Positions 1-64,000 of a stretch of 64,000 nt of DNA are shown here, piece after piece. The stretch covers positions 124,001 to 188,000 of the forward strand of contig NZ_RQJX01000004.1 in assembly GCF_003850045.1 (NCBI RefSeq), in the 5' to 3' direction. The position numbers were made by a program, and so were the translations under genes. This stretch comes from Aeromicrobium camelliae. Its GTDB lineage: Bacteria; Actinomycetota; Actinomycetes; Propionibacteriales; Nocardioidaceae. Below the pieces are notes generated by a model. The model saw only the letters and a list, made by a program, of their open reading frames with translations, was not told the DNA's origin and did no database searches. Numbering within the stretch: position 1 is the first letter of the stretch; each line of letters begins with the position of its first letter.

Positions 1-141
1 GGCGGCGACCAGCGGTTCGGCGTCCTCCACCTGGAAGCTGCGGTAGATGGCTCCGGCCTCGGGCGTGAGCCAGGAGTACTCGCCGGTCTCCAGGTCCCAC
101 AGGTGTTGATGCGCGTCGATGACACGCAGACCGTCGATCAT
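1..141 (-). CDS. Amidohydrolase, N-terminal part (cut by window edge)
   Basis: Only the first 47 residues are present; the gene continues beyond the left edge. The start MIDGLRVIDAHQHLWD carries the DAHxHLWD metal-binding motif typical of the L-fuconolactonase/amidohydrolase-2 family, which hydrolyses sugar lactones or related substrates. The ATG overlaps the stop of the mutarotase-like gene by 4 bp (ATGA), so it is the last visible gene of the sugar operon. A lactonase role in rhamnose or fucose breakdown is inferred from the neighbours and cannot be confirmed from a fragment. Confidence 0.75.
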   Translation of the reverse strand, partial: MIDGLRVIDAHQHLWDLETGEYSWLTPEAGAIYRSFQVEDAEPLVAA

Positions 142-470
142 CGCTCCTCCTGTTCTCGCATCGACCAGACCAGCCGCGGCGCGCGCAGCGGCGGGATGGC
201 GTCGACCTCCCTGAACCCCTCGACGAGTTCGGCCATCTGCTCCTGCCAGCGCACATCAGCCGGATGACCCGCGATGCGTTCCGCGACCGCCTCGTAGTCG
301 TCGGTGTCGATGACGTGGAGCAGGTCGCGCCCATCGCGCCAGATCGCCCAGTCCCGGACTCCCGCGCTGCGCAGCAGGGCGAGGAGATCGGCGGGGATCT
401 CCCGATGCTCCCGGTCGTAGTCCTCCTCGCGCCCCGAGATCAGCACGCTGTGCAATACCGCGGCCCTCAT
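138..470 (-). CDS. L-rhamnose mutarotase family protein
   Basis: This 110-residue protein matches the RhaM/RhaU (DUF718) family in length and layout: an N-terminal beta strand with a conserved His (VLHSVLISGREEDY), a central DWAIWRDGRDLLHVIDTDDY segment, and a conserved RWQEQMAELV near the C-terminus. Family members interconvert the alpha and beta anomers of 6-deoxy sugars, mainly L-rhamnose, in the cytoplasm. It sits between the ABC permease, which it overlaps by 4 bp, and the amidohydrolase, which supports uptake and breakdown of a rhamnose- or fucose-like sugar. The exact sugar is not shown by sequence. Confidence 0.85.
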   Translation of the reverse strand: MRAAVLHSVLISGREEDYDREHREIPADLLALLRSAGVRDWAIWRDGRDLLHVIDTDDYEAVAERIAGHPADVRWQEQMAELVEGFREVDAIPPLRAPRLVWSMREQEER

Positions 471-1729
471 CGCTGCTCGCTGGAGCCCGTCGCCACGAGG
501 TCGGCTTCGCGTTCCGCGGCCGACCCGGACGGACGGTCATTCGGCGCCGGTGCCACAGTTCGCAACTTCACACGCTGCCGCCGGCGGAGCGCGATCGTGT
601 ACATGCCGGCCGCGACGATCAGCACGACACCTTGAATGAGGCCCTGGTAGTTCGCCCCGAGGTTGAGGATGTTGAAGCCGTTGGCGAGCGTGATGAGGAT
701 CAGCGCCCCGATCAACGACTTCACGACACTGCCCAGTCCGCCGAACAGCGAGGTGCCGCCGAGGATCGCCGCCGCCAGGGCGGTCAGCTCGAACCCGTTG
801 AGGCCCGTGGGGTTGATCGAGGTGAGCCGGGACGCGTAGAGGACACCGACGAACGCGGCGGCGACGCCGTTGAGCACGAACGGGACGACGCGATAGCGGT
901 TGACGGCGATGCCCGACAGCCGCGCGGCCTCCGCGTTCCCGCCCGTGGCGTAGAGCCGGCGGCCGATCGTCGTGAACCGCAACACCCAGGCGGCGACTGC
1001 GACGATGACCAGCATGTAGATGGCGCGCTGGCTGAGCTCGATGGTCAGGATGAGCACTGGCGAGAGTGCGACCAGCAGAACGCCGGCACCGAGGGGTACG
1101 AGCACGTTCAGTTGCGTCACCGGTCGACCTGCGCGACGCGTGCTCCACCAGCGCCACGCGCCCCACAGCAGCAGCGCCACTCCGGCGATCAGGTACAGGT
1201 TCGGGGTCACCCAGCGAGACGCGTCCAGGGCCCGCAAGCTGTCCCGCGCGGCTCCCGTCTCAGCGGTGATCGTGCGGCCGTCGGTGAGGATGAGGACCAG
1301 ACCTCGCACAGCCGTCATCGTTCCCAACGTCACGATGAAGGCGTTGATGCCGATGTATTGGACCACCACCCCGTTGAACAGGCCGACGCCGGCTCCGACG
1401 AGGAGTGCGGCCACGAAGGCCCCCCAGAAACCGAGCGACGGCATCAGGACGAGGCAGGTCGCGGCTCCGAGCGCCGCCACGGAGCCGACCGACAGGTCGA
1501 AGTTGCCCGAGATCAGCACGATCGTGGTCGTCACCGCGATGATCCCCAGCAACGCGGCCTGATCCATCACATTGGAGATGTTGTTGGGTGAGACGTAGCT
1601 CGGCCGCCCGGACATCGCGGTGGCCACGCTGAGCACGGCGACGAGCACACAGAAGGCGTAGACGACGCCGGCGTTGCTCAGCTGCAGCCAGGACGGCAGC
1701 GAGCGCCCGGCGGTACGGAGTTCAGGCAT
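467..1729 (-). CDS. Sugar ABC transporter permease (RbsC/RhaP family)
   Basis: A 420-residue polytopic membrane protein of the BPD_transp_2 family, with about nine to ten hydrophobic segments and characteristic stretches (NFDLSVGSVAALGAA, LGGTSLFGGLGSV). It forms the transmembrane channel for the double-domain ATPase encoded just upstream. The ATG at 1729 overlaps the 3' end of the ATPase gene by 8 bp and follows a GAGAGGT ribosome binding site, so translation is probably coupled. Longer upstream readings in the same frame are only the antisense-frame shadow of the ATPase gene. The charged C-terminal tail is cytoplasmic. Confidence 0.93.
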   Translation of the reverse strand: MPELRTAGRSLPSWLQLSNAGVVYAFCVLVAVLSVATAMSGRPSYVSPNNISNVMDQAALLGIIAVTTTIVLISGNFDLSVGSVAALGAATCLVLMPSLGFWGAFVAALLVGAGVGLFNGVVVQYIGINAFIVTLGTMTAVRGLVLILTDGRTITAETGAARDSLRALDASRWVTPNLYLIAGVALLLWGAWRWWSTRRAGRPVTQLNVLVPLGAGVLLVALSPVLILTIELSQRAIYMLVIVAVAAWVLRFTTIGRRLYATGGNAEAARLSGIAVNRYRVVPFVLNGVAAAFVGVLYASRLTSINPTGLNGFELTALAAAILGGTSLFGGLGSVVKSLIGALILITLANGFNILNLGANYQGLIQGVVLIVAAGMYTIALRRRQRVKLRTVAPAPNDRPSGSAAEREADLVATGSSEQR

Positions 1730-3251
1730 GAGTGACCTCTCGTGGGGTGGACCCCAGCCCATGCGCCAGGGTGATGAGTTCTTCCTCGGTGGTGCGATGC
1801 GCCTCGACGTCGGCGACGATCCGGCCGCCCCGGACGACGAGGACCCGTGTCGCGACCGAGAGCAGCTCCTCGAAGTCGCTGCACGCGACCACGACGGCCT
1901 GCCCTTGGGCGGCGAGCTGAGCGACGACGCCCAGCAGATCGGCCTTGGCGCCGACGTCGATACCCGCGGTGGGCTCGTCGAGCAGCCAGACCCGCGTCGG
2001 CGCGTGCATCCATTTGGCGAAGACGACCTTCTGGGCATTGCCGCCCGACAGCTCGCTCGGCAGTGCATCGGGGCCCGAGGCGACGATGCCCAGCTCCTCG
2101 ATCGCCCGCTGCGCTCGTTCGCGCTCGTGACGCTCTCGCGGCAGTAGCCGGCGCAGCGAGAACCGGTCGAGGTACGGGATGCTGATGTTCTTCCACAGCG
2201 GCTGATCGACGAACAGCCCCTGCGACACGCGGTCCTCCGGCACGTAGGCGATCCCGGCGTGCACCGCCGCCCGCGGGTTGGCGGCCACCGCGTGACCGTC
2301 GACACGGACCGTGCCGGTACGAGTGGAGTCCGCCCCGAACACGGCGTTGAGGATCTCGGACCGGCCCGAGCCGAGGAGGCCGGCGAGACCGACCACCTCC
2401 CCGGCGCGGACCGTGAACGACACCTCGCTGACGCCGACCTCGGCCCCCAGCTGCTCGACCTCCAGCACGGTCTCCCGCCCCTCGCTCGCCTCAGCGACGT
2501 GGCGCTGTGCAGCCAGGAGTTCACGGCCCGCGATGGCCTGGACGAGTTCGCTCTCGTCCAGGTCGGCCGTCGGACGGTCGAGGATCGCCCGACCGTCGCG
2601 CAGCACCGTCACGTGGTCGGTGATCTCGAGGATCTCGTCGAGGAAGTGCGAGATGAAGATGAAGGTCGTGCCGTCGGCCGCGAGGCGGCGCACCGCATCG
2701 AGAACGATCAGCCGCTCCGACGCCGACAAGGAGGCGGTCGGCTCGTCCATGATCACGAGCTCGGCCCCCAGGGCGAGCGCCTGGAGGATCGCCACCATCT
2801 GCCGCGAGCCGATGGGCATCGTGCCCACCTGCTGATCAGGGTCGATCTCATAGCCGAGCCGCTCGACGAGCGCGGAGAAGCGCTCTCGCATCGAGAGGGT
2901 CATCCGGTGCGGTCCGCCTTCGGACAGGAAGACGTTCTCCAGTGCGCTGAGGGTCGGCACCAAGGGAACGTGCTGGTGGATCGTCGCCAGCCCTGAGGCG
3001 ACGACCTCACCGGGGTTCCTCCACTGCACCGGCCGGCCCTTCCAGCGGATCTCCCCTTCGCTCGGCGGCTGGACGCCGCTCACGCACTTGATCAGCGTGG
3101 ACTTGCCCGCGCCGTTCGCCCCGACGAGCCCGTGCACCGAACCGGCGGTGACGGCCAGATCGACGCCGCGGAGGGCGCGGGTGCCGTTGGGGAAGGTCTT
3201 GGTCAAGTCGACGAGCTCCAAGACTGGCGTGGCCGAGTCCGTGCTGCTCAT
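1722..3251 (-). CDS. Sugar ABC transporter ATP-binding protein, two nucleotide-binding domains (RbsA type)
   Basis: 509 residues, the usual length for RbsA/XylG/RhaT ATPases. Domain 1 has a Walker A (GANGAGKS, residues 44-51) and Walker B (LVIMDEPTASLS), but its signature region reads PIGSRQMV instead of LSGGQ. Domain 2 has a degenerate P-loop (GLLGSGRSE) lacking the Lys, with a good signature (LSGGNAQKV) and Walker B (VWLLDEPTAGIDVG). This asymmetric pattern, with one complete composite site, is normal for the carbohydrate uptake transporter-2 class. An AGGAGA ribosome binding site precedes the ATG. It energises import together with the permease and the lipoprotein encoded on either side. 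Confidence 0.95.
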   Translation of the reverse strand: MSSTDSATPVLELVDLTKTFPNGTRALRGVDLAVTAGSVHGLVGANGAGKSTLIKCVSGVQPPSEGEIRWKGRPVQWRNPGEVVASGLATIHQHVPLVPTLSALENVFLSEGGPHRMTLSMRERFSALVERLGYEIDPDQQVGTMPIGSRQMVAILQALALGAELVIMDEPTASLSASERLIVLDAVRRLAADGTTFIFISHFLDEILEITDHVTVLRDGRAILDRPTADLDESELVQAIAGRELLAAQRHVAEASEGRETVLEVEQLGAEVGVSEVSFTVRAGEVVGLAGLLGSGRSEILNAVFGADSTRTGTVRVDGHAVAANPRAAVHAGIAYVPEDRVSQGLFVDQPLWKNISIPYLDRFSLRRLLPRERHERERAQRAIEELGIVASGPDALPSELSGGNAQKVVFAKWMHAPTRVWLLDEPTAGIDVGAKADLLGVVAQLAAQGQAVVVACSDFEELLSVATRVLVVRGGRIVADVEAHRTTEEELITLAHGLGSTPREVTHA

Positions 3252-3298
3252 GGCGATCTCCTGTCGGTCAGAGGGGTGGCGTCAGCGAAGCTCGCGCC

Positions 3299-4276
3299 TC
3301 ACCACTGCGGGACGCACTCGTCGACGTTGCTCTGATCGATGGCGGGCGTCTCGTAGGTGACGAACTGCGCCTCCTCGGTCGTCTCACCGGTCAGGTAGTC
3401 GTACATCGTCTGCATGGCGAGCTCACCGAGATCGCGGGGCTTGAAGCACACCGTGCCGAAGATCTTGCCGCTGGTCACGCCGTCGACGCCCAGCTTCGAT
3501 CCGCCGATCCCGACGACCTTGGCGTCGCTGCCCGCCGACTCGACAGCGTTGGCGCAACCGACCGCCATGTCGTCGCTCTCGGCGTAGAACAGGTCGATGT
3601 CGGGGTCGCTGGCGAGCATGTTCTGGCACGCCGACTGCGCACCCTCCGCGGTCCAGTCACCAGGCTGGCTGGCCACCACGTCGAAGTTGACACCGGCCTC
3701 CTTCGCCGGATCGAGGAAACGGGCGAACCGGAGCTCGACCTCGGCGAAACCGGCTGCTCCCTCGACGACCGCGAGCTTTCCGCCCTCGGGGGCGGCCTTC
3801 AACGCCAGCTCACCCGCGGTCGCTCCCGCGTCGAGCTCCTGCTGCGTCACGAGCGCGGCGAGCGTGGGGTACACATCATCGAGTTCACGCTCCTTCGGGT
3901 CGCCCACCTGCGAGGCGACGGCCACCGTCGGGATGCCGGCCGCGTCGAGTTGATCGGCGAGCCCGACTGCGACGCCGGAGTCGACCGGGAGCAGCAGCAC
4001 GCCGTCAGGCTGCTGGTTGATCAGGTCCTGAACGTCGTTGGCCTGCTTCTCGGTCTTCCCCTGACCGTCGAGTTCGACGAGCTCGACGCCGAGTTCGTCG
4101 GCCTTCGCCCGGATTCCCTCGCCGATGGACGAGGGGAACGGGAAGCTGAGTCCGAGGTTGGCGACGCCGACCGTGAGGTCCTCGCTCGACGACGACTCCT
4201 CGCCGCCGGCTTGGCCGCAGGCGGACAGAGCGAGGACCGCCGCCGTAAGAGCGGTCGCAGTGATGGGCTTGCGCAT
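3299..4276 (-). CDS. Sugar ABC transporter substrate-binding lipoprotein
   Basis: 325 residues with a short charged start, a hydrophobic segment and a lipobox ending LSAC at Cys20, so it is probably a lipoprotein anchored on the outer face of the membrane. The rest is a type 1 periplasmic-binding-protein fold related to RbsB (LINQQPDGVLLLPVDSG, DLFYAESDDMAVG). It captures the sugar for the ABC transporter. ATG 4276 was chosen over the ATG four codons upstream because GGAG lies 6 bases before it. It is the first gene of the operon, just behind a promoter and LacI-like operator. Confidence 0.93.
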   Translation of the reverse strand: MRKPITATALTAAVLALSACGQAGGEESSSSEDLTVGVANLGLSFPFPSSIGEGIRAKADELGVELVELDGQGKTEKQANDVQDLINQQPDGVLLLPVDSGVAVGLADQLDAAGIPTVAVASQVGDPKERELDDVYPTLAALVTQQELDAGATAGELALKAAPEGGKLAVVEGAAGFAEVELRFARFLDPAKEAGVNFDVVASQPGDWTAEGAQSACQNMLASDPDIDLFYAESDDMAVGCANAVESAGSDAKVVGIGGSKLGVDGVTSGKIFGTVCFKPRDLGELAMQTMYDYLTGETTEEAQFVTYETPAIDQSNVDECVPQW

Positions 4277-4398
4277 GTGATTCTCCATTCGGTGAGCCGA
4301 GTGGTGGGCGAGGAGCCCCCTCCCAGCGACCGGGGTCTCCGTGGACGACGCCGAACCGCGGGCCGCATCTCCCCCCCCGGAGAGTGTTCGGTCCGTGG

Positions 4399-4445
4399 TC
4401 AAACGTTTGATCATGGACATTACGTGACCGTCGTCACCATGGCAA
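4399..4445 (-). promoter_or_regulatory. Promoter and LacI-family operator of the sugar ABC operon
   Basis: Reading on the minus strand, TTGCCA (4445-4440) and TAATGT (4422-4417) are separated by exactly 17 bp, a good sigma-70-type promoter. Just downstream of the -10 box lies the perfect 12-bp palindrome TCAAACGTTTGA (4399-4410), with the central CG and flanking A/T typical of LacI/GalR operators. A repressor there would block initiation. A second inverted repeat, GTGAC-N4-GTCAC (4424-4437), sits in the promoter spacer. No LacI gene is in the window. The motifs are seen; the regulator class is inferred. Confidence 0.65.
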
Positions 4446-4506
4446 GGGTTTTGTCCAAACTCGTTCGACGCGACGTTCGTAGCGCGCCGACGAAGGACCG
4501 CGAGGG

Positions 4507-4959
4507 TCAGCGCCGGTCGGCGAAGAACTGCTGAAGCAGCGCGGTGGATTCGGCGGCGAGCACCCCGGCGTGCACCTCGGGGCGATGATTCAGGCGACGG
4601 TCGCGGACGACGTCCCACAAGGACCCGACGGCGCCGGCCTTGTCGTCGAAGGCGCCGAACACCAGGCGAGCGACCCGGGCCGAGACGAGCGCGCCCGCGC
4701 ACATCGTGCAGGGCTCCAACGTGACGACGAGGGTGCAGCCCTCGAGCCGCCACTCGCCGACCGCGCGAGCAGCCTGGCGCATTGCGTCGATCTCGGCGTG
4801 GCCGGTCGGGTCGGCGTCGCGTTCGCGCGTGTTACGACCCTCGCCGAGGATCTGACCGTCGGCCGAGACGACGATCGCACCGACGGGGACGTCGCCTTCG
4901 GCGCCCGCGGCCGCCGCCAGCTCCAAAGCCCGGCGCATCCAGGCCTCGTCCGGCGTCAC
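4507..4959 (-). CDS. tadA: tRNA-specific adenosine deaminase
   Basis: 150 residues. It deaminates adenosine 34 to inosine in the tRNA anticodon; the ACG-anticodon tRNA-Arg encoded at 22207-22279 is the expected substrate. The zinc and catalytic motifs of the cytidine-deaminase fold are present: HAE at residues 54-56 and PCTMC at 83-87. The GTG at 4959 is preferred because it overlaps the stop of the upstream partner gene as GTGA and gives a normal family length; longer readings add unrelated sequence. A two-gene operon with the TadA-associated protein is usual in actinobacteria. Confidence 0.93.
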   Translation of the reverse strand: MTPDEAWMRRALELAAAAGAEGDVPVGAIVVSADGQILGEGRNTRERDADPTGHAEIDAMRQAARAVGEWRLEGCTLVVTLEPCTMCAGALVSARVARLVFGAFDDKAGAVGSLWDVVRDRRLNHRPEVHAGVLAAESTALLQQFFADRR

Positions 4960-5423
4960 CCGACGATCGTCTCCATCTGCTCGCGGAAGCCCAGACGCTG
5001 GGCGATGTCGAGCAGCACCTCGTCCGGGTAGAGGTCGTCGTCCTCGCACAGCAACGAGAGTTCGACCGATGCGAGCCCGAGGTCGCTGAGAATGTCGAGG
5101 TCGCCGATCGGCTCGACGGTGTCGTCATCCTCTGGGTCCGGTGCATCGAGCACCTCGGCTACGTCCGCCGCGAGCGGATAATCGAGCGCGGCCGTGTTGT
5201 CCGAGAGCAGCACGCGCACCTGAGTGCCGCTGCGGCGGACGATGACGAAGAAGTCATCCTTGACCGAGACCATGCCGAGCACACCGACCTCGGACGGGAA
5301 GCGGCGCAGCGACTCGCTCAGCCCTGCGAAGTCCTCACCGAGGCTCGGGGGAAGTTCCATGACGGACCAGTCGCCGTCGTCGCGATAGGCGGCGACCACG
5401 AAGTCCACATCGTCCTCGGCCAC
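4956..5423 (-). CDS. Putative tRNA adenosine deaminase-associated protein
   Basis: 155 residues, strongly acidic, matching the actinobacterial family found next to tadA (TIGR03941-like). It begins [19 protein letters not shown] and ends REQMETIVG. No catalytic motif is evident. The 4-bp overlap with tadA suggests coupled synthesis and perhaps a complex, but the biochemical role is not established. It is transcribed divergently from upp, with a short shared intergenic region. Confidence 0.85.
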
Positions 5424-5538
5424 GATCCCTCCTCGGGCTCACCGCTGTTCCGTCCGCCATCGTGACAGACCACGGGGTACCGCCGCTAGTCGAGGACAAG
5501 TGAACCGGACCGGGGCAACGGACCGCTACCCTCGGACC

Positions 5539-6177
5539 ATGCAGGTTCACGTCGTCGACCACCCGCTCGTCGCTCACAAGCTCACGGTGTTGCGCGAGGC
5601 GACCACCGACTCACCCACCTTCCGGCGACTGACCGAGGAACTCGTGACGCTCCTGGCGTACGAGGCGACCCGCGAAGTCCGCGTCGAACCTGCCGACATC
5701 ACCACGCCCGTCGCGCCGACCAAGGGCGTCCGGCTCACGTCCCCGGCGCCGCTCGTCGTCCCGATCCTGCGGGCCGGTCTGGGAATGCTCGAGGGGATGC
5801 AGCGCCTGCTGCCCACTGCCGAGGTCGGCTTCCTCGGCATGATCCGCAACGAGGAGACCCTCAAGGCCGAGACCTACGCCGAGCGCCTTCCCGAGGACCT
5901 CTCCGGCCGGCAGTGCTACCTGCTCGACCCGATGCTCGCCACCGGCGGGACGCTCGCGATGGCGATCGACTTCCTCGTCCGCCGCGGCATCGACCACATC
6001 ACCGCCATCACGCTCCTCGCGGCTCCCGAGGGCGTCCGCCGGCTCGAGAAGGAACTCGAGCACGTCGACGTCCCGGTCACGATCGTGACGGCTGCGCTCG
6101 ACGAGCGTCTGGACGAGAACGGTTACATCGTCCCGGGCCTCGGCGACGCCGGCGACCGTCTCTACGGCGTCGTCTGA
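5539..6177 (+). CDS. upp: Uracil phosphoribosyltransferase
   Basis: 212 residues. It converts uracil and PRPP to UMP in pyrimidine salvage. The PRPP-binding loop DPMLATGGT lies at residues 130-138, and the C-terminal [10 protein letters not shown] matches the uracil-binding end of the family. The ATG at 5539 is chosen because the protein then begins [11 protein letters not shown], the normal family start, and because TACCCT (5527-5532) lies 6 bp before it, which suggests a leaderless transcript. An upstream in-frame start would overlap this -10 box. Confidence 0.96.
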
Positions 6178-6221
6178 GAGTCCACCCCGCACCAACCCGG
6201 GCGTCAGCCCTTGGCAGATTG

Positions 6222-6237
6222 GTAACCATTCGGTTAC
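6222..6237. promoter_or_regulatory. Probable ArsR-family operator
   Basis: GTAACC-ATTC-GGTTAC, a perfect 6-bp inverted repeat with a 4-bp spacer, ends 9 bp before the ATG of the ArsR-type regulator. Its position fits autorepression. The symmetry is seen; the assignment is inferred. Confidence 0.6.
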
Positions 6238-6246
6238 GTTTCCTCC

Positions 6247-6597
6247 ATGGATGTGTTCGACGCTCTCGCCGACCCGTTGCGCCGCGAGCTTTTGACGCAG
6301 CTTTCGTGCGGGCCGGCACGGGTGGTCGACCTCGCCGACGCGCACCCCGTCTCGCGGCCGGCCATCAGTCGGCACTTGCGCGTGCTGTCTGAGGCCGGGC
6401 TCGTCGAGGCCGACGAGCTGGGGCGCGAGCGGCACTATCGGCTGCGCACCGAGCCGCTCGCCGAGGTGCGCAGCTTCGTCACCGGACTGATGCGACAGCC
6501 GCGGCTGCCCGAACACACCCTCGACGCTCTCGCCACCGAGGTGCGCCGTACCACCCGAGACCGCCGCCGCGCCGCGGCCGCGGAGGACACCGCATGA
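6247..6597 (+). CDS. ArsR-family winged-helix transcriptional regulator
   Basis: 116 residues. The N-terminal two thirds is a winged helix-turn-helix (ALADPLRRELLTQL, SRPAISRHLRVLSEAGLVEADELGRERHYRL). No metal-binding Cys pair is visible, so metal sensing is unlikely. It belongs to the common subgroup paired with a SRPBCC/AHSA1 protein, whose gene overlaps it by 4 bp. The inverted repeat just before the start suggests autoregulation. The effector is unknown. Confidence 0.9.
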   Translation: MDVFDALADPLRRELLTQLSCGPARVVDLADAHPVSRPAISRHLRVLSEAGLVEADELGRERHYRLRTEPLAEVRSFVTGLMRQPRLPEHTLDALATEVRRTTRDRRRAAAAEDTA

Positions 6598-7121
6598 CCA
6601 CCACCCCCACCGGCCGCCGCGAGCGGCGCGACGACGCCGATGCCCTCGTCTGGGAGCGCACCTTCCGCGCGCCCGTTCACGACGTGTGGGCCGCCGTCAC
6701 CGAATCCGATCGGTTCGAGCGCTGGATCGGCACGTGGACCGGGGATCCGGCCGACGGCTTCGTCACCTTCACGATGAACGCCGAGGACGAGGACATTCCG
6801 CCGTCGCGCTACGACATCCGCGCATGCGAGCCGCCGCACCTCCTGCGGATCGACGCCGTGGACGATTTCGGTGCCTGGTATCTCACCCTCGAGCTCCGCG
6901 AGGAGGACGGCGTCACCACGCTCACGATGTCGCAGGTCATCGACGACGTCTCGACGATCGAGAGCACCGGCCCCGGCTGGGAGTACTACCTCGACCGGCT
7001 CGTCGCCGCCGAGTCGGGTCGCGATGCCGACACCGTCGAGTGGGACGATTACTACCCCGCCCTCCGCGACCACTACGTCGCCATCGCCGCCGCCCTCGCA
7101 CCGCCCAACCCGACCAAATAG
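6594..7121 (+). CDS. SRPBCC (AHSA1/START-like) domain protein
   Basis: 175 residues with a typical AHSA1-type opening (WERTFRAPVHDVWAAVTESDRFERWIG) and a helix-grip fold pattern that forms a hydrophobic ligand cavity. It overlaps the ArsR gene as ATGA, so the two are co-translated. Members of this fold bind lipids or hydrophobic small molecules or assist Hsp90; which applies here is not visible. Confidence 0.85.
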   Translation: MTTTPTGRRERRDDADALVWERTFRAPVHDVWAAVTESDRFERWIGTWTGDPADGFVTFTMNAEDEDIPPSRYDIRACEPPHLLRIDAVDDFGAWYLTLELREEDGVTTLTMSQVIDDVSTIESTGPGWEYYLDRLVAAESGRDADTVEWDDYYPALRDHYVAIAAALAPPNPTK

Positions 7122-7136
7122 GAGGCTGCGGCCGGC

Positions 7137-7182
7137 TGGTCTCGATACGGCCCTCGTTCCTCGCGCCAACTCGACCACCTAC
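7137..7182. repeat. Dispersed actinobacterial intergenic repeat in a convergent gap
   Basis: The segment opens with TGGTCTCGATACGG and closes with ACTCGACCACC, with a CTCG/CCTCGCG core. It resembles short repeats I recall between genes of high-GC actinobacteria (GGTCTCGATACG...CTCGACCACC). The ends are partly complementary and could form a weak hairpin. It lies between the convergent SRPBCC and pntB genes, so it may help end transcription. No second copy was seen in this window; the family assignment is from memory. Confidence 0.45.
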
Positions 7183-7239
7183 AAAGCGCCGCGATGGCGC
7201 GAGAGCACGTTGCGTGACCGGTCTCGAATCGCCTCGGGA

Positions 7240-8628
7240 TCAGAGGGCGCGGATGATGTCTTCGACGCGTTCTTTGGCGTCGCCGAAGAGCATCTGCGTG
7301 TTCTCGCGGAAGAACAGCGGGTTCTGCACACCGGCGTAACCGGCCGCCATCGACCGTTTGAACACCACGACGTTCTCGGCTTCCCACACGTGCAGCACCG
7401 GCATGCCCGCGATCGGGCTGCTCGGGTCCTCCGAGGCAGCCGGGTTCACCGTGTCGTTGGCACCGATCACGAGCACGACGGACGTCTCGGCGAAGTCGTC
7501 GTTGATCTCGTCCATCTCGAGGACGATGTCGTACGGGACCTTCGCCTCGGCGAGCAGGACGTTCATGTGGCCCGGGAGCCGCCCGGCGACCGGGTGGATG
7601 CCGAAGCGCACCTCGACGCCCTTCTCCCGCAAGCGCCGGACGAGATCGGCGACCGGGTACTGCGCCTGTGCGACGGCCATCCCGTAGCCCGGCGTGATGA
7701 TCACGGACGAGGCGTTCCGCAGCAGTTCGGCGGTCTCCTCCGCGTTGACCTCGCGGTGCTCGCCGTAATCGGTGTCGTCACCGGTCGCGGCCTCGATGCC
7801 GAAGCCGCCTGCGATCACGGAGATGAACGAGCGGTTCATCGCCTTGCACATGATGTAGGAGAGGTACGCACCCGAGGAGCCGACGAGCGCGCCGGTGACG
7901 ATGAGCAGGTCGTTGCTGAGCAGGAAGCCCGACGCGGCCGCGGCCCAGCCCGAGTAGCTGTTGAGCATCGACACGACGACCGGCATGTCGCCGCCGCCGA
8001 TCGAGGCCACCAGGTGCCAGCCGAGCGCGAGCGCGACGATCGTGACGAGGATGAGCAGCCACAGCGCCGGATCGATGACGAACCAGATCGTCAGCAGGAC
8101 GAAGGCGGCGAGCGCCCCGATGTTGAGCCAGTTCTTGCCCGGCAGCATGAGCGGCGCGGACTTGATGCGGGCCGAGAGCTTGAGGAATGCCACGATCGAT
8201 CCGGTGAACGTCACCGCACCGATGAAGACGCCGATGAACACCTCGGCACTGTGGATGCGCTCGAGCGACTCCAGCCCGTAGGACGGGTGCTGCAGATAGC
8301 CGTTCCAACCCACGAGCACGGCGGCCAGACCCACGAAGCTGTGCAGCAGCGCGATGAGCTCGGGCATCCCGGTCATCTCGACCTTCGACGCCCTGGCGAG
8401 TCCGATGACCGCACCGATCGCCATGGCGGCGAGCAGCAGCACCACGCCGAGGGTGTCCGAGACGTCGACGACGAGGATGAACGTGGCCACGAGGGCGATC
8501 ACCATGCCGGCGATGCCGTACGTGACACCTTGGCGGGCCGTCTCGTGCTTGGACAGTCCGGCGAGGCTCAGGATGAAGAGCAGGGCAGCGACGATGTAGG
8601 CCGCAGTGGCCACGCTGAAAGCGGTCAT
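7240..8628 (-). CDS. pntB: NAD(P) transhydrogenase subunit beta
   Basis: 462 residues. The N-terminal part carries about eight to nine hydrophobic helices (domain II) and the C-terminal part the NADP(H)-binding domain III ([44 protein letters not shown]). With PntA it couples proton entry to hydride transfer from NADH to NADP+, at the cytoplasmic membrane. The ATG at 8628 follows the pntA stop by 7 bp; a TTG at 8631 is an alternative start and is actually better spaced from AAGGA. Confidence 0.95.
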
Positions 8629-8635
8629 CAACCGA

Positions 8636-10174
8636 TCAGTCCTTCGAGAACATGCTGAGCATGCGTCGGGTCACGGCGAAGCCGCCGAAGACGTTGATAC
8701 TGGCCACGAGCACGGCGATGAACGCGAGCGTGCGGATCACCGGGTCGTCGACGGAGAGCTGGAGCATCGCACCGACGACGATGATGCCGCTGATCGCGTT
8801 CGTGACGCTCATGAGCGGCGTGTGCAGCGCATGGTGCACCTTGCCGATCACGTAGTAGCCGATGACGACCGCGAGCGTCAGCACGGTGAAGTGCTGCGGC
8901 AGCGGGGCGGGCGCGAACGCGTTCACGAGGAACAGCGCGGCGACGCCGAGCGCCACGAGAGCGTACTTGCCCTGCTGGGTGAGCGCGGGCTTCTCCGGCT
9001 TGGGCTCGGCCGGTACGGCAGCAGCCGGCGCCGCGGCGGGAGCGGCGGAGACTTGGACGGGCGGCGGTGGCCAGAGCTTCTCCCCGTCGCGCGCCACCGT
9101 CACGGCGCGCTGCACGACGTCGTCGAAGTCGAGGACGAGCTGCCCGTCCTTGCCCGGCGTCAGCAGTTTGAGGAGGTTGACGAGGTTGGTGCCGTAGAGC
9201 TGGGAGGCCTGCGTGGGCAGTCGACCGGCGAGGTCGGTGTACCCGAGGATCGTGACGCCGTTGGCGGTCACGACCTTCTCGCCGGGGACCGACCCTTCGA
9301 CGTTGCCGCCCTGCGCCGCGGCCATGTCGACGATGACGCTGCCGGGCTTCATCGAGGCGACGTCCGCCGCGGTGATGAGGCGCGGAGCGGCCCGGCCCGG
9401 GATCAGCGCGGTGGTGATGATGATGTCGACGTCCTTCGCCTGCTCGGAGTAGATCTCCGCGGCGCGCCGGTCGTACGCCTCGCTGGTCGCCTTGGCGTAC
9501 CCGTCGGAGGACTCCATCTGCTCCTCGACCTCGACGGCGAGGTATTCGCCGCCGATCGACTTCACCTGATCGGCGACCTCTGGCCGCGGGTCGGTAGCGC
9601 GCACGATCGCGCCGAGGCTGCTCGCGGCACCGATGGCCGCGAGGCCCGCGACACCGGCACCGGCGACGAGCACCTTCGCGGGCGGGACCTTGCCGGCCGC
9701 GGTGACCTGGCCCGTGAAGAAGCGGCCGAACTCATGGGCGGCCTCGACGACGGCGCGGTAGCCGGCGATGTTCGCCATGGAGCTGAGCACGTCCATCGAC
9801 TGGGCGCGCGAGATGCGCGGCACCGCGTCCATCGCCAGCGCAGTGATCGGGCGCGCGGCGAGCTTGTCGACGAGGTCCGGGTTCAGCGCCGGGCTCAGCA
9901 GGCTGATCAGCGTCGCGCCCTCGCGGACCCGAGCGATCTCGGCGTCGTTGGGAGCGTTGACTTTGAGCACCACGTCACTCGCCCACGCCTCGTCCGTGCC
10001 GACGACGACGGCACCGGCCTCTGCGTAGGCGTCGTCGGTGAAGCTGGCACGCGCGCCGGCTCCGGACTCGACGACGACGTCGTACCCCAGCTTGAGGAGT
10101 TGGGCCACGGTCGCCGGGGTCGCGGACACGCGTGTCTCGCCGGCGGCCGACTCGGTGACGATTCCGATCTTCAC
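8636..10174 (-). CDS. pntA: NAD(P) transhydrogenase subunit alpha (fused alpha1-alpha2)
   Basis: 512 residues: an NAD(H)-binding domain I (residues 1 to about 380, with the dinucleotide motif [18 protein letters not shown] near residue 175), an Ala/Pro-rich linker, then about four hydrophobic segments belonging to the proton channel. Many actinobacteria split this subunit in two, so the single fused chain is worth noting. GTG 10174 is preceded at 7 bp by TATCGT on the minus strand, consistent with a leaderless mRNA. It lies upstream of pntB in one operon. Confidence 0.95.
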
Positions 10175-10268
10175 CCGGCGAACGATAGCGGCGAAGCCGG
10201 ATACTGACCACTCCCTGAGATTGCCGTCTCACAACGTGGCGCACCCGGCGACCGCGTGCAGCGTGAAT

Positions 10269-10310
10269 GTGACATTGCCAGTGGCAGATTTCACATACCA
10301 ACGGTATCTT
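10269..10310 (+). promoter_or_regulatory. Nested inverted repeats and -10 box before the SDR gene
   Basis: TGCCA-G-TGGCA (10276-10286) is nested inside GTGA...TCAC arms spaced by 3 and 4 bp, giving an operator-like bipartite palindrome. TATCTT (10305-10310) lies 7 bp before the ATG at 10318, the spacing expected for a leaderless transcript. The regulator is unknown, and no regulator gene is adjacent. Confidence 0.4.
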
Positions 10311-10317
10311 GATCGCC

Positions 10318-11214
10318 ATGGCTTCACTGACCCCCTCGTCCTTCGACGGCAAAGTCGCCCTGATCACCGGCGCGGCCCGCGGAATCGGCGCCCACACTGC
10401 CCGCGGTTTCGTGGCGTACGGGGGTCGCGTCGCCCTTGTCGGGCTGGAAGCGGACCGGCTCGCCGAGCTCGCCGACGAACTCGGCGACGCCGCCGCCTGG
10501 TGGGAGGCCGACGTCCGCGACAGCGCCGCCGTCAAAGCCGCGATCGACGCCGCGGCCCAGCACTTCGGCCGCATCGACTACGTGCTCGCCAACGCCGGCA
10601 TCGCGTCCTACGGGACGGTGCGTCAGATCGACGACGCGGCCTTCGAACGAGTCGTCGACATCAACCTCAACGGCGTCTTCCGCACGTTGAAGCACAGCAT
10701 CCCGCACCTGCAGAAGACCCGGGGGTACGCGCTCGCCGTCTCTTCGCTCGCCGGATTCACCAGCATCGCGGGCCTCGCGCCCTACGCGGCGAGCAAGGCC
10801 GGCTGCGAGTCGCTCGCCCTGGCCACCCGCCAGGAGGTCGCGCACCTCGGCATCAAGGTCGGCGTCTGCCACCCCTCGTGGATCGACACCGACATCGTGC
10901 GCGGCGCCGAAGCGGACCTCCCGACCTTCAAGGCCATCCGCGGGAAGCTCCCCTACCCCGCGAACAGCACGACGACCGTCGGGGAGTGCGTAGAGCACAT
11001 CTTGCGCGGCTTCCTCAAGCGCAAGTCGCGCGTCTACGTGCCCAAGGGCGTGCTGGTGGCCAACTGGTCGAAGGCGTTCGTCAACTCCCCGGCCACCTGG
11101 CCCTACATCCGTCGACTCACCAGCCGCACCGTGCCGCGGCTTGAGGCCGAGGTCGACGCGCTCGGCCGGTACCACCACAGTCACGTACCGGTGACCAAAC
11201 CGGCCGGCGACTGA
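10318..11214 (+). CDS. Short-chain dehydrogenase/reductase (SDR)
   Basis: 298 residues. Classical SDR motifs are present: the TGAARGIG cofactor loop at about residues 17-24, LANAGI, a catalytic Ser in AVSSLAG and YAASK near residue 157. The extended C-terminal tail (about 50 residues past the Rossmann core) resembles actinobacterial SDRs acting on bulky or lipid substrates, but the substrate cannot be read from sequence. It is divergent from pntA and convergent with the ACT-domain gene. ATG 10318 is preferred over an in-frame TTG at 10309. Confidence 0.9.
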   Translation: MASLTPSSFDGKVALITGAARGIGAHTARGFVAYGGRVALVGLEADRLAELADELGDAAAWWEADVRDSAAVKAAIDAAAQHFGRIDYVLANAGIASYGTVRQIDDAAFERVVDINLNGVFRTLKHSIPHLQKTRGYALAVSSLAGFTSIAGLAPYAASKAGCESLALATRQEVAHLGIKVGVCHPSWIDTDIVRGAEADLPTFKAIRGKLPYPANSTTTVGECVEHILRGFLKRKSRVYVPKGVLVANWSKAFVNSPATWPYIRRLTSRTVPRLEAEVDALGRYHHSHVPVTKPAGD

Positions 11215-11215
11215 G

Positions 11216-11875
11216 TCACCAGTCGACGGTCTCGTTGTCCTGCACCGAGGCCGCGAGCGAGGTCATGTGGCCGAGCCGCGCGACCTCCGACGGCAGGAAC
11301 TCCGGACCGCCGTGCCGCCCCACCACGACCACGAATCGCTGTCCGCGTCGCAGCCGTCCTGGCGCACCCGCCAGCACCATCGAGTCCCACTCGGGAACGT
11401 CGTCCAGCTGGCGGGCGGCGTCGAGATCGAGCCAGTCGTCGGCGGCGGGCACGAGCTCCGGCGCGGACGCCGAGGCGTAGACGGTACGGGCTCGTCCCAT
11501 GTCGCGGACGAGAGCCATAGCCCAGTCGGTGCGGAAGGTCGCGGGGACGAAGTCGATGAACTGCTTGAGCGCTTTGGCCGGCTCCGAGGTGAAGGCCTCC
11601 ACCGCCTCCAGGTCCATGCTGAGGTTGACCCCGGCCGCATAGCGGGAGATCCAGTGCACCCGCACGCCGTCGAGGGCGTGACAGGCGGTGATGAGCGCGT
11701 CCGGCATGACGCTGGGCGGTAGTTCGAGGAGCACGTCGTCCACCGCGAAGCCGTCCTGGCGGTGTTCGACGATCTCGATGGCCTCGATGTCGGCGCCCGC
11801 ACTACCGAGTGCGGTCGCCAAGGCGCCGAGGGATCCCGGGACGTCCGGGAGTTCGACGCGCAAGTGGAATGCCAT
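11216..11875 (-). CDS. ACT-domain-containing protein
   Basis: 219 residues. The first 75 or so residues form an ACT-like regulatory fold (FHLRVELPDVPGSLGALATALGSAGADIEAIEI), which usually binds amino acids. The rest (residues 80-219) does not show a recognisable catalytic motif. ATG 11875, preceded by GGGGG, gives the ACT domain at the very N-terminus; an in-frame start 14 codons upstream is less likely. The gene ends 2 bp from the convergent SDR stop, leaving no room for a separate terminator. Confidence 0.75.
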   Translation of the reverse strand: MAFHLRVELPDVPGSLGALATALGSAGADIEAIEIVEHRQDGFAVDDVLLELPPSVMPDALITACHALDGVRVHWISRYAAGVNLSMDLEAVEAFTSEPAKALKQFIDFVPATFRTDWAMALVRDMGRARTVYASASAPELVPAADDWLDLDAARQLDDVPEWDSMVLAGAPGRLRRGQRFVVVVGRHGGPEFLPSEVARLGHMTSLAASVQDNETVDW

Positions 11876-11930
11876 GCCCCCATTGTGACGAACCCACGTT
11901 TCAAGTACGTGAAGCACACAACCGGGACGA

Positions 11931-11948
11931 ACCCGTAGAACTACGGGT
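11931..11948. promoter_or_regulatory. Perfect 18-bp palindrome upstream of secreted-protein gene
   Basis: ACCCGTAG-AA-CTACGGGT, two perfect 8-bp arms with a 2-bp centre, lies 67 bp before the ATG of the exported protein and in the gap divergent from the ACT gene. A 2-base loop is too tight for a terminator, so a dimeric-regulator operator is more likely. The regulator is not identified. Confidence 0.55.
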
Positions 11949-12015
11949 GGACTGCTTCCGGGCCGGAGCGCGAGAGTGTTGTCGTCTCTGTTTTCTGAAT
12001 CACCGGGAGAACATC

Positions 12016-12489
12016 ATGGGAGTTCTTTCCATCGCCGTGCGTGGGATGGCGGTAGCCGGGCTCGTCGGTAGCGGCCTGGTGCTGACCGCCCCCGCCGCAT
12101 CGGCCCAGAACTGCTCGAGCGTTCCGGGCTACGCCAAACGACCCACCACCGTCGGCGTCGAATACTACGAGGATGCGCGCTGCGGGGTCGACCAGAACCG
12201 GATCACCCGTCCACCGGCCACGCGGCCGGTGTCGAGCCAGCCCACAGGCTGGGGCTGCCGGCAGTATCCGGACGGAGAACTCTGCGGCGTGGGCATCGGC
12301 CCCCGACCCACCGTCTCGCTCTCGCACGAGACCTGGAGGCGCCTCTACGGCACCGTCCGCGTCGGCGCCCCCGTGACCGTGCGCGGAGGCGGCGGTACCG
12401 GTACTGGCGGCGGAGGTGGCGGCACGGTCTCCATCGGGGCGCTGAGCAACCCTGACAAGGACAAGAAAGTCAACTACAACACCAAGTAG
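12016..12489 (+). CDS. Small exported protein of unknown function
   Basis: 157 residues with a clear Sec signal peptide (VRGMAVAGLVGSGLVLTAP then AASAQN, cleavage probably after about residue 33). The mature part has four Cys residues, suggesting two disulfides, then a glycine-rich stretch near residue 125 and a Lys-rich end (DKDKKVNYNTK). GGGAG lies 7 bases before ATG 12016, deciding the start. No known domain was recognised. Expression may be controlled by the 18-bp palindrome upstream. Confidence 0.7.
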   Translation: MGVLSIAVRGMAVAGLVGSGLVLTAPAASAQNCSSVPGYAKRPTTVGVEYYEDARCGVDQNRITRPPATRPVSSQPTGWGCRQYPDGELCGVGIGPRPTVSLSHETWRRLYGTVRVGAPVTVRGGGGTGTGGGGGGTVSIGALSNPDKDKKVNYNTK

Positions 12490-12552
12490 TCCGAGCCTCG
12501 GCGAGGCGGGCCGGTCCAGTCCGGATTGGTCCGCCTCCGTAGGCTCATATGC

Positions 12553-12885
12553 GTGAACCCCGTGGTCGTCCGCCGCCTTTTCCGTACTGTCGCGATCGCC
12601 GAGGCGATCTCCTGGACCGGTCTGCTGATCGGCATGTACCTCAAGTACGTGCCCGAGACCACCGAACTCGGCGTGCAGATCTTCGGTCCGATCCACGGCG
12701 GGCTGTTCGTCCTCTACTGCCTGGCGACGCTCATCGCATGGCGCATCTTCAACTGGTCCGTCCCGGCGCTGCTGTGGGGACTGTTCGCCGCCATCCCGCC
12801 GTTGTTCACGATCGTGTTCGACGTATGGGCGGAGCGCCGGGGCCTGCTCGATCCCGAGCGCGCCGAACTCGCCCCCACGGCCTGA
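12553..12885 (+). CDS. DUF3817 integral membrane protein
   Basis: 110 residues with three hydrophobic segments and the family pattern AEAISWTGLLIGMYLKY...GPIHGGLFVLY. DUF3817 proteins are small actinobacterial membrane proteins of unknown function. GTG 12553 is preferred over upstream in-frame starts because TAGGCT (12540-12545) lies 7 bp before it (leaderless pattern) and an earlier start would include the -10 box. The C-terminal tail (ERRGLLDPERAELAPTA) is cytoplasmic or disordered. Confidence 0.82.
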   Translation: MNPVVVRRLFRTVAIAEAISWTGLLIGMYLKYVPETTELGVQIFGPIHGGLFVLYCLATLIAWRIFNWSVPALLWGLFAAIPPLFTIVFDVWAERRGLLDPERAELAPTA

Positions 12886-12945
12886 GAATCCGCCGCGCAC
12901 TGCTGGTCTGTGGCGCCGCAGCGTCCGGGAGCCGATACTGAGGCC

Positions 12946-13791
12946 ATGCGTGCGATCTGGAAGGGCGCCATCAGCTTCGGTCTGGTGAACGTGCCGGTCA
13001 AGCTGTACTCGGCCACGGGCAGTCACGACCTCTCCCTCCACCAGGTCCACGCCGAGGACGGCGGCCGCATCCGCTACGAACGCCGCTGCGAGGTCTGCAA
13101 GAAGGTCGTCGCCTACAGGGATATCGACAAGGCGTACGACGACGGCACCCACACGGTCGTCCTCACCAAGGACGACATCGGGGCGCTGCCGGCCGAGAAG
13201 AGCCGTGAGATCGAGGTCGTGGAGTTCGTTCCGTCCGACCAGATCGATCCGCTGCGCCTCGACAACAGCTACTACCTCGAACCGGAGGAGCGCGCGGTCA
13301 AGCCGTACACGCTGCTGCGGCGAACGCTCGAGGAGACCGACCGCGTGGCCATCGTGCAGTTCGCCCTGCGTCAGCGAACCCGCCTCGCCGCGCTGCGCGT
13401 GCGCGACAAGGCCATGGTGCTGCAGACGCTGCTGTGGGACGACGAGGTGCGCGCCCCGGAGTTCGACATCCTCGACAAGAACACCAAGATCAGCGACAAG
13501 GAACTGAAGATGGCCGGGCAGCTCGTCGAGTCGCTGTCCGGCGACCTCGACACCTCGGAGTTCGAGGACGAGTACCAGGTCCAGCTCCGCGCCCTCGTCG
13601 ACGCCAAGCTCGAGCAGGGCGACACGCTCGATACCGAGAAGACCTTCGGCGTGACCGAGGAGGACGAGGACGAGGGCGGCGAGGTCGTCGACCTGATGGA
13701 GGCGCTCAAGCGCAGCGTCGACGCCCGCAAGAAGAAGACCGACGGCGCGAAGAAGAAGTCGTCGAGCCCGAAGAAGCGCGCGTCCGGCTGA
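12946..13791 (+). CDS. ku: Ku protein (NHEJ DNA-end binding)
   Basis: 281 residues, typical of bacterial Ku. It opens MRAIWKGAISFGLVNVPVKLYSAT, has the Ku core including RYERRCEVCKKVV and ends in a Lys-rich tail (RKKKTDGAKKKSSSPKKR) that in this family strengthens DNA binding. As a homodimer it threads onto broken ends and recruits LigD, which is encoded at 14571. GATACT (12934-12939) lies 6 bp before ATG 12946, again a leaderless arrangement. The regulator between ku and ligD is on the opposite strand. Confidence 0.96.
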   Translation: MRAIWKGAISFGLVNVPVKLYSATGSHDLSLHQVHAEDGGRIRYERRCEVCKKVVAYRDIDKAYDDGTHTVVLTKDDIGALPAEKSREIEVVEFVPSDQIDPLRLDNSYYLEPEERAVKPYTLLRRTLEETDRVAIVQFALRQRTRLAALRVRDKAMVLQTLLWDDEVRAPEFDILDKNTKISDKELKMAGQLVESLSGDLDTSEFEDEYQVQLRALVDAKLEQGDTLDTEKTFGVTEEDEDEGGEVVDLMEALKRSVDARKKKTDGAKKKSSSPKKRASG

Positions 13792-13795
13792 CCGG

Positions 13796-14507
13796 TCAGG
13801 CGTCCGGCGGGAACTCCGACAGCGGGGTGCGCCGGTACGTGACGACCCACTCGGCCACCTCGCGGAGCTTGCGGTTGTGGTGCTGGGAGTAGCGCCGCAA
13901 CACGTCGAACGCGCGGTCGGCGTCGATGTCGAACCGCTCCATGAGGATGCCCTGAGCCTGGCCGATGAGCTTGCGCGCGTCGATCGCGATCCGCAGGCCC
14001 TCCTCGCTCTGCGCAGAAGCGACCGCCACCGACGCGTGGCGGGCGAAGATCGCCGCGACGGCCAGATCATCGTCGTCGAACGCCTTGGGGTGCTCGGAGA
14101 AGAGGTTCCGCGAGCCGTACCGACGCTCGGGCGTCTCCAGGCGCACACTCACGACGCTGCGAATACCGAGCTCGGCCACCGCGGGGCCCCACGCCGGCCA
14201 GCGCTCGTCGACGCTGATGTCATCCGAGACGGCTGATGTCATCCGAGACGTAAATGCCCCCGCCCTCGAGTGCGTCGAGGCACGGGCCCTCGTCGTGGGT
14301 GAGCTGGAGCTCGTGGGACGTCCGCACCCGCTGCGAGGTGGCGGCGGCCGTCTCCACCCGCGAGCGGGCGTGGACCAACAGCAAGCCGGCGTCGTCGCAG
14401 CCGATCGCGGACTTGGCATACCGCGTGACGAGCTCGACCGTCTTCTCGGTGCTGTCCTGCGTGTGCAGGTCGAGCGCCATCTGAGAGAAGAACTCCGGAA
14501 TGTCCAC
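13796..14507 (-). pseudogene. GAF-ANTAR regulator split by a 19-bp tandem duplication
   Basis: The N-terminal GAF part reads from GTG 14507 (VDIPEFFSQMALDL...GGGIYVSDDIS) and ends at a TGA at 14222-14220 after 95 residues. The remaining GAF part and the ANTAR domain (EEGLRIAIDARKLIGQAQGILMERF...) run in another frame down to 13796. The cause is visible: a perfect 19-bp unit occurs twice in tandem (14213-14250). Removing one copy restores one 230-residue GAF-ANTAR protein. The extra copy also creates an ATG (14242-14240) from which the ANTAR half could be made as a separate 148-residue protein. ANTAR domains bind RNA and act as antiterminators. It lies between ku and ligD, divergent from ligD. 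Confidence 0.85.
14213..14250. repeat. Perfect 19-bp tandem duplication
   Basis: The unit gctgatgtcatccgagacg occurs at 14213-14231 and again at 14232-14250 with no mismatch. 19 is not a multiple of three, so it shifts the frame of the GAF-ANTAR gene. It could expand or contract by replication slippage or recombination. Confidence 0.97.
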
Positions 14508-14570
14508 TGGCCCTCCGCGTCATATCGTGGGCCACCAGAGTAGAGGACGAGTCGGACGGGAAGGCCCGGT

Positions 14571-16904
14571 ATGGCACAGACGCCACAGACGGTATCGATC
14601 GACGGCCGCCTGCTGCGTCTGACCAATCCCGACAAGGTGCTCTACCCCGCCACGGGCACCACCAAGGCGGACGTCATCGCCTACTACGTGCAGATCGCAC
14701 CGGTCATGCTGCCGCACCTCGCCGGCCGTCCGGTGACGCGCAAGCGGTGGGTCGAGGGTGTCGGTACGGACAAGAAGCCCGGTGAAGTGTTCTTCGAGAA
14801 GAACCTGCCGGACTCGGCACCGTCGTGGATCCGCCGCGTCTCCCTGCAGCACACCTCACACCGCAACGAGTATCCGGTCTTCAGCAGTCCCGCCGACCTC
14901 GCCTGGGCCGGCCAGGTCGCCGCCCTCGAACTGCACGTGCCGCAGTGGCGCGTCGACCAACTCGGCACGATGCAGAACCCCGACCGGCTGGTGCTCGACC
15001 TCGACCCTGGACCCGGCGCCGGCCTGGCGGAGTGCATCGAGGTCGCCCACGAAGCGCGCGACCTGCTCTCGGGGATCGGCCTGGACCCCGTCCCCGTGAC
15101 TTCGGGCAGCAAAGGCCTGCACCTCTACTGCGCGATGGACGGCGTGCGCGACGCCGACTACCTCAACGCCTTCGCGAAGCAGCTGGCGGTGTCGCTGGAG
15201 GAATCGATGCCCGACCTCGTCGTCAGTTCGATGGCGAAGTCGAAGCGCCAGGGCAAGGTGCTCGTGGACTGGAGCCAGAACAACCGCAACAAGACGACGA
15301 TCTGCCCGTACTCGCTGCGCGGGCGAGCGCGGCCGACCGTCGCCCTCCCGCGAACCTGGGACGAGCTGGACGGCGACCTCGAACAGTTGGAGTTGGACGC
15401 GGTTCTCGAACGCATGGAGGACCTGTCCGATCCGATGGCCGCGCTGGGCCACTCGGGGCCGGACCGGCTCGAGCGCTACCGCTCGATGCGCGACGCGTCC
15501 GCGACCCCCGAGCCGGTGCCCGCGGACCGTCCCGCCGACCGACGCGGGGAGGAACCGATCTTCGTCATCCAGGAGCACCACGCGCGCCGGCTGCACTGGG
15601 ACTTCCGACTCGAGCACGACGGCGTGCTGGTGTCGTGGGCGTTGCCCAAGGGGGTGCCCACGTCGCCGAAGGAGAACCATCTCGCGGTGCAGACCGAGGA
15701 TCATCCGATGGAGTACGCCACCTTCGCCGGGGAGATCCCGAAGGGGCAGTACGGCGCCGGGTCCGTGGAGATCTGGGACACGGGGACGTTCACCGCGAGC
15801 AAGTGGCGCGACGACGAGGTCATCGCGACGTTGCGCGGCCAGGACGACGGCGGCCTGGGCGGTGAGCCTCGCACGTACGCGCTCATCCGGACCGGCGAGA
15901 ACTGGTTGATCCACCTCATGAAAGACCAGCAGGCCGACCCTCCGGCAGAGCTGGGAGCGGTCTCCCCGATGCTCGCCACTCTCGCCGACGCGCGCTCGCT
16001 AGGTGATGAGAGCGAGTGGGCGTTCGAGATGAAGTGGGACGGGGTCCGCACGATCGCCGTGGTGAACGACGACGGCGTCCGCCTCTACAGCCGGTCCGGA
16101 CGCGTCACGACGGCCACCTATCCCGAGGTCGCCGAGGAACTGGCCGGCCTTCCGGCGGGCACGGTGCTGGACGGCGAGATCGTCGCCCTCAACGAGCAGG
16201 CGGTCCCGAGCTTCGGGCTGCTCCAGCAGCGCATGGGGCTGGAGAAGCAGCGCGAGATCACAGCCGCCCGCGAGCGCGTCCCGGTGACGTTCCTGGCGTT
16301 CGACGTACTGGCGCACGAAGGGCGATCCTCGACGGGACGTACCTACGAGCAGCGCCGCGCGGCGCTCGCCGAGCTCGACATCGACGGGGTCGCAGCCATC
16401 ACGCCGCCGGCGTTCACCGGGTCACTGCGCGAAGCCGTGGCCGCGAGCCGCCGCTGGAAGCTGGAGGGGGTCGTGGCCAAGCGCCGCGACAGCACCTACG
16501 CCGTCGGCAAGCGGTCGACCGCGTGGCTCAAGATCAAACACCAGGAGATGCAGTCGGTCGTCATCGGCGGTTGGCGACCGGGCGCCTCGTCCGGGTTCGG
16601 TTCGCTCCTGCTCGGCATCCCGAGCGAGGAGGGCCTGCGGTACGTGGGCCGCGTCGGGACGGGATTCACCGACGCCCAGCGACGCGAACTCGGCGCGCAG
16701 CTGCGCCGACTCGAGCGGAAGACCTCGCCGTTCGTGGAGGTTCCGCGCGACGTGAGCGCAGACGCACACTGGACGACACCCCGATTAGTGGGTGAAGTCG
16801 TCTACGGTGGCTGGACAGGCTCGGGGATCCTTCGGCATGCGAGCTGGCGTGGTTTACGGAAGGATCTAGAGCCAGACGATGTCCACGTCGAATCGAAGGA
16901 GTGA
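14571..16904 (+). CDS. ligD: ATP-dependent DNA ligase D, polymerase-phosphoesterase-ligase
   Basis: 777 residues with all three NHEJ activities in the mycobacterial order. Polymerase/primase: residues about 10-290, with the catalytic DLDPG near 143-147 and SGSKGLHLY near 178-186. 3'-phosphoesterase: about 328-460, with HHARRLHWDFR near 337-347. Ligase: about 465-777, with the adenylation motif EMKWDG and nucleophile Lys near 488, then the OB fold. It repairs double-strand breaks with Ku. The small protein at 16908 follows 3 bp after the stop, so they probably share a transcript. Confidence 0.97.
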   Translation: MAQTPQTVSIDGRLLRLTNPDKVLYPATGTTKADVIAYYVQIAPVMLPHLAGRPVTRKRWVEGVGTDKKPGEVFFEKNLPDSAPSWIRRVSLQHTSHRNEYPVFSSPADLAWAGQVAALELHVPQWRVDQLGTMQNPDRLVLDLDPGPGAGLAECIEVAHEARDLLSGIGLDPVPVTSGSKGLHLYCAMDGVRDADYLNAFAKQLAVSLEESMPDLVVSSMAKSKRQGKVLVDWSQNNRNKTTICPYSLRGRARPTVALPRTWDELDGDLEQLELDAVLERMEDLSDPMAALGHSGPDRLERYRSMRDASATPEPVPADRPADRRGEEPIFVIQEHHARRLHWDFRLEHDGVLVSWALPKGVPTSPKENHLAVQTEDHPMEYATFAGEIPKGQYGAGSVEIWDTGTFTASKWRDDEVIATLRGQDDGGLGGEPRTYALIRTGENWLIHLMKDQQADPPAELGAVSPMLATLADARSLGDESEWAFEMKWDGVRTIAVVNDDGVRLYSRSGRVTTATYPEVAEELAGLPAGTVLDGEIVALNEQAVPSFGLLQQRMGLEKQREITAARERVPVTFLAFDVLAHEGRSSTGRTYEQRRAALAELDIDGVAAITPPAFTGSLREAVAASRRWKLEGVVAKRRDSTYAVGKRSTAWLKIKHQEMQSVVIGGWRPGASSGFGSLLLGIPSEEGLRYVGRVGTGFTDAQRRELGAQLRRLERKTSPFVEVPRDVSADAHWTTPRLVGEVVYGGWTGSGILRHASWRGLRKDLEPDDVHVESKE

Positions 16905-16907
16905 GCG

Positions 16908-17276
16908 ATGGGAAAGCGCAAGAAGGGCATGCGCGATCAAGTCGAGGATCTGGCGGGACATCTGCCGGACAAGAAGGAACTGCTCGATCTGCGCGGTGAG
17001 GTGATGGACCGTCTCCCCGACAAGGCCGAGATTCTGGCCCTGCGTGATCAGCTGATCGATCGCCTGCCCGACGATGTGAGCGACCGCCTCCCCGTCGAGA
17101 CCAAGAAGAAGAAGCGTTTCGCCGGCGTCCGGAAGGTCGCGATGGTCGGCCTCCTCGCCGCCGCCGTCGGAGGCGTCGTGGCGTTCCTCAAGGCCAAGGC
17201 CGACGACGCCCAGGTTCCGCCGTACACCCCGCCGCCGGCCCCGAGCCCCTCGGAGCCGCCGCAGCCGATGGCCTGA
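16908..17276 (+). CDS. Small single-pass membrane-anchored protein
   Basis: 122 residues. A polar N-terminal region contains repeated LPDK/RLPDD units (LPDKKELLDL, LPDKAEILAL, RLPDDVSDRLP), followed by a basic patch, one hydrophobic segment (VAMVGLLAAAVGGVVAFL) and a Pro-rich tail (PPYTPPPAPSPSEPPQP). It is probably a membrane protein with its basic side inside. Function unknown. It lies 3 bp after ligD and is followed by a strong terminator. Confidence 0.75.
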   Translation: MGKRKKGMRDQVEDLAGHLPDKKELLDLRGEVMDRLPDKAEILALRDQLIDRLPDDVSDRLPVETKKKKRFAGVRKVAMVGLLAAAVGGVVAFLKAKADDAQVPPYTPPPAPSPSEPPQPMA

Positions 17277-17289
17277 CGGTCGTACGCGA

Positions 17290-17319
17290 AAGCCCCTGGA
17301 CCCTGCGGTCCGGGGGCTT
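17290..17319 (+). terminator. Rho-independent-type terminator after ligD operon
   Basis: A 13-bp stem (AAGCCCCTGGACC / GGTCCGGGGGCTT, one G-U wobble) with a CTGC loop begins 13 bp past the stop codon. No long T-run follows, as is common in actinobacteria. It may also serve the convergent CsbD gene. Confidence 0.85.
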
Positions 17320-17392
17320 CGTCGTGTCGGCGCCGAGAACGACGAACGGCGGCCACCCGGAGCGTATCCAGGGGCCGCCGCTCGGGTTCGGA

Positions 17393-17566
17393 TCAGTTCT
17401 TGAAGGCGTCCTTCACGTTCTCACCGGCCTGCTTGAAGCTCGACTTGGTCTGGTCGCCCTTGCCTTCGGCTTCCATCTCCTTGTCGTCGGTGGCCTTGCC
17501 GGAACCCTCCTTGACCTTGCCCTTGAGGTCCTCGGCCGCGTTCTTGATCTTGTCGTCCAGTCCCAT
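17393..17566 (-). CDS. CsbD-family stress protein
   Basis: 57 residues, MGLDDKIKNAAEDLKGKVKE at the start and ending KQAGENVKDAFKN. It is highly charged, with no Cys, and matches the CsbD family of small hydrophilic stress-response proteins. An AAGGA ribosome binding site is located 12 bases before ATG 17566. The gene stands alone between two terminator-like regions. The molecular role of CsbD is unknown. Confidence 0.85.
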   Translation of the reverse strand: MGLDDKIKNAAEDLKGKVKEGSGKATDDKEMEAEGKGDQTKSSFKQAGENVKDAFKN

Positions 17567-17643
17567 GGGTACTCAGTCCTTCCGTTGGAGCCTTGATATC
17601 TCCAGTCGAACACCGATCGGCCGCGCTCGCATCTCGAACGGGC

Positions 17644-19464
17644 TCATCCCAGCGCCCGGTCGAGATTGAGCGCGGCGCTGATGAGCGACAGATGCGTGAA
17701 GGCCTGCGGGAAGTTGCCGAGATGATCACCAGTGGCGCCGATCTGCTCGGCGTACAGGCCCAGATGGTTGGCGTAGGTGAACATCTTCTCGAGCGCGATC
17801 TCCGCCTCCGCCAGCCGTCCCGCACGCGTCAGCGCCTCCACATACCAGAACGAACAGAGGCTGAAGGTCCCCTCATCGCCGTGGACGCCGTCCGGAGCGT
17901 GGTCGACGTCGTAGCGGAAGACGAGGCTGTCGGAGACCAGATGCTCCTCGATCACGTCGAGTGTCGACAGGAACTTCGGGTCCACCGGCGAGATGAACTT
18001 GACCATGGGCATGAGCAGGACCCCGGCGTCGACGGCCTTCCGACCGGCGGATTGGACGAACGCCCCGAGCCCGTCGTCCCAGGCGTCGCGGAGGATGCGC
18101 GCGTGGATGTCGTCGCGCAGGCGCGTCCACACCACGAGGTCGCCGGGAAGTCCGCGCTGTCGGGCCATGCGGATCATCCGTTCCACGGCGACCCAGCACA
18201 TGAGCCACGAGGTCGTGTGGTGCCGGTTCTCGGTGCGGATCTCCCACATTCCCGCATCGGGGTCGTCCCAGTGATCCTCGAGCCACTCGAGGATCCGGGT
18301 CAGACCGCTCCAGGCGTCCTGGCTGATGCCGGCACCGTATTTGTTGAACAGGTAGATCGAGTCGATGATCTCGCCGTAGATGTCGAGCTGCAGTTGCTCG
18401 ACCGCGCCGTTGCCCGACCGCACGGGCCGCGAGTCGCGATACCCGCGCAGATGGTCCAACTCCCGCTCCGGCAGCGGCACGTCGCCGTCGATGTCGTACA
18501 TGACGCGGAGTGGCCCCAGGTCGTGGTCGGCGTTCTTCTCGTCGGCGAGCCGCTGTGAGAGCCATCCGACGAACGCTCCGGCCTCGTCCATGAACCCGAG
18601 ACGCAGCAGTGCGTACAAGGTGAAGCCCGCGTCGCGGATCCAGACGAAGCGGTAGTCCCAGTTGCGCTCGCCGCCGATCTCCTCGGGAAGGCTCGCGGTG
18701 GGTGCCGCGATGACCGCGCCGCTCGGCTCATGGGTGAGGAGCTTGAGGGTGATGGCGGAACGTTCGACGTTCTCGCGCCACCGGCCCCGGTAGTTCGACG
18801 TGGAGAGCCAGTCGTGCCAGAACGTCGACGTGGCCTCGAAGAGGGCCGACGTGTCCTCACCGCACGCGTGCGGGACGTCGTCGTCCTCGAGGACCTCGAG
18901 CACGAACAGCGCCCGCTCGCCGCTCTCGAGGTGGAACTCCCCGATCACGTCGTCGTTGTCGACCTCGACATCGACCGTCGCGCTGATCCCCAGCCGTACG
19001 CCGTCGCCCGCGATCAGGACACCGTCGTCGGTCCGCTCGACGTTGGGCCGGCCGCGGCCGTAGTCGGGGCGCGCCGCGAGCCTGGTCCTGACGTCCGCGC
19101 TTCCGCGCACGACCTGCACGCGCCGGACGAGCCGCTGGCGGTGGTCGGCGTCGTGCGGCCGGAGCACGGGCATGAAGTCGTGGACCTCGATGACGCCGTC
19201 CTCGGTGAGGAACCGCGTGGCGAGGATCGCGGTGTTCGGGAAGTAGAACTGCTGGGTGCGCACCGCGCCCCCGACCGGCCCGATCGTCCAGCCGCCGGCC
19301 TCGGGGTCCAGCAACGACGCGAAGACGCTCGGCGCGTCGAACCGTCCGGGGCAGAACCAGGAGATGGTGCCGTCCGTGCCGACGAGTGCGGCCGTGCGCA
19401 GGTCGCCGATGAGACCGTGGTCGGCGATCGGCAGGAACTCCTCGCCGCTCCCGGCCTCAGTCAT
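17644..19464 (-). CDS. Glycoside hydrolase family 15 protein (glucoamylase/trehalase-like)
   Basis: 606 residues, the usual length for actinobacterial cytoplasmic GH15 enzymes. It has an N-terminal beta-sandwich ([25 protein letters not shown]) and an alpha/alpha barrel containing [22 protein letters not shown]15 members release glucose from alpha-glucans or from trehalose; the mycobacterial relatives are trehalases, so trehalose is a fair guess. No signal peptide is seen. ATG 19464 follows GGAGA and overlaps zwf by 8 bp, linking the glucose supply to the pentose phosphate pathway. Confidence 0.88.
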
Positions 19465-20875
19465 CGGCGTCTCCCAGGTGCCAGCCGTACGGCTGAGGCA
19501 GATCGAGCGCGGTCTGCGGTCCCCACGAGCCCTTCGCGTACGGCTCGGGGGCCGGCGGGTCCTCCAGCACCGGCGTGACGACCTGCCACAACCGGTCCAC
19601 CTCGTCGGCACGCGTGAACAGCGTCTGGTCGCCCCGCATCGCGTCGAGCAGCAGCCGCTCGTACGCCTCCAGCGGGTCAGCCTCCGCGTCGTCGCCGGGG
19701 ACCTCGATCGTCGCCGACGTGCGCGACAGGGCCAGTTCGGGCCCGGGTCGCTTGGCCCACATCTCGATCCCGATCCGCGGGGTGTCGGTGAGTTCGAGCA
19801 CGAGCTTGTCCGGCTCGTCGATCTGGTCCCCGAAGCGGCGGCCGGGCGGCGTGTGGAAGGTCAGTGTGATCGTGCGACGACTCTCGGCCATCGCCTTTCC
19901 CGTCCGCAGATAGAACGGCACGCCCGCCCATCGCTCGTTGTCGACGTAGGCCTCCACCGCGACGAACGTCTCGGTCGACGAGTCCTCGTCCACGCCCTCC
20001 TCGTCCCGGTACCCCTCGTACTGCCCGTAGACGACGCGCGACGGATCGAAGGGCCGCATCGCCTCGAACACCTTGGCCTTCTCGTTCCGCAACGACAGCG
20101 CATCGAGGTGCACGGGCGGTTCCATCGCCATGAAGCCGAGCAACTGGCACAGGTGCGTGACCACCATGTCGCGCAGGCACCCGACGGACTCGTAGAAGGA
20201 CGCTCGCCCCTCCATCTCGAGCTCCTCGGGAATGTCGATCTGCACCGAGGCGATGTGGTGGCGGTTCCAGGCGGGTTCGAGCAGGCCGTTCGCGAACCGC
20301 AGCGCCAGGATGTTCTGCACCGCCTCCTTGCCGAGGAAGTGGTCGATGCGGAAGACCTGGTCCTCGGCCACCACGTCCTTGAGAGCGGCATCGATCTCAC
20401 GCGAGGACTCGAGATCCGAGCCGAATGGCTTCTCGACGATCGAACGGGCGTCGTCGGCGACGCCGGTGCGTCCGAGCATCGCGATGAGACCTTGCATCGC
20501 CGACGGCGGCACCGACAGATAGACGAGCGTCTTGGCCTCGTCGCCGAGTTCGTCACGGGCATCCTCGACGGCCTTCGCGAGTTCGTCCCCGCTCTCGTCG
20601 TCGGAGACGACGAAGCTCGTCCTGGCGATCAGATCGTCCAGGGTCGCCTCGTCGGTCTCATCACCGAACTCGTCGAGCGACTCGCGCACGATCTGCTCGA
20701 TGCCGTCCTCCGGCTCGTGACGGCCCGTGCCGACGATGCGGTAATCGGGCGGCATCCATCCGGACGCGGCCAACGTGTACAGACCGGGGAACAGCTTGCG
20801 GCGCGCGAGGTCACCGGTGGCGCCGAACAGGACGAAGACGTGAGGGTCGAGACGATCGGTCGGGGCGGTCTCCAC
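19457..20875 (-). CDS. zwf: Glucose-6-phosphate 1-dehydrogenase
   Basis: 472 residues. It oxidises glucose-6-phosphate with NADP+ as the first step of the oxidative pentose phosphate pathway. The cofactor loop [14 protein letters not shown] is close to the start, and the active-site [13 protein letters not shown] is near residue 180. GTG 20875 was chosen because GAGGAG is 6 bases upstream; the in-frame TTG two codons earlier would touch the ribosome binding site. It is co-transcribed with the GH15 gene. Confidence 0.95.
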
Positions 20876-20987
20876 GGGCAACTCCTCGATCGCGGTTCGG
20901 GGTTTCCACGCTACGTAAGCTCACCGGTCACTGCATGACGAGCGGCTGCGGTGGCGACGGGACCCGCCTCCCCCGATGCTGGACACC

Positions 20988-21561
20988 ATGACCTCCGAGA
21001 ATCGGGACCCGCTGAGCCGGCTGGCCGCGGCCTACGGCGTCGCGACCGCCTACGAGGGATCCGACCGCGCCGCACCCAGGCGAGCAGATGCTGTTCATGG
21101 GCGGCGAATTCGGCCAGGAGCGTGAGTGGACCGAGTCCGGCTCCCTGTCGTGGGACGAGCTCGACGACCCGTTGCACGCGGGGGTTCAGCACGTCGTCCG
21201 CGACCTCAACCGGCTTTACCGGTCGACACCGGCGCTCTACACGCAGGACAGCTTCCGCTGGATCGACGCGTCGGATACGGCAGGCAATGTCATCTGCTTC
21301 CTGCGCATCGGCGCGGACGGCTCGCAGCTCGCATGCCTCGCGAACTTCTCCGGCGCGCCGCACCACGACTACCGCGTCGGGCTTCCCGTCGAGGGCACGT
21401 GGCGCGAGGTACTGAACACCGACGCTCAGCTGTACGGCGGCTCGGGCGTCGGCAACCTCGGGGCAGTTCACGCCGAAGGCGTGCCGTGGCACGGGCTGCC
21501 GGCCTCGGCCGAGGTCCAACTACCGCCGGCGGGTGTCCTCTGGCTGGTTCCGGAGGACTGA
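20988..21561 (+). pseudogene. Deletion scar joining the 5' end of malQ to the 3' end of glgB
   Basis: From ATG 20988 the reading [20 protein letters not shown] resembles the N-terminus of 4-alpha-glucanotransferase (MalQ), but only about 25 residues persist. From about 21073 a different frame reads [19 protein letters not shown] and continues to a stop at 21561; this is the C-terminal 160 or so residues of 1,4-alpha-glucan branching enzyme (GlgB). The two pieces are out of frame, and the malQ frame stops at about 21125. A large deletion in an alpha-glucan/trehalose cluster is the simplest explanation. The remnant lacks the GlgB nucleophile region and is probably inactive. Confidence 0.85.
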
Positions 21562-21577
21562 GACAGGAGCACGAACG

Positions 21578-22162
21578 ATGGGCCGTCTGCACGTCAACAT
21601 GAACATCACCCTCGACGGCGTGATCCAAGCCAACGGCGGCCCCACGATCCAGGACGGCGATTTCGCCTACGCCGAGTGGGAGCAGCCCTTCTGGGACGCG
21701 GAGGCCGGCGCGCAGATCGACGAGGACGTGCAGGCCTGCGACGCCCTGCTGCTCGGGCGGATCACGTACGACATCTTCCGCGCGTACTGGCCCGGCAAGA
21801 CCGACACGATCGGGCACGTCTTCGACCGTGTGCCCAAGTACGTGGCGTCGCGCGGCGACGCGGACCTGTCCTGGGAGACCAGCACGCAGCTCAGCGACGT
21901 GGCGACCGAGGTTCGGGCGCTGCGCGAGCAACACGAGCAGATTCACACGTGGGGCAGCGCGGATCTGCTGCAGACGCTGTTCCGGGAGGATCTGGTCGAT
22001 CAGGTCAACTTATGGATGTGTCCCGTCGTCCTCGGCGAGGGCAAGAGGCTCTTCCCCGAAGGGACGACACCGAGCCGCTTCGAGCCGCTCGAGCCGCCGC
22101 GCTCGTATCCGGCTGGGGTCACGTTGTTGCGCTACCGGCGCCTCGGCCGCCTCGATCGGTAG
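21578..22162 (+). CDS. Dihydrofolate reductase-like protein (RibD C-terminal family)
   Basis: 194 residues of the RibD_C fold: MGRLHVNMNITLDGVIQ at the start, LLLGRITYDIF, and the C-terminal PVVLGEGKRLFPEG. Proteins of this family reduce pterin- or flavin-precursor-like substrates with NADPH; true substrates of such stand-alone homologues are mostly unknown. AGGAG lies 8 bases before ATG 21578. A terminator and tRNA-Arg follow. Confidence 0.85.
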   Translation: MGRLHVNMNITLDGVIQANGGPTIQDGDFAYAEWEQPFWDAEAGAQIDEDVQACDALLLGRITYDIFRAYWPGKTDTIGHVFDRVPKYVASRGDADLSWETSTQLSDVATEVRALREQHEQIHTWGSADLLQTLFREDLVDQVNLWMCPVVLGEGKRLFPEGTTPSRFEPLEPPRSYPAGVTLLRYRRLGRLDR

Positions 22163-22174
22163 CGGCACGCACAA

Positions 22175-22202
22175 ACGCCCCCGCTGCGAGCAGCGAGGGC
22201 GT
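22175..22202. terminator. Terminator hairpin between reductase gene and tRNA-Arg
   Basis: A 13-bp stem with one mismatch (ACGCCCCCGCTGC / GCAGCGAGGGCGT) separated by 2 bases. It lies at the 3' ends of both the plus-strand reductase gene and the minus-strand tRNA-Arg, so it can act on both. Confidence 0.75.
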
Positions 22203-22206
22203 GGAG

Positions 22207-22279
22207 CGCGCCCGTAGGGATTCGAACCCCAAACCTTCTGATCCGTAGTCAGATGCTCTATCCGTTGAGCTACGGGCGC
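22207..22279 (-). tRNA. tRNA-Arg (anticodon ACG)
   Basis: A 73-nt cloverleaf on the minus strand: acceptor GCGCCCG/CGGGCGC, anticodon stem TCTGA/TCAGA enclosing loop CTACGGA with anticodon ACG, and T-loop GGTTCGAATCC. No CCA is encoded. A34 should be converted to inosine by TadA, encoded in this same window. Confidence 0.96.
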
Positions 22280-22424
22280 TTGCCGTTGAAGGCCTCGACC
22301 ACTCTACCGGGTCATTTCGGATGAGCGAAATCGGGGCCGGTGATGTGGCACACGCTACTATGCCGAGGCTGGCGGATGGCCGTTCCGGACCGCCAGCGCA
22401 TGGCCCGCGTTAACCATTGGAATT

Positions 22425-22441
22425 TCAGACGTTTGTTCTGA
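22425..22441. promoter_or_regulatory. Candidate operator of the TetR gene
   Basis: TCAGA-N7-TCTGA ends 37 bp before the ATG of the TetR-family gene, where the promoter's upstream part should lie. It could be the autoregulatory site; the symmetry is short. Confidence 0.4.
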
Positions 22442-22478
22442 TAACCGAAATGACCAGAAGGCTCGTAGAGTGGTGCTT

Positions 22479-23129
22479 ATGACCAAGCCCGAACGACGCT
22501 TGCCCACGCGTAAGGACGCTGTCGCGAATCGCGAGCGTCTCCTGGTGGGCGCTGAGGAGTATTTCGCCGAACTCGGCATCGATGCTCCGCTGCACGGACT
22601 TGCCGATCGCGTAGGGGTGGGCATCGGCACCGTGTATCGCAACTTCCCCGCCCACGCCGACCTGATCCGTGCGCTCTACGACCGGATCGTGGATCGATTC
22701 GACAAGATTGCCGCGCAGTGCGCCGATCAGCCTTCGGGCTGGGATGCGATCGAGACGCTGATCCGGCGCAGTGTCCAGATGCTCGTGGAGAACCCCGCGA
22801 CGGCCGCCGTGATGCGCCGCCAGGATCAGAACGACCCGGAGTACCAGCCGGGCAACAAGTGGGGCGGCCCGATTCTCGACTACGTCGAGCGCGCCAAGGC
22901 CGAGGGCATGCTGCGCGACGACGTGACGCCGGCGGACATCGCGAGCATCCCGTTCGCGCTGTCGAGCGTGCAGAACCTGCCGTTCGAGAAGCGCCGCGAG
23001 GTGGCCGAGCGGCTGACGACGTTGATGCTCGACGGACTGCGGGTGCATCCGCACGACCCGGCGCCGTTGGACTCGTCGCCGATCACGGCGCGCGAGCAGC
23101 GCGACCTCGTTCAGGCGATCAAGGTCTGA
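22479..23129 (+). CDS. TetR-family transcriptional regulator
   Basis: 216 residues. The N-terminal helix-turn-helix is clear (RKDAVANRERLLVGAEEYFAELG, LADRVGVGIGTVYRNFP). The C-terminal ligand-binding domain is not recognisable by function. TAGAGT lies 7 bp before ATG 22479, indicating leaderless transcription. No obvious target gene is adjacent, because tRNA genes flank it on both sides. Confidence 0.9.
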   Translation: MTKPERRLPTRKDAVANRERLLVGAEEYFAELGIDAPLHGLADRVGVGIGTVYRNFPAHADLIRALYDRIVDRFDKIAAQCADQPSGWDAIETLIRRSVQMLVENPATAAVMRRQDQNDPEYQPGNKWGGPILDYVERAKAEGMLRDDVTPADIASIPFALSSVQNLPFEKRREVAERLTTLMLDGLRVHPHDPAPLDSSPITAREQRDLVQAIKV

Positions 23130-23213
23130 TCGCGCCCCGATTCGATTCGGCTCGGGATGACTCGCTATCCTGAACCGGTTGCTGCGATCCGCCCGCCGGG
23201 CCGTCGGCAACGA

Positions 23214-23300
23214 GGAGATGTCGCATAGTGGCCTAGTGCGCCCGCCTGCTAAGCGGGTTGAGGTTGATTCCTCTCGCGGGTTCAAATCCCGCCATCTCCG
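23214..23300 (+). tRNA. tRNA-Ser (anticodon GCU)
   Basis: An 87-nt class II tRNA: acceptor GGAGATG/CATCTCC, anticodon stem CCCGC/GCGGG with loop CTGCTAA (anticodon GCT), a long variable arm typical of tRNA-Ser, and T-loop GGTTCAAATCC. The discriminator base is G. Confidence 0.96.
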
Positions 23301-23323
23301 CTGCCACGCAAGGAACAGCAGCG

Positions 23324-23358
23324 AAGGGGACCAGCCACGCAACGTGGTTGGTCCCCTT
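23324..23358 (+). terminator. Terminator-like hairpin 1 after tRNA-Ser(GCU)
   Basis: AAGGGGACCA-g-CCACG-caa-CGTGG-t-TGGTCCCCTT forms a 16-bp stem including one G-U pair and a 3-nt loop, 24 bp downstream of the tRNA. Confidence 0.85.
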
Positions 23359-23372
23359 GCTTATTGCCCCTA

Positions 23373-23548
23373 GAGGAGCTCGCTCCGCTGAAAAGCGAGA
23401 AACAGCAGCGAAAGAGACCAGCCACGCAACGTGGTTGGTCTCTTCGCATCTCAGCCACAGAGGAGCCCGCTCCGCTGCCACGCCCTTACGCTCACGCACC
23501 TTCTCGCCGCAACGCGCAAGCACATCCCTGGAGGAGCCCGCTCCGCTG
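23373..23548. repeat. Three copies of an 18-bp GC-rich element
   Basis: GAGGAGCnCGCTCCGCTG occurs at 23373-23390, 23460-23477 and 23531-23548, identical except for one base. Each contains the inverted repeat GGAGC/GCTCC. The first two follow the two hairpins at a similar distance, so hairpin plus element look like one duplicated unit. Confidence 0.85.
23412..23444 (+). terminator. Terminator-like hairpin 2, tandem copy with compensatory changes
   Basis: AAGAGACCA-g-CCACG-caa-CGTGG-t-TGGTCTCTT repeats hairpin 1; the lower stem differs on both arms so that pairing is kept (GGGG/CCCC becomes AGAG/CTCT). A shared GCAGCGAA precedes both. Confidence 0.85.
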
Positions 23549-23590
23549 CCACGCTCCCGCGGCCACGTAAGCCCTCACCGCGACCATTCC

Positions 23591-23663
23591 CGCTCGCTCG
23601 GCGGTGAGCTGTCCCGCAGTTCGCGCCCTCAGATGCGTACTAGCTCACCGCCCACGGCGAGCG
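23591..23663. repeat. Hairpin repeat (family copy A)
   Basis: GGCGGTGAGCT (23600-23610) pairs perfectly with AGCTCACCGCC (23642-23652), an inner CGCA/TGCG pair lies across a symmetric internal loop, and outer CGCTCG/CGAGCG arms extend the element. A related copy lies at 42346-42398. It is at the 3' end of the minus-strand gene ending at 23727. Confidence 0.75.
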
Positions 23664-23726
23664 GTGCACATTTCTCCGCGAGCGCAGGGACCTCGGCACC
23701 GTCCGGGCCAGCGGTCCCGCGGCCAG

Positions 23727-24140
23727 TTACTCGAAGGTGAAGCGGGTGTAACCGTGCGCGGTGTTGAGGCGGTCGTAGACCTCGCGCACCATCGCGACAC
23801 GCTCGCGGGCGTCGATCGTCTGCAGCGGGAAGCTCTGCACCTCGTTGGTGACGGTCGTGATGCGCAGTTCGCGCGAGCCCAACTGAACGTCGCGCACGTC
23901 CTTCCAGCGGCCCTCGAACAACTGCTTGGTGGCGCGCACGCGACCGTGGTAGCCCTGCTCGTTGAGGGTGAGGACCACCGGCGGCCGCACGGCGAGGCGC
24001 GCTCCGAGCAGCAGCGCCAGCACGGCCACGACACCGCCGACGATCGCCACGACGCGCCCCCACGTCCCGAACTGGGCCGTCCAGAAGGCGACGAGCACGG
24101 CGACCGCCGCCACCAGCAGGTACACGCCGATGCTGAGCAT
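23727..24140 (-). CDS. Small membrane protein with C-terminal PH-like region
   Basis: 137 residues. Two hydrophobic helices at the N-terminus (IGVYLLVAAVAVLVAFWTAQF and a second at about residues 32-50) are followed by a beta-rich soluble part (VVLTLNEQGYHGRVRATKQLFEGRWKD). The layout resembles actinobacterial PH-domain membrane proteins of unknown role. ATG 24140 starts directly before helix 1; a longer reading would run into tRNA-Ser(UGA). Confidence 0.65.
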   Translation of the reverse strand: MLSIGVYLLVAAVAVLVAFWTAQFGTWGRVVAIVGGVVAVLALLLGARLAVRPPVVLTLNEQGYHGRVRATKQLFEGRWKDVRDVQLGSRELRITTVTNEVQSFPLQTIDARERVAMVREVYDRLNTAHGYTRFTFE

Positions 24141-24174
24141 CGCGTGCGCACGGTCAAGTCGGTATCGCGTCACG

Positions 24175-24263
24175 CAGAGGGGGCGGGATTCGAACCCGCG
24201 GCTGACATTTCTGCCAGCGACCGCTTTCAAGGCGGTTCCGATCGGCCACTCCGGCACCCCTCC
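24175..24263 (-). tRNA. tRNA-Ser (anticodon UGA)
   Basis: An 89-nt class II tRNA on the minus strand: acceptor GGAGGGG pairs with CCCCTCT (first pair G-U), anticodon stem ACCGC/GCGGT with loop CTTGAAA (anticodon TGA), long variable arm, T-loop GGTTCGAATCC, discriminator G. With tRNA-Ser(GCU) and serS it makes a serine-decoding neighbourhood. Confidence 0.95.
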
Positions 24264-24321
24264 TGGGCCGCCGCGCACGCGCGACGACACCGCCTCGATT
24301 CTCGCACTTGGCGAGCGGAGG

Positions 24322-25377
24322 TCACTTCAAGGGGCTGAAACGGCCGGGCTCCACGCGGCTCGGCGGCGCCACCGCGCGGGCGGCGCGGGCCGAACGCTGC
24401 GACATGAAGACACGTCGCAACAGCAGCCCGATCGGCACACCGAGCACGGCCGAGTACAGCGTCGACAGCGCGAAGTAGGACGGATAGGCGCCCGGATCGA
24501 TGAGCGACGTCGTGATGACCGCCGTACCGAGGACGGCGAAGACGCACACCCACCAGCCTTCGCGGTACCGCGACCGCAGGGACGTACCGAAGATGATCGC
24601 CGGGAAGCCGATGAGCACCTCGAACGGTCTCGGGACACCGCCGATGTGCTGGCGCAGCCAGATGATGCTGTCGTCGAGGAGCTCCTTCAGACCCGGGCTG
24701 CCATAGAGCCGCACGATCCCGCCGTAGACGAACAGCAACACCGCGACGACGGCGACACCGACCAGGATCCACAGATGCTGGCGGGTGAGACCGTGGAGCC
24801 CCGCGCCGAGGCTCGACATGATGGCCAGACCGACGGCTACCGATGCGGCCAAGGTCAGTCCGCTGAAGATCTGGATCTGCGCCGGGGCGTTCCATGCCGC
24901 CACCCCCATCGCACCGCTCACGGTGAGCAGCAGCGAAATGCCGTACTCACGCAGCGAGGCCCGGGTCGAGGCGGCCGGCAGCGTGAACATGACGGCGTTC
25001 ACTGCCGCGAGGACCGCCGATGCGCCCGCCGCGGTGACGAGCAGGAGGTTCAGATCCGTCAGGAGCGCCGAACCGGCCAGGAGCGCGGTCAGCGTGACCC
25101 AGACGCGCATGTGCCCGCCCACGCGGTGCGTGAGCATCATGGCCGAGACCACGAGCAGCAGTGCCGCGCTCGGGCGCCACAACCACGCCGGCGAGCCGAT
25201 CGCGACGACGCTCGTCGCCGAGCCGAGGGTGCCGAGCAGCCATCCGAGGCCGGTCAGGATCTCGAAGGTGCGAGCCGTCCGGCGCGACTCGAAGCGAGGG
25301 CCGCGGGTGGGCCGCTCGTAGACCGGGGCGACCGAGGCGTCGAGGCGACGGCGGCGTCCGGGCTGAGTCGTGCTCAC
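24322..25377 (-). CDS. Polytopic membrane protein of unknown function
   Basis: 351 residues with about nine hydrophobic segments, a charged N-terminus (RRRRLDASVAPVYERPTRGPRFESRR) and a basic C-terminus. No family motif was recognised; conserved-looking polar residues are not obvious in the membrane helices. GTG 25377 overlaps the nitrilase-family gene as GTGA, so the two are co-translated, but this gives little clue to function. Confidence 0.7.
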   Translation of the reverse strand: MSTTQPGRRRRLDASVAPVYERPTRGPRFESRRTARTFEILTGLGWLLGTLGSATSVVAIGSPAWLWRPSAALLLVVSAMMLTHRVGGHMRVWVTLTALLAGSALLTDLNLLLVTAAGASAVLAAVNAVMFTLPAASTRASLREYGISLLLTVSGAMGVAAWNAPAQIQIFSGLTLAASVAVGLAIMSSLGAGLHGLTRQHLWILVGVAVVAVLLFVYGGIVRLYGSPGLKELLDDSIIWLRQHIGGVPRPFEVLIGFPAIIFGTSLRSRYREGWWVCVFAVLGTAVITTSLIDPGAYPSYFALSTLYSAVLGVPIGLLLRRVFMSQRSARAARAVAPPSRVEPGRFSPLK

Positions 25378-26159
25378 GTCGAGCGCATCCTTCGGTTGGC
25401 GAGGGAGGGGTTGACCTCGCGGGAACGGGCGACGACCTGGGGGTCGAGGTCGGCGCGCACCACGGCATCGGCGTCGTGGGCCTCGTCAACGATAGAACCC
25501 CAGGGGTCGACGACCAAGGAATGACCGGTGTAACGGTCACCGCCCTGGGCGGCCGCCGCGACGTACACGGTGTTCTCGACCGCCCGCGCGCTCAGCAACG
25601 TGCGCCAATGGTCGAGCTTGCGCTCGCCGGCAACCCACGCTGCCGGTACGAGAAGGACGTCCGGGGTCGGCGTCCCCTCCATGAGCGAGCGGGCGAGCTC
25701 GGGGAAGCGCAGGTCGTAGCAGGTCATGAGCCCGACGCTGGTGTCGCCGACGGTGAACGTCGCCGGGGCGATCTCCCCCGGGCGCAGCCGCTCGGACTCC
25801 CGATACCCGAACGAGTCGTAGAGGTGGATCTTGCGGTACGTCGCCACCAGGCTCCCCTCAGGGCTCAGGACGACGAGCGTGTTGTAGGGCAGTCCGTCCG
25901 TGCGCTCGAACATGCCGGCGACGATCGTCGCACCGAGCCGACGTGCGTGCTCAGCAAGGAACGTGACGAAGGGCCCGTCCAGCGGTTCCGCGGCGGCGGC
26001 GAGATCGTGGTCGGGGGACCCGAAGTCGTGCATGGCGGCTTCGGGGAGGACGACGAGATCGACCGACCCGCCGTCGACGTCCTCGAGGGCGGTCGCGATC
26101 GTGCGTCGGTTCGCTGCCGCGTCGACATCGGACGCGAACTGGACCAAGGCGATGCGCAT
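25374..26159 (-). CDS. Carbon-nitrogen hydrolase (nitrilase superfamily)
   Basis: 261 residues. The catalytic triad is visible: Glu40 (LPEAAM), Lys110 (YRKIHLYD) and Cys147 (MTCYDLRFPE). The sequence is closest in pattern to the omega-amidase/Nit branch that hydrolyses small amides such as deaminated glutathione or alpha-ketoglutaramate. The exact substrate is uncertain. GGAGG lies 2-3 bases before the ATG at 26159. It is divergent from the quinone oxidoreductase gene. Confidence 0.9.
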   Translation of the reverse strand: MRIALVQFASDVDAAANRRTIATALEDVDGGSVDLVVLPEAAMHDFGSPDHDLAAAAEPLDGPFVTFLAEHARRLGATIVAGMFERTDGLPYNTLVVLSPEGSLVATYRKIHLYDSFGYRESERLRPGEIAPATFTVGDTSVGLMTCYDLRFPELARSLMEGTPTPDVLLVPAAWVAGERKLDHWRTLLSARAVENTVYVAAAAQGGDRYTGHSLVVDPWGSIVDEAHDADAVVRADLDPQVVARSREVNPSLANRRMRST

Positions 26160-26191
26160 GTCCTCCAGTCTGGCATCGCTACGGTGGGGAC

Positions 26192-27175
26192 ATGCGTGCT
26201 GTCGTGGTGAACGAGCCCGGAGGACCCGAGGCCCTGGAGGTCGTCGACGTACCCATCCCCCAACCCGGACCCGGCGAGGTGCTGCTCCGGGTCGCGTCGG
26301 CCGGCGTGAACCGGGCGGACGTCCTCCAACGCCAGGGCCACTACGATCCGCCCGAGGGCGCCACGCGTGTGCTCGGCCTCGAGTGCGCCGGCGAGGTCGT
26401 CGCGGTCGGTGAGGGGGTGGGCGATCAGGAGATCGGCACCCAGGTCTGCGCTCTGCTCACCGGCGGCGGATACGCGGACTACGTGGCCGTGCCGATCGGG
26501 CAGATCGCTCCGATCCCGGAGGGCGTCGACCTCGTGACCGCCGGCGGCCTCATGGAGACCTACGCGACCGTCTGGTCGAACGTCTTCATGATTGGCCGGC
26601 TGCAACCCGGTGAGACGCTCCTGGTCCACGGTGGCGCCAGCGGCATCGGAACGACGGCGATCCAGGTCGCCAAGGCCTTCGGCGCCCGCGTCGTCACGAC
26701 GGTCGGTTCGCCGGAGAAGGCCGAGTTCTGCCGCGAACTGGGGGCGGACCTCGTGATCGACTACCGCCAGGAGGACTTCGTCGAGGTCATGCGTGACGCG
26801 GGGGTGCGCGCCGACGTCATCCTCGACATCATCGGCGCCAAGTACCTGGCGCGGAACATCGCCGCGTTGAACACGTCCGGACGCCTCGTCGTGATCGGGC
26901 TGCAGGGCGGCATCAAGGGCGAACTCAACCTCGGTGCCCTCCTCGCCAAGCGCGCCGCCGTGACGGCCACGTCGCTGCGCGCCCGGCCGTCCGGGGAGAA
27001 GACCACCATCGTCCAGCAGATGACCGGCCAGGTCTGGCCGCTCATCGCCGACAAGGTCGTGCGGCCGATCGTGCATGCGACGATGCCGCTCGAGGACGTC
27101 GCCCGCGCACACCAGGTGATGGAGGAGTCCAGCCACCGCGGCAAGCTGATCCTCACCCTGAACGGCGAGGACTGA
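26192..27175 (+). CDS. NAD(P)H-quinone oxidoreductase, PIG3/QOR type
   Basis: 327 residues of the zinc-independent medium-chain dehydrogenase class. It begins MRAVVVNEPGGPEALEVVDV; the substrate domain contains GVNRADVLQRQGHYDPP and the cofactor loop is HGGASGIGTTAIQVAKA. The zinc ligands of alcohol dehydrogenases are absent. It probably reduces quinones or enones with NADPH. TACGGT lies 6 bp before the ATG, a leaderless pattern. Confidence 0.92.
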   Translation: MRAVVVNEPGGPEALEVVDVPIPQPGPGEVLLRVASAGVNRADVLQRQGHYDPPEGATRVLGLECAGEVVAVGEGVGDQEIGTQVCALLTGGGYADYVAVPIGQIAPIPEGVDLVTAGGLMETYATVWSNVFMIGRLQPGETLLVHGGASGIGTTAIQVAKAFGARVVTTVGSPEKAEFCRELGADLVIDYRQEDFVEVMRDAGVRADVILDIIGAKYLARNIAALNTSGRLVVIGLQGGIKGELNLGALLAKRAAVTATSLRARPSGEKTTIVQQMTGQVWPLIADKVVRPIVHATMPLEDVARAHQVMEESSHRGKLILTLNGED

Positions 27176-27192
27176 GCGCCTAGTCTGGGGGC

Positions 27193-27723
27193 ATGAGCGA
27201 CGACCACGTGATCGACCCCAGCGGCCAGCCGATCGCCGTGCCGGAGGACACCGACAACTCCCGCACCGCTCTGAGCGATCTGGTCGAGCAGCCGGCCAAG
27301 GTCATGCGCATCGGCGGCATGATCCGGCAGCTTCTCGACGAGGTGAAGTCGGCTCCGCTGGACGAGGCGAGCCGCTCGCGACTGCGCGAGATCTACGAGC
27401 AGTCGATCGCCGAGCTGAAGGACGGACTCGCTCCCGAACTGGTGGACGAGCTCGAACGACTCAGCCTCCCCTTCGACGCCGACTCTCCCACCGAGGCAGA
27501 GCTGCGCATCGCTCAGGCCCAGCTGGTCGGCTGGCTCGAGGGACTTTTCCATGGCATTCAGGCCGCCCTCTACGCGCAGCAGGTGCAGGCCCAGACGCAG
27601 TTCGCCAACATGCGGCTCGCACTACCGGCTGAGGGCGCGCGGCCGGGACAGCAGCCCGCGGCGCGCGGCGAGTCGCAGCCGGACCGGTCGGACGTCGCCG
27701 GTTCCGGCGGCATGTACCTCTGA
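27193..27723 (+). CDS. bpa: Bacterial proteasome activator (Bpa/PafE family)
   Basis: 176 residues. The middle is a four-helix-type region (AKVMRIGGMIRQLLDEVKSAPLDEASRSRLREIYE and onward) and the Gly-rich tail ends SGGMYL. In Bpa the C-terminal hydrophobic-Tyr-X motif docks into the 20S proteasome; M-Y-L fits it, although mycobacterial Bpa ends in GQYL. Bpa forms ATP-independent rings that feed unfolded proteins to the proteasome. TAGTCT lies 6 bp before the ATG (leaderless). The proteasome genes themselves are outside the window. Confidence 0.92.
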   Translation: MSDDHVIDPSGQPIAVPEDTDNSRTALSDLVEQPAKVMRIGGMIRQLLDEVKSAPLDEASRSRLREIYEQSIAELKDGLAPELVDELERLSLPFDADSPTEAELRIAQAQLVGWLEGLFHGIQAALYAQQVQAQTQFANMRLALPAEGARPGQQPAARGESQPDRSDVAGSGGMYL

Positions 27724-27724
27724 C

Positions 27725-28312
27725 TCACTGAGGCGCGGTCCACCGCGGGTCGCGTCCGGCCAGGCCGAGCACCCGGTCGAACAGCGGAGCGTCGTCCGCG
27801 ACGGGCACCACCGGGCCGAAGAGCCCCTCGCGTCCACGCCCTTCGGGGTCCTCCGCGTCCGGGCTCACGATCGGCACTATCGCCTCGGCCTCGTCTTCGG
27901 AGACCTGATAGTCCTGACCCGTGGCGCGCGCGAGGTCCCAGCCATGCAGCAGCACCTCGTCGAGTGCCACGAGACCGCAGACATGCGCGGGAAGCTCCAC
28001 TCCCCCGGCCATCGTCATGCCGTCCCAGGCGGCAGGGTCCTCCCACGCGGCGGCCAGCTCGACGAGCCGCTCGTGCAGCAGGGCGCGCCACTCGTCGGGC
28101 AGCGGAGCGTCGACCGGCTCCGGCGGTGTAGCCGTGGTCGGCCCTCGCACCTTGCGGGCGGCGTCGCGGAACGCGATCGACAACCCGAGCAGATGATGAA
28201 TGAGCCGCGTGACGTCGACTTCTGGGGAGGGCGTCGGCGCGTTCAGCTGCTCGTCCGCCACCGCGCACGCGACCGCTGAGGTCCGGCTGACGGCGAGGCG
28301 CAGATCGTTCAT
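27725..28312 (-). CDS. TIGR03086-type DinB-like metal-binding protein
   Basis: 195 residues resembling the mycothiol-dependent maleylpyruvate isomerase N-terminal/DinB-like family of actinobacteria. Typical stretches are VTRLIHHLLGL and DEVLLHGWDLARATG, whose His residues can bind a metal. Substrate unknown; mycothiol-dependent detoxification is the usual guess. GAGGAG directly precedes ATG 28312. Its stop is 1 bp from the bpa stop, in convergent orientation. Confidence 0.82.
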   Translation of the reverse strand: MNDLRLAVSRTSAVACAVADEQLNAPTPSPEVDVTRLIHHLLGLSIAFRDAARKVRGPTTATPPEPVDAPLPDEWRALLHERLVELAAAWEDPAAWDGMTMAGGVELPAHVCGLVALDEVLLHGWDLARATGQDYQVSEDEAEAIVPIVSPDAEDPEGRGREGLFGPVVPVADDAPLFDRVLGLAGRDPRWTAPQ

Positions 28313-28344
28313 CTCCTCACATCAGCAGACCCGATGGGTGGTGT

Positions 28345-29130
28345 CTAGCCCAGATAGCGGGAGAGTTCGGCGGCGAGGCCGTCCTCGTCGATGCTTCCCG
28401 TGACGTCGTCGGCGACATCGCGCACCTCGTCGGGCGCCTGGCCCATCGCGACGCCCCGCCCGGCCCACTGCAGCATCTCGATGTCGTTGCGCCCGTCGCC
28501 GACCGCGAGGACATCCTCGGCCGTGTAGCCGCGGACCTCGCACACGTACTCCAGGCCCGACGCCTTGGAGACCCCGACCGGGGCGAGGTCGAGCCAGGCG
28601 CTGTAGCCGATGAAGTAGTTCGTGTCCTCGAGACCCAGATCGGCCACGAGGGCGTGGAACTCCTCGGCGTCGTGCTCGGGTGCCCGGATGATGACGCGGC
28701 TGACAGGCTCGCTGACGAGGGCGTCGACGTCCTCGACGACGATGCGTCCGTTGATCTCGCCCTCGGGGAAGGGCTGCGAGACGCGGAAGCCGACACCGAC
28801 CTCCTCGACGGCGACGAGCGCGTCCGGCATCTTGTCCAGGACGCGCGCGACCGCCTCACGAGCGTCGAAGGTCACCGAGTGCACGACCCGGAACGGGTCG
28901 ACCTCGAACACGACCGAGCCGTTGCTGGCGACGGCGAGACCATCGTTGATGCCGAGCTTGCCGAGGACGTCGTACACGCCCGGTGCCGAGCGCCCCGTCG
29001 CGATGACGATCTCGGAGCCGGCGTCGCGCATGGCCAAGATGGCCTTGCCGACGCCCTCGGTCATGAAGTTCTGGCCGTCGACGATGGTGCCGTCGACGTC
29101 GAGGGCGACGAGCTTGGGAACCCAGGTCAT
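28345..29130 (-). CDS. HAD-superfamily (Cof-type) phosphatase
   Basis: 261 residues. HAD motif I is [13 protein letters not shown], motif II IATGRS and motif [17 protein letters not shown]; the cap is of the Cof (C2) type. Such enzymes dephosphorylate sugar phosphates or cofactors with low specificity. ATG 29130 overlaps the serS stop by 4 bp, so it is translated with seryl-tRNA synthetase, an arrangement common in actinobacteria. Confidence 0.92.
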
Positions 29131-30395
29131 GAGCGCGGCTCCAGCACCTCGCCGAGCAGCGGGTGCAGTACCGCGGGCAGACGGACCGAACCGTCGGCCT
29201 GCTGGCCGTTCTCGAGCAGGGCCACGATCGTGCGGGTCATCGCGCACAGCGTGCCGTTGAGCGTCGCAGCCGGCACGGTGCCCTCCTCGCCTCGGACGCG
29301 GATGTCGAGGCGCCGGGACTGGAACTGGGTGCAGTTGGAGGCCGAGGACACCTCGCGGTACTTGCCCTGCGTCGGGATCCACGCCTCGCAGTCGAATTTG
29401 CGGATGGCCGAGAGCCCGAGGTCACCGGCGGCGACGTCGATGACGCGGTACGGCAGCTCCAGGGCGTCGAGCCACGCCTTCTCCCACCCGAGGAGACGCT
29501 CGTGCTCGGCGTAGGACTCCTCCTCGGTCGTGTAGACGAACATCTCGACCTTGTCGAACCAGTGGACGCGGAAGATGCCGCGCGTGTCCTTGCCGTAGGA
29601 GCCTGCCTCCCGGCGGAAACACGGGCTGAAGGCGGCGTAGCGGCGCGGCAGCGACTCGGGATCGAGGATCTCGTCGCTGTGGTACGCCGCGAGCGGCACC
29701 TCCGACGTGCCGACGAGGTAGAGGTCGTCCTTCTCGAGGTGGTAGACGTCGTCGGCCGCCTGACCGAGGAAGCCGGTGCCCTCCATCGCCTCGGGCTTGA
29801 CCAGCGCCGGTGGGATGACGGGGGTGAAGCCCCACTCGGCGGCCTTGCTCATCGCCAGCTGCGTCAGGGCGAGTTCGAGCTGCGCACCGAGACCGGTGAG
29901 GAAGTAGAACCGCGAGCCGCTGACCTTCGCGCCACGCTCCACGTCGATCGCGCCGAGCATCTCGCCGAGCTCGAGGTGGTCGCGCGGCTCGAAGCCCTCG
30001 GCCGCGAAGTCGCGCGGCGTGCCGTGGGTCTCGAGCACGACGAAGTCGTCCTCCCCGCCCTCCGGCGCCTGCTCGGACGCGAGGTTCGGGACCGACTTCA
30101 TGAGCTGGGTGAAGTGGGCCGCGGCCTCGTTCTGGGCGGCTTCGGCGCTCTTGACCTGGGTGCTGAGCTCCTTGGTGCGGGTCAACAACGCCTGCTTCTC
30201 CTCGCCCTGGGCCTTGGCGACCTGCTTGCCCAGCCCCTTCTGCTCCGATCGCAGCGCCTCGAACTCGGCGATCGAGGACCGACGACGCTCGTCCGCAGCG
30301 ATCAGCTCATCGACGATCGCATCGGACTCGCCGCGACGCCGCTGGGCGGCGCGGAGGAGGTCGGGCTGGTCACGAAGCACGCGGGGATCGATCAC
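29127..30395 (-). CDS. serS: Serine--tRNA ligase
   Basis: 422 residues. It charges tRNA-Ser. An N-terminal antiparallel coiled-coil arm (about residues 30-105) recognises the long variable arm, and the class II catalytic core includes motif 2 ([30 protein letters not shown]) and motif 3 ([22 protein letters not shown]). GTG 30395 lies 6 bp downstream of TAGGCT on the minus strand, so the mRNA is probably leaderless. Two tRNA-Ser genes lie within 7 kb. Confidence 0.97.
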
Positions 30396-30488
30396 CCGCC
30401 CAGCCTATCGGCCGGGCCAGCGCGGCGAGCCCTGCTGGGTCTGGTCGTTTACGCTGTTCGGGCACTGCTCGCAGCAGGAAGGAGAACC

Positions 30489-32099
30489 GTGGCGATCGAC
30501 GTTCGCCGTGCCGACCCCGACCGCGGATGGCAGATCCCGGTCTTCCTCGGCGTCCTGGGCGTCCTCTTCGCGGTCCCCGCACTCGGCCTCGCGTCCGGCT
30601 GGGACGCCCAACTCGACCTCGACGCCAGCGTCGCCGACGCGGCGTACCGGTTCAGCAGCGACCGCCCCTGGTTCGTCGACGTCCTCGAGGTCGTGGCCGC
30701 CCTGTTCAGCACGGTCGGCATCGCCGTCGTCCTCGCCCTGCTCCTGGTCTGGATGCTCGTCCGGCGCGAGGGTGCGGTGGCTGCCTGGATCGTCGTCACC
30801 GGCCTCGTCGTCCTGGCCGGCAATCCGCTGCTCAAGCTCGTCTTCGACCGCGACCGACCGTTCTGGGTCGAGCCTCTCCACGAGATCGGCGGCCATTCGT
30901 TCCCCAGCGGCCACGCCTCGGGCTCCGGCATGCTCTTCACCGTCATCTCGCTGCTGACCATCATCAGCACCGGACGAGGGTGGAAGCGACGGCTGCTGCT
31001 GACGGTGTGGACACTCCTGGCGCTGGGCGTGGCGGCGAGCCGCGTCTTCCTCGGGGTCCACTACCTCAGCGATGTCGTGGCCGGCCTGGCGATCGGCTCG
31101 TTCGCGGCCTGTGTCGCGTGGTTGCTCATCGTGCGAGGCAAAGGCCGGCTCCCGTCCGAACAGGCGATCGCCACCGGGTCGGGCGCCCACACGTCCGCGG
31201 TGATCCTCAACCCCTCCAAGGTCGGCGACGTCGCGGAGTTCCGCGCCAAGGTCAGCCAGGTCGCGGCCGCACACGGCTGGAACGAGCCGCGATGGTACGA
31301 GACGACCGTGGAGGACCCAGGCCACGGGCAGACCCGCGCTGCCATCGCCGCGGGTGTCGACCTCGTCGTCGCGGCGGGCGGAGACGGCACCGTGCGCGCC
31401 GTGTGCGAGGAGGCGGCGCGGACCGGGGTCGCGGTGGGCATCCTGCCGCACGGCACCGGCAACCTGCTCGCACGCAACCTCGACATCCCGGTCAACACGC
31501 GCGACGCTCTCGACGTCGTCTTCGGCGGCCAGGACCGCGCCATCGACCTCGCGACCTTCCGCACCGACGGCGAGACCGACTCGGTCTTCCTCGTGATGGC
31601 CGGCCTCGGCATGGACGCGATGATCATGTCCGGCGTCAACGACGAGCTGAAGAAGAAGGTCGGCTTCCTCGCCTACTTCGTCTCCGGCATGAAGGCGCTG
31701 GCGTTCCCACGGACGAAGGTGACGATCACCATCGACGACGAGGAGCCCGTGACCTTCAAGGCGCGCACGGTCGTCGTGGGCAACGTCGGCTTCCTCCAGG
31801 GCGGCATCCCACTCCTCCCCCAGGCCGAGATCGACGACGGCATGCTCGACGTCGTGGTCGTCGCCCCCAAGCGCTTCCTCGGCTGGCTCGCCATCGTCGC
31901 CCGCGTCATGACCCGCCGCCCGACCAACGACAAGCGTCTGAGCCGCCTGTGCGGCGAACGTGTGCACATCGTCGCCGAGCGCACGGTGCCGATGCAGCTC
32001 GACGGCGACGGCGTCGGCGAGGCCAGCGAGATCACCGCCGAGGTGCACCAGGGGGTCGTGCTCGTGCGCGTTCCCGTCGACCTCGCGCCCGTGCGCTGA
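30489..32099 (+). CDS. PAP2 phosphatase fused to a diacylglycerol/lipid kinase
   Basis: 536 residues with two enzymes in one chain. Residues 1 to about 215: a multi-helix PAP2 acid phosphatase with the three motifs KLVFDRDRP, SFPSGH and SRVFLGVHYLSD. Residues about 230-536: a DAGK_cat/YegS-type lipid kinase with the nucleotide loop AAGGDGTVRAV and GILPHGTGNLLARNLDIP. The two halves catalyse opposing reactions on lipid phosphates, placing it at the membrane. GTG 30489 is set by the AAGGAG 6-10 bases upstream. Upstream in-frame sequence is the antisense shadow of serS. Confidence 0.93.
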   Translation: MAIDVRRADPDRGWQIPVFLGVLGVLFAVPALGLASGWDAQLDLDASVADAAYRFSSDRPWFVDVLEVVAALFSTVGIAVVLALLLVWMLVRREGAVAAWIVVTGLVVLAGNPLLKLVFDRDRPFWVEPLHEIGGHSFPSGHASGSGMLFTVISLLTIISTGRGWKRRLLLTVWTLLALGVAASRVFLGVHYLSDVVAGLAIGSFAACVAWLLIVRGKGRLPSEQAIATGSGAHTSAVILNPSKVGDVAEFRAKVSQVAAAHGWNEPRWYETTVEDPGHGQTRAAIAAGVDLVVAAGGDGTVRAVCEEAARTGVAVGILPHGTGNLLARNLDIPVNTRDALDVVFGGQDRAIDLATFRTDGETDSVFLVMAGLGMDAMIMSGVNDELKKKVGFLAYFVSGMKALAFPRTKVTITIDDEEPVTFKARTVVVGNVGFLQGGIPLLPQAEIDDGMLDVVVVAPKRFLGWLAIVARVMTRRPTNDKRLSRLCGERVHIVAERTVPMQLDGDGVGEASEITAEVHQGVVLVRVPVDLAPVR

Positions 32100-32122
32100 C
32101 CGACTGCTTCCCGACGCAGCCG

Positions 32123-34627
32123 TCAGTGGCCGGGGACGATGGCCGAGATGACGGTGCCGTCGGCGCGGCGGCGACCGGCGACCGGCGGCGGGTTGCCCTC
32201 CAGGCGCGGGCCCTGACCGTCGAGCGGCACGATGACCGGGTCGCCCGACGGGACCTCGATCTCCTTGCCCCGCACCACGATGGTGGGTGTCACCACGACT
32301 CCGTCCGCGTCCGCGCCCTCCTCCTCGAGGAACAGCTCGAGCTCGTCGTGACGCACGGTCACCCGGACACGCTGCCCCCGCAGGGTCAGGCGGAAGACCA
32401 GTTGCTCCCAGCCGTCCGGCAGGCGCGGATCCAGGGTGAAGACGCCGTTGTGGTCCCGGAAGCCGCCGAAGCCGCCCACGAGCGCGCTCCAGACGCCACC
32501 GGTCGAGGCGACGTGGACGCCGTCGCTGGCGTTGCGGTGCCGGTCGGCGAGATCGACGAAGAGCGCGCCGAGGAAGTACCGCAGCGCCAGGTCGTGGTAG
32601 CCGACCTCCGCAGCGATGATCGACTGCACGACGCCCGACAGGGTGGAGTCGCCGGTCGTGATCGGGTCGTAGTACTCGAAATTCGCGCGCTTCTGCTCGG
32701 CGGTGAAGTGGTCGCCCTGCAGGTAGAGCGCGAGCACCACGTCGGCCTGCTTGATGACCTGGAAACGGTAGATCACCAGCGGGTGGAAGTTCAGCAGCAG
32801 AGGGCGCTGATCGAGCGGCGTGTGGTCGAGGTCCCACACCTCCCGCTCGAGAAAGTGCTGATCCTGCGGGTGGATGCCCATGTGCTCGTCGAACGGGATG
32901 GCCATGTCACGCGCGGCGCGCTCCCAGTCCTCGACTTCGGTCTCGTCGAGCTTGAGCCGGGTGACGAGCCGGGTGTAGCTGTCCCCGTCGCGCTCGGCCA
33001 GTTCGCGCACCGCTCGGGCGGCCGCTTGCAGGTTGAAGCGGGCCATGACGTTGGTGAAGAGGTTGTCGTTGACGACCGTGGTGTACTCGTCGGGCCCGGT
33101 GACGCTGTGGATGTGGAAGGTGCCTTCCTCCTCGTCACGCCAGAAGCCGAGATCGACCCACATGCGCGCCGTCTCGACGAGCACGTCGATGCCCGCACGG
33201 TTGAGGAAGTCGGTGTCGCCGGTGGCCCCGAGATACTGCGTCAGCGCGTACGCGACGTCGGCGTCGATGTGGTACTGCGCCGTGCCCGCCGCGTAGTACG
33301 CCGACGCTTCCTCGCCGTTGATGGTGCGCCACGGGAACAGCGCCCCACGCTGCGACATCTCGCGCGCCCTCCGCCGCGCGGCGTCGAGCAGTGAGTACCG
33401 GAATCGCAGGGCGTTTCTGGCCCATTGCGGCGATGTGTAGGTGAGGAACGGCAGGACGTAGATCTCGGTGTCCCAGAAGTAGTGGCCGCTGTAGCCGGAG
33501 CCGGTGACGCCCTTGGCGGGGATGCCCTGGCCTTCAGCGCGAGCCGCAGCCTGCGCGACCTGGAACAGGTTCCACCGCACCGCCTGCTGGACGGCGGGCT
33601 GTCCGCTGATCTCGACGTCGGAACGTGCCCAGAAATCGTCGAGCCAGGCACGCTGCGCCTCGAACTGCCGCTGCAGCCCCTCGCTCTTGGCGCGGTCCAG
33701 GGTGCGTCGGCAGCGGTCCACCAGTTCGCGCGGCGGAACGCCCCGCGACGTGTGGTAGGCGACGTACTTGACCAACCGGATCGGCTTGCCGGGCTGCGCG
33801 TTGACCCGGTAGGTGATCTTGGCGAGGTCGTCGTCGACCTGGACGCTCTGGTCCCACTCGTTGTCGGTCTCGAAGAGATGATCGGCGGCGACACCCAGGG
33901 TCATCCCGCTGTCGACGCACCGGTAGCCCAGCACGACGCGACCGTCGGCCGCGCTGCCCCAGCTGTACTTCGGTTCGAGGACGCGACGGCTGAAGGTGTC
34001 GGACTTGCGTGGATCGTGTCCTTCGCCCATCGCCTTGGAGCGCACGTGGTACTCGTCCTCGCCGTCCTGGCGGTTCAGCACCTGCGACGAGATGGCGATC
34101 GGCGCGCTCTCGTCGAGCAGCTCGACGTCGAACGTCATGACCGCGAGGTGGCGCTGGGTGAACGACACCATCCGCTGCGTCGACACCCGGACGCGCTTGC
34201 CGCTGGGGGTGCGCCACAGGATGTCGCGCTGGAGCACACCGCTGCGGAAGTCCAGGAAGCGCTCGTATTCGAGCAGGTCGGCGATGCTCAACAGCAACGG
34301 CTCGTCGTCGACATAGAGCCGGATGATCTTGGCATCGGGGACGTTCACGATCGTCTGCCCGACCCGCGCGAAGCCGAACGCCTCCTCCGCGTGCTGGATC
34401 GGCCAGGTCTCGTGGAAGCCGTTGATGAACGTGCCGTGCGTATGCGAATCACGCCCCTCGACGACGTTGCCGCGCATGCCGAGGTAGCCGTTGCCGACCG
34501 CGAACAGCGTCTCGGTGACGCCGAGGTCCTCGTGCCGCGGGTAGGTCTCGACGAGGCGCCAGTCGTCGAGCGGGAAACGTCCGCGGTCGAGGAAGTCGTG
34601 GATCTGGGGCGCCTCGTGCGATGTCAT
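32123..34627 (-). CDS. Glycoside hydrolase family 65 disaccharide phosphorylase
   Basis: 834 residues, typical of GH65 maltose/trehalose/kojibiose phosphorylases. The N-terminal beta-sandwich contains LFAVGNGYLGMRGN. The catalytic alpha/alpha barrel has the general-acid Glu in VTGPDEYT near residue 513 and the phosphate region in YHDLALRYF and following. It splits an alpha-glucosyl disaccharide with phosphate to give beta-glucose-1-phosphate. Coupling to the beta-phosphoglucomutase-like gene (4-bp overlap) strongly supports a phosphorolytic route. The exact disaccharide cannot be told. Confidence 0.93.
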   Translation of the reverse strand: MTSHEAPQIHDFLDRGRFPLDDWRLVETYPRHEDLGVTETLFAVGNGYLGMRGNVVEGRDSHTHGTFINGFHETWPIQHAEEAFGFARVGQTIVNVPDAKIIRLYVDDEPLLLSIADLLEYERFLDFRSGVLQRDILWRTPSGKRVRVSTQRMVSFTQRHLAVMTFDVELLDESAPIAISSQVLNRQDGEDEYHVRSKAMGEGHDPRKSDTFSRRVLEPKYSWGSAADGRVVLGYRCVDSGMTLGVAADHLFETDNEWDQSVQVDDDLAKITYRVNAQPGKPIRLVKYVAYHTSRGVPPRELVDRCRRTLDRAKSEGLQRQFEAQRAWLDDFWARSDVEISGQPAVQQAVRWNLFQVAQAAARAEGQGIPAKGVTGSGYSGHYFWDTEIYVLPFLTYTSPQWARNALRFRYSLLDAARRRAREMSQRGALFPWRTINGEEASAYYAAGTAQYHIDADVAYALTQYLGATGDTDFLNRAGIDVLVETARMWVDLGFWRDEEEGTFHIHSVTGPDEYTTVVNDNLFTNVMARFNLQAAARAVRELAERDGDSYTRLVTRLKLDETEVEDWERAARDMAIPFDEHMGIHPQDQHFLEREVWDLDHTPLDQRPLLLNFHPLVIYRFQVIKQADVVLALYLQGDHFTAEQKRANFEYYDPITTGDSTLSGVVQSIIAAEVGYHDLALRYFLGALFVDLADRHRNASDGVHVASTGGVWSALVGGFGGFRDHNGVFTLDPRLPDGWEQLVFRLTLRGQRVRVTVRHDELELFLEEEGADADGVVVTPTIVVRGKEIEVPSGDPVIVPLDGQGPRLEGNPPPVAGRRRADGTVISAIVPGH

Positions 34628-35334
34628 GCGAGCTCCTCGAGGTCCTGCACGACGACATCGGCGCCGTTCTCCAGCAGTGCTTCGCGGCCCGCGCCGCGAT
34701 CGACGCCGACGACGAGACCGAACGCACCCGAGCGCCCGGCCTGGACGCCGGACACGGCGTCCTCGAGCACGACGGCACGGTCCTTGCTGACCCCGAGTTT
34801 CTTTGCGGCGTCCAGGAAGGTGTCCGGCTGCGGTTTGCCGGCGAGCTCCTCAGCCTCGGCGACGTTGCCGTCGACGATGACGGGGAAGAAATCGAGCATG
34901 CCTGCGGCGTCGAGCACCTTGCGAGCGTTACGCGAGCTGGAGACCACCGCGAGCTTGAGGCCACGCTCGGCCAACTGCTCGACGAGAAGCTTCGAACCGG
35001 GGTACACCTCGACACCCTCGGTCGCGAGCACCTTCTCGAAGGCGTCGTTCTTCCGGTTGCCCAGACCGCACACCGTGGTCGCGGACGGGGCGTCGGAAGG
35101 ATCACCGAAGGGCAACTCGATTCCCCGCGATGCGAGGAAGGACTGCACGCCCTCGTACCGCGGCTTGCCGTCGACGTAACGGAAGTAGTCATCGTCGGTG
35201 TACGGCGACTGGTCGTCGTAGCCGGCCAGGAAGTCGTTGAACATCCGATCCCAGGCGTGCATGTGGACCACGGCGGTCGGGGTGATCACTCCGTCGAGGT
35301 CAAACAATGCGGCGTCGAAGTCGCTCCAGTTCAC
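34624..35334 (-). CDS. Beta-phosphoglucomutase-like HAD protein
   Basis: 236 residues. HAD motif I reads ALFDLDGVITPTAVVH, with the second Asp replaced by the usual pattern of this family, and motif IV is VVLEDAVSGVQAG. It probably converts beta-glucose-1-phosphate, the product of the GH65 enzyme, to glucose-6-phosphate. GTG 35334 follows GGTGGA and excludes a longer reading of 20 codons. Both genes form an operon. Confidence 0.9.
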   Translation of the reverse strand: MNWSDFDAALFDLDGVITPTAVVHMHAWDRMFNDFLAGYDDQSPYTDDDYFRYVDGKPRYEGVQSFLASRGIELPFGDPSDAPSATTVCGLGNRKNDAFEKVLATEGVEVYPGSKLLVEQLAERGLKLAVVSSSRNARKVLDAAGMLDFFPVIVDGNVAEAEELAGKPQPDTFLDAAKKLGVSKDRAVVLEDAVSGVQAGRSGAFGLVVGVDRGAGREALLENGADVVVQDLEELA

Positions 35335-35429
35335 TCCACCAAGCGTACGGCCCGAGCGCCGACGGCGAAGCAGGAGCGCGGTGAGTCCGACCACCTTCCG
35401 TCACGAACTTTCGCGGGTAGATTGCGGAC

Positions 35430-36623
35430 ATGACGCCGCGGGGAGCCGACAGCGAGACCGGACCACTGCAGACGGTGATCGTCCACCGTCCCGGACCCGA
35501 GCTCGGCCGGCTCACGCCGCGCAACAACGACCAGCTGCTGTTCGACGCGATCCCGTGGGTCGCACGGGCGCAGGAGGAGCACGACGCGTTCACCGAGGCG
35601 CTTCGCGCGCGCGACGTCGAGGTGCTCTACCTGGTCGACCTCCTGACCGAGACACTCCACGGTGACGAGGCGCGATGCCAGATCGTGGAGGAGACCACGG
35701 CGGATCTACGGCTGGGCGTGGGATTGCGCGCCTACCTGCGCGACGCCCTCGCCGACCACGATCCGGAGCAGCTGGCCGGCGTGCTCACCGCGGGCGTACG
35801 CAACGACGAACTCACCGGCATGTCGAGCATCGTCACGAGCCTGCTGGATCACGAGGACTTCCTCGTCGACCCGCTGCCGAATCTGCTGTTCACCCGCGAC
35901 TCGTCGGTCTGGCTGCCGGGGCACGTCGCGGTCACCAGCCTCGCGATGCCGGCGAGGGCGCGTGAGACGCAGTTGACCGGGCTGATCTACGCCCACCACC
36001 CACGTTTCGCCGACGCTCCCCGCTTGCATGGCCCGCAGCTGGAACATCTCGAGGGCGGCGACGTCCTCCTCCTCGGACCGGGCGTCATCGCCGTGGGGGT
36101 GGGCGAACGCACCACTCCGGCCGGTTGCGAGCGGTTCGCCGATCAGGTGCTGCGCAGAGGCTTGGCGCACACGGTGCTCGCGGTCCCGATCGCCCAGGAC
36201 CGCGCGACCATGCACCTGGACACGATCCTGACGATGCTCGACGTCGACACCGTCGTCGTCTACCCCAACGCGGCGGAGGGACTCCAGGCCTACGCGATCA
36301 CACGCTCCGACGACGACCTGCACGTGGCGTCACCGCGGTCGTTCTTCGACGCCGCGGCAGACGCCCTGGGAATCGAGGCGCTGCATCGGATCGACACCGG
36401 CCTCGATCCCGTCACCGCGGAGCGAGAGCAGTGGGACGACGGCAACAACACCCTCGCGATCGCACCCCGCGTCGCGATCGCCTATGAGCGCAACGAGCAG
36501 ACGAACACCCGGCTCGTCGACCACAGCATCGACGTCATCACGATCCCCGGGTCCGAACTCGGATCGGGTCGCGGCGGCCCCAGGTGCATGTCCTGCCCGG
36601 TGCAGCGGGTCAGCGGATCGTGA
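35430..36623 (+). CDS. arcA: Arginine deiminase
   Basis: 397 residues. It hydrolyses L-arginine to citrulline and ammonia. Active-site regions are complete: LLFTRDSS, LEGGDVLLL, MHLDTILTMLD, DGNNTLAIAP and the nucleophile Cys386 in RGGPRCMSCP. TAGATT lies 6 bp before ATG 35430, a leaderless pattern. No ornithine transcarbamylase or carbamate kinase follows, so energy-yielding fermentation is not supported by this locus; pH protection or arginine degradation is possible. Confidence 0.95.
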   Translation: MTPRGADSETGPLQTVIVHRPGPELGRLTPRNNDQLLFDAIPWVARAQEEHDAFTEALRARDVEVLYLVDLLTETLHGDEARCQIVEETTADLRLGVGLRAYLRDALADHDPEQLAGVLTAGVRNDELTGMSSIVTSLLDHEDFLVDPLPNLLFTRDSSVWLPGHVAVTSLAMPARARETQLTGLIYAHHPRFADAPRLHGPQLEHLEGGDVLLLGPGVIAVGVGERTTPAGCERFADQVLRRGLAHTVLAVPIAQDRATMHLDTILTMLDVDTVVVYPNAAEGLQAYAITRSDDDLHVASPRSFFDAAADALGIEALHRIDTGLDPVTAEREQWDDGNNTLAIAPRVAIAYERNEQTNTRLVDHSIDVITIPGSELGSGRGGPRCMSCPVQRVSGS

Positions 36624-37488
36624 GCTGACGCGTCGACAGGCCCTGGCGAGCCGAGCGGATCGCGGCGGTGAGGTCGCTGTCGTCCGCGAGCGCCTCGTCG
36701 AGGCGTTCGACGAAGCCGGGCATGAGCGCGTCGAGCGCGGCGGCCTTGACGCCCTGCAGCTCCCAGACCGGGACGAGGAGGCCGTGGGCGCGGAACATGC
36801 CGATGAGCTTGGTCTCGTCGCCGATCGTGTCCGTGCCCGCCACGTGCAGCCGGGCCAGCGCGGTGAGCAGCGCCGACTCGTCGTGCGGAAGGATCCACCG
36901 CAGGTAGGTGCGCTCCCCCATCTGCGTGACGTACGCGGACTCGACGTTCTCCAGCTTGGTCGTGGGCGCGATGTTCTGATTCGCCGCCTCGAGAGCCGCG
37001 AGGGTCGCCGGATCGGCACTGGTCTCCCACGTGTCGGGTTCGGAGAGGTCGCTCGTGTCGTCGGAGTCGATCCAGTAGAAGAAGCTGTCCTCTACCGTCA
37101 CGTCGAAGGACGTGTCAGGAGCCAGCAGGTCCTGCAGTCGAGGGCCCACGCCCGGATCGGTCATCGCGATGGGTCGACCGGGTTCCGCCTCGAGCGCGAG
37201 TTCGATGACGTGGGCGATGTCACGGCTGATGTCGCCGTAGTTGTGCTGCACCTGGAGCCCCACGAGGATCTCGCCGTCCTCGCGGACGAGACCCGCGCCA
37301 GCGCCGGGAAGCAGCGAGCAGATGCGGACCTGACGATCACTGTCGCGCAGGGTCACGACGGCGTGAGCGGCGGGGACGAACTCGCGCAGGGCGATCCAGT
37401 CGCCTTCGTGCGGCAGGCCTTCGAAGGTCCTGGCGACGAAGGGCATGCGAGCGTTCTTCGGCTTGACGCGGCGTGACTTCCTACCCAT
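36610..37488 (-). CDS. DUF5926 family protein
   Basis: 292 residues beginning MGRKSRRVKPKNARMPFVARTFEGLPHEGDWIALREFVPAA. This resembles the actinobacterial DUF5926 family; some members were earlier mislabelled as SecA-related. No catalytic motif was recognised. It overlaps the 3' end of arcA by 14 bp in convergent orientation. The basic N-terminus may bind nucleic acid, but this is a guess. Confidence 0.78.
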   Translation of the reverse strand: MGRKSRRVKPKNARMPFVARTFEGLPHEGDWIALREFVPAAHAVVTLRDSDRQVRICSLLPGAGAGLVREDGEILVGLQVQHNYGDISRDIAHVIELALEAEPGRPIAMTDPGVGPRLQDLLAPDTSFDVTVEDSFFYWIDSDDTSDLSEPDTWETSADPATLAALEAANQNIAPTTKLENVESAYVTQMGERTYLRWILPHDESALLTALARLHVAGTDTIGDETKLIGMFRAHGLLVPVWELQGVKAAALDALMPGFVERLDEALADDSDLTAAIRSARQGLSTRQLTIR

Positions 37489-37513
37489 GGGGCGCCACTC
37501 TACAAGCGCTGGG

Positions 37514-37906
37514 TCAGGCGATGGGGAGCTCGGCACTCACGCGGGTGCCCTGAGACATGTCGACCCACCACCGGTCGGCGACCCGGTTGATGATCGACAG
37601 GCCGCGGCCGCTCAGTGAATCCTCGTCGAAGTCGACGGGCTTGAGCGTCGCTCCGGTGCCGGCGTCGAGAACGCTCAGCTCGAGCAGGTCCCCCGCGATC
37701 GACCAGGTGATCTCCATCTGGCCCGAGGAGTCCGGGCTGCCGTGCGACACCGCATTGGCGATCATTTCGCTGAGCACGATGAGCCCGTTGTCGATGACTT
37801 CCGCGTCGACCTCATGACGGGTCAGAAACGCTGCCAGCTTGGTACGGGCGATGCTCGGCGTGGAGGACTCAAAGGGGAGCCTGATGGACGCCGACGTCTC
37901 GATCAT
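37514..37906 (-). CDS. RsbW-like ATP-binding regulator (HATPase_c)
   Basis: 130 residues with a GHKL ATPase fold: VLSEMIANAVSHGS (N box), LSVLDAGTGATL (G1) and SGRGLSIINRVAD (G2). Stand-alone proteins of this size act as anti-sigma-factor kinases that phosphorylate STAS partners. A strong AGGAGGT lies 5 bases before ATG 37906. No partner sigma or STAS gene is adjacent. Confidence 0.88.
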   Translation of the reverse strand: MIETSASIRLPFESSTPSIARTKLAAFLTRHEVDAEVIDNGLIVLSEMIANAVSHGSPDSSGQMEITWSIAGDLLELSVLDAGTGATLKPVDFDEDSLSGRGLSIINRVADRWWVDMSQGTRVSAELPIA

Positions 37907-38035
37907 GGACACCTCCTGACTCCCATCTTTGCCCACGGAGTAGACGCGCTCAACTTGAGGGGGCCCCTGCGGACCACCGACTAGGAAACACCCTCGTCAT
38001 TCAAAAGGCAACTATCGGGGCGGCACAATGGGACC

Positions 38036-38356
38036 ATGAACGACTTCGGCGTGCCCTCCGTCACCGTCTCCGACCTGCCCGATCCCCTGCCGGAGAACGT
38101 CGTCGTCCTCGACGTTCGCGAGCCCGATGAGTGGGCCGCCGGACACCTCGAGGGAGCCGTGCACATACCGCTCGGATCGCTCGCGCAGCGCGTCGGCGAG
38201 CTCGACCCCCAGGCCGAGACCGTGGTGATGTGCCACCTCGGCGGACGTTCCGCGCGAGCCACCGCGTGGCTGGCGTCGCAAGGGCATCACGTCGTCAATC
38301 TCCAGGGCGGAATCGAGGCCTGGGAAGCGGCGGGACGGCCGGTGGTCCAGGACTGA
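38036..38356 (+). CDS. Rhodanese-like domain protein
   Basis: 106 residues, one rhodanese domain with the active-site Cys in VVMCHLGGRSARA (about residue 65). It may carry sulfane sulfur or act as a thiosulfate sulfurtransferase. CACAAT lies 7 bp before the ATG. It is convergent with the CPBP protease gene. Confidence 0.92.
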   Translation: MNDFGVPSVTVSDLPDPLPENVVVLDVREPDEWAAGHLEGAVHIPLGSLAQRVGELDPQAETVVMCHLGGRSARATAWLASQGHHVVNLQGGIEAWEAAGRPVVQD

Positions 38357-38357
38357 C

Positions 38358-39473
38358 TCAGCGCCAGCCGTCGGTCAGCTCGCCGGGATACTCCGGCGCG
38401 TTCGGGGGAACGTGCACGCGCGGACGCGGCGGTGCTGGCCACGGCGGCGGAGGCGCCCACCCCGGCGGAGGCAACTGACCGGGCGGCGGAGCCCACGCTC
38501 GCGGCGGTGCCATCGGCCGAGGCAACGGGGGGTACGTCGGCACGGCGGGTCGCGGAGGTTGCGGCGCGCGCGTGGTGATCAGATTCACGCTGCCGGCCTG
38601 CCAGGTCACTACGAGAACGAGCAGCACCATCGAGATCGCGGTGGGCAGGACGTCCAACGGACCGACGGACTCGCCCCCGGTCGGGTCGATGAGGCCGACG
38701 ATGCCGAGCAGGAACAGCAGCACGTTGTTGACGACGTGTGCAGCGATGGCCGCTTCGAGGCCACCCGTACGGATCGTCAACCAGGCGGCCGCCAGCCCGA
38801 ACAAGGCGACGTCGACCAGCCCCCAGAAGTCGTAGAGGTGGCCGGCGGCGAACACCACCGTGGTGGCGACGATGGGCAGGATCGGCGAACGGACCCACGA
38901 CCCCACCAGTTGGAGCCCCGCACCACGGAACACGTACTCCTCGGCCGCCGACTGCAGGGGCGTCAGCAGCAGCACGAGCACGACCATGAGCCCCGAGCGC
39001 GCCGTGAACGGCGCCCACTCGACCGTTCCGGACTCCGCCACCCCCACGCCCACGGCGGCGCCGATGGCCGTGCCGATGACGAGAAGGCTGATCACCGTGC
39101 AGCGCAGCAACCAGCGCCACCGCAGTCGGCCTTCGACCGACAGCAGATACCGCGTGTGCTCGCGCCAGAGGATGCGCACCGGCAGCCACGCGCTCGGCGC
39201 CATGACGATGACGGAGACCATGAGGAAGGCGAAGAGGGCAGGATCGGTCAGATCGATGAGCGCCAGGCGCTCCATCACCGCGTCGACCGCGTCGAACGAA
39301 TCGGCCTCGATCGCCACCACGATGATCAGCACGATCGCGAGCGCGACGGACACGACCCCGTAGGTCACGGCCGCCAGCACCGCCGCGACCGGTAACCGCC
39401 AATGCTCGAACGTCGTGGACTCGCGGGCGAGCCGATGAAACGGCGTGCGCGACTCGTCGCTCGTGGTCGTCAC
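38358..39473 (-). CDS. CPBP-family intramembrane metalloprotease
   Basis: 371 residues with about eight membrane segments. The CPBP/CAAX-protease motifs are present: EEYVFRG, FAAGHLYDF and AAHVVNN, which hold catalytic Glu and His residues. A long Pro-rich C-terminal tail (PPRPAVPTYPPLPRP and onward) is cytoplasmic or surface exposed. GTG 39473 is favoured over ATG 39500 because AGGAGG lies 5 bases upstream. The family includes prenyl-protein proteases and bacteriocin self-immunity proteins; the role here is unknown. Confidence 0.88.
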   Translation of the reverse strand: MTTTSDESRTPFHRLARESTTFEHWRLPVAAVLAAVTYGVVSVALAIVLIIVVAIEADSFDAVDAVMERLALIDLTDPALFAFLMVSVIVMAPSAWLPVRILWREHTRYLLSVEGRLRWRWLLRCTVISLLVIGTAIGAAVGVGVAESGTVEWAPFTARSGLMVVLVLLLTPLQSAAEEYVFRGAGLQLVGSWVRSPILPIVATTVVFAAGHLYDFWGLVDVALFGLAAAWLTIRTGGLEAAIAAHVVNNVLLFLLGIVGLIDPTGGESVGPLDVLPTAISMVLLVLVVTWQAGSVNLITTRAPQPPRPAVPTYPPLPRPMAPPRAWAPPPGQLPPPGWAPPPPWPAPPRPRVHVPPNAPEYPGELTDGWR

Positions 39474-39505
39474 GGCCCCTCCTGTGGTCGACTGCGCCAA
39501 AGGCG

Positions 39506-39536
39506 ACGCCCCCGGCCCGGTGCGGGACGGGGGCGT
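39506..39536 (-). terminator. Terminator downstream of hup
   Basis: ACGCCCCCG/CGGGGGCGT outer stem with an inner CCCG/CGGG stem and a 3-nt loop, 15 bp past the HU stop on the minus strand. It lies just upstream of the CPBP gene and insulates it. Confidence 0.85.
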
Positions 39537-39551
39537 GGCCAGTGAGACGTC

Positions 39552-39830
39552 TTACTTGGCCGCGGCCTTGAGGCGCGAGCCGGCGCTCACCTTGACGCCG
39601 AAGCCGGCGGGGATGTCGATCGTCTCGCCGGTGGCAGGGTTGCGGCCGGTGCGGGCGGCGCGCTCGACACGCTCCACCGAGAGGATGCCCGGGATCGAGA
39701 CCTTCTCACCCTTGGAGACGGAGTCGAGCACGACGTCGCTGAACGCCGAGAGCACCTTGTCGGCATCGGTCTTGGTCACGCCGGCCTTCTCAGCGAGGGC
39801 GGCGACGAGGTCGTTGCGGGAGAGAGCCAC
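39552..39830 (-). CDS. hup: HU-family DNA-binding protein
   Basis: 92 residues, short HU type without the Lys/Pro-rich C-terminal tail of mycobacterial HupB. Typical features: MALSRNDLVAALAEKAGV, GFGVKVSAGSRL, and the DNA-arm region ARTGRNPATGETIDIP. It bends and compacts the chromosome as a dimer. GTG 39830 follows AAGGAG. It has its own promoter and terminator. Confidence 0.95.
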   Translation of the reverse strand: MALSRNDLVAALAEKAGVTKTDADKVLSAFSDVVLDSVSKGEKVSIPGILSVERVERAARTGRNPATGETIDIPAGFGVKVSAGSRLKAAAK

Positions 39831-39866
39831 GAAAACTCCTTGAGCTGATTGATGTTGGCGTCCGCC

Positions 39867-39894
39867 AGTCTATGAATACTCCGCGGAATTCCAA
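39867..39894 (-). promoter_or_regulatory. Promoter of hup
   Basis: On the minus strand TTGGAA (39894-39889) and TAGACT (39872-39867) are 16 bp apart, giving a leader of about 30 nt before the GTG of HU. A TCCGCGGA palindrome lies in the spacer. Confidence 0.55.
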
Positions 39895-39920
39895 CCCTCC
39901 ACCCGCCCGTGTCGCCAGGA

Positions 39921-40604
39921 TTATCCGGTGATAGAGGACGGCCATCGCAAGGGTGGCGCGTCGACCAGGTCGGCGATCCGCCGCCGGTAGGCGGCTCGCG
40001 TCATGGTGCTGGCGCCCAGACTCGCCAAGTGCGGCGTCAGCCACTGCGTGTCGACGAGATAGTCGTCTTCTGCCTGCGATTGCAGGAATTCGACGAGACT
40101 GACGAGGGCCACTTTCGAGGCGTCTGTGGCGCGGTGGAACATCGATTCACCGGCGAACAACCGCCCCACAGCCAGCCCGTAGAGCCCTCCGACCAGCGCC
40201 CCCTCGTCGTTCCAGACCTCCACCGAGTGCGCCCAGCCGAGATCGTGCAACCGCCCGTACGCCTCGCGAATCCGCGCATCGATCCAGCCACCGGGACGAC
40301 GCGGATCGGCGCAGCCGCGGATGACCGCGGGGAAGTCGCGGTCGATCGTCACCGAGAAGCGGCGTGCCGAACGGCGCAGCGAACGCGAGACGCGCAGGTC
40401 CCCCGGTCGCAGTACGCCGCGCTCGACCGGCGACCACCACAGCAACTCGCCGTCGTGCGGCATCGGGAAGAGCCCGTGGCGGTAGGCCTCGACGATCGTC
40501 GCGGGCTCGAGGTCGGCGCCCGCCGCGACGCAGTCGTCGTCCTCGGGCCAGGGCGCTGACACGAAGTCCCACGGCGACGGGGGCAAGGGGACGGGACCGG
40601 TCAT
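39921..40604 (-). CDS. aat: Leucyl/phenylalanyl-tRNA--protein transferase
   Basis: 227 residues. It adds Leu or Phe to proteins with N-terminal Arg or Lys, marking them for the N-degron pathway. The family core is clear: AYRHGLFPMPHDGELLWWSP, GWIDARIREAYGRLHDLGWAHSVEVW and LVGGLYGLAVGRLFAGESMF. ATG 40604 overlaps the stop of the kinase-like gene by 4 bp. Family members are normally paired with ClpS, which is outside the window. Confidence 0.96.
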   Translation of the reverse strand: MTGPVPLPPSPWDFVSAPWPEDDDCVAAGADLEPATIVEAYRHGLFPMPHDGELLWWSPVERGVLRPGDLRVSRSLRRSARRFSVTIDRDFPAVIRGCADPRRPGGWIDARIREAYGRLHDLGWAHSVEVWNDEGALVGGLYGLAVGRLFAGESMFHRATDASKVALVSLVEFLQSQAEDDYLVDTQWLTPHLASLGASTMTRAAYRRRIADLVDAPPLRWPSSITG

Positions 40605-41581
40605 GGGCGCATCATCTCGCGCAGGTGCGCGAGCGGCGCGTCCCCCCACTGCTGCCATTCCTCCTCGGTGGCCGACTGCAGGCTCCGCCACCACGTGAAG
40701 GCCCGGTTGACCGAGTGCGTGAAGTGGGAGGCGTTCCAGGCGATACCGAAGGCCGTGTGGTCGAGGTCCCAGGCGCCGAGATACTCCGCGACCAGTTCGC
40801 TCCACGAAGGCCCGTCCTGGCCCTGGCTCGCGATCGCGTGCGGAACGGCGAGCACCTCGACCGCTGCTGCCCACTGCGCATCGCCGAAGTCGAAGAGCCG
40901 GATCGTCTCGCTGGACCGGTAGGCGTTCTTGAGGTGGAGATCGCCGTGTTGGAACGTCACCGGGAACTGGGACTCCTCCATCGCGGCGCACGCGTCGACC
41001 AGCTCGGAGCGACGGGAGCGGAAGCGGTCCGCCTCCGCGGCCTCGAGGTGCGAGGGCAGCTGTGGCGGAAGGGAGGCGAGCGCGTCGAGGAGTTGGTCGA
41101 AGCGCTCGGGGATGGTCGAGGGCGAGCAGTCCGGCAGCCCGGTCGCGAGCAGTTCCTCTCGGTGGGCGACGAGTTCGCGTTGCGCCCGCGCCGCCACTCC
41201 GATCAGATCGCGAAGGTCGTCCCCCGCTGCCGCGTCATCGTCGGCGAGTAATCGCCCGTGGTCGGCCGTCAGCATCCAACCGCGCACGACGTCGACGGCC
41301 ACCGGTGCGGCGACGAGTCCTGGGAGCAGCCGAGCCAGGAGCTGCTGCAGCGCGGGCTCGAAGCGCATCGGGGCGCAGGGCGCCTTGAACCAGAGGGTGC
41401 CGTGGTCGGTGGGCACGACGAGCTGCGTGGACCACGGCCGGATCCGAGGTTGCGTCACCGGCCCGCGGACCCGGTACCCGAGCCGGTCGACCGTGTCCTC
41501 GATCCACTCCGTGGCCTCCTGCCGCCACTCGTCGGACGCGACGAGCTGCGAGTAGGAGGGGGTCGCGGGCGACAGCGACAT
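40601..41581 (-). CDS. APH-family phosphotransferase
   Basis: 326 residues with the aminoglycoside/choline kinase-like fold: catalytic loop FQHGDLHLKNAY and metal-binding LFDFGDAQW. No specific antibiotic kinase was recognised, so resistance should not be assumed; fructosamine, macrolide or metabolite kinases share this fold. AAGGAG lies 8 bases before ATG 41581. It is translationally coupled to aat. Confidence 0.88.
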   Translation of the reverse strand: MSLSPATPSYSQLVASDEWRQEATEWIEDTVDRLGYRVRGPVTQPRIRPWSTQLVVPTDHGTLWFKAPCAPMRFEPALQQLLARLLPGLVAAPVAVDVVRGWMLTADHGRLLADDDAAAGDDLRDLIGVAARAQRELVAHREELLATGLPDCSPSTIPERFDQLLDALASLPPQLPSHLEAAEADRFRSRRSELVDACAAMEESQFPVTFQHGDLHLKNAYRSSETIRLFDFGDAQWAAAVEVLAVPHAIASQGQDGPSWSELVAEYLGAWDLDHTAFGIAWNASHFTHSVNRAFTWWRSLQSATEEEWQQWGDAPLAHLREMMRP

Positions 41582-41659
41582 GGGCGGGCTCCTTCGCTCG
41601 CGCCCTATCCTGGCGCAGTTCCGGGCGCTTCGGTAGGTTCCGCTGCCTATGCTGTGCCC

Positions 41660-42334
41660 ATGGGTCTGGGCAGCAGCGTGGCCGTCGGCGCCGGGTCGAA
41701 ACTCGTCCCCAAGGTCGCCTCCGGGTACGTTCGCGCCTTGCTCGACAAGGCCATCGACGGCATCGGCCCGCTCAAACCGGTCGTCGAGACGGCCGGTGCC
41801 AAGCTCGCGAGTCACGGCGGCGACGTCGAGAAGGCCGTCGCCGCACTGGTGCGGTCGCACACGAGCCTCGCCGGACTTCAGGGCTTCGTCACCAACCTCG
41901 GCGGCTTGTCCGTCGCGGCAGCGACGCTCCCGGCCAATGTCGTGGGCGTGACGCTCGTGCAGTGCCACCTCGTGGCGAGCATCGCGTATCTGCGCGGCTA
42001 CGACATCGAGGACCCGCGGGTGCGCAACGCCATCCTCACCGTGATGCTCGGCGAGGACGTGGTCACCGACATGATCCGCGACCATCGCCTCCCGTCCTCC
42101 CCCATGGCGATGGCCACCTCGCCGGTGCACGATCCGAGTCTCGACGACCGCATCGCACGGGAGGTGACGAGTGAGCTGGTGGGCCGCACGATCGGACGCC
42201 GCGCGGTGATGCTCGTCGGCCGCCGCGTGCCCCTGCTCGGCGGTGCGGTGGGCGCCGGAGCCGACGGCGTCGCGACGTGGCAGGTCGGTCGCTATGCCCA
42301 GACCGAGCTGCGCGACCGTCGCCTGCGCTCCTGA
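41660..42334 (+). CDS. EcsC-like protein
   Basis: 224 residues with Gly/Ala-rich amphipathic stretches (GGLSVAAATLPANVVGVTLVQCHLVASIAYLRGYD) resembling the EcsC family. No catalytic motif was recognised. TATGCT lies 7 bp before ATG 41660, a leaderless pattern. It is convergent with the HMG-CoA lyase gene and shares a hairpin repeat at the 3' ends. Confidence 0.72.
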   Translation: MGLGSSVAVGAGSKLVPKVASGYVRALLDKAIDGIGPLKPVVETAGAKLASHGGDVEKAVAALVRSHTSLAGLQGFVTNLGGLSVAAATLPANVVGVTLVQCHLVASIAYLRGYDIEDPRVRNAILTVMLGEDVVTDMIRDHRLPSSPMAMATSPVHDPSLDDRIAREVTSELVGRTIGRRAVMLVGRRVPLLGGAVGAGADGVATWQVGRYAQTELRDRRLRS

Positions 42335-42345
42335 CTCACCCCGTC

Positions 42346-42398
42346 GGGCGGTGAGCTATCCCGCACGACAGCGCGCCACGTGCGTGCTCAGTCACCGC
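42346..42398. repeat. Hairpin repeat (family copy B)
   Basis: GCGGTGA...TCACCGC arms and an inner CGCA/TGCG pair. It shares GGCGGTGAGCT, TCCCGCA, GCGCC and TGCGT blocks with copy A at 23591-23663 in the same order. It lies in the convergent gap and overlaps the last 11 bp of the HMG-CoA lyase gene. Confidence 0.7.
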
Positions 42399-43329
42399 TC
42401 TGACCGAGGGCGCGCACGACGGCCGAGGGACTCGTCCGACCCAGGAGATCGGCCATCCACACGCTCGTGCTGACCAGCGCATCGAGGTCGACTCCGTGTT
42501 CGATCCCGAGTCCGTCGAGCATCCAGACGAGATCCTCGGTCGCGAGGTTGCCGGTCGCGCTCTTCGCATAGGGGCAGCCGCCGAGGCCGCCGGCCGACGC
42601 GTCGAATGTCGTGATGCCGCGGCGCAGTGCCGCGTGAGTGTTGGCGAGCGCTTGCCCGTACGTGTCGTGGAAGTGCATCGCGAGCCGCTCGACGCCGACC
42701 CCCGCCCCGGTGAAGGCATCGACCAGCGAACCGACGTGTCCGACGGTGCCGACGCCGATCGTGTCGCCGAGGGAGAGCTGTGAGACGCCGAGGGAGAGGA
42801 GCCGGGTGCCGACCCGGACCACCTGCTCAGGAGCGACGGGCCCCTCCCACGGGTCGCCGAAGCACATCGAGACGTACCCCCGCACGTCCATGCCGGCGTC
42901 GATCGCGCGACGGATCGTGGGTTCGAACATCGCGAACTGGCTCTCCAGTCCGCTGTTGAGGTTCTTCGCGGCGAAGGCCTCGGTGGCACTCGCGAAGACC
43001 GCGATGTGACGGCACCCTGCGTCGATGGCGCGGTCCAAGCCTCGCTCGTTCGGGACCAGCACCGGCAGAGGCGTCGGGCCGTCGAGGTCGAGTCGCGTCA
43101 CGAGGTTGGCGGCGTCGGCCAGCTGAGGCACCCATCGCGGATGGACGAAGCTCGTCGCCTCGACGATCGGCAGCCCCGCGGCCACCAGGCGGGAGACGAG
43201 CTCCGCCTTCACGTCCAGGGGCACGATGGTGGACTCGTTCTGCAGCCCGTCGCGGGGTCCGACCTCGTAGATCGTCACCCGCTCGGGCAGCCCGTCCTCG
43301 CGGATCGTCATGGGCAGTGAGCCGGTCAT
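42388..43329 (-). CDS. Hydroxymethylglutaryl-CoA lyase
   Basis: 313 residues, DRE-TIM metallolyase. YEVGPRDGLQNE near the N-terminus holds the catalytic Arg and metal Asp, HFHDTYGQALAN holds metal ligands, and the signature GLGGCPYAKSATGN includes the catalytic Cys. It splits HMG-CoA into acetyl-CoA and acetoacetate, the last step of leucine degradation. ATG 43329 overlaps the carboxylase alpha-subunit stop, supporting a shared pathway. Confidence 0.95.
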   Translation of the reverse strand: MTGSLPMTIREDGLPERVTIYEVGPRDGLQNESTIVPLDVKAELVSRLVAAGLPIVEATSFVHPRWVPQLADAANLVTRLDLDGPTPLPVLVPNERGLDRAIDAGCRHIAVFASATEAFAAKNLNSGLESQFAMFEPTIRRAIDAGMDVRGYVSMCFGDPWEGPVAPEQVVRVGTRLLSLGVSQLSLGDTIGVGTVGHVGSLVDAFTGAGVGVERLAMHFHDTYGQALANTHAALRRGITTFDASAGGLGGCPYAKSATGNLATEDLVWMLDGLGIEHGVDLDALVSTSVWMADLLGRTSPSAVVRALGQSGD

Positions 43330-45173
43330 GACTGCTCCGCGGGCTCGACGTGAACGAGCAGTTGACCGATCGCCACCTGCTGCCCCGGCTCGACGGCGAC
43401 CTGCGTGACGACGCCGTCGTGCGGCGCTGCGAGCGTGAGCTCCATCTTCATCGCCTCCACGGTGCCGAGTCGTTGGCCTGCCACGACGCGGTCGCCCTCG
43501 CTCACCTCGACCGTCACGACAGCACCCGGCATCGGCGCGGTGACCTCCGCCGCGCCGGCGAGCGCGGCGTGCGCCCGCCGCACCCCGTCCGGAGCGTGGA
43601 ACTCCCAGGAATGTCCCTCGACCGCGGCCAGGACGCGCGGCCCGATCCGGACGCCGATGATGTCGGCCGTGTCGTCGGCAGGTCTGACCTGCCGGATTCC
43701 TCCGTCGGGCCCGGCGATGGGGACGCGGAGCGGCGTCGCCGGTCCTGCCGGTCGCCAGCCGTCGAGACGTCCGAACGGCAAGCCGTCGTCCACCGGGGCG
43801 AGGAGTGCGGCCGCGAACTCCCAGCCGGCATCGGGAACCGCGGGCGCGCGCAGGACATCGGCCGCTGCCACCGGATCGTCGAGCCAGCCGGTGTGGACGT
43901 GGCCGTTCCGGAAGGGCCCGGAGTCGACGAGACGGCGCACGAACCCGGTGTTGGTGGTCAACCCGAGCACCGCGGTCTCGTCCAGCGCGTCGACGAGGGC
44001 ATCGATCGCGCCTGCGCGGTCGGCACCGGACACGATGATCTTCGCCAGCATCGGGTCGTAGGCGGTGCCGACGATGCCAGGGCCGTCGATCGCCGCTTCC
44101 ACGCGCGCCTCCCATCCGGGCCAGACCAGGTGCTCGATGCGCCCGGCCTGGGGCAAGAAGCCGGCGTAGGGGTCCTCGGCGTAGATGCGAGCCTCGATCG
44201 CGTGCCCGTCGCAGGAGATGTCCTCCTGTCGCAGCGGCAGCGGCTCCCCGGCGGCGACCGCGAGCTGCCACTGCACGAGGTCGACGCCGGTGACCTCTTC
44301 AGTCACCGGATGCTCGACCTGCAGGCGGGTGTTCATCTCGAGGAAGTAGGCGTCCTCACCCGCCACGAGGAACTCCACGGTGCCGGCACCCACGTACCCG
44401 ACCTCACGGCACAGGGCGACCGAGGCGTCCAGAATCGTCTGCCGGACGTGGGGATCGAGCCCGGGTGCGGGGGCCTCCTCGACGACCTTCTGGTGCCGAC
44501 GCTGCGCGGAACAGTCCCGCTCGTAGAGGTGGACGACATTGCCGTGGGTGTCGCCGAAGACCTGTACCTCCACGTGCCGTCCTGCCTCGACGTACCGCTC
44601 GACGAGGAGCGTGTCGTCGCCGAACGCGGCGGCGGCTTCGCGGCGCGCGGTCGCGAGCGCGTCCGGGAGTTGCTCGGGCGACCGCACGATGTGCATCCCC
44701 TTGCCGCCGCCACCGGCTGCGGCCTTGACCAGGACGGGATACGCGTCGGCGGGGATCGCGTCGGGGTCCTGCCGCGGGGTCACCGGCACGCCGGCTCGCT
44801 CGGCGATCTCGCGGGCGCGGTCCTTGCGGCCCATCGCCTCGATGACGTCGGCGCTGGGGCCGATGAACACCAGGCCCGCGTCGGCGACGGCTCGGGCGAA
44901 GGCGGCTCCCTCGGACAGGAAGCCGTAGCCGGGGTGGATCGCCTCCGCGCCGAACTCGCGCGCCGCCTCCAGGATCGCGGGGATGGAGAGGTAGGACTCG
45001 GCGGCCGGGGTGGGACCGAGTCGCACCGCCTGGTCGGCCTCATGCACGAACGGGGCGTCGGCGTCAGCGTCGGAGAAGACCGCGATGCTGCGCAGACCGG
45101 CTTCACGGCATGCGCGGATGATGCGCCGGGCGATCTCGCCGCGATTGGCAACCAGGACGCTCGAGAAACTCAT
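43326..45173 (-). CDS. Acyl-CoA carboxylase alpha subunit (biotin carboxylase + BCCP), probably methylcrotonoyl-CoA carboxylase
   Basis: 615 residues. Biotin carboxylase: residues 1 to about 445 ([50 protein letters not shown]). The biotinyl domain at the C-terminus has the attachment Lys in EAMKMELT. Placement between a carboxyltransferase gene and HMG-CoA lyase suggests 3-methylcrotonoyl-CoA as substrate; acetyl- or propionyl-CoA carboxylases have a similar sequence, so substrate assignment rests mainly on context. Confidence 0.92.
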
Positions 45174-46726
45174 AGCCGGAACACTCCGAACTGGGGAGTC
45201 GGTGGGATGGGAGCGTGAGCGGCGGCCTGCAGACCGAGACCGAGGACCCGTCGGGTGTCGGCGGGGTCGATGATCCCGTCGTCCCACAGCCGCGCGGTGG
45301 AGTAGTATGCCGACCCCTGCTCCTCGTACTGCGCGCGGATCGGCGCTCGGAAGGCTTCCTCCTCCTCGACGCTCCACGTGCCGCCCTTGGCCTCGATGCC
45401 GTCGCGGCGGACGGTGGCGAGGACCGAGGCGGCCTGGTCGCCGCCCATGACGGAGATGCGGGCGTTCGGCCACATCCACAGGAATCGCGGGTCGTAGGCG
45501 CGCCCGCACATGCCGTAGTTGCCGGCGCCGTAGGAGCCGCCGATGACGACGGTGAACTTGGGCACGACGCTGGAGGCGACCGCGGTCACGAGCTTGGCCC
45601 CGTCCTTGGCGATGCCACGGTTCTCGTACTCCTTGCCGACCATGAACCCGGTGATGTTCTGCAGGAAGACGAGCGGGATGCCGCGCTGGTTGGCCAGTTC
45701 GATGAAGTGGGCGCCCTTGACGGCGGACTCGCTGAACAGGATGCCGTTGTTGGCCAGGATCGCGACGGGGTAGCCCCAGATGCGGGCGAACCCGCATACG
45801 AGGGTCTCGCCGTAGAGTGGTTTGAACTCATGCAGCCGGGAGTCGTCGACGATGCGGCTGATGACCTCGCGGACGTCGTACGGCACACGCGGGTCGTCCG
45901 GGACGACGTCGTAGATGCTCTCGGGATCTTCACGGGGCTCGAGCACCTCGCGCTGCCCGTAGGCGGGAGCGGACGGACGTTCCAGGGTGTCGACGATCGA
46001 CCTGACGATCTGCAGTGCGTGCGCGTCGTCCTCGGCGAGGTGGTCGACGACGCCGGAGGTTCGGGCGTGCACCTCGCCACCGCCCAGCTCCTCGGCCGTC
46101 ACGACCTCGCCGGTCGCGGCCTTCACGAGCGGCGGGCCACCGAGGAAGATCGTGCCCTGGTCGCGGACGATGACAGTCTCGTCGCTCATCGCCGGGACGT
46201 AGGCACCCCCTGCCGTGCAGGAACCCATGACCGCGGCGATCTGCGCGATGCCCTGCGCTGACATCTGCGCCTGGTGGTAGAAGATCCGGCCGAAGTGCTC
46301 GCGGTCGGGGAACACCTCGTCCTGCATGGGGAGGAACGCGCCGCCGGAGTCCACGAGGTAGACGCACGGGAGTCGGTTCTGCAGCGCGATCGTCTGCGCG
46401 CGCAGGTGCTTCTTGACGGTGAGGGGATAGTAGGTGCCGCCCTTGACCGTGGCGTCGTTGGCGACGATCACGCATTCACGGCCGCTGACCCGGCCGATCC
46501 CTGTGACGATGCCGGCGCTCGGCACCTCTCCCCCGTACATCTCGTACGCGGCGAGCGGCGCGATCTCCAGGAACGGCGATCCCGGGTCGAGCAGACGGTC
46601 GACCCGGTCGCGCGGGAGGAGCTTCCCGCGAGCGACGTGGCGATCGCGGGCTGCGGGGGTGCCACCCTGGCGCGCGGCCGCTGTGCGCTCGCGCAGTTCG
46701 GCGACGAGATCCTGGAGCTGGCTCAC
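45170..46726 (-). CDS. Acyl-CoA carboxylase beta subunit (carboxyltransferase), probably methylcrotonoyl-CoA carboxylase
   Basis: 518 residues, crotonase-fold carboxyltransferase: [61 protein letters not shown] and [13 protein letters not shown] are typical of MccB. It moves CO2 from carboxybiotin to the acyl-CoA. It is the first gene of the operon; its start is 47 bp from the divergent TetR gene, with a long operator between. Overlaps the alpha-subunit gene by 4 bp. Confidence 0.94.
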
Positions 46727-46730
46727 ACCG

Positions 46731-46754
46731 CGAGGTTAACAGTCATTAACCTCG
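46731..46754. promoter_or_regulatory. Operator between the carboxylase operon and its TetR regulator
   Basis: CGAGGTTAA-N6-TTAACCTCG, perfect 9-bp arms, lies 4 bp outside the carboxylase start and just upstream of the TetR -10 box (TAGGCT, 46761-46766). A repressor here would control both transcripts. Confidence 0.75.
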
Positions 46755-46772
46755 GTGCGCTAGGCTGCCGCT

Positions 46773-47321
46773 GTGACGACCCGGCAGGAGCAGATCCTCG
46801 ACACCGCGGCGATGCTGTTCGCCGAGCGGGGATTTCACGGCGTCACCGTGCACGACATCGGCGAGGCGTGCGGCATCTCGGGGCCGGCGCTCTACAAGCA
46901 CTTCTCCGGCAAAGGCGATCTGCTGCGGCAGTCGCTCGTGTCGATCAGCGACCGGCTCCTCGACGAGGGGACGCGACGCCGGGACGCGGCGGCCGACGCG
47001 AACTCCGCGCTCGGCGCGCTGATCGACTGGCATGTCGACTTCGCACTGTCGCACCCTGCGCTCATCGTGGTGCAGGAGCGCGAGTGGTCCAGCCTGGACG
47101 CCGAGGCGCGCGAACGGGTCCGCCGAACCCAGCTCGCCTACATCGACGTCTGGGTGCAGGTCGTGCGCGAGCTGCGCCCCGAACTCGACCGCGCCACCGC
47201 CCGCGCTGCCGTGCAGGCCGCGTTCGGTCTGCTGAACTCCACACCCCACAGCGCCCGGCTCAGCGCGCCCGCGATGCGCTCGCTCCTCGCTCGGATGGCC
47301 CGCTCCGCCTTACTCGGGTAG
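46773..47321 (+). CDS. TetR-family regulator of the carboxylase/HMG-CoA lyase operon
   Basis: 182 residues. Helix-turn-helix region TVHDIGEACGISGPALYKHFSGK. GTG 46773 lies 6 bp after TAGGCT (leaderless). Its divergent position and the shared operator make it the likely repressor of the leucine-degradation-type operon, perhaps responding to an acyl-CoA intermediate. The effector is inferred, not seen. Confidence 0.9.
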   Translation: MTTRQEQILDTAAMLFAERGFHGVTVHDIGEACGISGPALYKHFSGKGDLLRQSLVSISDRLLDEGTRRRDAAADANSALGALIDWHVDFALSHPALIVVQEREWSSLDAEARERVRRTQLAYIDVWVQVVRELRPELDRATARAAVQAAFGLLNSTPHSARLSAPAMRSLLARMARSALLG

Positions 47322-47334
47322 GTCGGAGCGGGCC
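47297..47334. terminator. Bidirectional terminator between TetR and pyc
   Basis: GGCCCGCTCCG (47297-47307) pairs perfectly with CGGAGCGGGCC (47324-47334). The TetR stop codon lies in the loop and the pyc stop 8 bp beyond, so the hairpin can end both convergent transcripts. Confidence 0.85.
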
Positions 47335-47341
47335 CAGCCCC

Positions 47342-50300
47342 TCAGCGGATCACGAGGAGGAGGTCGCCGCCCTCGACAGGTCGCGGCCCGTGGAAGGCGA
47401 GGCGCTCGACCGTCCCGCCTCGCGGAGCAGTGATCGTCGCCTCCATCTTCATCGCCTCGATCGTCGCGACCTGGTCGCCGGGCTCGACGTGATCGCCCTC
47501 GCCCACGACGATCGTCACGGCGCCCTGGAACGGTGCCGCCACGTGACCGTCGTCGGCAGGATCGGCCTTCTCCCCCGTCGGAACGTCGGCCGCAACCGCT
47601 CGGTCGCGAACGCTGACCGGTCGCAACTGCCCGTTGACCCGGCACATCACCGTTCGGTAGCCGCGCTCGTCGGGCTCGCCGATCGCCTCGACCTCGAGGA
47701 GCAGACGCTTGCCCTTCTCGATCTCGACCACGTGTTCGGCGCCTTGCGTCAGCCCGTAGAGGTACTCGAGCGTCGGCACCACGGACAGGTCGCCGTAGCG
47801 TTCGCGCCTCGCCTCGAATTCTCGCGTCGGACCTTCGAAGAGCAGACGATTGAGCGTTCGGCGGGGGTCGCCGGCGAGTCCGGACCGCTCGTCGGCCGTG
47901 AGTTCGGCTTCGGGCGGCGACCACGTGCGGCCCGCCAGAGCCTTGGTGCGAAACGGCTCGGGCCATCCACCCGGCGGAGCTCCCAGCTCTCCGTTGAGGA
48001 AGCCGATCACCGACGCCGGGATGTCGTAACGGTCCGGATGCTCGGCGAAGTCGTCGGGGTCGGCCCCCACGCCGACCAGAGCGAGCGCCAGATCGCCGAC
48101 CACCTTGGACGACGGGGTGACCTTGACGATGCCCCCGAGGATCTCGTTCGCGGCGGCGTACATGTCCTCGATCTGCTCGAACTTCTCACCGAGGCCGAGC
48201 GCGACCGCCTGCTGACGCAGGTTGGACAGCTGTCCGCCGGGAATCTCATGGGCGTAGACCCGACCCGTCGGGGAGGCGAGACCGGACTCGAACGGCGCGT
48301 AGACACGTCGGACCGCTTCCCAGTACGGCTCGAGTGCGCTGACCGCCTCCAGGGACAGACCGGTCTCACGGTCCGCATGGTCGGTCGCGGCCACCAGCGC
48401 GGTCAGCGACGGCTGCGACGTCGTTCCTGACATGGGCGCTGCCGCTGCGTCCACCGCGTCCACACCAGCGGAGATCGCCGCCAGGAGCGTCGCGAGCTGA
48501 CCACCGGCCGTGTCGTGGGTGTGCAGGTGGACCGGCAGGTCGAAGCCGCTGCGCAACGCGCTCACCAGACGCTCGGCCGCAGGAGCGCGCAGGAGCCCCG
48601 CCATGTCCTTGATCGCCAGTACGTGGGCACCCGCCTCGACGATGCGCTCGGCGAGCCGGAGGTAGTAGTCGAGCGTGTAGAGCTTCTCGTTCGGATCGGC
48701 GAGATCGCCGGTGTAACAGAGCGCCACCTCGGCGACCGCCGTGCCCGTGCCCCTGATCGCGTCGATGGCCGGGACCATCTGCGACACGTCGTTGAGCGCG
48801 TCGAACACCCGGAAGACGTCCACGCCGGACCGCGCTGCTTCGTCGACGAAGGCGTCGGTCACCTCGGTCGGGTACGGCGTGTATCCCACCGTGTTGCGCC
48901 CGCGCAGCAACATCTGCAGACAGATGTTCGGCATGGCCTCCCGCACGGCGCCGAGCCGATCCCAAGGATCTTCGCCCAGGAACCGGAGTGCGACGTCGTA
49001 CGTGGCTCCACCCCAGACTTCAGCGGACCAGAGCTGGGGCGTCATCCGGGCCACGTGACCGCCCACAGCGACCAGATCGCGGGTACGTACACGAGTGGCC
49101 AGGAGCGACTGGTGGGCGTCGCGGAAGGTCGTCTCGGTGACCGCGACGTGCTGCTGCCCCCGCAACCGCCGGGAGAACTCCTCGGGACCGACCTCGCGCA
49201 GCAGGTCCCGCGACCCTGCCGGCGGCCGGGACTCCGCGTCGATCGGGGGGAGTTTCGTCACGGGGTCGAGGGACACCGGAGCGTCGCCGTGCGGCTTGTT
49301 GACCGTGACGTCCGCGAGGTAGTCGAGCAGTCGAGTCGCCCGGTCGGCGCTCGTCCGGGCGGTCAGGAGTTCGGGATGGTCGTCGATGAACGACGTAGTG
49401 ATGCGTCCGGCGACGAAGTCGGGGTCCTCGAGGACGCCCTGGAGGAAACCGATGTTGCTCGCGACGCCGCGGATGCGGAACTCCGCGACGGCACGGCGTG
49501 CCTTCTCCACCGCCTTCTCGAAGGTCGCGCCCCGGCACGTGAGTTTGGCGAGGAGTGAGTCGAAGTGCGGACTGACCTCGGCGCCGGTGTAGGTGGTGCC
49601 GCCGTCGAGCCGCACGCCCGGTCCGCCCGGAGAGCGGTACGTCGTGATCGTGCCGGTGTCCGGGCGGAATCCGTTGGCCGGGTCCTCCGTGGTGATGCGG
49701 CACTGCAACGCCGCGCCCCGAAGCCGCACCGTCTCCTGGGCGAGCCCGAGATCGGCGAGCGTCTCTCCCGAGGCGATACGCAACTGCGCCTGAACCACGT
49801 CCACGTCCGTGACCTCTTCGGTCACGGTGTGCTCGACCTGGATGCGCGGGTTCATCTCGATGAAGACGTGGCGTCCGGCCTCGTCGACGAGGAACTCGAC
49901 GGTACCCGCGTTCTCGTAGCCGATGTGCTGCGCGAAGCGGACCGCGTCGGCACAGATGCGTTCCCGCAGCTCGGGGTCGAGCCCGGGCGCCGGAGCGATC
50001 TCGACGACCTTCTGGTGGCGACGCTGGACGGAGCAATCACGCTCGAACAGATGCAGCGTGTCCCCCGTGGCGTCGGCGAGTACCTGCACCTCGATGTGCC
50101 GCGGGTTGAGCACCGCCTGCTCGATGAAGACCGCCGGGTCGCCGAACGCGGCCTCGGCCTCACGCATGCAGGTCTCGATGGCCGCCCGCAGCTGGGACGG
50201 CTCGTCCACGCGCCGCATGCCGCGACCGCCGCCGCCGGCGATGGCCTTGACGAAGAGCGGGTAGTCGAGGCCGGCGGCCCCCTCGACCAGGACGTCCGGG

Positions 50301-50719
50301 TCGCTCGACGGCGCGACGCTGGAGAGTGTGGGTACTCCCGCGGCCCGGGCCGCGGCGACCGCGCGGGCCTTGTTGCCGGTCAGCTCGAGTACTGCGGACG
50401 CCGGACCCACGAAGGTGATGCCCGCGGCCGAGCAGGCCTCCGCGAGGGCCGGGTTCTCCGAGAGGAAGCCGTACCCGGGGTAAACCGCGTCGGCACCGCA
50501 CTCCACCGCCGTCCGCACGAGCGCGTCGGCGTCGAGGTACGCCCGCACCGGGTGTCCCCGTTCACCGATCTCGTAGGCCTCGTCGGCCTTGAACCGATGC
50601 TCGGACCATCGGTCCTCGCAGGGGAACACCGCGACGGTGCGTGCTCCGAGTTCATAGACGGCCCGAAACGCCCGGACCGCGATCTCGCCGCGGTTCGCCA
50701 CAAGTACCTTGGAAAACAC
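47342..50719 (-). CDS. pyc: Pyruvate carboxylase
   Basis: 1125 residues in the standard order: biotin carboxylase (about 1-450, [41 protein letters not shown]), carboxyltransferase (about 530-800, TTFRDAHQSLLATRVRT, HLHTHDTAGGQ) and the biotinyl domain with Lys in EAMKMEATI near residue 1090. It makes oxaloacetate from pyruvate and bicarbonate. GTG 50719 follows AGGAGG at 5-6 bases. Located 50 bp downstream of the FAH-family gene on the same strand. Confidence 0.97.
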   Translation of the reverse strand: MFSKVLVANRGEIAVRAFRAVYELGARTVAVFPCEDRWSEHRFKADEAYEIGERGHPVRAYLDADALVRTAVECGADAVYPGYGFLSENPALAEACSAAGITFVGPASAVLELTGNKARAVAAARAAGVPTLSSVAPSSDPDVLVEGAAGLDYPLFVKAIAGGGGRGMRRVDEPSQLRAAIETCMREAEAAFGDPAVFIEQAVLNPRHIEVQVLADATGDTLHLFERDCSVQRRHQKVVEIAPAPGLDPELRERICADAVRFAQHIGYENAGTVEFLVDEAGRHVFIEMNPRIQVEHTVTEEVTDVDVVQAQLRIASGETLADLGLAQETVRLRGAALQCRITTEDPANGFRPDTGTITTYRSPGGPGVRLDGGTTYTGAEVSPHFDSLLAKLTCRGATFEKAVEKARRAVAEFRIRGVASNIGFLQGVLEDPDFVAGRITTSFIDDHPELLTARTSADRATRLLDYLADVTVNKPHGDAPVSLDPVTKLPPIDAESRPPAGSRDLLREVGPEEFSRRLRGQQHVAVTETTFRDAHQSLLATRVRTRDLVAVGGHVARMTPQLWSAEVWGGATYDVALRFLGEDPWDRLGAVREAMPNICLQMLLRGRNTVGYTPYPTEVTDAFVDEAARSGVDVFRVFDALNDVSQMVPAIDAIRGTGTAVAEVALCYTGDLADPNEKLYTLDYYLRLAERIVEAGAHVLAIKDMAGLLRAPAAERLVSALRSGFDLPVHLHTHDTAGGQLATLLAAISAGVDAVDAAAAPMSGTTSQPSLTALVAATDHADRETGLSLEAVSALEPYWEAVRRVYAPFESGLASPTGRVYAHEIPGGQLSNLRQQAVALGLGEKFEQIEDMYAAANEILGGIVKVTPSSKVVGDLALALVGVGADPDDFAEHPDRYDIPASVIGFLNGELGAPPGGWPEPFRTKALAGRTWSPPEAELTADERSGLAGDPRRTLNRLLFEGPTREFEARRERYGDLSVVPTLEYLYGLTQGAEHVVEIEKGKRLLLEVEAIGEPDERGYRTVMCRVNGQLRPVSVRDRAVAADVPTGEKADPADDGHVAAPFQGAVTIVVGEGDHVEPGDQVATIEAMKMEATITAPRGGTVERLAFHGPRPVEGGDLLLVIR

Positions 50720-50769
50720 TCAGACCTCCTGGGGTCGGTCGGCGCGCGCGGTCCGGCCGGATGCGAGCA

Positions 50770-51639
50770 TCATGAGCCTCCCACGAGTCCTGCCCGCTCG
50801 GCGTGAGCGACGATGCGGTTGCGCAGAGTTCCGAGGCGCTCGACCTCCACCTCGACCTCGTCACCGGGCTGCAGCAACCACGGAGGCGTCCGGGCGTAGC
50901 CGACGCCCGCGGGGGTGCCGGTGGCGAGCATGTCGCCGGGCCGCAGCGTGAACGTGCGGGAGATGAGCGAAAGCGTCTCCCCGACCGTGTAGACCATCTG
51001 GTCGGTGCTGCCACGCTGCACCTCCTCACCGTTCACCCGCGTCGTCACCGTCAGGCCGTCACGCAGGTCACCGACCTCGGCAGCCGGGACGAGGGGGCCG
51101 AGGGGGCCGGACCGGTCCGCGTTCTTGCCCAGAATCCACTGCGAGGTGAGTTTCTGAGCGCGCCGAGCGGTCACGTCGTTGAAGGTCGAGTAGCCGACGA
51201 CGGCGGCGAGGGCTTCCTCGGGACTGGCGTCCATCAGCGGCGCTCCGACGTAGGCCATGACCTCACCCTCCCAGTCCAGGCCGTCCTCGTCGAGGGGCAC
51301 CGGGATGGCTGCGCCTCCGACGGTCAGCGAGGCCGGCCACCGTGCGAAGAGCGTGGGGTAGGGCGGATGGTCGTCATGCGCGTACGACCCTTCGGCGACG
51401 TGCTTGAGGTAGTTCAGCCCGATGCAGATCACCCTCGCTCCGGGCAACACGGGCGGGACGATCTCGGCGCCCTCGAGCTCGATCGTCACTCCGGTCCCCC
51501 CGCGGGCGATCGCGCCGGCCGGGTCCGCCCAGAACGCCTCCAACCCGTCGAGGACCTCGGCGGTTCCGGACACCTCGTCCGTTGCCGCGACGACGACCGC
51601 CCCGCTGGCGTCCTTGATGCCGACGATTCGTTGACTCAC
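50770..51639 (-). CDS. Fumarylacetoacetate hydrolase family protein
   Basis: 289 residues. The FAH core shows the metal-binding and catalytic pattern (CIGLNYLKHVAEG, LDWEGEVMAYVG, LGKNADRSGPLGP, GDMLATGTPAGVG). Members cleave C-C bonds or hydrolyse diketo acids at the ends of aromatic or sugar acid pathways. GTG 51639 follows GGAGA. It is divergent from the GntR gene with a candidate operator between, pointing to a catabolic operon. Confidence 0.92.
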   Translation of the reverse strand: MSQRIVGIKDASGAVVVAATDEVSGTAEVLDGLEAFWADPAGAIARGGTGVTIELEGAEIVPPVLPGARVICIGLNYLKHVAEGSYAHDDHPPYPTLFARWPASLTVGGAAIPVPLDEDGLDWEGEVMAYVGAPLMDASPEEALAAVVGYSTFNDVTARRAQKLTSQWILGKNADRSGPLGPLVPAAEVGDLRDGLTVTTRVNGEEVQRGSTDQMVYTVGETLSLISRTFTLRPGDMLATGTPAGVGYARTPPWLLQPGDEVEVEVERLGTLRNRIVAHAERAGLVGGS

Positions 51640-51696
51640 AAGATTCTCCGTCCGGTGTCCCCGTCGTGCACTCCGGACGAGTGCGAACGCGACGGC

Positions 51697-51719
51697 TCTA
51701 AAGTTCTATACCTTTTAGA
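51697..51719. promoter_or_regulatory. Candidate operator between FAH and GntR genes
   Basis: TCTAAA-N11-TTTAGA, with TATA-rich sequence between, in an otherwise GC-rich 103-bp divergent gap. The AT-rich centre and position fit control of both genes by the adjacent GntR protein. Confidence 0.4.
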
Positions 51720-51742
51720 CGGAATATGCCAGACTGCTGTCC

Positions 51743-52522
51743 GTGAAGGATGACCACCGTGGGCTGAAGCTCGATCCCGTGCCGGTGTCGGCCTCGCGCG
51801 CCGACCGACTGGCCACCACCGTCCAGCGCCACATCGTGGAGCAGGGCCTGGGTCCGGGGGACTTCGTCGGCACGCTCGAGACGCTTCGGCGTACGAGCGG
51901 CCTGTCCAAGCCCACCGTCAGCGAAGCCGTGCGGCTTCTGCGTGACCGCGGGGCGGTGTACATCAAGCCCGGCCGTGGCGGCGGCATCTTCGTCGCCGAG
52001 CGAGGACCCGTGGTGCGGATGCGCCACACGCTGCTGGAGGTCGCCGACGATCCGACGGCCGTCGTCGACGCGATCGAACTGCGCGATCACCTTGAGCTGC
52101 TCATCGATCTCGGCGCCGCGCGCTGCCGCGATGCTGCCGACATCGACGATCTCCGGCGCCACATCGACGCGATGGCCGCCGCCGAGGACTGGGACTCCTT
52201 CATGAGCGCCAACTGGGCGCTCCACGAGAGGATCGCCGCCATCTGCCCCAACGCGATGGCCCGGGCGGTCTACGTCGGGACGCTCGGCCACCTGATCACC
52301 ACCTCGGCTCGCCGGATCGACGATGTCGACGACGAGGCGTACCGCAGGCGTCGACTGGCCGATCACGTCGAGCTCGTCGAGGCGATCGTCGCAGCAGACG
52401 AAGCTCGCGTGCGAGAAGCCGTCGAGCGCCACCGTCAACCCGCGTCGGACGAACCCTCGACGCGGTCGTCGCAGCCCACCCCGCACCACGCACACACGAG
52501 GAGTTCGACCGATGACCACTGA
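51743..52522 (+). CDS. GntR/FadR-family transcriptional regulator
   Basis: 259 residues. Winged helix near residues 20-85 (ETLRRTSGLSKPTVSEAVRLLRDRGAVYIKPGRGGGIFV), then an all-helical FCD domain with the metal-ligand-like His/Asp pattern of FadR relatives. GTG 51743 was chosen by frame and the short distance to the upstream promoter-like sequence. The 3' end overlaps the DUF3500 gene by 11 bp, so both are on one transcript. Ligand unknown. Confidence 0.88.
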   Translation: MKDDHRGLKLDPVPVSASRADRLATTVQRHIVEQGLGPGDFVGTLETLRRTSGLSKPTVSEAVRLLRDRGAVYIKPGRGGGIFVAERGPVVRMRHTLLEVADDPTAVVDAIELRDHLELLIDLGAARCRDAADIDDLRRHIDAMAAAEDWDSFMSANWALHERIAAICPNAMARAVYVGTLGHLITTSARRIDDVDDEAYRRRRLADHVELVEAIVAADEARVREAVERHRQPASDEPSTRSSQPTPHHAHTRSSTDDH

Positions 52523-53792
52523 CCCGTCGGCGTTCCGCGCCTACCTCTTCCCCCACGATCATCCTCGCCTCGCCGACATCCGCGGTCTCGACGCGTACAG
52601 CTACCGCGAAGCAGCGCGCGAGGACTCGTTCACGGGTGGGCTCATCGAGGGGTGGACCCCCCTGTATCTCAACGAGTTTCATGGGATCACCGAGGACGGG
52701 ACGCTTCGTGACGGGCTCTATCCGCTGACTCCCGCCGAGCCGGGCGAGGAGGCCCCGGTCGCCGACATGGTCGCGGCGGCCGACCACCTGATCGGCCTCC
52801 TGAGCGACAGCGACCGCGACCGACTGTGTCATCGAGTCGACGCCCCGGAGTGGCAGACCTGGGCCAACCCGGAGTTCATGCAGTTCGACACCGGGATCCG
52901 CCTCGAGTTCGCCTCCTCGGAGGTGCAACAGGCGGCGCTCGGCCTCATGCGTGCCTCACTGAGCGAAGAGGGCTTCGCCGCCGCTCACCGCATGATGGTC
53001 ATCAACCACTTCCTCGGCGAGGTCGTCGACCTTTCGACGATCCTCAACGAGTTCAGCTACAACATCGCGCTCTACGGCACACCCGACCTGCGAGCACCGT
53101 GGGGCTGGCAGCTCTTCGGCCATCACTGCGCCGTCAACTGCCTCGTCGTGGAGGGCCGCATGCAGGTCAGCCCGTTGTTCCTCGGCGCCGAACCCGACCA
53201 GATCGACGCCGGACCTCACGCCGGGCCGGGCGTCTTCGACCGGCGCATCGAGCTGGCGACCGCGCTGATCGGCGCGTTACCCGAGGACCAGCGGAACCGG
53301 GCGATCACGTACCCGCAGCTCGTCGACCCGGCGATGCCGGAGGGGAGGGTCCACCCCGGCGATGAACGACACCTCGCAGGTGCATTCCAGGACAATCGGA
53401 TCATTCCGTTCGCCGGTGCGCCGGTGGCCGACATGCCGGCCGAAGCCCGCACCCTGGTGCTCGCCTTCGTCGAGCAGTTCGTCGCCGTCCTGCCCGACGG
53501 TCCGCGGCGCGCGCGGATGCGCGAGATCGAGCGGCACCTCGACGACACGTGGGTGGAGTGGATCGGCGACTGGCGGCCAGGAAGCGTGTTCTACATCCGC
53601 GTCCAGTCCCCCGTGGTCATCGCCGAACTGGACCACCACTGCGGGGTGTTCCTCGACTACGACACCCCCAAGAACTTCCACATCCACACAGTGCTCCGCA
53701 CACCCCACGGCAACGACTACGGCCGAGCGTGGGTACGACAGTGGCAGCAGCACCACCAGGACCCCGTCGCCCTCACCCGCGCGGACACATGA
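52512..53792 (+). CDS. DUF3500 family protein
   Basis: 426 residues without a signal peptide. The DUF3500 pattern is clear in WGWQLFGHHCAVNCLV, VFYIRVQSPVVIAELDHHCGVFLDY and NFHIHTVLRTPHGNDYG. The clustered His residues look like metal ligands or catalytic groups, but no activity is established for the family. Lying between GntR and IclR regulators and facing a FAD hydroxylase and an acid transporter, it is probably an enzyme in the same catabolic route. ATG 52512 gives the standard N-terminus. Confidence 0.82.
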   Translation: MTTDPSAFRAYLFPHDHPRLADIRGLDAYSYREAAREDSFTGGLIEGWTPLYLNEFHGITEDGTLRDGLYPLTPAEPGEEAPVADMVAAADHLIGLLSDSDRDRLCHRVDAPEWQTWANPEFMQFDTGIRLEFASSEVQQAALGLMRASLSEEGFAAAHRMMVINHFLGEVVDLSTILNEFSYNIALYGTPDLRAPWGWQLFGHHCAVNCLVVEGRMQVSPLFLGAEPDQIDAGPHAGPGVFDRRIELATALIGALPEDQRNRAITYPQLVDPAMPEGRVHPGDERHLAGAFQDNRIIPFAGAPVADMPAEARTLVLAFVEQFVAVLPDGPRRARMREIERHLDDTWVEWIGDWRPGSVFYIRVQSPVVIAELDHHCGVFLDYDTPKNFHIHTVLRTPHGNDYGRAWVRQWQQHHQDPVALTRADT

Positions 53793-54619
53793 GCGACGAC
53801 GCCGATGCCGACAACACCGAGCGCACAGCGCCGGTGCGGGGGAAACGTCCAGCTCAAGGCGAACCCGTCATCGACCGGGCGTTCTCGATCCTGCACTCCT
53901 TCGACCCCTCGCACCGCCACCTCGGTCTGAACGAGTTGAGCCGCCGGGCAGGACTGCCGGTGAGCTCGACGCTGCGGATCGCGCGTCAACTCATGAGTTG
54001 GGGTGCCCTGGAGCGCGACGAGCACGGCCGGTTCTGTATCGGGGTACGTCTCTACGAACTCGCCGCGAGCGCTCCGCGTGGCCATGGCATCCGCAACGTC
54101 GCCTTGCCGTTCCTGCACGACCTCGCCGAGGCGACCCGCCAGCACGTGCTGCTCGCCGTACGCGACGGTCACGAGGCCATCCTCCTCGAGCGCATCTCGG
54201 ACCATCAGGCGATGCCGGTGCTCTACCACGTCGGCGGCCGCCTTCCGCTGCACTCCACCGGCGTCGGCCTGGCACTGCTGGCGTTCGAATCGTCGCAATT
54301 CCGCGAGAGCTACCTGTCCCGTTCGCTGGTGCGGATGCCCGAGCAGCAGCCGGTCGACGCGACGCAACTGCGGCGCCTCATCGCCGAGATCCGGCGTGAG
54401 AAGTCGGTGATCTTCCGGCGCCGCGTTCCCACGCCGATCCTCTCGGTGGCCGCGCCGGTGTGGGGAGCCGACGAACAGCTCGCCGGCGCGATCTCGGTCG
54501 TCGTGCCCGACGACGGGTACGACCCGCGGCGGCTCCTCCCGGCCCTGCAAACCTCCAGCAAGTCCCTGTCGCGCGTACTCGGCGCAGGACTGCCGGCGGT
54601 TCCGCCCGGCGACGAATGA
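53789..54619 (+). CDS. IclR-family transcriptional regulator
   Basis: 276 residues: N-terminal winged helix (IDRAFSILHSFDPSHRHLGLNELSRRAGLPVSSTLRIARQL) and a C-terminal GAF-like effector domain (YHVGGRLPLHSTGVGLALLAF). ATG 53789 overlaps the DUF3500 stop by 4 bp. IclR proteins often control aromatic-acid degradation; here two regulators (GntR and IclR) appear in one operon. It is convergent with the FAD hydroxylase gene, 1 bp between stops. Confidence 0.92.
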   Translation: MSDDADADNTERTAPVRGKRPAQGEPVIDRAFSILHSFDPSHRHLGLNELSRRAGLPVSSTLRIARQLMSWGALERDEHGRFCIGVRLYELAASAPRGHGIRNVALPFLHDLAEATRQHVLLAVRDGHEAILLERISDHQAMPVLYHVGGRLPLHSTGVGLALLAFESSQFRESYLSRSLVRMPEQQPVDATQLRRLIAEIRREKSVIFRRRVPTPILSVAAPVWGADEQLAGAISVVVPDDGYDPRRLLPALQTSSKSLSRVLGAGLPAVPPGDE

Positions 54620-54620
54620 G

Positions 54621-56315
54621 TCAGCTCCTCGGTCCGCTCCCGGCGGGGACGCGGGCATCGGCGATCGCCCGACGCAGGGCAGGCGCGACGTCACCCGGCT
54701 CGCCACCTCGCCACGCGACGTGCTGATCGGGACGGACGAGCACCAGCGGCGCCTCCCACCTGGCCGTGATCGCAGGAGCCTCGATCGGCACGATCCGGCA
54801 GAGCTCCGCGTCCTCGACGAGCAGGTCCCGTACCGCCTGCACCTCGGCGCCTGTCATCGACGCCGCGTCCACGAGCAGCGTGAATCCCGGTCCGAGGACG
54901 TCGTACAGCGAGGTGGTGTCGTCGAGCCATCCGTGCGGCAGTAGACAACCGGGAGCGGCCGACGGGACGTAGTCGATCGGATCCGGTGCCGGGGGCGCAC
55001 TGCCCGCGGGAGTGATGAGCGGCGAGTCTCGGTAGTCGTACCCGAGCACGAGACCCAGCGAGTGGAACTCGGACTTCTTCACCGCGAGCGCCTGCGCGGC
55101 GGCACGGCGTGCTTCCTCCCCTCGCGGCCCGGGGTCCCGGAGCGACGGATGGTTCACGTCGTCGGCCAACAGTCGCCCGTTGCGCGCAGCATCGTCGATC
55201 GTCCGGCGAGCGACCGGACGACGCTCGATCTCATAACTGTCGAGGAGCTCAGCCCCCGCCCACCCACGGCACACCGCCGCGAGCTTCCAGGCGAGGTTGG
55301 CGGCGTCCCCGATGCACGTGTTGAACCCGTGCCCGCCCCACGGCGGGTTGGCGTGGGCGGCGTCGCCGACGAGGAACGTCCGGCCGACGCGGTAGCGGGG
55401 GGCGAGCAGCATGCGCGCGGTCCACGGGTCCTCGGCGAGCACCTCGATGTCGACGTCGTCGATGCCCGTGAGCGAGCGGACCAGGTCAGCACTCGGGACT
55501 CCCGCGAAGGCGGCACTCTCGGGGTCGTACCCGTGGATGATCACCCACCACAGGTCGTGGCGGTCCATCTGCCCGACCATGCCGGCGTGCTCTCGCCCGA
55601 TGATCCAGAACTGCACGGCCGGGGGCAGGCTGACACGCTCCGCGAGCTGGGTGGAGCGGAACAGGATCCCGAGGTTCGACTTGCTCGCCGAACTCCCCTC
55701 CAGGCGCATGCCGAGGTCGCGCCGCACGGCCGAGGACACCCCGTCGGCTCCGACGAGATAGCGGCAGTACACGGTCCGTTCGGTACCGTCCTCGTCCTGC
55801 ACCACTGCTGCCGTCAGGTCGTCACGTTCGAGGCTCTCGGTGCGCACGAACTCCACTCCGAGGTGAAGTCGACCTCGTTCGCTGGCCGTCAGTGCTTCTC
55901 GCAGCACCTGCTCGACGACCGGTTGTGCCACCTGCTGGCCGCACTCGGGCGCGAGCTCGTAGCGTCCCTCGGCAAGCTGGAAGGCCTCATCGAAACGCAG
56001 CACCTCGAAGCCGTCGAGCCCCGTACAGAAGGCGACGCTCTGTGAGTACGCGACCTTGAGGGGAGCCGCCGTCCGGAGCGCGTCCGCGAGTCCGAGGCGG
56101 CGCAGGTGGGTCATCGTCCGCGCGTTCGTCGTCTTGGCGCGCGGGTGGAGCCAGTCGAGCTCGACCCGCGGTTCCACGACCGCCACGGACACGCCCCGCT
56201 CGGCCAGTTCCGTGGCCAGGAAGAGGCCGCTCGGACCGCCACCGGCGACGAGCACCTCGAGCGGCGACTCGGGGGTGGTCGCGGGAAGGTCGGCGATGCC
56301 GTGGTGCAGCGTCAC
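54621..56315 (-). CDS. FAD-dependent aromatic hydroxylase (PheA/TfdB/MhpA-like)
   Basis: 564 residues. Flavin motifs: VAGGGPSGLFLATEL, LVGADGVSSAVRRDLG and FLVGDAAHANPPWGGHGFNTCIGDA. A thioredoxin-like C-terminal domain is typical of phenol or 3-hydroxyphenyl-type hydroxylases. It should hydroxylate an aromatic ring with NAD(P)H and O2. GTG 56315 overlaps the transporter stop by 4 bp (GTGA). Substrate unknown. Confidence 0.93.
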   Translation of the reverse strand: MTLHHGIADLPATTPESPLEVLVAGGGPSGLFLATELAERGVSVAVVEPRVELDWLHPRAKTTNARTMTHLRRLGLADALRTAAPLKVAYSQSVAFCTGLDGFEVLRFDEAFQLAEGRYELAPECGQQVAQPVVEQVLREALTASERGRLHLGVEFVRTESLERDDLTAAVVQDEDGTERTVYCRYLVGADGVSSAVRRDLGMRLEGSSASKSNLGILFRSTQLAERVSLPPAVQFWIIGREHAGMVGQMDRHDLWWVIIHGYDPESAAFAGVPSADLVRSLTGIDDVDIEVLAEDPWTARMLLAPRYRVGRTFLVGDAAHANPPWGGHGFNTCIGDAANLAWKLAAVCRGWAGAELLDSYEIERRPVARRTIDDAARNGRLLADDVNHPSLRDPGPRGEEARRAAAQALAVKKSEFHSLGLVLGYDYRDSPLITPAGSAPPAPDPIDYVPSAAPGCLLPHGWLDDTTSLYDVLGPGFTLLVDAASMTGAEVQAVRDLLVEDAELCRIVPIEAPAITARWEAPLVLVRPDQHVAWRGGEPGDVAPALRRAIADARVPAGSGPRS

Positions 56316-57607
56316 CGGGTGGCTCCTCGAGAGGGCAGAAGGGCCGTCACGACGCCTCCGGCGAGCGCGGTCGCCGCGAACCCGACCGCAGTCGCGACGA
56401 GGGGCTGGGACTGCGACACCACCCAGGCGCCGTACGTGGGTCCGACGATCGCTCCGATACGACCGATGCCGAGCGCCCAACCCAGGCCGCTCGCGCGCGC
56501 CTCCGTGGGGTAGTGGCGGGCGACGAAGTCGTTGAGGACGTTCTGCGTGCCCAGGCCGCCGAATCCGGCCAGCAGGACGAGGACGACCAGCACGGGGGTC
56601 GAGGGGCGCGTGGAGATGGCGAGCAGGGCGCTCGCGGCGACCACGAAGCCCACGAGCACGAGGGGCTTGGGGCCGACACGATCCGCGATAGTGGCGGCGA
56701 GCACGGTGCCGACCGCGGCACCGAGGCAGTAGACGAGGAGGAACAGGATCGCCGAGCCCAGCCCGTACCCGGAGGAGTTCATCACCTGCGGCAACCACGT
56801 GGTGATGCCGAAGACGGTCAGGAGGCTGAAGAAGGTCGCCGCCCAGATCAACAGCGTGCTCGAACGCTGGCCGCGGGCCAACAAGACGGCCACACCGCCG
56901 CCCTGCGCCGCCCCGGGCTGAGCTGCGGGAGCGGGGAGCTGGTACGCCTGGCGGACCTGCTCGGCCTCGGCGACGCGGCCACGGGCCGCCAGGAAGCTCG
57001 GCGATTCCGGGAGGAGGACGACCAGCACCGGCACCATGATCACCATGACGGCAGCGACACCGTAGACGGGCCGGAAACCGAAGGAGTCCATCCACTGCGA
57101 GGCGAGCAGCGAGGCGAGCACCATGCCGGTCGGCGGGCCGGTGAGCACGATGCCCAGCCTTCGCGATCGGCCTGCCGCCGGGCTGAACTCGCTCGCCAGA
57201 GCCACGGCGGTGGGCAGCAGTCCGCCGACGCCGAGGCAGGTGAAGATCCGCGCTGCGACGAACAGCTCCAGGTTGGGCGCGAGGGCGGTGAGACCCATGC
57301 CGAGGGAGAAGACGGCCACGCCCGTGATGAAGATCTTCCGCCGACCGAGCCGGTCGGTCATCATCCCGGCGACCAGGGAGCCCACGAGCATGCCGAGCAA
57401 CGCGAGGCTCGCGATGCGACCGCCGGTGCCCGGGGTCAGGTGGAACGGCTCCTGTCCGATGAGTCCGGGGAGCGTGGCCCCGTAGACCATCAGGTCATAA
57501 CCGTCAGCAGCCAGGCAGAGCCAGCACAGCAGGAACACGACAGCGCGCGATCGGCGTCCGCCGGTCGGTGCCGTTGCGGCACTCGGCGAAGTACGAGAGA
57601 GGGCCAT
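56312..57607 (-). CDS. MFS transporter, aromatic acid:H+ symporter type
   Basis: 431 residues with 12 predicted membrane segments. Features of the AAHS branch: LCWLCLAADGYDLMVYGATLP in helix 1 and MMTDRLGRRK between helices 2 and 3. It probably imports the aromatic acid used by the hydroxylase encoded next to it. ATG 57607 follows GGAAGG and removes a 17-codon longer reading. It is the first gene of the two-gene operon. Confidence 0.92.
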   Translation of the reverse strand: MALSRTSPSAATAPTGGRRSRAVVFLLCWLCLAADGYDLMVYGATLPGLIGQEPFHLTPGTGGRIASLALLGMLVGSLVAGMMTDRLGRRKIFITGVAVFSLGMGLTALAPNLELFVAARIFTCLGVGGLLPTAVALASEFSPAAGRSRRLGIVLTGPPTGMVLASLLASQWMDSFGFRPVYGVAAVMVIMVPVLVVLLPESPSFLAARGRVAEAEQVRQAYQLPAPAAQPGAAQGGGVAVLLARGQRSSTLLIWAATFFSLLTVFGITTWLPQVMNSSGYGLGSAILFLLVYCLGAAVGTVLAATIADRVGPKPLVLVGFVVAASALLAISTRPSTPVLVVLVLLAGFGGLGTQNVLNDFVARHYPTEARASGLGWALGIGRIGAIVGPTYGAWVVSQSQPLVATAVGFAATALAGGVVTALLPSRGATR

Positions 57608-57638
57608 GGGTCGACCTTCCGGGAGAGGAGTGAACCAG

Positions 57639-57649
57639 GTCACTGTGAC
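57639..57649. promoter_or_regulatory. Candidate operator of the transporter-hydroxylase operon
   Basis: GTCAC-T-GTGAC, a perfect 5-bp inverted repeat, 31 bp upstream of the MFS start. It could bind the IclR or GntR protein of the cluster. Short, so uncertain. Confidence 0.35.
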
Positions 57650-57734
57650 TGCTGACACACTTCGGCCGCAGGACCGTTTTCACTCATTGGCACGGTGGGG
57701 CGCGACGGGCGAGCGAGGACGGCGTGTTCCGCCG

Positions 57735-58649
57735 TCAGGACGGCTTGCCGGGCGCCTCGTCCGTGAGCGAAGCCTCGGGAGCGGGGGCGACCTTGCGACG
57801 TCCGGAGAGGCTCGCGATGGCGACGCCGACCATCATCACGACGGCACCCGCCCACTCCAGCGCGGTCGGCACCTCCCCCTGGAACACCCACGCCGACGCG
57901 ATACCCACCGGCGGAACCAGCAGGATGAACGGCACGACGGAACCCGCGGGATGACGGGACAGGAGTCCATTGAAGAGCGTGTAGCCGATCAGGGACGCGC
58001 CGATCGCGGTGTACGCGGTGCTCGCCGCGGCGGCCCAACCGAACGCGGCGAGTCCGGCTCGCACGCCGTCCGGCCCCTCCAGGAGCAGGGCGAGTAACAG
58101 GCACGGGACCGGCACCACGAGGGCCGACCACACGACGAGCGACAAGCCCGACGCGACCTTGGCCTGGCGGGCGACGACGTTGCCGATCGCCCACGAGGCG
58201 GCCGCCCCGACGGTCGCCAGCAGCGGGAGCACCGGCGCGCGCAACCCGTGAGCGAGTGCGACCAGCGCGAGACCGGCGGTGCCGACCACCACGCCGACCA
58301 GCTGGCGCCCTGTGGTGCGCTCACCGAGCGCGACCCAGGCCAGCACGATCGTGAAGATGACCTGCGCCTGAAGCACGAGTGACGCCAATCCGGCCGGCAT
58401 CCCGGTCGCCAGCCCGATGTACAAGAGGCTGAACTGCCCGAGGCTCATGAAGGCGCCCACCGCCACGACAGCTCGCCAGCTGGCTTTCGGCCGCGGTACC
58501 AGGAGGATCAGCGGGAAGGCCACGAAGACGAACCGGATCGCGAGGAACAGCAGCGGCGGCACGCCGTCCATGCCCTCGTCGATGACGACGAAGTTCAGTC
58601 CCCACAACACAGCGACGATGACGGCGAGCAGCCGATCCTTGACGGGCAC
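57735..58649 (-). CDS. EamA/DMT-superfamily transporter
   Basis: 304 residues with ten hydrophobic segments in two EamA repeats (VLWGLNFVVIDEGMDGVPPLLFLAIRFVFVA in the first). Family members export amino acids or metabolites. GTG start at 58649. It is 127 bp upstream of the MFS gene on the same strand and may or may not belong to the catabolic cluster. Confidence 0.9.
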   Translation of the reverse strand: MPVKDRLLAVIVAVLWGLNFVVIDEGMDGVPPLLFLAIRFVFVAFPLILLVPRPKASWRAVVAVGAFMSLGQFSLLYIGLATGMPAGLASLVLQAQVIFTIVLAWVALGERTTGRQLVGVVVGTAGLALVALAHGLRAPVLPLLATVGAAASWAIGNVVARQAKVASGLSLVVWSALVVPVPCLLLALLLEGPDGVRAGLAAFGWAAAASTAYTAIGASLIGYTLFNGLLSRHPAGSVVPFILLVPPVGIASAWVFQGEVPTALEWAGAVVMMVGVAIASLSGRRKVAPAPEASLTDEAPGKPS

Positions 58650-58689
58650 GTCCTAACGGTGCCACGTCCCCTCCGTCGCCCACGCCGTG

Positions 58690-58749
58690 AGTGCGACGTT
58701 CAGCAGGCATATCGCCTCATTCCGCCTGCCGAACGTTCCCCCGCGCACT
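58690..58749. terminator. Large interrupted inverted repeat after the DHA2 pump gene
   Basis: Three paired blocks in order: AGTGCG/CGCACT, ACGTTC/GAACGT and GCAGGC/GCCTGC around a 15-nt loop. It is about 50 bp past the pump stop on the minus strand and upstream of EamA, so a terminator is the simplest role. Confidence 0.6.
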
Positions 58750-58795
58750 CCGCTGCGCTCCGTGCAGGGCGGCACCCCCCACACTCAGCGCGTAC

Positions 58796-60304
58796 TCAGA
58801 GGTGGCGGAACGCCCGCCAGGAGACCAGCGCCGCGCCGAGGGCCACGAGGATCGCGGTCCCGGACGTCAGCTGCACCCCGAGGTCGAAGGCCTGCGTCGC
58901 GGACTCGGCCAGCTGCTCGCCGAGCGCGTTCGGGTACCTCGCGGCGTACTCCATCGTGCTGCCGAGCGTCTCGAACGCGTGGGATTTCTCGCCGTACGCG
59001 AGTTCGGCCGGAACCGTGAGCTGGGAGCGGTATGTCGCGGTCAAGACACTGCCGAGCACGGCGGTGCCGAGCACCGCACCCACCTCGTATGCCGTCTCCG
59101 AGATCGCCGACGCCGCACCGGCTTTGTGCACCGGGACGCTCGCCAGGATGAGGTCGTTCGTCAGCGTCTCGGCCATCCCGATCCCGATGCCCATGATCGC
59201 GAACGCGATGAGAACGCTCATGACCGTCGGATGTCCGGTGAACGCGGCGATCGCATAACCGAGCGACGAGGCCAGGAAGCTGCCGCTCACGAGCACCCGG
59301 ATCGGGAAGCGCTCGACGAGCCGCACGGCGATGAAGCCGAATGCGACCGTGACGAGCAGGCCCGGGAGCAGCACCATCGCGGCGTTCATCGGCGACAGGC
59401 CGATGACGAGCTGCAACAGCTGCGACCCGAAGAAGAGGAACCCGGCCAGGCCCATCAGGCTCAGCATGTTCGCGACGATGGCGCCGGTGAAGACGCGGTT
59501 GCCGAACAGCGTGACGTCGAGCATCGGGTTCTCGCGCCGGCGCTGGCGCCGGACGAACAACCAGGCCGCGCCGATCGCGAGGCCCAACGACGCGAGAACG
59601 ACATCGTCGAGGCCGTGCTTGGCGCCGTGCTTGATCGCGAAGACCGCAGGAATCATCGCCAGCATCGAGAGCATGATCGACGGCAGGTCCAGCGGGCCCG
59701 GGTTCGGATCGCGCGACTCGGGCAGGAGCACCAGCGCGAGCGGGACGAACAGCACGATGAGCGGCACGTTGATGAGGAAGACCGATCCCCACCAGAAGTG
59801 CTCGAGCAGCCAGCCGCCGACGATCGGTCCGAGGGCGGCGCCACCGGAGAACATCGCGGCCCACGTCGCGATGGCGATCCGGCGGTCCCGGGCGTTCACG
59901 AAGACGTTGCGGATGATCGAGAGCGTCGACGGCATCAGCGTCGCCCCGAAGAAGCCGAGCAGGCCGCGCGCGACGATGAGCATCTCCGCGCTCTCCGCCC
60001 GCGCCGCCACCAGGGACGCGACGCCGAAACCGACCGCACCTGCGACCAGCAGCTTGCGCCGGCCGAGACGGTCGCCGATCGAGCCCATCGCGATGAGCAG
60101 GCCGGCGAGCATGAGGGCGTACAGGTCGACGATCCACAGCAGCTGCGTACCCGTGGGCCGAAGATCCCTGCTGATCTCCGGCAGCGCGAAGCTCAAGACC
60201 GTGTTGTCGACCGACACCAGAAGGACGGGAATCATCAGCACCGCGAGCGCCAGCCACTCGCGCCGTCCGGCGCGCAGGCGCCCAGTCGTCTCCATCATGG
60301 TCAT
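58796..60304 (-). CDS. MFS drug-efflux-type transporter (DHA2, 14-helix)
   Basis: 502 residues and about 14 membrane segments. The DHA2 features are LLVSVDNTVLSFALPEI (helix 1), GSIGDRLGRRKLL (motif A) and a helix 5 with GAALGPIVGGWL (motif C of drug/H+ antiporters). It probably expels a toxic compound. Several in-frame ATGs (60304, 60298, 60295) compete. Control by the divergent TetR gene through the palindrome at 60312 is strongly suggested. Confidence 0.93.
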   Translation of the reverse strand: MTMMETTGRLRAGRREWLALAVLMIPVLLVSVDNTVLSFALPEISRDLRPTGTQLLWIVDLYALMLAGLLIAMGSIGDRLGRRKLLVAGAVGFGVASLVAARAESAEMLIVARGLLGFFGATLMPSTLSIIRNVFVNARDRRIAIATWAAMFSGGAALGPIVGGWLLEHFWWGSVFLINVPLIVLFVPLALVLLPESRDPNPGPLDLPSIMLSMLAMIPAVFAIKHGAKHGLDDVVLASLGLAIGAAWLFVRRQRRRENPMLDVTLFGNRVFTGAIVANMLSLMGLAGFLFFGSQLLQLVIGLSPMNAAMVLLPGLLVTVAFGFIAVRLVERFPIRVLVSGSFLASSLGYAIAAFTGHPTVMSVLIAFAIMGIGIGMAETLTNDLILASVPVHKAGAASAISETAYEVGAVLGTAVLGSVLTATYRSQLTVPAELAYGEKSHAFETLGSTMEYAARYPNALGEQLAESATQAFDLGVQLTSGTAILVALGAALVSWRAFRHL

Positions 60305-60311
60305 GCGCGCT

Positions 60312-60335
60312 ACTGTACCGTCCAGACGGTACAGT
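60312..60335. promoter_or_regulatory. TetR operator between pump and regulator
   Basis: ACTGTACCGTC-N2-GACGGTACAGT, a perfect 24-bp palindrome, 7 bp upstream of the pump start and 53 bp upstream of the TetR ATG. The form is typical of TetR/AcrR operators. Confidence 0.85.
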
Positions 60336-60388
60336 CATCAAACACTTTGGAATATGAGGCTGAACACGTGATCGCCTACACTCAGGGC

Positions 60389-60913
60389 ATGCCGCCCGAG
60401 GAGCCCTCCACCCGCGACAGACTTCTCGACGCGTTCGAGACCCTCCTGGTCACCGAGGGCAGCCGCGCCGCGACTCTCGACGCCGTCGCCGCCGAAGCCG
60501 GCGTCTCGAAGGGGGGCCTCCTCTACCACTTCCACAGCAAGGACGAGCTGGTCGAGGGGATGCTGGACCGGATGCGGCTCATGGGCGAACGCGACGCCAC
60601 CGCGATGCGGACGGCCCCGCAAGGCCCGGTCGACTACTACCTCGAGACGTCCGTCGACTCCGGGTCCGCCTTCGATCGCGCGCTCATCGCCGCCGCACGC
60701 ATCGCCCAGGAGAACGACGAACGTGCCAGCCATGCCCTGGCCGAGCTGCGCGACCAGTGGTTCGCGGTGCTCAGCGACCACCTCGGCGACGAGGCGCTCG
60801 CCCGCACGATCCAACTGATCGGCGACGGCCTCTACTTCGACGACACGTCGGGGTTCACCGACCCGCGCGCCCTCGAGCACGTCCGCGACGTGCTCGCGCG
60901 GCTCGACCTCTGA
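60389..60913 (+). CDS. TetR-family repressor of the divergent pump
   Basis: 174 residues. Helix-turn-helix TLDAVAAEAGVSKGGLLYHFHSKDELV. TACACT lies 6 bp before ATG 60389, a leaderless pattern. The divergent MFS gene and shared perfect palindrome make a classic drug-sensing pair. The C-terminal ligand domain does not reveal the inducer. Confidence 0.93.
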   Translation: MPPEEPSTRDRLLDAFETLLVTEGSRAATLDAVAAEAGVSKGGLLYHFHSKDELVEGMLDRMRLMGERDATAMRTAPQGPVDYYLETSVDSGSAFDRALIAAARIAQENDERASHALAELRDQWFAVLSDHLGDEALARTIQLIGDGLYFDDTSGFTDPRALEHVRDVLARLDL

Positions 60914-60914
60914 C

Positions 60915-61667
60915 TCAGGCCGGCGCCGGTTCCTGCAGGCGCCGACCCGTCAGCCGGCGCAGACCCCACCAGGTCACGCGCAGCATGGCCTCGAGGATGA
61001 TCGATGCGCTCATCTTGGACACGCCGTGCTCGCGCTCTCGGAAGGCGATCGGCAGCTCGACGATCCGGGCGCCGAGATCCCTGGCCCGCACGGTCATGTC
61101 GATCTGGAAGCAGTACCCCTGCGAGTGGATGCCGGCGAGGTCGAAGCGGCGCAACAGATCGGCCGAAAAGGCGCGGAATCCCGCCGTGGCGTCGTGCACG
61201 GAGAGTCCGAGCATGACGCGGGCGTAGGCGTTGGCGCCGCGGCTCAGCACCTCACGATGGCGCGGCCAGTCGACGACGCTGCCACCTCGGACCCATCGGG
61301 ACCCGATCGCCAGGTCGGCTCCGCCACCACGGACGGCGTCGATCAGCGCTTGGAGCCGGTCGGCCGGGTGGGAGCCGTCGGCGTCCATCTCGACGAGAAC
61401 GCCGTAGCCGCGCTCGAGCCCCCAACCGAACCCGTCGACGTACGCGGTACCGAGCCCGAGCTTGCCCGGCCGGTCGAGCACGTGGACGCGCGGTTCCTCC
61501 AGGTCGCGCACCAGCTGCGACGTCCCGTCCGGGCTGGCGTCGTCGACGACGAGCACGTCGGCGTCCGAGGCGGTGAGGATGCGCCGCAACGTGATGACGA
61601 TGCTGTCGCGCTCGTTGTAGGTCGGCACGATGACCAGAGCCCTCTGGCCGCTCGAACTGCTGTCCAC
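60915..61667 (-). CDS. Polyprenol monophosphomannose synthase (GT2)
   Basis: 250 residues, GT2 fold: ALVIVPTYNERDSI, VLVVDDASPDGTS, MDADGSHPADRLQALI and SRWVRGGSVVDWP. It transfers mannose from GDP-mannose to a polyprenyl phosphate at the inner face of the membrane, supplying lipomannan or protein O-mannosylation in actinobacteria. No C-terminal membrane domain is fused; mycobacterial Ppm1 has an Lnt-like partner domain that is absent here. GTG start 61667. Convergent with the TetR gene, 1 bp between stops. Confidence 0.92.
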   Translation of the reverse strand: MDSSSSGQRALVIVPTYNERDSIVITLRRILTASDADVLVVDDASPDGTSQLVRDLEEPRVHVLDRPGKLGLGTAYVDGFGWGLERGYGVLVEMDADGSHPADRLQALIDAVRGGGADLAIGSRWVRGGSVVDWPRHREVLSRGANAYARVMLGLSVHDATAGFRAFSADLLRRFDLAGIHSQGYCFQIDMTVRARDLGARIVELPIAFREREHGVSKMSASIILEAMLRVTWWGLRRLTGRRLQEPAPA

Positions 61668-61713
61668 GTCGTCATCCTCCCCTTGATCGACGGTGGGCGC
61701 CTCGCGATCCTCG

Positions 61714-62355
61714 TCACAGCGCGGGGTTCGCGACGTCCCTCCACTGCGAACCCATCGGGTCGACTCGGATGCTACCTGAGCTCCAGGCGGCGAGCTGCCG
61801 GTCGAGGTCGTCCACGTCTCGCACGGCGACCGTGAAGTTCACGGCGTTGCCGTACTCGACGGCGACGACGTCGGCAACTTGACGCAGACGGTGTTCGAAC
61901 GCCCCGGACTCGGCCACGGGCACGGTCACGACGCCGATCGCGAGCTCCTCACGGCGACGGACTCCGGCCTGGTCGAGGACCGCGGCCGTCGCGTCGCCGT
62001 AGGCCCGCACCAGGCCGCCCGCGCCGAGGAGGATCCCGCCGAACCAGCGGGTGACGACCACGACGACGTCGCTCAACTCCCGGCCCGTGACGACCTCGAG
62101 CATCGGCCGCCCGGCGGTGCCGGCCGGCTCTCCGTCGTCGTTGGAGCGCTGCAGGTCACCGCGTGCGCCGATGACGAACGCGGTGCAGTGATGCCGCGCA
62201 TCGTGGTAGGCAGCGCGGACGTCCGCGATGAAGGCGCGGGCGTGCTCCTCGGACTCGACCCGGCAGGCCTGCCCGAGGAAACGCGAGCGCTTGATCTCGA
62301 TCTCGGCGGCGACGGATTCGCCGAGACCGAGGTCGAGCGTGCGGTAGCTGGTCAG
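61714..62355 (-). CDS. YigZ/IMPACT family protein with probable CTG start
   Basis: 213 residues. The family N-terminal domain is complete: EIEIKRSRFLGQACRV, AYHDARHHCTAFVIG, RSNDDGEPAGTAGRPMLEV and TRWFGGILLGAGGLVRAYGDA. The obvious ATG at 62103 would cut off this domain (84 residues). No ATG, GTG or TTG occurs in frame between the methyltransferase stop and 62103; a CTG at 62355-62353 overlaps that stop as CTGA, like the ATGA/GTGA overlaps elsewhere, and gives a normal family N-terminus (TSYRTL). IMPACT proteins relate to translation control, but YigZ function is unclear. Confidence 0.85.
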   Translation of the reverse strand: MTSYRTLDLGLGESVAAEIEIKRSRFLGQACRVESEEHARAFIADVRAAYHDARHHCTAFVIGARGDLQRSNDDGEPAGTAGRPMLEVVTGRELSDVVVVVTRWFGGILLGAGGLVRAYGDATAAVLDQAGVRRREELAIGVVTVPVAESGAFEHRLRQVADVVAVEYGNAVNFTVAVRDVDDLDRQLAAWSSGSIRVDPMGSQWRDVANPAL

Positions 62356-63110
62356 CGGCGACGCAGCTTGAGGAAGATCGACGGACCGAAGTCCTTGCGC
62401 GCGAGCGGACGCTGAACGGCCTTCTCGATCGTGGTCATGACTCCGATCGGGAGGTACTTCTTCAGCGTCTGGCTCCGCAGGTTGCTGACCGAGAGCTTGT
62501 CGGTGAGGACCAGTTCGGCGGCCGCGAGCTGCGTGAGCACCGTGTCGACGTTGTGGTTGACGAACGCGATCGCGTCGGGCTCGTCCGCCGGCGCCGTGCG
62601 AATGCTGACCGGCTCGGTCGGCAACGGCTGGCCGAGCTTCTTGTACTTGCGGCGGTTCTTGAAGTGGCCGAGGTTGGCGACCTCGATGATCGCGGTGCCG
62701 CCAGGACGCAGGACCCGGGCGATCTCGGCGAACTCCGCCGACGGCTCGGGGATGTGGTGCATGACCCGCACCATGGTGAGGAGGTCGAGCTCGCCGTCGG
62801 CGAACTTCAGGTCGTCGGCCTGCATCTGGACCTGAGCGATGTCGGTGCCCTCGAGCAGCTTGGCCGCGGCATCGAGCTGAGTGCGGCTCGGCTCGGCGAG
62901 GGTGACGTGGTCGGCGTACTCGCGCAGCAGCAGGGAGAGTCGGCCGAAGCCCCCGCCCACGTCGGCCGCGCGCTCGAAACGCTGGCCGTCGAGCAGCCGG
63001 CGGATCGCGATCTCCTCGGCGGCGTGCTCGTAGTCGCGGTTGTCCCAGTACTTCGTGTAGTCGTAGCCGCGGTCGTACTGATCGGCGACCTTCTTGCCCT
63101 TGTCACTCAC
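62352..63110 (-). CDS. Class I SAM-dependent methyltransferase
   Basis: 252 residues. The SAM-binding loop is AADVGGGFGRLSLLL, with the acidic residue in VTLAEPSR and motif LDLLTMVRVMHHIPEPSAEFAEIARVLRPGG. The substrate is not evident. GTG 63110 lies 7 bp after TAGGGT on the minus strand, a leaderless pattern; a longer reading would include the promoter. The 3' end overlaps the YigZ gene. Confidence 0.88.
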   Translation of the reverse strand: MSDKGKKVADQYDRGYDYTKYWDNRDYEHAAEEIAIRRLLDGQRFERAADVGGGFGRLSLLLREYADHVTLAEPSRTQLDAAAKLLEGTDIAQVQMQADDLKFADGELDLLTMVRVMHHIPEPSAEFAEIARVLRPGGTAIIEVANLGHFKNRRKYKKLGQPLPTEPVSIRTAPADEPDAIAFVNHNVDTVLTQLAAAELVLTDKLSVSNLRSQTLKKYLPIGVMTTIEKAVQRPLARKDFGPSIFLKLRRR

Positions 63111-63147
63111 GCCGCCCACCCTACCGGGCACGGCGACGAGTCCGGCG

Positions 63148-63951
63148 TCAGCGGAAGGTCCGGGGCCCGAACCGCGGCGTGTCCTTCTCCTGGCCTGCAC
63201 GGCGGGCCTCGCGGGTGTTGGGGGACTTCAGCATCGCCCGCTGCAGGCGACGTTCCAGACGGAACGCGCGGCGGGCCGTGCTGTGCCGCGTCTCGTCGAG
63301 CAGCCGTTTGGACGCTGCGACGGAATCGGGCGAGCGCTCCATCAGGGCCTCGATGAGTTCGAGCGCCGCCTTGCCCGGATCCTCGGCCACCTGCGAGGCG
63401 ATGCCGTACTCGGCTGCCCGCTCGCCGCTGAAGACCTCACCGGTCATCACGAGGCGTTTGGCGAGGTCGGCCGGTACCAACTCGGCGAGCGGCACCGTTC
63501 CACTCATGTCCGGGACGAGTCCCCACTTGGCCTCCATCACCGACCACTGGCAGTCCGGGGAGGTGATGCGGAAATCGGCGGCCAGGGCCAACTGGATACC
63601 CCCGCCGAACACGTGGCCGCGCGTCACCGCGATGACCGGGACGGGCAACTCGCGCCACACCCACAGCGGCCGCTGGAAGCCGTTGGTTCCCCGCAAGGGG
63701 TGAGGGAGGAACCGCTTGAAGACCTCGCGTCGGTTGGTCATGACGCGACCGAAGTCGAGACCTGCGCAGAAGGACGGTCCGCGTCCCTCGAGGATGACCG
63801 CCCGCACGGAACGGTCCCGCTCGATGCGCTCGGCCGCCTGCACGAGGCCGTCGAGCATCTCGAAGGTGATGCCGTTGAGCTTGTCCGGGCGGTTCAGCCA
63901 GACGCGGGCGATCGGGCCGTCGATCTCGACGTCGACGTGAGGTGCGGTCAT
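63148..63951 (-). CDS. Enoyl-CoA hydratase/isomerase family protein
   Basis: 267 residues of the crotonase fold: oxyanion-hole segments SFCAGLDFGRV and HVFGGGIQLALAADFRI. A catalytic Glu is visible in MEAKWGLVPDMSG, while the second Glu of classical hydratases is not obvious, so the exact reaction is uncertain. TAGGGT lies 6 bp before ATG 63951 on the minus strand (leaderless). The last 49 bp of the window contain only its promoter. Confidence 0.88.
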   Translation of the reverse strand: MTAPHVDVEIDGPIARVWLNRPDKLNGITFEMLDGLVQAAERIERDRSVRAVILEGRGPSFCAGLDFGRVMTNRREVFKRFLPHPLRGTNGFQRPLWVWRELPVPVIAVTRGHVFGGGIQLALAADFRITSPDCQWSVMEAKWGLVPDMSGTVPLAELVPADLAKRLVMTGEVFSGERAAEYGIASQVAEDPGKAALELIEALMERSPDSVAASKRLLDETRHSTARRAFRLERRLQRAMLKSPNTREARRAGQEKDTPRFGPRTFR

Positions 63952-64000
63952 GGCGACACCCTAGTCAGGGTGCGAGGGCTCGCGATAGCACCATTTCGAC

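Follow-up and report, generated by a model that had tools for sequence, protein, structure and literature searches.

Gene organization between ku and ligD

The stretch of Aeromicrobium camelliae DNA that was analyzed, referred to here as the window, is 64 kb in length. Two genes of an end-joining system, ku (12910–13791, plus strand; TIGR02772 at 304 bits and PF02735) and ligD (14571–16904, plus strand; NF007210 at 1075 bits, TIGR02776 and its open reading frame), are both intact and flank a minus-strand gene that encodes the parts of a GAF-ANTAR regulator in two different frames. This gene is convergent with ku and divergent from ligD, with 63 bases between its start codon and that of ligD. 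It begins with a GTG at 14507, positioned behind a GGAGG stretch, and its final stop codon is located at 13798–13796. A tandem duplication of 19 bp within the GAF coding region divides the gene into two halves.

From its translation, the first half (14220–14507, minus strand) consists of 95 codons from the GTG start and corresponds to the N-terminal half of a GAF domain. Its last three residues are read from the second repeat unit and are followed by a new TGA stop codon at 14222–14220. The second half (13796–14242, minus strand), identified by translation and Pfam, is 148 codons in length when counted from an ATG at 14242. It covers the GAF domain on its C-terminal side, followed by a complete ANTAR domain (PF03861, scoring 75 bits where the cut-off is 27.3). 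Neither half has any further stop or frameshift. The first half had no Pfam match at an E-value of 0.001, and the GAF matches of the second half were partial and below the Pfam cut-off.

The nearest relative compared was Aeromicrobium phragmitis 9W16Y-2 (G014). Its orthologue (L033:4743–5435) is a 230-residue protein in which the GAF and ANTAR domains are both complete, as in the actinobacterial one-component regulators that combine PF13185/PF01590 with PF03861. The first half of the gene in the window is 90% identical to this orthologue over 91 residues and the second half is 90% identical over 143 residues. Unlike these one-component regulators, the window genome has no single frame containing both domains; a single polypeptide with both the ANTAR domain and a complete GAF domain was found in A. 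phragmitis and not here.

A perfect 19-bp tandem duplication

The repeated unit, GCTGATGTCATCCGAGACG, is present twice in a head to tail arrangement. The copy nearer the gene start (14232–14250, minus strand) contains the ATG at 14242–14240, and the copy nearer the ANTAR end (14213–14231, minus strand) matches it at 19 of 19 positions. The first-pass annotation had described two identical, adjacent units at 14213–14250 that break the frame inside the GAF domain, and this description is confirmed. The same break is apparent from the spacing between an xGPC motif and an RWxxWG motif, which here amounts to 88 bases, or 23 codons plus 19 bases. The edges of the array present no homology, with zero matching bases on the left and zero on the right.

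Given the composition of the window, approximately 3e-6 perfect 19-bp tandems are expected in 64 kb; thus, the duplication is not a product of chance. No perfect tandems with units of 13–60 bp occurred in 12 surrogates that an order-5 Markov model generated from the window. With respect to units of at least 13 bp, one perfect tandem was found in the window and none in a 400-kb sample from the rest of its genome, which comprised 20 stretches, each of 20 kb, on three contigs (approximately 13% of the genome; 464 kb when the window is included). None was found in 400 kb of A. phragmitis, sampled as 20 stretches from one contig. The absence of a second case in 400 kb rules out a genome prone to short tandem duplications, and from these counts the 19-bp duplication is a single event.

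Comparison with orthologues in the genus

Among 49 Aeromicrobium genomes that were searched, the window's own included, ku was identified in 46 at an E-value of 1e-20. A GAF-ANTAR gene adjoins ku in 29 of the 46, again with the window's own included, where adjoining is defined as starts less than 1.5 kb apart and is based on one DNA-level match per genome. A profile search agrees with these assignments among the matches listed. In the remaining 17 ku-bearing genomes no such gene is found inside this 1.5-kb limit, although two of them (G017 and G046) have a relative 2–4 kb away among the matches listed. Three of the 46 (G011, G025 and G043) have no relative anywhere in the genome at an E-value of 1e-20, also among the matches listed.

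In all 27 of the ku-adjacent orthologues that were fetched, tblastn and alignment placed both halves in one frame with no insertion, and a second 19-bp unit was present at the site in none of them. The 28th orthologue (G012) was found by the profile search to have one open frame, with no stop, over profile positions 1–228 of 237. The window genome matches the same family profile in two pieces that overlap (positions 2–93 and 85–229) and belong to different frames, and it is the only one split in this manner among the matches listed at ku-adjacent loci. In 24 of the 27 fetched orthologues, these being the ones measurable by the search pattern, 23 codons separate the xGPC motif from the RWxxWG motif. 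The pattern was unmatched in the other three (L026, L028 and L030), for which the alignment shows the same 19-base gap relative to the gene in the window.

Since all 28 of the other ku-adjacent orthologues are in one frame, the duplication is confined to the lineage of the window genome. The earlier suggestion that the ancestor was intact and was broken by the duplication is upheld by the same count. It had also been considered that every relative might share the split gene, and this is not so. The gene itself is probably dispensable because 17 of the 46 genomes are without it near ku, three are without any relative, and the window genome has three other ANTAR genes with open frames of 204–288 codons.

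The surroundings of the gene were also apparent from 70 loci found with the ANTAR half. The fetched stretch contained ku in 17 of 17 Aeromicrobium-titled loci (L033–L047, L049 and L082; the window counterpart is 12910–16904) versus none of the 53 others, and ligD in 16 of the Aeromicrobium loci. A. terrae (L049) has ku directly next to ligD, and its GAF-ANTAR gene is found beyond ligD. In A. ginsengisoli, a sigma-70-family factor with regions 2, 3 and 4 (L037:2990–3757) is encoded between ligD and the GAF-ANTAR gene, unlike the window where the two genes are directly adjoined. A literature search by title and abstract opening, with most subscription journals outside its scope, found nothing that ties an ANTAR gene to Ku or LigD. 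A bacterial paper that came up in it (PMC2693142) uses the phrase 'perfect tandem duplication'. By term search, a study on ANTAR-target RNAs in actinobacteria (PMC8164766) mentions DNA repair once and makes no mention of Aeromicrobium, GAF or ligase.

Predicted consequences for the protein

The predicted fold of the A. phragmitis orthologue (mean pLDDT = 86.9, pTM = 0.70) consists of a domain of the GAF type and the helices of an ANTAR domain. The best Foldseek matches were mostly phytochromes and other GAF-bearing chains, for example 8w26, 5w10 and 2y8h. When the break is placed on this model, it falls after approximately residue 92, in the loop between a strand (85–88) and a helix (100–106), and as a result the GAF sheet is divided. 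From the model, the first half would retain three strands of the sheet and is predicted to be unable to fold as a GAF domain.

With respect to the second half, the first-pass annotation had stated that the duplication creates an ATG that overlaps the new stop codon. Two ATG codons have to be distinguished here. The one in the ANTAR frame (14242–14240) begins 20 bases before the new stop at 14222–14220 and does not overlap it; moreover, it belongs to the 19-bp unit itself, and all that the duplication does is to bring one copy into the frame of the ANTAR domain. The overlapping ATG (14223–14221) is in a third frame, and it was rejected as a start since that frame ends after 24 codons. No Shine-Dalgarno-like stretch was seen by eye at a normal distance before either ATG 14242 or ATG 14223. 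Three upstream candidates in the ANTAR frame, ATG 14419, TTG 14626 and TTG 14635, were rejected since none had a convincing ribosome-binding site by eye. A promoter and terminator scan of 13600–14700 found nothing.

Because a ribosome-binding site is lacking, the second half may at best be poorly translated. Together with a first half that would not fold as a GAF domain, this suggests that the gene is effectively off. With no piece that contains a full GAF domain and no good start for the second piece, the function of the whole gene is very probably lost. The ANTAR half is still open and conserved, and some residual or gained function is possible.

Age of the break and selection

There are no differences between the two copies of the unit, which under neutral Poisson change limits the time since the duplication to at most 0.079 substitutions per site per copy (95% bound). 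In comparison with A. phragmitis, dS is approximately 0.6 in the GAF-ANTAR gene, or roughly 0.3 per branch if evenly split, 0.58 in ligD and 0.32 in ku. The corresponding dN/dS values of the first half (0.097) and the second half (0.074) fall between those of ligD (0.056) and ku (0.116). As the values for the two halves are still low (0.07–0.10), the break is, judged by its sequence, recent and decay has had no time to show.

When amino acid replacements were assigned to branches, seven belonged to the window genome and 11 to A. phragmitis, with three that could not be assigned. Two of the seven are in the strand RYGSLNLY, where R is found for L (14110–14108) and F for Y (14101–14099); both residues are constant in 17 of 17 outgroups. 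These two replacements are a weak hint that constraint may have loosened, either before or after the break. Over all conserved columns, departures number eight of 111 here versus six of 111 in A. phragmitis. Relative to ku and ligD combined, the GAF-ANTAR gene of the window genome has an excess of such departures (8/111 versus 11/505, p = 0.011), and the A. phragmitis gene gives nearly the same result (6/111 versus 10/505, p = 0.051). The excess is therefore not specific to the window genome and it does not date the break.

Origin of the duplication

The 19-bp copy would most likely have arisen either by replication slippage with the addition of one extra base or by fill-in of a staggered break that was then joined bluntly. 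A pair of GACG sequences is located nearby, at 14210 and 14228; however, slippage between them would generate an 18-bp unit that keeps the frame, and a 19-bp unit might be obtained only if one base were added. For the fill-in route, an exact copy without edge homology would be the expected product.

In the eukaryotic cells studied in PMC8355091, small tandem duplications of this kind need Ku80. The duplication described here resembles those fill-in and end-joining products since it is less than 100 bp, exact, head to tail and without homology at its edges, and the window genome encodes an end-joining system. However, the enzymes named in PMC8355091 (CST, Pol alpha-primase, 53BP1 and Shieldin) are eukaryotic, and an origin by Ku and LigD would be hypothetical in the present case. 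The first-pass annotation had drawn attention to the end-joining genes next door. While it is correct that ku and ligD flank the gene, their nearness gives no reason for an event at this site because end joining acts chromosome-wide and because the gene order is common to much of the genus.

Interpretation of the split gene

It is likely that a recent, lineage-specific and frame-breaking duplication of 19 bp inactivated, or at least split, a GAF-ANTAR regulator that was ancestrally whole. An ordinary recent loss-of-function mutation is the best explanation for everything seen. As expected of a recent pseudogene, the frame is disrupted here while the other 28 ku-adjacent orthologues are intact. 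Reversion could occur by the loss of one unit, as for any perfect tandem duplication, and no mark of an evolved switch was found at the locus.

An error of assembly or sequencing, or a collapsed mixed population, in which case a single unit would be present in the true or major form, is unlikely. The draft status of the genome, with 40 contigs, and the single unit in all 27 of the fetched orthologues favor this reading, but an array of 38 bp is shorter than an ordinary short read and an assembler has little reason to invent one. Furthermore, no other perfect tandem of at least 13 bp occurs in the 464 kb of the genome that were sampled. The window genome and that of A. phragmitis were screened against each other for frame switches, that is, for coding-like queries giving two matches in different frames, and after filtering this produced three candidates from 134 A. 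phragmitis queries against the window genome and none from 149 in the reverse direction. Of these three, only the GAF-ANTAR gene has adjoining halves at 90% identity. The halves of another are approximately 650 bases apart, and the last is a 111-codon frame with halves that are 20 bases apart and 82% and 77% identical. A looser version of the screen returned 7 of 74 and 5 of 55 candidates, most of which are probably antisense shadow frames; one of its candidates (L133:7959–8765) was rejected because it falsely extends an intact gene in the upstream direction. The class with a stop inside the match (28 of 31 and 43 of 43 candidates) was set aside since it was swamped by antisense shadow frames in GC-rich DNA.

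It is very improbable that the locus represents a stable two-gene form in which translation from ATG 14242 yields the ANTAR half by itself, to act as an ANTAR protein free of its sensor. The ANTAR domain is complete and, according to PMC7496416, a disturbed contact between sensor and ANTAR domain in NasR leads to constitutively active proteins. However, the product in the present case would carry half of a GAF domain that is likely unfolded, and the 28 other ku-adjacent orthologues are all unsplit. The start at 14242 has no Shine-Dalgarno-like stretch at a normal distance and it lies upstream of the stop, an arrangement that is poor for re-initiation.

There is equally little to be expected from a reversible switch, either on/off or fused/split, that is kept because the loss or regain of one unit toggles the regulator. 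This had been the proposal of the first-pass annotation. Its appeal lies in the identity of the units and in two halves that are both still open and conserved, and perfect adjacent copies can indeed recombine or slip back. The split gene resembles contingency loci, which show phase variation by repeat number, in that its frame is set by the number of units. Unlike contingency loci, there are only two units, in one genome, and the array is kept in none of the 27 fetched orthologues. One duplication in sequence that is otherwise not repetitive has the look of any one-off mutation, and reversibility is general to perfect tandem duplications. That 17 of 46 genomes lack the gene within 1.5 kb of ku, and that the window genome has three other ANTAR genes, also speaks against such a role, and the proposal was not sustained.

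Reversible tandem duplications that break the frame have been described for the ssp1 gene of fission yeast (review PMC13207564). The duplication in the window is similar to that class as a short tandem duplication within a coding frame that leads to a premature stop and that is reversible in principle. However, the fission yeast duplications are mediated by microhomology, of which there are zero bases at the unit edges here, and one copy number only was seen here, in one genome. Least probable of all is a selected reversible toggle in the ku–ligD neighborhood, with one-copy (sensor-coupled) cells and two-copy cells that would interconvert with help from the end-joining or slippage machinery; the two-copy cells of such a toggle would lack the regulator or make an ungated ANTAR fragment.

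Significance and other features of the window

The preferred reading, a recent loss-of-function mutation, illustrates that a single short duplication suffices to remove a regulator that is probably dispensable. It also serves as a caution that frameshifts found in a single genome are not to be taken as switches. If one-copy and two-copy cells coexisted, the locus would offer a simple parallel in bacteria to the reversible duplications of fission yeast. A more durable lead is the position of a GAF-ANTAR gene next to ku, which is shared by more than half of the genus.

Elsewhere in the window, a search of Rfam at gathering thresholds identified only three tRNAs. An imperfect tandem repeat with a unit of 87 bp is located at 23214–23477 (2.1 copies, 82% matches). 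The repeat starts from the 3′ end of a tRNA gene (23214–23300) and could be the trace of an integration at that tRNA.
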